Positions 1 through 20,365 of a stretch of DNA of 20,365 bases are shown here, in pieces. The notes under the pieces were generated by a model. It saw only the letters and a program-made list of their open reading frames with translations, was not told where the DNA came from and searched no databases. This stretch comes from a virus: positions 1-20,365 of IMG/VR virus record IMGVR_UViG_3300002835_001391; one strand, given 5' to 3'. Position numbers and translations under genes: made by a program. How positions within the stretch are numbered: position 1 is the stretch's first letter; each line of letters starts with the position of its first letter.

Positions 1-326
1 CCTCGACGCTTGCGACGCAGCGCATCGAGGCGGGTGCGGCGATCGGCACGGCGCAGGCCAAGATCAAGCGCATCCACAAGTGCGGGTTGCGGCTATATGC
101 GAGCTTGGGCGGCAAGGTGGGACCGGGGCCGAACAACCTCGACCTCATCCAGTACCGGAAGAACAACGACTTTATGGACGAGGAGCCGCCCCTGCTGACG
201 GGCGATACTGATGTGTTCGCCTTTCCGGGCGGGTACGAGACGGACGGGCGCATCTGGGTGGTGGCTGACCAGCCGCTCCCGATGACCGTCATCGCGCTCT
301 ACCCCGAGATGGAGACGCAGGGATGA
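1..326 (+). CDS. C-terminal end of a tail nozzle-type (stabilization/tail tubular B-like) protein, partial
   Basis: An open frame enters from the left edge (first full codon at base 3) and gives 107 residues before a TGA at 324-326; the start lies outside the window. The visible end contains KRIHKCGLRLYASLGGKVGP, then an acidic stretch with DTDVFAFPGGYETDGRI and DQPLPMTVIALYPEM. The pattern 'shared loop, F-P-G-G-Y-x-T-D-G-R, D-Q-P-L-P-M-T-V' is what I associate with the C-terminus of large beta-rich podovirus tail-tube/nozzle proteins that close the head-tail channel. That fits its place just before the internal virion proteins. The stop overlaps the next start (ATGA), so the genes are probably translationally coupled. 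The family assignment is from memory of motif and gene order; only the tail of the protein is visible. Confidence 0.6.
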   Translation, partial: STLATQRIEAGAAIGTAQAKIKRIHKCGLRLYASLGGKVGPGPNNLDLIQYRKNNDFMDEEPPLLTGDTDVFAFPGGYETDGRIWVVADQPLPMTVIALYPEMETQG

Positions 327-751
327 CGTTCGAAGTGCTGCCATTCGTCCCGGCTGACCTTCGGGAGTTGAGCCTGCAGCCCTCGCAGGAGTTCCTGTCG
401 GCGTTCATCGGGCGTTCCGGGTATGGGCAGGAGTTGGTCGAGGCTGGCCCCTGCTACACGGCGCGGGCGGGCGGGCGGATTGTCTGCTGCGCCGGGCTCG
501 TGAACCTCTGGGAGGGGCGTGCGTCGGCGTGGGCGCTGCTCTCTGCGGACTCAGGCCGGTGGATGGTCCCGCTGCATCGGGCGGTTGCGGAGTTCTTCGA
601 CGGCTGCGGGATCGAGCGCGTCGAGGCCTATGTGGTGCCGGACTTTATGCCCGGTCACCGATGGGCGAGAATGCTCGGGTTCGAGCGTGAAGGCCGGATG
701 CGGGCCTTCCAGCGAGGTCAGGATATGGACATGTACGCGAGGGTGCTCTGA
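323..751 (+). CDS. GNAT-fold internal virion protein (T7 gp13-like)
   Basis: This 142-residue protein has the shape of a GNAT acyltransferase domain. It has a central GGRIVCCAGLVNLWEGRASAW strand pair (residues about 50-70), a helix at 80-93, and a C-terminal FMPGHRWARMLGFEREGRMR segment (residues 108-126). That last segment resembles the final strand-helix-strand of GNAT proteins (x-G-x-R-W-x-x-x-L-G-F-E-x-E-G). Podoviruses of the T7 type carry a protein with this fold (gp13, needed for virion assembly) just after the nozzle gene, and the position is the same here. The acetyl-CoA loop (Q/R-x-x-G-x-G/A) is not clearly present, so the role may be structural rather than catalytic. ATG at 323 overlaps the previous stop; its own TGA overlaps the next ATG by one base. 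Confidence 0.7.
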   Translation: MTFEVLPFVPADLRELSLQPSQEFLSAFIGRSGYGQELVEAGPCYTARAGGRIVCCAGLVNLWEGRASAWALLSADSGRWMVPLHRAVAEFFDGCGIERVEAYVVPDFMPGHRWARMLGFEREGRMRAFQRGQDMDMYARVL

Positions 752-1305
752 TGGCAGACCCGGTCACTTTGGGAGTCATCGCCTCGGCTGCGGCGGCTTC
801 GTCCCTGATGGCGACAGGCCAACAGCGGCAGATCGGCGCGGCGCAGGCGCGGGCGCTCGAGATAGAGGCCGGTGTCGCTCGGCGGCAGGCTGGTCTTGAG
901 ACCGAGGCGCTTGGCCGGGAGACGCGGCGGCAGTTCGGCGAACTTCGGGCGGCTGGCGCTCAGGCGGGGCTGCTCGACTCGGTGTCCTTCGGGGACGTCT
1001 ACAAGCAGGCGGCGACGGCTGCGGAGTTGGACGCACTGTCTCTGGCGTATCAGGGCGAGACGCAGGCGCAGGGCCTGCTGACCGAGGCTCGCATCACCCG
1101 TGCCGCCCGCCCGTCGTGGACGCAAGGTGTCCTGCAGGCCATGGCTATGGGCATCGGACAATATGCAAGCGCGGGCGGCACGATGCCGGGAAGCCGCCCG
1201 AATGCGTCGCAGTTGACCGGGGTGAACGTGACGGGACGGCGTGTCCCGACCACGATGACGACCGCTCCGCGCCGGTATCCGGGTGCCGGGTTGAGCCCGA
1301 GGTGA
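751..1305 (+). CDS. Internal virion protein, T7 gp14-like
   Basis: This 184-residue protein begins with a hydrophobic Ala-rich segment (TLGVIASAAAASSLMATG, residues 5-22) and continues as a long Ala/Gln/Glu/Arg-rich helix (residues 23-115). It ends in a Gly/Pro/Thr-rich tail. Small proteins of this composition between the GNAT-fold protein and the large inner-core proteins are typical of the gp14 position in T7-like ejectosomes. There they form the outer-membrane part of the DNA ejection channel. The repeated RRQAGLETEALGRETRRQF-like heptads suggest a helical bundle. The start at 751 shares a base with the preceding stop and has GAGGG about seven bases upstream. The assignment rests mainly on gene order, size and composition; sequence conservation in this family is weak. 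Confidence 0.65.
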   Translation: MADPVTLGVIASAAAASSLMATGQQRQIGAAQARALEIEAGVARRQAGLETEALGRETRRQFGELRAAGAQAGLLDSVSFGDVYKQAATAAELDALSLAYQGETQAQGLLTEARITRAARPSWTQGVLQAMAMGIGQYASAGGTMPGSRPNASQLTGVNVTGRRVPTTMTTAPRRYPGAGLSPR

Positions 1306-1308
1306 TTC

Positions 1309-2955
1309 ATGGCAAAGCTTGAGTTCTACCGTCAGCAGGTTGTCCCGCGCATCGCTACGCCGAGTGCGCGTGGGCTCGCTGCTGTGGGGACTCAGGCTGC
1401 GGAGACTGCCGAGGCCGTGGCGCGTGGGGTTACAGCGTTTGCTAGGCTTTCGGCTGACCTCGACGAGCTGCGTGTTGAGGATGCGTTCAATCAGTTGCGC
1501 GACCAGCAGACCGATTTGATGATGAACCCGGAGACGGGGTTTACATCGAAGAAGGCCGCTGATGCGGTAGCGCCTGATTTCATGACCAAATACTCGGGCG
1601 ATTTCAAGAAAACGATTGAGCGGGTAGCGTCTGGGTTGCCGAACACTCGGCAGCAAGACATGTTCCGGCGTCGGGCTGCAATGGCCGAGGCTGAGTTCGA
1701 CGACTCTTTGATGCGGCATGTCCTGCGCGAGACAGATCAGTACCGGGATAATGTTTACAAGGGGGCGGTCGCCACTGAGGCGAATCAAGCCGCGCTCAAC
1801 TGGCGCGACCAGGCGAAGGTAAACGATAGCATCGGGCGCATCGCAACGAATACGGCGCTCTGGGCTGACCGCAACGGCATTACCGGCGACGCGCTGCTTG
1901 CGGTGCAGATGGACAACATCGACCAGGTGCATTCGGCGGTGGTCAATTCGGCGCTCGATGCTGGGGATGTAGAGTTTGCTGCGCAGTACATCGACCGCAA
2001 CCGATCGACCATCAAGGCTCCGAGGCTTGTGGAGCTCGAGGGCAAGGTGGCGACCGAAACCGACCTGCGGGCGTCTGCGCGTATTGCGGACGATGTGATG
2101 GGGTCGTTCGGCAATCGCATCCCGAGCGAGACCGAGGTGCGTCAGGCGGTGCGCGAGGTTGCCGGTGACAATGTGCGGGTGCGCGACGACGCGACCAGTG
2201 AGGCGCTGGCGCAGTTGGGGTCCAAGTTGCGCGATCGCGAGCGGCAGCAGCAGGAAGTCATGGCTGCGGTCTACGGCAGGCTGGATGCGAACGGCGGCAA
2301 TTTCGCCGCGCTGCCTGCATCGCTGCGGGCGGCGATTCCCGGCGACAAGATTGGGCAGGTCAGAAACTACGCAGACAGTCTGCGCGGCGGCGGCAAGATT
2401 GAAACCGACACGGAGGTCTACTACAACCTGCGGATCAACCCGCAACTGCTGAAGCAGGCCAATCTTTTGGCACTCCGCAACAAGCTCGAGGATGCCGAGT
2501 TCAAGGAGTTGACGCGGTTGCAAGCAGACCTGATAAACGCGCCGGAGGCGACGCAGACCGAGATTCTGAACACGAGGCAACGGATGAACCTGCGGCTCTC
2601 CGAGATGGGGATCAACCCAGAAGCGAGGTTTGGGACACCCATGGCGAAGCGCGCCGGCCAGGCGCTCATCACCTTGGACATGAATATCTTTGAGCGAGAG
2701 CGGGCATTGGGTCGCAAGCTGACACCGGAAGAACGGAACGCGGAGGTCGATCGGCTGTTTTCTGATGTGACGGTGCGCGGAAATCTTTTCGGAACCAATA
2801 GAGTGATGCTGTTTGAGGCTACGACTGAGCAAGAAATCGTGATTCCTGATGACGACAGGAAAGCGATTACCGATGCGCTGCGCGCCACCGGCAAGGAAGT
2901 GAGCGAGCAGAACATTCGGGCATACTTCCTCAAGGCGAAAGGACGTCTCAAGTGA
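1309..2955 (+). CDS. Internal virion / inner core protein, T7 gp15-like
   Basis: This 548-residue, mostly helical, charged protein has no signal peptide or membrane segment. Residues 1-60 start with MAKLEFYRQQVVPRIATPSA, followed by the long Ala/Glu helices usual for inner-core ejection proteins. Residues 60-260 hold a repeated D/N-rich helical pattern (TGFTSKKAADAV, FRRRAAMAEAEFDDSLMRH, RLVELEGKVATETDLRASAR). It lies between the gp14-like protein and the 2511-residue giant, the position of gp15 in T7-like phages, where the protein forms the periplasmic tunnel of the ejectosome. Start ATG 1309 has AGGTG four bases upstream. Its TGA (2953-2955) overlaps the GTG start of the giant gene (GTGA). 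I see no lytic-enzyme motif in it. Confidence 0.65.
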   Translation: MAKLEFYRQQVVPRIATPSARGLAAVGTQAAETAEAVARGVTAFARLSADLDELRVEDAFNQLRDQQTDLMMNPETGFTSKKAADAVAPDFMTKYSGDFKKTIERVASGLPNTRQQDMFRRRAAMAEAEFDDSLMRHVLRETDQYRDNVYKGAVATEANQAALNWRDQAKVNDSIGRIATNTALWADRNGITGDALLAVQMDNIDQVHSAVVNSALDAGDVEFAAQYIDRNRSTIKAPRLVELEGKVATETDLRASARIADDVMGSFGNRIPSETEVRQAVREVAGDNVRVRDDATSEALAQLGSKLRDRERQQQEVMAAVYGRLDANGGNFAALPASLRAAIPGDKIGQVRNYADSLRGGGKIETDTEVYYNLRINPQLLKQANLLALRNKLEDAEFKELTRLQADLINAPEATQTEILNTRQRMNLRLSEMGINPEARFGTPMAKRAGQALITLDMNIFERERALGRKLTPEERNAEVDRLFSDVTVRGNLFGTNRVMLFEATTEQEIVIPDDDRKAITDALRATGKEVSEQNIRAYFLKAKGRLK

Positions 2956-5900
2956 CGGACTATCGCCGCCTCATGGAGGAGGAAAACCCGTACCTTGAGC
3001 TGATGCGCCAAGAGGAGAGCGATGCGCTGCGCTCGGCGATGTACGGCGCGGCGCAGACCAACCCGGATGTCGAGGCCGACCTCCGCAAGCTCGCTGAGAA
3101 GGTCAACGTTCCGGTGGAGACCGTGCGGATTGACCGCAAGGAGATCGAGCGTCAGGCCATCCTCGGCGAGGTGGACTACGACGGGTTGGTGAAAGACTCG
3201 CCAGTCACCGCGAATTTCCTCGCGGAGCAGGCTGATGTCGCGCGCGACGATGTCAGCGTACTGACCCGCATCGACCGGACGTTCCGCGCTGCTGGGCAGG
3301 GCATTGAGCAAGCCTCCATCATGGATCAGGTGGAGCCGCTGAATTGGCGTTGGGTGTCCGGCGAATTCCTCTCGCCTGCTGAACAGACATTGCGGCGCGA
3401 GCTGCTCAACAAGATGCAGGCGCTGGGCAAGACCCCGGAGCGCGGCGACAATCCAATTGCGTGGGTCTTCGGGCAGACCGGCTACACCGCGCGCCAATTG
3501 GTGTCCTCGGTGCGCGAGGGTGGCAAGGGCGCAATCATCGGTGCTGCAGCCGGCGCTGGTGGGGCGCTGCTCCTCGGCCAAGCGGGTCCGCAGGTGGCGG
3601 TGCCGGAGGAGATCCTCACAGTCCCTGGCGCATTTGCATTGGGTGGTAGCGCCGGGTACAAGCTCGGAACGCTGGTCTACAGCTACAAGTCTGAGGCCGG
3701 GTTCGCGTTCGTTGAGTACGAGCAGATGCGGGACGAGTCCGGCCAGTTGATTGACCCTGCGGTCGCGCGCGGGGCTGCGGCTGCGGCGGGCCTGTTGAAT
3801 GCCGGCCTTGAGACAATCGGCGACATCGCACTTGCCAAGAGAATTCCTGGAATCGATCGGCTGCTCGGCGCGGGATCGCGTGAGGCCATCAAGACCCTGC
3901 TGGCGCGCCCGACCTTTCGTAATGCCGTCGCGCAGGCGGGCAAGAAGTGGCTGCAGTCCGCAAGCATCGAAGGCGTGACCGAGTCGATACAGGAGCTCAT
4001 AGTCATCCTCGGGCGCGAGTTGGCGCAGGGCGTCAGCGGGCAGGAGTTCGCGCCGGAGGCGGCAGACAGCGACCTGATGCGGGTGCTGGAGTCCGGCGCT
4101 GCGGGCTTTGCCGGCGGTGCCGGTGTCGGCCTGCCGGGTTCGACAATCTCTGCGGTCAGCAACGTGCGGGAGGTCCGCAAGGCCAACCAGACCCAGCAGT
4201 TCATGCAGGCGCTCGGCGAGGCGGCCGGTGAGTCGAAGCTCCGCGAGCGGCTGCCGCAGGTGTTCCAGGACTATGTCGCCCGCATCCGCGAGCAGGGTCC
4301 GGTTGAGAATGTCTTCATCCCCGCCGATCAGTTCACCCAGTATTGGCAGAGCCAGAACGTCGACCCGGAGCAGGTCGCCAATGAGGTCGGCGCGACCAAC
4401 TACACCGAGGCGGTCGCCACCGGCAGCGACGTGGTCATCCCCATCGAAGCCTACGCGACCCGGCTCGCCCCGACCCCGCACCACAGCGGCCTGATGAAGG
4501 ACGTCCGGTTGGCGCAGGGCGACCTGACCATCCGGGAGGTGGAGGCGCTCGAGGCCCGCCGCAAGGAGGTCGAGGCCGAGATCCAGACCATGATGGAGCA
4601 GGAGGGGGTGGAGGTTGAGACCCCCGCCATCGAACAGGTGAAGCAGGAGGTCCTAGGGCAGCTTCTGGGGCGATTTGACAGGGCGACCGCAGACAACTAT
4701 GCCACCCTCTATGCGCGGGCTATAAACAGTCTGGCGCAGCGTGGCGGCATGGACCCGATGGAGTTGCACCGCCAGTATGGGTTGGAGGTGGTCACCCCGC
4801 TGCCGGACATCCTGCAGGCCCGGGCCGGGGTGGACACCGCGCTCGACCCCCTCATCGATCGGCTCCGCAGCGGCGACATCCCGAGCCGGCGGGAAATCTA
4901 CGGCAAGTCCCTGGCCGAGTTCCTGCGTGAGCGGGGCGGGGTGCAGGATCAGGGCGGCGAGCTCGGCGCCCGCGATGCCAAGCTCTGGGACCGCGACAAC
5001 CGGCGGGTCGGCGAGAAGGCGCTGGTGTCCGAGACCGGTATGACGTTCGACGAAGCCCGCGAGCTTGCGCTTGAGGCCGGGTTCGATGTCGGCGAGACCG
5101 AGCAGACCTTCCTCGACGCCATGGACCGGGAGTTCCGCGGCGATGGCGTGTTCATGCCCGGGAAGGAGCGGGCGGATCTGGCCGAGCTCGCCGACGCGCT
5201 CGAGGGACTGGAGCAGTTCCTCGGGCAGCAGGGCATCGACATCACGACGACCGACAACGCGACCATCAAGGCTCTCATCGCCAAGGCGAGTGAGGGGATG
5301 GGCGATGTTGGGGTGCAGTTTGCGCAGACCGCCACCGTAAGGGCTGGCCGCGAAACTCTAAAAAAGTTTGGCCTTGACCCAAACAAAACCTACAAAACCC
5401 GCGAAATTGCGGCTGCTTTGGAAGCCCGGCAGCGAGCCAAGTACGGAAGCATTGCTGCCGACAACCGAAGTCCAGAGGCCGTGTCGAAGATTGCTAAGTG
5501 GATGGTTGCTGAGATTGAGTTTGAGATGCAGAACCCCGAGAAGTCAGGGGTCGGTTGGTACTCGGAAAAGTTCCAGCGGGCGATTGACATCATGGCCGAG
5601 ACGTTTCCTGAGCTGAAGGCCGACAAGACCGCTCGCAACACGATGACCGCGCTGATTGCCATCACCTCGGACGGCCAGAAGGTGGTGCCTAATTTTGCGC
5701 AGGCGATGGACATCTACGGTCGGTTCCGTCCCGGCGGTGCAACCGAGGGCAAGTTCACCACAACTCGCGGCCATCAGCGCCAAGCGTCCATTGACAAAAA
5801 CCTGCAGGTGCTGCAGCGCCTGTATGACCAGATGACGCCCGAGCAGGTGCATGAGTACCTGATGCAGGAGCGCACGATTTCCGATCTCAAGAAACTCGCC

Positions 5901-8900
5901 AAGCAGAACGGCGGCGAGATGAAGTCGGATTACCAAGCGCACATCAAGATGCCGATGGCGGCGATTGAGTTTGGTCCAAAGCTTGGCGCGTTCTATGCCA
6001 ACCTGATGGGCGCGCACGGCTACCTCACCATGGACCGATGGTGGTCTCGTACTTTCAATCGATACCGAGGCAGTTTGCTGACCAAGCCGACCGAGCAGGG
6101 TCTGGCTAGGTTCAAGCAGCTTCTGGTTGCCGACAAGAAGCTTGGGGTTGATCCTGCCTCAATCTCTGACGATGAGGCGATTTCGGCTACCGTGGAGTAC
6201 CACAACTCCTATGAGGCCAAGGGCTTCAAGAGCGGAACTGAAATTGAAAAGGCGGCTAACACGCTGTGGAAGGCTGCATTTGATGCGCTAGAGGATGCCC
6301 CCTTTAATGCGACCGACCGCACGTTTATGCTAAATGCGGTCAATCAAGCTCAGAAAACGCTTGAGCGCAAAGGCAAAACATTGTCTGTTGCGGACATCCA
6401 AGCCATCCTGTGGTACTATGAAAAACGTCTTTACGGGGAACTTGGCGCACGTCAAACTGCGGACATCAGCTATGAAGAAGCAGCAAGAAAAGTCACCGCT
6501 AGCTATGCCAGTGGATCAGGAATCGAGTCTCTTCTCGATGACGCCGGAGCAGCACAAGAAGATGGTGGAGCAGGCGAGGGCCGAGTTCCTGTCGGCGAAG
6601 ACAACTTCGTCGAAGGAGATGGCGGCGGGGACGTAACGCTTTTTCAGTCTACTTCCACAGAAGACAAGCGCGGGTTCATCCAATTCGGCACCGACCGCAA
6701 GGTCCGCATCGGGCTGCTTGAGAAGGCCGACCTGTCCACCTTTATCCACGAGACCGGCCACTTCTACCTCGAGGTGCTGCTCGATCTCGCCGAGCGCCCG
6801 GATGCCAGTCCGCAGATCAAGGCCGACGCCGAAACGCTGATGAAGTGGTTCGGGGTGAAGTCCCGCGCTGAGATCGGCGTCAAGCAGCATGAGGAGTTCG
6901 CCCGCGCCAATGAGGCGTACCTGATGGAGGGCAAGGCCCCGAGCGCCGAGCTGCGGACCATCTTCCAGCGGGTGCGGGCGTGGATGACGCTGGTCTACCG
7001 GGTGCTGACCAACCTCAACGTGCGGATGAACGACGATGTCCGCGGCGTGTTCGACCGCATCTACGCGACCGACAAGGAGATCGAGTCGGCCAATGCCGAG
7101 CTCGACGTGCGGGAGGTGTTCGCCAGCGCGCAGGATGCCGGCATGACGGAGGCCGAGTTCGCGGCCTACAAGAAGACCGCAGAGGCTGCCGGAGAGGCCG
7201 CGAAGGAGAAGTTGCAGGGGCGGCTCATCCGCGAGTACCAGCGCGAGCGCGAGAAGTGGTGGAAGGCCGAGCGCGCCAAGATGCTGGAGAAGGTCACCGA
7301 GGAGGTGGACTCCTCGCCGGCCTACCGCGCAGCCGCGATTCTGACCGAGGGCAAGCTGCCGGACGGCGTCCCCGTCAAACTCTCCCGCAAGGCGCTCGAG
7401 GACCGGTTCGGCTCCGAGTACCTGAAGCGGATGCCCCGGTTCCTGCGGAAGGTCTACACCAAGGACGGCGGCACCGACATCGACACCGCAGCCGAGATGC
7501 TAGGGTTCGAGAGCGGCGAGGCGCTGATGACGGCGCTTATCAACCTGCGCCCGCGCAAGGAGCTTATTGAGGCCGAGACCGCGAACCGCATGGCTGCGGA
7601 GTTCGGCGACATGCGGATGGACGGGACGATCGCCGACGAGGCGATGGCCGCTATCCACAATTCCGAGCGGGCCAACGTGCTGAAGGCGGAGCTCGTCGCC
7701 ATCCGCCGGCTCCAGCGGCAGGTGCGCCCGGTGGTCGCTGCCCTGCGCCGCGAGGAGGCTGAGCAGCGCCGCGCCGGCATGGACATGGTCGATGCCGCCA
7801 TGGCCGACCCGCAGGCATTCGCCCGAGCCGCGGCCGGTCGCATCGGGCAGATGATGGCGCGGGACATCTCGCCCGGAAAGTACCTGCTCGCCGAGCGCCG
7901 CGCATCGAAGGCGGCGTTCGACGCGATCCGCAGGAAGGACTACAACGCGGCTGCGACCGAGAAGCAGCGCGAGCTGCTGAACCACTACATGTACCTCGAG
8001 GCCCGCAAGGCGCAGCAGCAGCTCGACCGCATCTACGACTATGCCAACAAGTTCGACAAGAAGGCGACCCGCGAGCGGCTGGCGAAGGCCGGCGGCGGCT
8101 ACCTCGACCAGATCGACGCCATCCTCGAGAAGTACGAGTTCCGGCGGGTGCCGCTGCGGGGGCTTGCCCGCCGCCAGTCGCTGGCCGATTTCGCCGAGCA
8201 GCAGGCCGCGCTCGGCCTCATCGTCAATGTCCCAGACCAGCTGCTCGACGAGGCGCGGCTGGTCAACTACAAGAACGCATCGGTCGATGAGCTGCGGGCG
8301 GTCTACGACACCGTGCGGAACATCGAACACCTCGCACGGCTGAAGGACAAACTGCTGCGGAAGGCTGCGGCGGTGGAGTTCCAAGAGACCAAGGACGAGC
8401 TCATCAAGTCGGCGACCGAGTCCGATCGCCTCGCCACGACCGGCGAGCTCCGCATCCCCAACACGGTCGGCGAGCCGTTGCGCGCGCGCGGGGCCAAGGC
8501 GTGGCGGCGGTTCGATGCCGCCATCCTCAAGGTCGAGCAGATGGTTGAGTGGTTGGACAACGGCAAGATTGACGGGCCGTGGGCGCGGTTCGTGTTCGAC
8601 CTGGCGAATGACGCGCAGGTGAAGGAATACGAGCTCCACGCGATGGTGACCCAGAAGATTCAGGACCTAACCGAGTCGATGCCGAAGGGCTGGGGCGATT
8701 CCCTGACCGACAAGGTCGATGTGCTGCTGCCCGGAATCGAATCTCCGGTCACCCGCTACACGCTCATCAGCATCGCCATGAACGTCGGCAATGACAGCAA
8801 CTACCAGCGGCTGCGGGACGGGTACGGGTGGAGCGATTCCTCCATCAACGCCGCGCTCGGCAAGTTGGCGAAGGAGGACTGGGACTACATCCAAGGCATC

Positions 8901-10487
8901 TGGGATGCGGTCAATTCCCTGTGGCCGGAGATTAAGGCGCTTGAGGAGCGCACGTCCGGCGTGGCGCCGCCGAAGGTGGACCCGCGTGTGGTGCAGACCC
9001 GGTTCGGTGATTACCGCGGCGGGTACTTCCCGCTAGCCTATGACCCGAAGCTCTCGGCTGTCGGCGACAAGCAGGCCGAGGCGACCGAGTCGGTTTCGCA
9101 GTTCATGTCGAACGCCTACGGTCGCGCGCGGACCGACCGCGGCTACACCAAGCAGCGCGTCGAGAACCTGAAGGCGGCGGTGCGGCTCGACTACGAGCAG
9201 GTGCTGACCAGTCACCTGACCAAGGTCATCAAGGACATCTCCCACCGCGAGGCCATCTTCAGCCTCAACAAGATCCTCAAGGACGAGGAGATCAAAGAGG
9301 TGATGATTGACCGGCTAGGCGAGGCCCGCTACCGGGAGTTCACCAAGTGGATGCAGGTACTGGTGTCCGACCGGGCCGACACCCTGCACTCCGGGAACGT
9401 GTTCTCGCGCGCGATCATGCAGTTCCGCACCAACATGGCTATCGTCACGATGGGCTGGAAGGTCACGACCATGATGGCGCAGTTCGCCGGCATCGGCCCC
9501 GCGCTCGACACCGTCAAGCCGCGCTTCTTTACCCAGGCGCTCATCGACTACAACCGGTTCGGGCCGTGGTCCACCCACCGCGAGACCCTCGAGCAGTTCG
9601 TCTACGATCGGTCGGGCGAGATGAAGTTCCGGTCCGACAACATCGACCGCGACGTCCGCGACAGTCTCCGCACCTTGCGTGGCGAGGTCGGGCCGTTGGC
9701 GGCCATCCGCCGGTCCGCGTTCTACCTGACCGCGATGGCCGACCGGCAGATCACCATCCCGACATGGATCGGGGCATACCGTCAGGCGCTCGCAGAGGGC
9801 CTAGGGGAGGAGGACGCCATCCGGGCAGGGGACAGGGCGGTCCGGCTCTCGCAGGGCGCAGCGGGCGCTAAAGACCTTGCAGCGGTGCAGCGCGACAACG
9901 AGCTGATGAAGCTGCTGACCATGTATTACACCCCGTTCTCGGTGCTGTATGCCCGGATGCGGGATGTCGGCGCGACCACCCGCCGGGTGCGCGACATGCC
10001 CCGGGCGGTCGCCCGGATGCTGGCGCTGGTCATCCTGCCGGCGGTGCTGGGCGAAATCCTGGCGGGGCGCGGCCCGGATGAGGATGAGGACGAGACGTGG
10101 TGGGCGATCCGCAAGATGCTGCTCTACCCGTTGGCCTCGGTGCCGATCCTCAAGGAAGGTTCTGGGGTGGTCGAGGCCACCATGATAAACTTGACCGGCG
10201 AGGGCGAGATGGCGTTCCAGCCGAGTTGGCGGCTGTCGCCGGTCGCCGGGTCGATTGAGAAGGTCGGGCGCACGTTCATGCGGACGTCGGATGTGCTGGC
10301 CGGGGACCGGGAGTTCAATGACGTCGCATGGGATCTGTTTGAGAGCAGCGGGTACATCTTCGGGTTGCCGACCCGTCAGGTGCGGATCAGCGGCGAGTAC
10401 ACGATGGATGTCTTGAACGACGAGAGGAACCCGGAGAGTCCGCAACAGTTCATGTATGAGGTCCTGTATGGACCTCCGAGGGAGTGA
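2952..10487 (+). CDS. Giant multidomain internal virion protein (T7 gp16-like position) with inserted domain and metallopeptidase motif
   Basis: The protein has 2511 residues. The N-terminal third is helical, with Gly/Ala hydrophobic stretches (GAIIGAAAGAGGALLLG near residues 193-210, and others near 275 and 385) of the kind seen in ejected virion proteins. Residues about 792-1185 are a separate domain with GVGWYSEKFQRA (866-877) and LTMDRWWSRTFNR (1025-1037). It is known to me from large phage proteins but I cannot name its activity. Next is an acidic linker, then FIHETGHFYLEVLLDL with HExxH zinc-binding residues H1266, E1267 and H1270, a zincin-type metallopeptidase signature. A very long charged coiled-coil region follows. 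The C-terminal part has YYTPFSVLYARM (2325-2336) and a hydrophobic helix near 2353-2372. GTG 2952 is preferred because AAAGGA lies eight bases upstream and it overlaps the previous stop. Probable role: an ejected, partly membrane-associated multi-activity protein. Confidence 0.75.
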   Translation: MTDYRRLMEEENPYLELMRQEESDALRSAMYGAAQTNPDVEADLRKLAEKVNVPVETVRIDRKEIERQAILGEVDYDGLVKDSPVTANFLAEQADVARDDVSVLTRIDRTFRAAGQGIEQASIMDQVEPLNWRWVSGEFLSPAEQTLRRELLNKMQALGKTPERGDNPIAWVFGQTGYTARQLVSSVREGGKGAIIGAAAGAGGALLLGQAGPQVAVPEEILTVPGAFALGGSAGYKLGTLVYSYKSEAGFAFVEYEQMRDESGQLIDPAVARGAAAAAGLLNAGLETIGDIALAKRIPGIDRLLGAGSREAIKTLLARPTFRNAVAQAGKKWLQSASIEGVTESIQELIVILGRELAQGVSGQEFAPEAADSDLMRVLESGAAGFAGGAGVGLPGSTISAVSNVREVRKANQTQQFMQALGEAAGESKLRERLPQVFQDYVARIREQGPVENVFIPADQFTQYWQSQNVDPEQVANEVGATNYTEAVATGSDVVIPIEAYATRLAPTPHHSGLMKDVRLAQGDLTIREVEALEARRKEVEAEIQTMMEQEGVEVETPAIEQVKQEVLGQLLGRFDRATADNYATLYARAINSLAQRGGMDPMELHRQYGLEVVTPLPDILQARAGVDTALDPLIDRLRSGDIPSRREIYGKSLAEFLRERGGVQDQGGELGARDAKLWDRDNRRVGEKALVSETGMTFDEARELALEAGFDVGETEQTFLDAMDREFRGDGVFMPGKERADLAELADALEGLEQFLGQQGIDITTTDNATIKALIAKASEGMGDVGVQFAQTATVRAGRETLKKFGLDPNKTYKTREIAAALEARQRAKYGSIAADNRSPEAVSKIAKWMVAEIEFEMQNPEKSGVGWYSEKFQRAIDIMAETFPELKADKTARNTMTALIAITSDGQKVVPNFAQAMDIYGRFRPGGATEGKFTTTRGHQRQASIDKNLQVLQRLYDQMTPEQVHEYLMQERTISDLKKLAKQNGGEMKSDYQAHIKMPMAAIEFGPKLGAFYANLMGAHGYLTMDRWWSRTFNRYRGSLLTKPTEQGLARFKQLLVADKKLGVDPASISDDEAISATVEYHNSYEAKGFKSGTEIEKAANTLWKAAFDALEDAPFNATDRTFMLNAVNQAQKTLERKGKTLSVADIQAILWYYEKRLYGELGARQTADISYEEAARKVTASYASGSGIESLLDDAGAAQEDGGAGEGRVPVGEDNFVEGDGGGDVTLFQSTSTEDKRGFIQFGTDRKVRIGLLEKADLSTFIHETGHFYLEVLLDLAERPDASPQIKADAETLMKWFGVKSRAEIGVKQHEEFARANEAYLMEGKAPSAELRTIFQRVRAWMTLVYRVLTNLNVRMNDDVRGVFDRIYATDKEIESANAELDVREVFASAQDAGMTEAEFAAYKKTAEAAGEAAKEKLQGRLIREYQREREKWWKAERAKMLEKVTEEVDSSPAYRAAAILTEGKLPDGVPVKLSRKALEDRFGSEYLKRMPRFLRKVYTKDGGTDIDTAAEMLGFESGEALMTALINLRPRKELIEAETANRMAAEFGDMRMDGTIADEAMAAIHNSERANVLKAELVAIRRLQRQVRPVVAALRREEAEQRRAGMDMVDAAMADPQAFARAAAGRIGQMMARDISPGKYLLAERRASKAAFDAIRRKDYNAAATEKQRELLNHYMYLEARKAQQQLDRIYDYANKFDKKATRERLAKAGGGYLDQIDAILEKYEFRRVPLRGLARRQSLADFAEQQAALGLIVNVPDQLLDEARLVNYKNASVDELRAVYDTVRNIEHLARLKDKLLRKAAAVEFQETKDELIKSATESDRLATTGELRIPNTVGEPLRARGAKAWRRFDAAILKVEQMVEWLDNGKIDGPWARFVFDLANDAQVKEYELHAMVTQKIQDLTESMPKGWGDSLTDKVDVLLPGIESPVTRYTLISIAMNVGNDSNYQRLRDGYGWSDSSINAALGKLAKEDWDYIQGIWDAVNSLWPEIKALEERTSGVAPPKVDPRVVQTRFGDYRGGYFPLAYDPKLSAVGDKQAEATESVSQFMSNAYGRARTDRGYTKQRVENLKAAVRLDYEQVLTSHLTKVIKDISHREAIFSLNKILKDEEIKEVMIDRLGEARYREFTKWMQVLVSDRADTLHSGNVFSRAIMQFRTNMAIVTMGWKVTTMMAQFAGIGPALDTVKPRFFTQALIDYNRFGPWSTHRETLEQFVYDRSGEMKFRSDNIDRDVRDSLRTLRGEVGPLAAIRRSAFYLTAMADRQITIPTWIGAYRQALAEGLGEEDAIRAGDRAVRLSQGAAGAKDLAAVQRDNELMKLLTMYYTPFSVLYARMRDVGATTRRVRDMPRAVARMLALVILPAVLGEILAGRGPDEDEDETWWAIRKMLLYPLASVPILKEGSGVVEATMINLTGEGEMAFQPSWRLSPVAGSIEKVGRTFMRTSDVLAGDREFNDVAWDLFESSGYIFGLPTRQVRISGEYTMDVLNDERNPESPQQFMYEVLYGPPRE
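5320..6520 (+). other. Low-GC3 domain module inside the giant virion gene
   Basis: Across this stretch the giant gene's codon use changes sharply. Third positions become rich in A and T (AAA, GAA, CTT, GCT, TTT), while the flanks use G/C-ending codons almost exclusively. The module codes for residues of about 790-1190 and matches one compact domain with conserved-looking motifs (GWYSEKFQRA, ITSDGQKVVPNFAQAM, LTMDRWWSRT). The edges are near VQFAQTATVRAG on the left and an acidic linker ending in TLFQSTS on the right. Codon use and domain boundary coinciding indicates acquisition from a lower-GC source. The exact edges are my estimate by eye. Confidence 0.65.
6472..6636 (+). CDS. Possible overlapping 54-aa ORF (or frame relic) within the giant gene
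   Basis: In the frame one base ahead of the giant gene, an ATG at 6472 opens a 54-codon frame closed by TAA at 6634-6636. The product is charged and helix-like, containing FSMTPEQHKKMVEQARAEFL. From about 6517 to 6636 almost every codon of this frame ends in G or C, as in the rest of the genome. The giant gene's own frame over the same bases gives a low-complexity Gly/Asp/Glu linker with poor GC3. That is the signature of a true coding frame, present or past. There is no convincing Shine-Dalgarno before 6472. It may be a genuine overlapping gene, or the remnant of a gene caught when the upstream module was inserted. Confidence 0.3.
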   Translation: MKKQQEKSPLAMPVDQESSLFSMTPEQHKKMVEQARAEFLSAKTTSSKEMAAGT

Positions 10488-10490
10488 CAG

Positions 10491-12665
10491 ATGACCGTAT
10501 CATCCACGACGAGCAAGGTCAGTTATACCGGCAACGGGTCGACCACTGCCTTTGCGGTGCCGTTCTACTTCCTCGAGGCGGCTGACCTGCAGGTCATCCT
10601 GCGCACCGGCACGACCGAGACCGTCCAGGCGCTGACCACCAACTACACGGTGGCGGGTGCTGGGGTCGAGGCTGGCGGGACGGTGACGATGCTCGTGGCC
10701 CCTGCTGCGGCGGTAACGGTCACGATCCGGCGCAACATCGAGGCGACGCAGGAGACCGACCTGCTGCCGAACGACCGGCTCCCGGCTGAGTCGCTCGAGA
10801 CCGCGCTCGACAAGGCGACCATGCTTGCCCAGCAGCTCGGCGAGGAGTCTGCGCGATCGATCAAGTTCCCTGCATCTGATGCGGTGATGTCATCGCAGGT
10901 TCCTGCGGCCAGTGCTCGGGCGAGCAAGTTCCTCTCCTTCGATGCGAACGGTGTCCCGACCGCGACGGTCGGGGTCGATGCCTCGCTCGACATCTTCACG
11001 CAGTCCGGCGCTGGCGCGGTGCCGCGCTCGGTGAACAGCAAGTTGGGCGACTTCGTGAACGTGAAGGACTTCGGCGCGGTCGGTGACGGCGGCGCGGATG
11101 ACACGCTCGCCATCCAGAACGCCATCAACGCCGCAGCCGGTCGGACGGTGTATATCCCCGCTGGCACCTACAAGATCACGAACACGTTGTCATACAACGT
11201 CTCCAAGACCTTCGGCTTTACGAGCCCCGGCATCAAGCTGATGGGCGACGGCATGGTCAAGACCTTTCTCAACCATCAGGCCGCGAACAAGCCGCTCATC
11301 GACATCGACAGCGGCTCGCATGGCGGCAGTTACGAAGCTGCGATGGGCTCGCTTATCCACGAGCTCGCCATCGTCAACACGACCGCAACGCCGGAAACGG
11401 TCGGAATCCGCGTTCTTAATGGCTACCAAATCGACATCCATCACGTCTACATCAAGGACATGACGAGCCACGGCGTCGAGCTCAAGAACGGGCTCTACAT
11501 CGATGACGGCTGGAACATGTTCAGCATGACTCAATGTTGGATTGACGCTTGCAAGGGGTGGGGCATCAAGGCCGATGGGTCGGCCAATCGCAACGAGGGT
11601 TCCTATACCTACCTGCGCGAAGTGTTCTTCCAGTCGAACGGCACCGACGATCCTCTCAATCCGTACATCCCGCCATCTGGTGGCATGATCTGGAAGGGTC
11701 AGATTCTGACGATGGAGTCGTGCGGCTTTGCCAACGGCACCCAGAACGTCGGGTTGTTCATCAAGGGTGAGGCCGGTTCCGGGCAGACCGTTGATTTGCG
11801 TAGCGTGACTTTTGAGAATTGCTTCAAGCGCAGTCTTTTCTGCCGTGGCATCCTCGTTTTCAACGCAGTCAACTGCCAGATCTACAACAACAACGACTAC
11901 GTTGCCCAGACCGGGTTTGAGTTTGAAGCGGGCAGCTTCATCATCCGGCAGGTGAACATTGAGAACACCACGGTTCGCGCAACATCTTTGAACAACCCCT
12001 ACACCGCATTCAAGATCAGCGGAGTGAATGCCGACCTCAATTCGTGCCGCGTCCGCAACACGAACTGGGAGAACATGGATTATCCCGGCCAAGTGCGGTT
12101 TGATGGATGGTTGTTTGACAACATCCAGAACAACAATGAAATCGCCATACTGTCCTCAACGGAGGTTGTGTTCCGTCCGAAGGCATACATCGGAGAGGGT
12201 CGCAGCGTCCCGATGCGGTTGCGCGGCCCGCGAGATCAGAGCGGCGGCGGCGTGGCCTCGACCTCCGGCGAGTGGATTGAGCATCAGATTCCGTCAACGG
12301 GCATAGCGGTGCCGCTGGCCGGAGTGCTGGCAAACACCCGGTACTATTGCTACCTCTACGACAACAACGGCACCCCGACCATTGAGGTGACAAGCGCGGC
12401 CTCGCAGGTCACGAACGCTGCAAGCGGGTATGCTGTCCAATCCGGCGACGCGACGAAGTATTACGTCGGCAGCATCTTCGGCGGCGGGACGAACGCGACT
12501 GTCGCCACGACCGCGCTCGGTTGGTTGAACCCGACGCCGCTTCCTGGCTCCATCGGTGGAACGCAGAGTTATCTGTGGTCCGACTCAACCGGCGACCTGC
12601 GCATCAAGAACGGCTCGTTGCCGACCAGCGACACCGACGGCACCGTCGTCGGCACCCAGACCTGA
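10491..12665 (+). CDS. Tailspike / tail fibre with pectate-lyase-like beta-helix
   Basis: The 724-residue receptor-binding protein has three parts. Residues 1-150 are a virion-attachment domain beginning TVSSTTSKVSYTGNGSTTAF, a form shared by many podovirus fibres and capsule depolymerases. Residue 191 starts VKDFGAVGDGGADDT, the classic entry to the pectate-lyase-3 superfamily right-handed beta-helix, which runs to about residue 560 with recurring NxxF/ItNxxxxGI turns. Residues about 585-724 are a beta-rich C-terminal domain with many Gly, Thr and Ser. Such spikes trimerise and bind or cleave surface polysaccharide; the substrate cannot be read from sequence. The start is three bases after the giant gene's stop, with GAGGGAG upstream. 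The central beta-helix DNA is somewhat less GC-biased than the attachment domain, suggesting exchange of the host-range part. Confidence 0.85.
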   Translation: MTVSSTTSKVSYTGNGSTTAFAVPFYFLEAADLQVILRTGTTETVQALTTNYTVAGAGVEAGGTVTMLVAPAAAVTVTIRRNIEATQETDLLPNDRLPAESLETALDKATMLAQQLGEESARSIKFPASDAVMSSQVPAASARASKFLSFDANGVPTATVGVDASLDIFTQSGAGAVPRSVNSKLGDFVNVKDFGAVGDGGADDTLAIQNAINAAAGRTVYIPAGTYKITNTLSYNVSKTFGFTSPGIKLMGDGMVKTFLNHQAANKPLIDIDSGSHGGSYEAAMGSLIHELAIVNTTATPETVGIRVLNGYQIDIHHVYIKDMTSHGVELKNGLYIDDGWNMFSMTQCWIDACKGWGIKADGSANRNEGSYTYLREVFFQSNGTDDPLNPYIPPSGGMIWKGQILTMESCGFANGTQNVGLFIKGEAGSGQTVDLRSVTFENCFKRSLFCRGILVFNAVNCQIYNNNDYVAQTGFEFEAGSFIIRQVNIENTTVRATSLNNPYTAFKISGVNADLNSCRVRNTNWENMDYPGQVRFDGWLFDNIQNNNEIAILSSTEVVFRPKAYIGEGRSVPMRLRGPRDQSGGGVASTSGEWIEHQIPSTGIAVPLAGVLANTRYYCYLYDNNGTPTIEVTSAASQVTNAASGYAVQSGDATKYYVGSIFGGGTNATVATTALGWLNPTPLPGSIGGTQSYLWSDSTGDLRIKNGSLPTSDTDGTVVGTQT

Positions 12666-12678
12666 CAGGAGATGAAAA

Positions 12679-13344
12679 ATGGCTGACAAGAAAATATCGC
12701 AACTTTCGACCGCTGCAACCCCGCTTGCTGGCACTGAATCCGTGCCGCTTGTGCAGAGTGGCAGCACCCTTCGCGCTACGGTTTCCGAGCTGACTGCGGG
12801 ACGCCAAGTCTCTGCGGCTGGTGTCGCTGTGACCGGCACGACAGTTCCGGCGAACGGCGTGTATCTGCCTGCTGCCAATACCCTCGGCATTTCGACCAAC
12901 AGCACGAACGCGGTGCGGGTCGAGTCCAACGGAAACGTCGGCATCTCTGCCGGAAATGCTCCGACGCAGGTGCTGAGTCTCTATCGAGCCGGATCGACGC
13001 AAACGGCTGTGTCGTTTGGAAACAGCAACTCTGGCGTTAATGGCACGGTGGTTGGCGTGGACACGGCTGGAAACGCCATCATCAGCCAGACCCAAGCTTT
13101 GACGATGACCTTTAGCTGCGCCGGTCTTAACCGGGTGGTTCTCACCGCTGCGGGCAACGTGTCGGTCGGCGCTGGTGCAGTTGCCACGACCGCGACGAAC
13201 GGGTTCCTCTATGTGCCGACATGCGCGGGTACACCGACCGGAACGCCGACCACGGTGACCGGCTTCGCGCCGATCGTGGTCGATACCACGAACAACAAGC
13301 TGTACTTCTACAGCGGTGGCGTATGGCGCGATGCTGGGCCGTAA
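12679..13344 (+). CDS. Small tail fibre / adhesin-like structural protein
   Basis: The 221-residue protein starts MADKKISQLSTAATPLAGTE, a fibre N-terminal signature I have seen in many phages (the 'KISQL...T.L.GTE..PLVQSG' pattern). It is rich in Gly, Ala, Thr, Ser and Val, with short beta-type repeats (GNVGISAG, GNVSVGAG) and ends TNNKLYFYSGGVWRDAGP, a typical fibre tip ending. It lacks catalytic motifs. It follows the tailspike by 13 bases with a clear AGGAG at 12667-12671, so it is probably co-expressed as a second receptor-binding or decoration component. It is the last rightward gene of the structural block; the next gene converges on it. Confidence 0.7.
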   Translation: MADKKISQLSTAATPLAGTESVPLVQSGSTLRATVSELTAGRQVSAAGVAVTGTTVPANGVYLPAANTLGISTNSTNAVRVESNGNVGISAGNAPTQVLSLYRAGSTQTAVSFGNSNSGVNGTVVGVDTAGNAIISQTQALTMTFSCAGLNRVVLTAAGNVSVGAGAVATTATNGFLYVPTCAGTPTGTPTTVTGFAPIVVDTTNNKLYFYSGGVWRDAGP

Positions 13345-13345
13345 G

Positions 13346-13630
13346 TCAGACGAGCCCCTCGGAGCGTAACTGCGCGATGGTGCGGACCATGCCCTCGAGG
13401 TGGGCCAGCCGCACATAGTCGCGCTCGAGCTCGGTGTGGGAGCGGCGATCGATGGCGTCGTGACAGGCAGAGCAGGCCCATGCTCCAAGCAGGTCGTCGG
13501 CCTTGAGCCCCATGCCGGAGATCCCGGCCATGCGGATGTGCGCCAGGACGACCGTCTCGGAGTTGTGGTTGCAGACGCCGGGGAGCCTGACGGTGCAGCC
13601 CCGGCCTCGTGCCTGCTTGCGTAGGTTCAT
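13346..13630 (-). CDS. YbcO/DUF1364-family phage recombination nuclease
   Basis: This 94-residue protein begins MNLRKQARGRGCTVRLPGVC and contains ETVVLAHIRMAG and GAWACSACHDAIDRR. This arrangement matches the DUF1364/YbcO family of small lambdoid nucleases, relatives of the HNH/beta-beta-alpha-metal fold and of P1 Ref. Cys12, Cys20, Cys53 and Cys56 could bind structural zinc, and His31, His57 and Asp61 are candidates for the active site. The family normally sits in phage recombination/nin regions, as here. ATG 13630 overlaps the stop of the HTH gene (ATGA). Its stop lies one base from the stop of the convergent fibre gene. It is the last gene of the leftward operon. Confidence 0.85.
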   Translation of the reverse strand: MNLRKQARGRGCTVRLPGVCNHNSETVVLAHIRMAGISGMGLKADDLLGAWACSACHDAIDRRSHTELERDYVRLAHLEGMVRTIAQLRSEGLV

Positions 13631-13836
13631 ACGAGCTCGAGCTGGCCGACGAGCCGGTACCGGGCGTACCGCTTGCCGTTCCGCTCCTCCGTCACGGTCT
13701 GGACATCGAGGCCGGTGGCGCGAAGGTCAGCGACCCGAGCGGCGAGCCGGAAGCAGCCGTAGCGGTCGAGGGCTTCAAGCGGGGTGATATCGCGGCCCGA
13801 TACTAAGTGGGCGCGGATCTGTTCGGTCTGCGTCAT
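13627..13836 (-). CDS. Small helix-turn-helix protein (HTH_39-like)
   Basis: The 69-residue protein begins MTQTEQIRAHLVSGRDITPL followed by EALDRYGCFRLAARVADLRA and a basic beta hairpin (GKRYARYRL). This is the layout of the small winged-HTH proteins common in phage recombination and replication operons (HTH_39 type): helix, 'tPleAl..ygc.RLaarI..Lr..G' HTH, then wing. It probably binds DNA, but its target is unknown. ATG at 13836 is preferred over upstream in-frame starts because GGAG lies eight bases upstream and it overlaps the stop of the NinB-like gene. A longer reading to 14178 would run through NinB-coding DNA out of frame and is rejected. Confidence 0.75.
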   Translation of the reverse strand: MTQTEQIRAHLVSGRDITPLEALDRYGCFRLAARVADLRATGLDVQTVTEERNGKRYARYRLVGQLELV

Positions 13837-14246
13837 GTGTGTTCTCCATAGGACGGTTCGGGTATCACGATGCCGAGCTCTGCGGCGCGGCGGGACAGGA
13901 ACTCGAGGTAGTCGGAGAAGTCCTGCTTGTTGAGTCGGGACGAGCGGCGCACCGGCTTGTGGACGGTCTTCCCGCCGAGCGTGAGCGTCTCCCAGCCGAA
14001 GTGCTCGCCGAGCATGAACTCGTGCAGGTCGTCCTTCTGCCAGCCTGCCAGCGCCTCCCCGCCACCCTCGAGGATGGACGGGTAGACGACGCCCCAGAGG
14101 AAGGCGTTCTGCATGTCCGAGCGCCGGGGCTTGAACTCCTCCAGCGTGACCTTCCAGGACTTGCCGGGGTCTAGCCACCGCACCATGACCGAGATCGCCG
14201 AAGCGATCTGGTCAGGCGTGGTGCCTTTGGGGAAGATGCGGTTCAT
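13833..14246 (-). CDS. ninB: NinB-like recombination mediator
   Basis: The 137-residue protein has the core features of the NinB (Orf) family. These are WKVTLEEFKPRRSDMQNAFL (residues about 31-50, the R-S-x-x-Q-N-x-x-L-W element) and HFGWETLTLGGKTVHKPVRR, followed by SRLNKQDFSDYLEFLSRRAA and an ending ELGIVIPEP. NinB/Orf of lambda binds single-stranded DNA and SSB and can replace RecFOR functions during recombination. It lies within a cluster of Erf, exonuclease, SSB-tail and nuclease genes, supporting the role. ATG 14246 has GGGAG upstream. The stop overlaps the HTH gene start. The family call is from motif recall; the middle part differs from lambda NinB. Confidence 0.7.
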   Translation of the reverse strand: MNRIFPKGTTPDQIASAISVMVRWLDPGKSWKVTLEEFKPRRSDMQNAFLWGVVYPSILEGGGEALAGWQKDDLHEFMLGEHFGWETLTLGGKTVHKPVRRSSRLNKQDFSDYLEFLSRRAAELGIVIPEPSYGEHT

Positions 14247-14259
14247 CTACGCTCCCGCC

Positions 14260-14556
14260 TCAGAACGGGATATCGTCGTCGATGAACTCCTCGGGCTTCT
14301 GCTCCGCGAGGGTCTTCGGGCGCTCGTGCTGCTGCTGCTTAGGCTTGAACTTGAGCCTCATGTAGGTCTTTCCGGCCTTGCTCTTTTGCAAATAGCCATC
14401 GACAAAGTGCAGCACCCCGTTAATGTCGGCCTCGCCGCTATAGTCGGAGTCCTTCATAACCCATTCGGTGCCGTCAGGGTTTTTCATGGCTCGATCTGGG
14501 CGCTTCTCTTCGTTCTTGAAGAGTGCTCCCTTATTCGTGTTGTCGTACTCAGGCAT
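14260..14556 (-). CDS. Small protein with SSB-like acidic C-terminal tail
   Basis: The 98-residue protein begins MPEYDNTNKGALFKNEEKRP and has a compact beta-rich core (GEADINGVLHFVDGYLQKSK, AGKTYMRLKFKPK). A flexible Gln/Lys/Glu linker leads to a final EFIDDDIPF. The terminal DDDIPF is the same kind of tip as bacterial SSB, the docking peptide for SSB-interacting repair proteins. Phages often encode proteins starting 'eYDNTNkGaLFkN' with no assigned function. The tail and the neighbours (Erf, exonuclease, NinB) suggest a single-strand-binding or scaffold role; this is inference. The ATG at 14556 is preferred over an in-frame ATG at 14562 because AGGAG is eight bases upstream of the former and only two from the latter. 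Confidence 0.7.
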   Translation of the reverse strand: MPEYDNTNKGALFKNEEKRPDRAMKNPDGTEWVMKDSDYSGEADINGVLHFVDGYLQKSKAGKTYMRLKFKPKQQQHERPKTLAEQKPEEFIDDDIPF

Positions 14557-14561
14557 AGTCA

Positions 14562-14768
14562 TCACTCCTGGTTGATGGAAACGGGGCGACCGACGAGACG
14601 GTGTCTCTCGTCGCCGAAAGCCTCGGCTGCGTCGAGCGCGGCCTGTGCGTGGTTGATGTCGAGGTAGGGGTTCGGCTTGTGGCCGACGTGCTCCAGAACG
14701 TGCGCCGGTACGTCCTCCCACCCGCCCCAGCCCTCGCGCTGGATGAAGTACCCGGTGACGAGGGTCAC
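14562..14768 (-). CDS. Hypothetical 68-aa protein
   Basis: I do not recognise this family. A GTG at 14768 overlaps the stop of the YqaJ-like exonuclease gene (GTGA), giving VTLVTGYFIQREGWGGWEDV and then a short helix-rich sequence ending LVGRPVSINQE. There is no independent Shine-Dalgarno, so translation is probably coupled to the exonuclease. A longer reading from 15035 is Arg/Pro-rich shadow of the exonuclease gene and is not supported. Aromatic residues in the first 25 positions and a YLDINHAQAALDAAEAF helix suggest a small folded domain. Its place between exonuclease and SSB-tail protein implies an accessory recombination role. Confidence 0.6.
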   Translation of the reverse strand: MTLVTGYFIQREGWGGWEDVPAHVLEHVGHKPNPYLDINHAQAALDAAEAFGDERHRLVGRPVSINQE

Positions 14769-15373
14769 AGGCGCACCGTCTGCAAGTGCTCGACCCGGTC
14801 CCGCAGCTCGGTCAGGAACCGCCCGACCTCGCCCGCGATCTCGGCGATGACGCCCTCGTCTCGCGGGACCCGGATGACGAGCAGGCGCAGATGCTCCGGG
14901 AGCCGTGGGTCGAAGGCCACGAAGTCGCACCAGTTGCGACCGGTGCAGGCCATCTGCCACTGCATCTGCAGGAGGTACTTGCGGGGGACGGAGCGGTCCT
15001 CGATGTACTCGAGCATCGTGGCCGTGTTCGGACACTTGATCTCGATGAGGCCGTCCTCGCCGACGAGCCCGTCCGGGGACGCCCCGGCCTCGAGGATGGG
15101 GTGGCGCACGAAGTCCACCTCGTCCACCAGAACGCCCTCTCGCGCCTCGTAGGCGGCTCTGGCGACGGGCTCTAGCTCGATGCCCCTGTCCATGGCGGGG
15201 CTCTTATAGCCCTCCGTGGGCTGTCCTGTGAGGCGTTCCGTCAGGAGTTCGGCCATGTACCCGCTGCGGGAGGCCGACGCGCCGGTCTTGGTCTTCGCCA
15301 TGACGTCGGCTATCCGGCTGGCGGTCACGAGCCCGAGCCGCTTGGCGAACCATTCGGGGGTGCGCTGCTCCAT
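14765..15373 (-). CDS. YqaJ-like / lambda-exonuclease-family viral recombinase nuclease
   Basis: The 202-residue protein belongs to the PD-(D/E)XK exonucleases of the YqaJ/lambda Exo type. It has RTPEWFAKRLGLVTAS near the start (residues 4-19; the R-x-x-E-W-x-x-x-R-x-G-x-x-T-A-S element). GIELEPVARAAYE follows (64-76), with Glu68 a probable metal ligand. The catalytic core is SPDGLVGEDGLIEIKCP (99-115), with Asp101, Glu111 and Lys113. MQWQMACTG helps close the site. These enzymes degrade the 5' strand of double-stranded DNA ends, leaving a 3' overhang for an annealing protein. The partner Erf gene is directly upstream (TGATG junction). ATG 15373 is chosen because homologous sequence begins there; upstream extension falls into Erf DNA out of frame. 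Confidence 0.88.
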   Translation of the reverse strand: MEQRTPEWFAKRLGLVTASRIADVMAKTKTGASASRSGYMAELLTERLTGQPTEGYKSPAMDRGIELEPVARAAYEAREGVLVDEVDFVRHPILEAGASPDGLVGEDGLIEIKCPNTATMLEYIEDRSVPRKYLLQMQWQMACTGRNWCDFVAFDPRLPEHLRLLVIRVPRDEGVIAEIAGEVGRFLTELRDRVEHLQTVRL

Positions 15374-15918
15374 CAGCCGAGCTCCTTCTTGCGGGCGGCG
15401 AAGATGCCGGAGGACGCCTGACGCTGCGCCTCGGTCAGCCCCTTGAACAGGGCGGTGAGGTCGGCGAGGGTCTGGCACTCGGCCACCTTCTTGGCGAGGT
15501 CGGGGTCGGGCTTGGCCTCGGGCTTGCCACGGGCCTGCGCCGCCTCGGCATCGTCGTCGATCTGGGCGAGGCCCACTATGGCGGCGAGGGCGTAGCGGCG
15601 GGCGTAGGTGATGCCCGAGCCCTGTCCCTGCGGACCGGCGTCCTTGGTCAGGATGGGCAGGTACCCGCGCATCCATTCCCCGGACGAGTGCGCGAGGGTG
15701 GTCACGAGGATGGCCCCGGTCTCGCCGATCTCGGTCGTCTGGATGACGGCGAGGTCGTTGGCGGCGAGCTGCTTGCGGCAGGCGTCCCAGCAGGACGCGA
15801 GGTCCGCGTACTTGGACTTGAAGAACGGGTTGGCGCTGTCCTTCAAGGCTCCGGTGATGTCGGCCTGCGCCTTCGAGAGGGCGGCGGCGAGGGCGGCAAT
15901 GGATTCAGACTGGTTCAT
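15373..15918 (-). CDS. erf: Erf-family single-strand annealing recombinase
   Basis: The 181-residue protein has the ERF superfamily core. It contains NPFFKSKYADLASCWDACRK (residues 30-49), LVTTLAHSSGEWMRGYLPIL (71-90) and GSGITYARRYALAAIVGLAQ (100-119), followed by the acidic DDDAEAA. A Lys/Pro/Asp-rich linker and a helical C-terminal segment complete it. ERF proteins form rings that anneal complementary single strands during phage recombination and genome circularisation. The exonuclease that would supply the single strands is the next gene. ATG 15918 has AGGAA with an ACAC-rich leader. It lies 14 bases inside the end of the 43-aa gene, so this gene has both its own ribosome binding site and coupling. 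Confidence 0.9.
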   Translation of the reverse strand: MNQSESIAALAAALSKAQADITGALKDSANPFFKSKYADLASCWDACRKQLAANDLAVIQTTEIGETGAILVTTLAHSSGEWMRGYLPILTKDAGPQGQGSGITYARRYALAAIVGLAQIDDDAEAAQARGKPEAKPDPDLAKKVAECQTLADLTALFKGLTEAQRQASSGIFAARKKELG

Positions 15919-16036
15919 GCGTGTGTTCCTGTGTCAGTAGGGATAAAGCGGTGTTGCAGGCTGCGATGCGTTCCTCTTCCTCGCGCTCCTGCATCTCGAG
16001 GTCGAGCTGGTGCCACCAGGTATCGTCGTCTTCCAT
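15905..16036 (-). CDS. Small acidic 43-aa protein
   Basis: An ATG at 16036 overlaps the stop of the membrane-protein gene by one base (TGATG). It opens 43 codons ending in TGA at 15905-15907, 14 bases inside erf. The product begins MEDDDTWWHQLDLEMQERE and is strongly acidic with two adjacent Trp residues and a Glu-rich helix. I do not recognise it. The evidence is position: without it there would be a gap in an otherwise fully packed operon, and both of its ends fit the overlap pattern of the neighbours. A function in regulating or coupling Erf translation is possible but unsupported. Confidence 0.55.
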   Translation of the reverse strand: MEDDDTWWHQLDLEMQEREEEERIAACNTALSLLTQEHTHEPV

Positions 16037-16221
16037 CACACCCACCATCGGCTGAACTTGTGGGGCTGGTAGACGCGGGCTCTCCAGGCGGGGTTCGGCA
16101 GGCGCTCACGCCGACGCCTCCACGGTGCAGGGCGGGTGAACATCCACACCACGATGGCACCGAACAACAACGTCATGCCGATGGTCACGACCGTAACGTA
16201 TACGACGTCGAAGGCGCTCAT
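16036..16221 (-). CDS. Small single-pass membrane protein
   Basis: The 61-residue protein has one clear membrane helix (VVYVTVVTIGMTLLFGAIVVWMF, positions about 6-28) immediately followed by RPAPWRRRRER. This strongly basic stretch predicts the C-terminus in the cytoplasm. A Trp-rich end (SRWWV) follows. The start at 16221 overlaps the stop of the 91-aa gene (ATGA); its stop overlaps the 43-aa start. No family is recognised. One-helix phage proteins of this size may act in membrane anchoring, superinfection exclusion or lysis, but position in a recombination operon argues against a late lysis gene. Confidence 0.6.
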   Translation of the reverse strand: MSAFDVVYVTVVTIGMTLLFGAIVVWMFTRPAPWRRRRERLPNPAWRARVYQPHKFSRWWV

Positions 16222-16493
16222 GCGGCCACCTTGCGCTTCAGGTCGTGGATTACGGAGAAGGTTTGCTTCTGCATCTCGTCGAGCGCGTCTGCGGCATCCC
16301 CATCATCGTCCACGCCAAGTCGAGCGAGGTGTACTCGGAAGTCTGCGGCCCGAGCAGCCTCCATCGTGCGGGTCTCGACCAATGCTCGCCACTGGTCGCC
16401 GAAGTTGTACTCGTCTGCGATCGGCTGATTGTTCTGGATTCTGTCCCAGAACGCTGCCTGACATGCGAGTGCGAATTTATCCAAGCCGCTCAT
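16218..16493 (-). CDS. Hypothetical 91-aa protein
   Basis: I do not recognise this protein. It is a helical, charged polypeptide starting MSGLDKFALACQAAFWDRIQ, with an aromatic-rich stretch (EYNFGDQWRALVETRTMEAA), an acidic patch (GVDDDGDAADALDEMQ) and a basic end. The ATG at 16493 overlaps the preceding stop (ATGA), which fixes the start. Longer in-frame readings to 16769 run through the 66-aa gene and promoter region and are rejected. It lies in the early leftward operon ahead of erf. Confidence 0.6.
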   Translation of the reverse strand: MSGLDKFALACQAAFWDRIQNNQPIADEYNFGDQWRALVETRTMEAARAADFRVHLARLGVDDDGDAADALDEMQKQTFSVIHDLKRKVAA

Positions 16494-16690
16494 GACTGCA
16501 CCTCGCGGGCCATGCGCAGGGCCATCAGCATCATGCGCTGCTGGTTGCGGGCCATCGTGACGTAAGCCGTCATCTTCGGGTTCTGGCGGGCGAAGCGCAT
16601 CGCCTGATCGCGACCGGCGCGGCACTGGCCTGCGGTCATGCCCCACCGGATGGCGGGGGGCAGATGGGACGGGATGGGTCGGTATCTCAT
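16490..16690 (-). CDS. Hypothetical 66-aa basic protein, first gene of the leftward operon
   Basis: The product begins MRYRPIPSHLPPAIRWGMTA and is rich in Arg, Met and Gln with a helical C-terminal half (NPKMTAYVTMARNQQRMMLM). No family is recognised. ATG 16690 is preferred to an in-frame TTG six bases upstream because the AGGGG ribosome binding site is eight bases from the ATG and only two from the TTG. The leader carries a CA repeat just before the ribosome binding site, as do several other genes in this window. It is the promoter-proximal gene of the recombination operon. Confidence 0.6.
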   Translation of the reverse strand: MRYRPIPSHLPPAIRWGMTAGQCRAGRDQAMRFARQNPKMTAYVTMARNQQRMMLMALRMAREVQS

Positions 16691-16726
16691 GGTCAATTCC
16701 CCTGTGTGTGTGTAATCGACGGGTGA

Positions 16727-16756
16727 ATCCTAAACCGGCTCCGGTAGCTATGTCAA
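16727..16756 (-). promoter_or_regulatory. Leftward early promoter candidate
   Basis: On the - strand, TTGACA (complement of 16751-16756) is followed after 18 bases by TAGGAT (complement of 16727-16732). The -35 is a perfect sigma-70 consensus and the -10 matches four of six positions. The transcript would begin near 16720, leaving a short CA-rich leader before the 66-aa gene. It would drive the whole recombination operon. Confidence 0.55.
16734..16745. promoter_or_regulatory. Operator candidate (ACCGG-CT-CCGGT dyad)
   Basis: A perfect inverted repeat, ACCGG and CCGGT separated by two bases, lies inside the spacer between the -35 and -10 of the leftward promoter. A second, imperfect copy with the same CCGGT half and a GTTAAC centre occurs around 16790-16806, just before the cro-like gene. 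Location suggests binding by the Cro-like protein encoded next door. This is inference from symmetry and position. Confidence 0.4.
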
Positions 16757-16759
16757 CAC

Positions 16760-16788
16760 TTGTATCCATCTTTTTTTTGCCGTATGCT
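16760..16788 (+). promoter_or_regulatory. Rightward early promoter candidate
   Basis: TTGTAT (16760-16765) and TATGCT (16783-16788) are separated by 17 bases. The spacer contains a run of eight T (16771-16778) that would bend the DNA. The match is moderate (three of six and four of six), but the -35 lies three bases from the -35 of the leftward promoter, forming a compact back-to-back switch. It would transcribe the cro-like gene. Confidence 0.4.
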
Positions 16789-16813
16789 TCCGGTCGTTAA
16801 CAACGGAGGTCTT

Positions 16814-17053
16814 ATGACTGTCGATGAACTTGTCAAGAAGTACGGCAACCAAAGCGCCATTGCGCGGCGGTTCGGTGTCACGCGGGCAGCGGTATCGAAG
16901 TGGGCGCGTGTTGGCGTGCCGGAGCGGTATGCGTTGCGTGAGCTTGCCGGTGAGGTTGTGGCCGAGCTCAAGGAAGAGGACCAGTCGCGCAGCACTCGGC
17001 GGCTGATTCGCAAGATCGAGGCTGGGCTGCGGCCTACGCCGGACAGCCCATGA
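16814..17053 (+). CDS. Cro-like transcriptional repressor
   Basis: The 79-residue protein has a helix-turn-helix at residues about 12-34. KYGNQSAIARRFGVTRAAVS is followed by KWARVGVPERYALRELAGE, the pattern of P22-Cro/YdaS-type phage repressors ('saiAr.lGVtr.aVSkW...vPe.ra..l'). It probably binds the adjacent dyad and switches the divergent early promoters. The start at 16814 is chosen for the GGAGG four bases upstream; an in-frame ATG at 16760 would lie in the -35 region. The C-terminal part is charged and basic. Its stop overlaps the next ATG (ATGA). No second, larger repressor gene lies in this control region, so whether the phage is temperate cannot be decided here. Confidence 0.8.
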   Translation: MTVDELVKKYGNQSAIARRFGVTRAAVSKWARVGVPERYALRELAGEVVAELKEEDQSRSTRRLIRKIEAGLRPTPDSP

Positions 17054-17397
17054 GCCGCGCTGCGTACCATCGGGCCTACTACCGGGCTCACCTGGAGAGT
17101 CGCCGCGAGACGGCGCGGGTGATGGCTCGGCGTAGACGGTGGGTGCGCGGCGTGGCGGCGGTGATCTGCGAGGCCGTGGAGGAGGCCAGAAACGACAAAC
17201 CCCCTTTCGGGGGCTTGACGCGGGCGGGGGGAGGGCCCTACTCTCGGGATGCGTATCGAGGTGTCGTGACGATAGACCGGGGGAAAAGGTCTGTCAATCA
17301 CCCATCTCCCAACCCCTCGACATGGGTTCAATCTGTCGGCGAAGGGCCGGTCACAAGACCGGGCCGGGCATCGCTTACCAAAGCCCGGCGGGTCTAA
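17050..17397 (+). CDS. Small basic ORF of uncertain extent (up to 115 aa)
   Basis: ATG 17050 overlaps the cro-like stop. The first 49 residues (MSRAAYHRAYYRAHLESRRE onward) are Arg/Tyr/Ala-rich and helical, resembling small basic phage proteins, and look coding. After about residue 49 the frame runs through a strong hairpin, promoter-like sequences and two GC-rich hairpins. There it yields a Gly/Pro/Arg-rich sequence without protein character. Either the C-terminal half is incidental read-through, or the regulatory region overlaps a real gene. No family recognised. Confidence 0.45.
   Translation: MSRAAYHRAYYRAHLESRRETARVMARRRRWVRGVAAVICEAVEEARNDKPPFGGLTRAGGGPYSRDAYRGVVTIDRGKRSVNHPSPNPSTWVQSVGEGPVTRPGRASLTKARRV
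17197..17218. terminator. Hairpin with GGGGG/CCCCC stem, terminator-like
   Basis: CCCCC-TTTC-GGGGG, with flanking AA/TT, forms a tight hairpin. On the - strand the loop is GAAA, a stable GNRA tetraloop, followed by GTTTGTCGTTT. It could terminate leftward transcripts coming from the promoter candidate at 17269-17297, or rightward cro transcripts. The U tract is poor on both strands, so this is tentative. Confidence 0.4.
17215..17244 (+). promoter_or_regulatory. Rightward promoter candidate
   Basis: TTGACG (17215-17220) is followed after 18 bases by TACTCT (17239-17244). The -35 matches five of six consensus positions, the -10 only three. It follows directly on the terminator-like hairpin and points at the HTH/transglycosylase-like genes, a usual arrangement for restarting transcription. 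Confidence 0.35.
17269..17297 (-). promoter_or_regulatory. Leftward (antisense) promoter candidate
   Basis: On the - strand, TTGACA (complement of 17292-17297) lies 17 bases from TATCGT (complement of 17269-17274). This is a perfect -35, optimal spacing and a four-of-six -10. It would transcribe across the small basic ORF towards cro, meeting the GAAA-loop hairpin at 17218-17197 after roughly 50-70 bases. A short antisense RNA, or an antisense transcript over cro if read through, is possible. Confidence 0.4.
17347..17394 (+). promoter_or_regulatory. Two adjoining GC-rich hairpins
   Basis: CCGGTC-ACAA-GACCGG (17347-17362) is followed immediately by GCCGGGC (17363-17369), which pairs perfectly with GCCCGGC (17383-17389). 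The GACC of the first stem can alternatively extend the second by pairing with GGTC at 17391-17394. No U tract follows. This may be a leader structure in the transcript for the downstream HTH gene, or a structured RNA. Bases 17398-17531 downstream hold only a G-rich run (near 17450-17463) and no gene that I can support. Confidence 0.35.
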
Positions 17398-17531
17398 ACA
17401 CCGTGGCTATACGGGCATTTAGGCATGACCTCGCTACCTTCCGATTTAAGGGGGGTAGGGGGGTCATTCCCGGGCTTCCGAGCATATGGGGAGAGAGATG
17501 GATATAGACCTAACCTATACGAGAGAAGGCG

Positions 17532-17702
17532 GTGAATAAAATTTTGACCGAGTACGACGTGCGAATGATTCGCCGCGCCGTGCAAAAAAGAAACCGCGTT
17601 CGTCGAGACCTTTGCAATAAGTCTATAGCGCGGAGGCTGGGTGTTTCAGTGCAAACCGTCCGCAACGTCATCAAGGGCGCTCGTTGGGGCTGGGTCAAAT
17701 GA
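17532..17702 (+). CDS. 56-aa helix-turn-helix DNA-binding protein
   Basis: A GTG at 17532 opens a 56-codon frame ending in TGA that overlaps the next gene's ATG. The product has a basic N-terminal helix (YDVRMIRRAVQKRNRVRR) and an HTH, NKSIARRLGVSVQTVRNVIK, followed by GARWGWVK. This resembles the small phage regulators whose last residues read 'G.rW..V'. It is a probable local regulator of the transglycosylase-like gene with which it is coupled. GAGAG about six bases upstream supports the GTG; an ATG at codon 12 is an alternative start. Sequence features support the HTH strongly and the exact start moderately. Confidence 0.65.
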   Translation: MNKILTEYDVRMIRRAVQKRNRVRRDLCNKSIARRLGVSVQTVRNVIKGARWGWVK

Positions 17703-18439
17703 TCCACTACCACGGCCTGCCGATGACGCCTCTTGCAGACATGGTCCGAGCGCTGACTGCGCGACACGCGATGGTGAGTTTCGAGCACCCTAGTCAAGCA
17801 GAGATGGCCGCAGAAATCTGCCAGTCGTTCGTGCTGGACAATGGCGCGTTCAGCGCGTGGAAGCAAGGCAAGGCATACGACTTTGACGGTTATCAAGAGT
17901 GGGCCGAGCGATGGATGCGGCACCCGGCGATGGATTGGTGCGTCATCCCAGATCGGATTGATGGTTCAGAATCCGACAATCGCGAGCTCGTGAAAAACTG
18001 GCCGCTGCCGCTTGCCGTATCGGTGCCTGTTTGGCACATGCACGAAAGCCTGGAATACCTCGACTTCTTGATGCGATGGCCGCGCATCGCGCTTGGCTCC
18101 TCTGGTCAATTTGCGACCGTCGGTGATGATCGGTGGTGGGGCAGAATCGCCGAGGCGATGCGAGTGCTGTGCGACGAGGCCGGGCGCCCGAGGGTCAAGC
18201 TGCACGGACTGCGGATGCTAGATCCTGGCGTGTTCAGCAAGTTGCCGCTGTCGTCCGCCGACAGCTGCAACGTCGCACGGAACGCCGGAATCGACCAGAA
18301 GTGGCGCGGCCCCTACACCCCGCGCACCCAGTATGGCCGGGCGTTGATTTTGATGGAGCGCATCGAGCACCACGCGAGCTGCGCGTATTGGTCTGCCGAT
18401 GCGATGGGGGCTTATACGAATTTGGAACTTTTCGGATAA
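17699..18439 (+). CDS. Transglycosylase-like (TGT/DpdA superfamily-like) conserved phage protein
   Basis: The 246-residue protein starts at ATG 17699, inside the HTH stop (ATGA). Motifs in order are: FVLDNGAFSAW (44-54), CVIPDRIDG (81-89), VPVWHMHES (109-117), IALGSSGQF (130-138), VKLHGLRMLDP (166-176) and PLSSADSCNVARN (183-195). The sequence 'D-x-G-A-F, P-D, G-S, H-G, S-A-D-S' along a TIM-barrel-sized chain parallels the tRNA-guanine transglycosylase superfamily, where Asp47 and Asp188 would be candidate catalytic residues. DpdA members of that superfamily put 7-deazaguanines into DNA. I recall homologues in many phages without assigned function. No queuosine-type synthesis gene is in this window. 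The superfamily call is inference from motifs. Confidence 0.5.
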   Translation: MIHYHGLPMTPLADMVRALTARHAMVSFEHPSQAEMAAEICQSFVLDNGAFSAWKQGKAYDFDGYQEWAERWMRHPAMDWCVIPDRIDGSESDNRELVKNWPLPLAVSVPVWHMHESLEYLDFLMRWPRIALGSSGQFATVGDDRWWGRIAEAMRVLCDEAGRPRVKLHGLRMLDPGVFSKLPLSSADSCNVARNAGIDQKWRGPYTPRTQYGRALILMERIEHHASCAYWSADAMGAYTNLELFG

Positions 18440-18473
18440 AACACTGCGAACGCATACACACAGGAGCACACAC

Positions 18474-18989
18474 ATGAACGAACTCGATGAAGCATCGTGG
18501 GAGAGATGGGTCGCCTTCAGGAAGGCCATCCGCAAGCCCATCAAGCCGATCAGCGAACACGCGATGAAGCTCAAGCTCGCTCGGTTCGGCGACGACCAAG
18601 CGGCGGTAGTTGACCAGTCGATCGCAAACCAATGGCAAGGGTTGTTCGAAATCAAGAAGGCCGCGCCGCGCCCCGGCGAGAAGGTCGAGAAGACCGACAA
18701 GCAGAAAGCCGCCGACATCGCCCGTCACGCCGAACAAGACGAGTGGGCGGCTCGAATCTGGGGCAAGCAGGAGCCGACACCCATCAACCGGCTGAAGCTC
18801 TGCGAGGCGTACCTCGCGCGGTTGACCATGCGCGAGCCGGATGCGGACGCGATGGAGCGCGTGAAAGACGCGGCGGCTGCTGCGATCCGTGACGCAGACC
18901 CGAAGGAGGTCATCGGCAACCCGCACCTTGCGGGGATGGTGCGGCAGCTGTTCGGCGAGCGCGGTCTTGCGAGGCTGCGGAACCGATGA
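18474..18989 (+). CDS. Replication-associated protein (O/DnaT-type C-terminal-like)
   Basis: The 171-residue protein begins MNELDEASWERWVAFRKAIR and has KPIKPISEHAMKLKLARFGD and QSIANQWQGLFEI (48-60). The pattern 'W..f...Rk...KP.s..a....l..l......a.v.dqSI.ngWqGLf' is frequent at the C-termini of phage replication initiators and helicase-loader proteins. The rest is a Lys/Pro linker and a helical domain (NRLKLCEAYLARLTMREPDA onward) ending GLARLRNR. It may recruit the host helicase or act with an initiator outside the window. ATG 18474 has AGGAG eight bases upstream in a CA-rich leader; the in-frame upstream ATG (18399) lies inside the preceding gene. The stop overlaps the next ATG (ATGA). Confidence 0.5.
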   Translation: MNELDEASWERWVAFRKAIRKPIKPISEHAMKLKLARFGDDQAAVVDQSIANQWQGLFEIKKAAPRPGEKVEKTDKQKAADIARHAEQDEWAARIWGKQEPTPINRLKLCEAYLARLTMREPDADAMERVKDAAAAAIRDADPKEVIGNPHLAGMVRQLFGERGLARLRNR

Positions 18990-19546
18990 CGCTCTACACG
19001 CACTCGGGTGCGCTGCCCGCCCACAGGTACATCTGGGTCGAGCCCAACGCGATCGGCCAGCACGACTGGCTGCGCGGGGTGTGGTTCGGGCTGACCTCGT
19101 GGCCGGGACGGGCGTGGGGGTGTCATGTCCTGCTTGAAGGCGGGGCGGTATACCGGAATGTCCCGCTCCACCAGCTCGCGCACCGCAAGACCGACGAGCC
19201 TTGGCGAGCGTCAGACGCGCAGACATGGGATGCCTACGGGTGGCAGTTCGCTGCCCTCGAATACCCGTACCTCTCATCGATGAACGCGAGGGTGCGGCTG
19301 CAGGATCGGCGCGAGATGGCGGGCGAGTATTGGTTCACGGTGTCGCCGGTCGCCGATGCGTTTTCAGCGGTGCCAGAACAGTCGAAAGAGTTTTACTTCT
19401 GCGGGCTGGAGAATGGCCGCATCACCGCGCAGCCGACGAACCATGTGTTGCTTGAGGACAAATCGTTCACTTCAACGCTGGAGTGGCCGAAGTTCCTGCG
19501 CCGCCAGACCGACTGGCACAGCGCGGAGGACAACAGCAATGCGTGA
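18986..19546 (+). CDS. Conserved hypothetical phage protein, 186 aa
   Basis: The product begins MTLYTHSGALPAHRYIWVEP and contains VWFGLTSWPGRAWGCHVLLE (72-ish onward from the start of the beta-rich half), GAVYRNVPLHQLAH and WDAYGWQFAALEYPYLSSM. It is unusually rich in Trp and Tyr, with alternating hydrophobic residues consistent with a beta-rich globular fold. I have met similar sequences in phage genomes without a function. There is no signal peptide, membrane segment or obvious catalytic motif. It overlaps the upstream replication-associated gene by four bases and the following 37-aa gene by eight, so it belongs to the same early transcript. Confidence 0.6.
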   Translation: MTLYTHSGALPAHRYIWVEPNAIGQHDWLRGVWFGLTSWPGRAWGCHVLLEGGAVYRNVPLHQLAHRKTDEPWRASDAQTWDAYGWQFAALEYPYLSSMNARVRLQDRREMAGEYWFTVSPVADAFSAVPEQSKEFYFCGLENGRITAQPTNHVLLEDKSFTSTLEWPKFLRRQTDWHSAEDNSNA

Positions 19547-19652
19547 GCTTGAGATGGTGTTCCAAGTGGGGATAGCGGTCTGGCTTGCGATGCTGGCCGG
19601 TGCGCTCATCCGCATTGTCTGGATCTGCATCGAGGAGGCGAGGCGCAAATAG
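19539..19652 (+). CDS. Tiny single-pass membrane protein, 37 aa
   Basis: An ATG at 19539, eight bases before the upstream stop, has GGAGG nine bases before it and opens 37 codons ending in TAG. The product is MRELEMVFQVGIAVWLAMLA followed by GALIRIVWICIEEARRK. It has one strong hydrophobic helix (about residues 7-30) flanked by charges. No family recognised. The clear ribosome binding site and fit to the operon support it despite its size. Confidence 0.55.
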   Translation: MRELEMVFQVGIAVWLAMLAGALIRIVWICIEEARRK

Positions 19653-19654
19653 TG

Positions 19655-19686
19655 TTGACATCATTTTAAATCGAGATTAGTCTAAT
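19655..19686 (+). promoter_or_regulatory. Rightward promoter candidate with ATTAG-T-CTAAT dyad
   Basis: TTGACA (19655-19660) is followed after 17 bases by TAGTCT (19678-19683). An alternative -10, TCTAAT (19681-19686), matches better but at a spacing of 20. The -10 region lies in a perfect dyad ATTAG-T-CTAAT (19676-19686), a possible operator. The 11-base AGTGTTGACAT at the -35 is identical to that of the leftward promoter near 16756. It starts a new transcript for the 81-aa gene onward. Confidence 0.55.
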
Positions 19687-19714
19687 TCCGTTCACACACA
19701 CACAGGAGACGGAC

Positions 19715-19960
19715 ATGGAACTCGACGAATGGGACAAGCAATGGCTCGCCCGCCCGCACACTGCGGATGAGTACCGCGCTGAGATCAAGAGCGCCCTGGA
19801 GCGTTGCGCGATGTACGCGGCCCGCATCGACCGGCTCGAGGCCGAGCTCGCCAATATCCGCACGGCTGGCTGCGGCTACCCCGACTGCCTGACCGACAAC
19901 CGTTGCGCCCGGATGTGGGCGGGCGAGTGTTCGGGACCGAAACAGGAGAGGACGATATGA
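19715..19960 (+). CDS. Hypothetical 81-aa protein with Cys-rich C-terminus
   Basis: The product begins MELDEWDKQWLARPHTADEY and has a helical coiled-coil-like middle (RAEIKSALERCAMYAARIDR, LEAELANI). Its C-terminal third holds five Cys including CGYPDC and later C residues (CAR, GEC), enough for a small zinc site. No family recognised with confidence. ATG 19715 follows a CA repeat and AGGAG at six-base spacing, directly downstream of the promoter candidate. Its stop overlaps the following ATG (ATGA). Confidence 0.6.
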   Translation: MELDEWDKQWLARPHTADEYRAEIKSALERCAMYAARIDRLEAELANIRTAGCGYPDCLTDNRCARMWAGECSGPKQERTI

Positions 19961-20163
19961 GCATGACCAACGACGGCGGCCCGGCGTTTCCGAGGCACGG
20001 ATACAACAGCAACGACGGCATGACCCTGCGCGACTGGTTCGCGGGGCAAGCGTTGGCGGGGTTGGTGTCATATGTTGTCAAAGGCGCAACTTTTGAAAAT
20101 GTTGCCGAGGACGCCTACAAAGCAGCCGACGCCATGCTTCGGGCGCGGGAGGTGAAGCCGTGA
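19957..20163 (+). CDS. Conserved small phage protein, 68 aa
   Basis: ATG 19957 overlaps the previous stop and has AGGAGAGG upstream. The product begins MSMTNDGGPAFPRHGYNSND and continues GMTLRDWFAGQALAGLVSYV, then an Ala-rich helix ending DAMLRAREVKP. 'GGpAFP......GmtlRDwFAgqALagl' is a recurrent signature of small early phage proteins, whose function I do not know. A longer in-frame reading from 19804 would run through the 81-aa gene and is rejected. Confidence 0.65.
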   Translation: MSMTNDGGPAFPRHGYNSNDGMTLRDWFAGQALAGLVSYVVKGATFENVAEDAYKAADAMLRAREVKP

Positions 20164-20365
20164 GCGACATCACCCTGCCCCGCGCTGTGGTCTGGAGATT
20201 ACACGCGGCGTTCAGAGACGCGGACAAAACGATTAGGCCAAGCGGCGAGAAATCGGATTACAGCGCCGAAATCGCCGCCCTCGACGCCGCGCTCGCGGAG
20301 CCGGAGCCGGAGAGCAAGACCCCCGCATGGTGGATGGATGGACTGACAGTAACCCTGATGCGCGA
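20160..20365 (+). CDS. Hypothetical protein, truncated by the window end
   Basis: A GTG at 20160 overlaps the preceding stop (GTGA) and the frame stays open to the window edge, giving 68 residues. The start reads MSDITLPRAVVWRLHAAFRD, followed by DKTIRPSGEKSDYSAEIAAL, DAALAEPEPES and a Trp-containing segment. It has the look of small early phage proteins with an 'alaaLdaaLaepepe' helix and acidic linker. No function can be assigned. Confidence 0.5.
   Translation, partial: MSDITLPRAVVWRLHAAFRDADKTIRPSGEKSDYSAEIAALDAALAEPEPESKTPAWWMDGLTVTLMR

Follow-up and report, generated by a model that had tools for sequence, protein, structure and literature searches.

A short DpdA-like phage protein and the 7-deazaguanine supply genes beside its relatives

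Does a phage gene for a lone, short protein of TGT/DpdA type encode a base-exchanging enzyme, and where would its base come from if no synthesis gene accompanies it? We address this question for an ORF in a stretch of viral DNA of 20,365 nucleotides, referred to in its entirety as the window. The ORF is intact, with an ATG at 17699, a stop codon at 18437-18439 and a product of 246 aa. This product carries every motif listed in the original prediction (D47-N-G-A-F51, P84-D85, L132-G-S-S-G136, K167-L-H-G170 and S186-A-D188-S-C-N-V-A-R-N195), and it matches PHROG 887 ("queuine tRNA-ribosyltransferase") with an E-value of 1.9e-61, far beyond chance. The gene lies among the following features:

13346-15918, minus strand: leftward gene block with Erf annealing protein (15373-15918), a YqaJ-type exonuclease region and NinB (13833-14246)
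16760-17053, plus strand: Cro-like HTH regulator gene, first of the rightward early genes
17532-17702, plus strand: gene for a 56-aa HTH protein, its TGA overlapping the ATG of the enzyme gene (ATGA)
17699-18439, plus strand: TGT/DpdA-like enzyme gene of short type, PHROG 887, 246 aa; putative catalytic residues D47, D85, H113 and D188
18474-18989, plus strand: downstream replication O-like/primosomal gene with partial matches to PHROG 678 and 6451, in the same early operon as the enzyme gene

The minus-strand genes for Erf and NinB, together with the Cro-like gene that heads the plus strand, place the enzyme gene in the early region of a podovirus of temperate type; an early position had been assigned to it originally. 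The O-like ORF has an alternative reading start at 18399. A 2,511-aa protein of the window, which points to the same phage type, has relatives in Cobetia, Xanthomonas CP2-like and Bordetella phages; the ORF at 18986-19546 matches PHROG 3704 ("ferredoxin", E 4e-21) and has no Pfam hit.

Family membership and relation to DpdA and TGT

Pfam and NCBIfam models gave no convincing match to the enzyme. With tblastn, relatives were found in 226 phage records, including the P22-like phage BTP1, the lambdoid phage SfI and an Acinetobacter Obolenskvirus at 42-52% identity, and IMG/VR holds at least 182 contigs with relatives. Nearly all family members are 240-260 aa long, typically about 245 aa, which rules out a truncated or degenerate gene. 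The chain had earlier been called short: this holds in comparison with TGT (about 375 aa) and with DpdA from preQ0-cluster phages (306-317 aa), but within its own family the length is the norm. Among 121 representative relatives, D188 is conserved in 119, and nine residues show no variation at all (D47, A50, P84, D85, H113, G133, H169, L171 and R172). An SfI-type copy is present in the chromosome of 100 of 5,426 complete E. coli genomes, always at 99% identity or more. A further copy, close to the Salmonella phage versions, lies in a 1.7-kb record labelled as a Staphylococcus phage (OR850331.1), which is probably mislabelled.

With hhalign, a profile built from 43 relatives matched six DpdA proteins of preQ0-cluster phages at a probability of 98.2 and an E-value of 4.5e-14. 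The alignment pairs D47, H113 and D188 of the enzyme with D63, H132 and D206 of CAjan DpdA, while the partner of CAjan D105 is either D85 or D88, depending on gap placement, with D85 being the invariant one. We take DpdA histidine 196 of the literature to be equivalent to H113 and CAjan H132. Direct tblastn of the enzyme against Seuratvirus DpdA, including those of CAjan and VogelGryff, gave E-values of 2e-6 to 2e-7. Deletion of dpdA in CAjan has shown that DpdA is needed for dPreQ0 in phage DNA (PMC6884629). The enzyme has in common with the DpdA proteins of CAjan, Seurat and 9g/JenP2 the fold family, the Asp/His set, the DSGAF/DNGAF motif, a dsDNA phage as carrier and a link to 7-deazaguanine; it differs from them in length, and identity is about 24-27%.

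Against TGT the outcome was different: the Pfam TGT model (PF01702) does not match the enzyme, and hhalign of the family with nine TGTs was not significant (E 0.11). DpdA itself aligns weakly with TGT by the same method (E 0.021), so the failed sequence match is not evidence against a TGT fold. The C-x-C-x2-C...H zinc site and the C-terminal extension of TGT are absent from both the 246-aa sequence and the family consensus. We rejected identity with a true TGT on the profile results and the missing zinc site. Thus, of the two families proposed at the outset for profile search, DpdA was recovered and TGT was not.

An AlphaFold model of the enzyme is a TIM barrel (pLDDT 89.9, pTM 0.87). In a Foldseek search of the PDB, the top match was Cap10 (9ntn; E 4.5e-5, TM 0.62), and an archaeal TGT (1j2b; E 4e-3, TM 0.57) ranked 24th. 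The ranks between the two include generic TIM barrels, among them tryptophan synthase alpha, and no DpdA structure was among the matches. Against viral models, Foldseek returned many proteins annotated as queuine tRNA-ribosyltransferases, with TM scores up to 0.70. Sequence searches of solved structures gave no significant match for the enzyme family and nothing useful for DpdA. Likeness to bacterial and archaeal TGT would reside in the TIM barrel and in aspartates predicted to sit at equivalent strand ends. Overall, the profile match to characterised DpdA and the TGT-like barrel bear out the superfamily originally proposed, and there is good support for the enzyme as a base exchanger of TGT/DpdA type. 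Judged by homology, the PHROG 887 branch is a group of short, divergent phage DpdA-like proteins, whose members probably exchange guanine of phage DNA for a modified base.

Supply genes in phage relatives and in hosts

Phages with a singleton DpdA and no biosynthesis genes, including a gamma-proteobacterial cluster, were described by Hutinet et al., who raised the question of their divergence; they form the largest of the phage groups in that study, which left DNA modification by them open and found YhhQ uncorrelated with any phage group (PMC6884629). We searched 221 family loci (2.37 Mb) with profiles built in this analysis and identified 69 7-deazaguanine supply genes: 26 encoding YhhQ, 25 queE and 18 queD. 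All 69 lie on the strand of the enzyme gene and adjoin it, no more than 600 bases away, and none of the 221 loci has two kinds. When loci are collapsed at about 88% identity, 33 of 120 representatives have a supply gene, and the labels require 13 changes on the tree for YhhQ, 8 for QueE and 6 for QueD, indicating repeated gains or losses. This adjacency ties the singleton-type branch to the 7-deazaguanine pathway. It also differs from the picture for Hutinet group 3, since in a subset of members YhhQ, queD and queE are strictly adjacent, an arrangement of which we found no description beside singleton DpdA in the open-access literature.

A transporter of the YhhQ family (PF02592) scored above cut-off in 9 of 47 phage records with the enzyme gene, adjoining it in all 9. 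Among the Pfam families of neighbouring genes in about 100 lineages, Vut_1 was the most frequent downstream (9 of 97) and radical SAM the most frequent upstream (6 of 101), with PTPS on either side (3 and 4) and C5-methylases directly adjoining the enzyme gene in 5 lineages. The radical SAM protein upstream in close relatives of the window is QueE by TIGR04322 (NCBIfam; E about 1e-52, under the curated cut-off of that model), and the PTPS neighbours are QueD-like. The CxxxCxxC radical-SAM motif is present in 23 of the 25 QueE proteins. Two QueE-like neighbours have other cysteine patterns, namely Cx14CxxC of another QueE lineage in L207 (7369-7998) and an aberrant spacing in L040 (5919-6524). 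The phage YhhQ proteins are short, at about 155-175 aa (L061, L071, L080, L084, L235). Separately, phages or prophages with a C5-cytosine DNA methylase beside the enzyme gene include L237 (5740-7827), L093, L109 and L080, and three members, including L048, have a PAPS-reductase-type neighbour upstream.

Characterised DpdA phages carry FolE, QueD, QueE and QueC together, whereas in the PHROG 887 family a single supply gene is the maximum and QueC is lacking. No queC scored above cut-off in the 47 family phage records, in a search that detected the CAjan control, and no folE was found in the 221 loci; both absences apply to the sequence present, with limited flanks and many fragmentary records.

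In the window itself, the gene preceding the enzyme gene is that of the HTH protein, and the two overlap at AAATGATC. The enzyme start is NTGA (Met-Ile) in the window and nearly throughout the family (114 of 120 representative loci); an upstream frame of at least 40 codons terminates in the overlapping TGA in 79 representatives. Translational coupling to whatever gene precedes is therefore the rule. The content of the upstream slot varies among relatives and may be queE, queD, YhhQ, Ea22, DUF1317 or others. The window protein groups with those of L004, L009 and L021 (SH-aLRT 97), and the 56-aa HTH gene is kept in part of this clade; queE takes its place in other close relatives, at 66-70% identity. 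One of these, L011 (69% identity), has the early-region layout of the window with queE replacing the HTH gene, and L017, in the cluster of L021, has QueE. Of the coupled, dedicated HTH regulator suggested earlier, the coupling stands, given the ATGA overlap, but a dedicated regulator is rejected, since the upstream gene changes from one relative to the next.

Profile searches of the window and of near-identical contigs found no supply gene, in agreement with the earlier remark that no synthesis gene is visible here, and its base is thus probably supplied by the host. Full-length QueC is encoded in 54 of 57 bacterial genomes that carry relatives. An adjacent YhhQ occurs in two of the three hosts without queC (Rhizobium and Devosia; loci L142 and L147) and in two of the 54 with it (Fisher p 0.011). 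This association fits base import and is suggestive, given small numbers and the fact that two of the three queC-less hosts are related Hyphomicrobiales. Together with the queE, queD and YhhQ genes beside relatives, the presence of queC in these hosts lends strong indirect support to the host-supply idea put forward originally.

Proposed reaction and competing readings

We consider it likely that the window protein is a minimal DpdA-like enzyme of TGT fold that exchanges guanine and 7-deazaguanine, most likely in phage DNA, with the base coming from the host queuosine pathway. In the TGT/DpdA scheme, an aspartate attacks C1', guanine is released, a second aspartate serves as acid/base and 7-deazaguanine is inserted. 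By alignment, D188 would attack C1' and free guanine, forming a covalent D188-sugar intermediate, D47 would be the acid/base, D85 and its neighbours would hold and select the 7-deazaguanine, and H113 would be the counterpart of the histidine in CAjan DpdA. The base inserted would be a 7-deazaguanine, either preQ0 or a pathway neighbour. In relatives, the single adjacent gene would add to host supply, with queD or queE pushing host synthesis and YhhQ importing the base. The modified DNA may then be less recognised by host nucleases, a benefit that we infer from CAjan (PMC6884629).

The choice of DNA as the likely target is drawn from the nearest characterised relatives, which are DpdA, and from the missing tRNA-binding part of TGT. 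The enzyme could instead be a phage TGT acting on host or phage tRNA, with more or altered queuosine-type modification aiding translation during infection. The superfamily and the precursor are shared, and because queD, queE and YhhQ also serve queuosine formation in tRNA, their adjacency by itself favours neither DNA nor tRNA. We nevertheless regard a tRNA target as unlikely, since all 13 host genomes tested already encode a full TGT, the profile of the enzyme fits DpdA and not TGT, with the TGT C-terminal part and zinc site lacking, and phage 9g DpdA failed to restore Q in a tgt mutant (PMC6884629). The fold match to Cap10 raises another reading, in which nucleic-acid exchange has been lost and the protein handles protein-attached 7-deazaguanine, for example interfering with host defence. 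In its published description, Cap10 is a member of the TGT family that has been reshaped to recognise the deazaguanylated N-terminus of a modified protein, in place of nucleic-acid base exchange (PMC11996544). We think this very improbable: the TM scores of Cap10 and archaeal TGT are close, and the matches included no DpdA structure; Cap10 has no sequence match to the enzyme, which retains the DpdA catalytic Asp/His set; and, while type IV CBASS Cap10 partners with a CD-NTase and the QueC-like Cap9, no CBASS families appeared in neighbour scans and the 47 family phage records yielded no queC above cut-off. PADLOC gave no match to the enzyme, and we ruled out a defence-system protein on this basis.

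Salmonella phage 7-11 gp32, a group 3 singleton of Hutinet 2019, is a direct homologue of the enzyme (234 aa, 35% identity, E 9e-29) and the only assayed family member linked to it; that phage has no biosynthetic cluster, and a search for queC in it found none. Its DNA contains just 50 dADG per 10^6 nucleotides (PMC6884629), the chief reservation about the reading that we favour. With this trace level, the activity may be weak or site-limited, or modification may not be the main role. Weak modification in 7-11, and a location among accessory genes close to ea22, DUF1317 or ASCH genes, would also suit a passenger gene of TGT-like fold and lost or unrelated activity that has persisted by chance at accessory sites of temperate phages. 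Against this stand catalytic residues that are invariant despite wide divergence, three different supply genes that repeatedly adjoin the gene, and the conservation of the SfI type over 100 E. coli genomes; we hold the passenger explanation to be highly unlikely. More tentatively, the lone DpdA-like enzyme could be a minimal plug-in module that uses the host queuosine pathway and to which one differing supply gene (QueD, QueE or a short YhhQ) has been added repeatedly. In that case, QueE without QueC could mean that an early intermediate, such as 7-carboxy-7-deazaguanine, is used instead of preQ0, or the target could be other than phage DNA; we see this elaboration as possible, though doubtful.

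For the DpdA-like exchange that we favour, the adjacency of three different supply genes makes the function of the family testable, and the lambdoid E. coli prophages that carry the gene are ready test systems. Should these enzymes act on DNA, temperate phages would modify their bases far more often than is apparent from the small number of phages with a complete preQ0 cluster.
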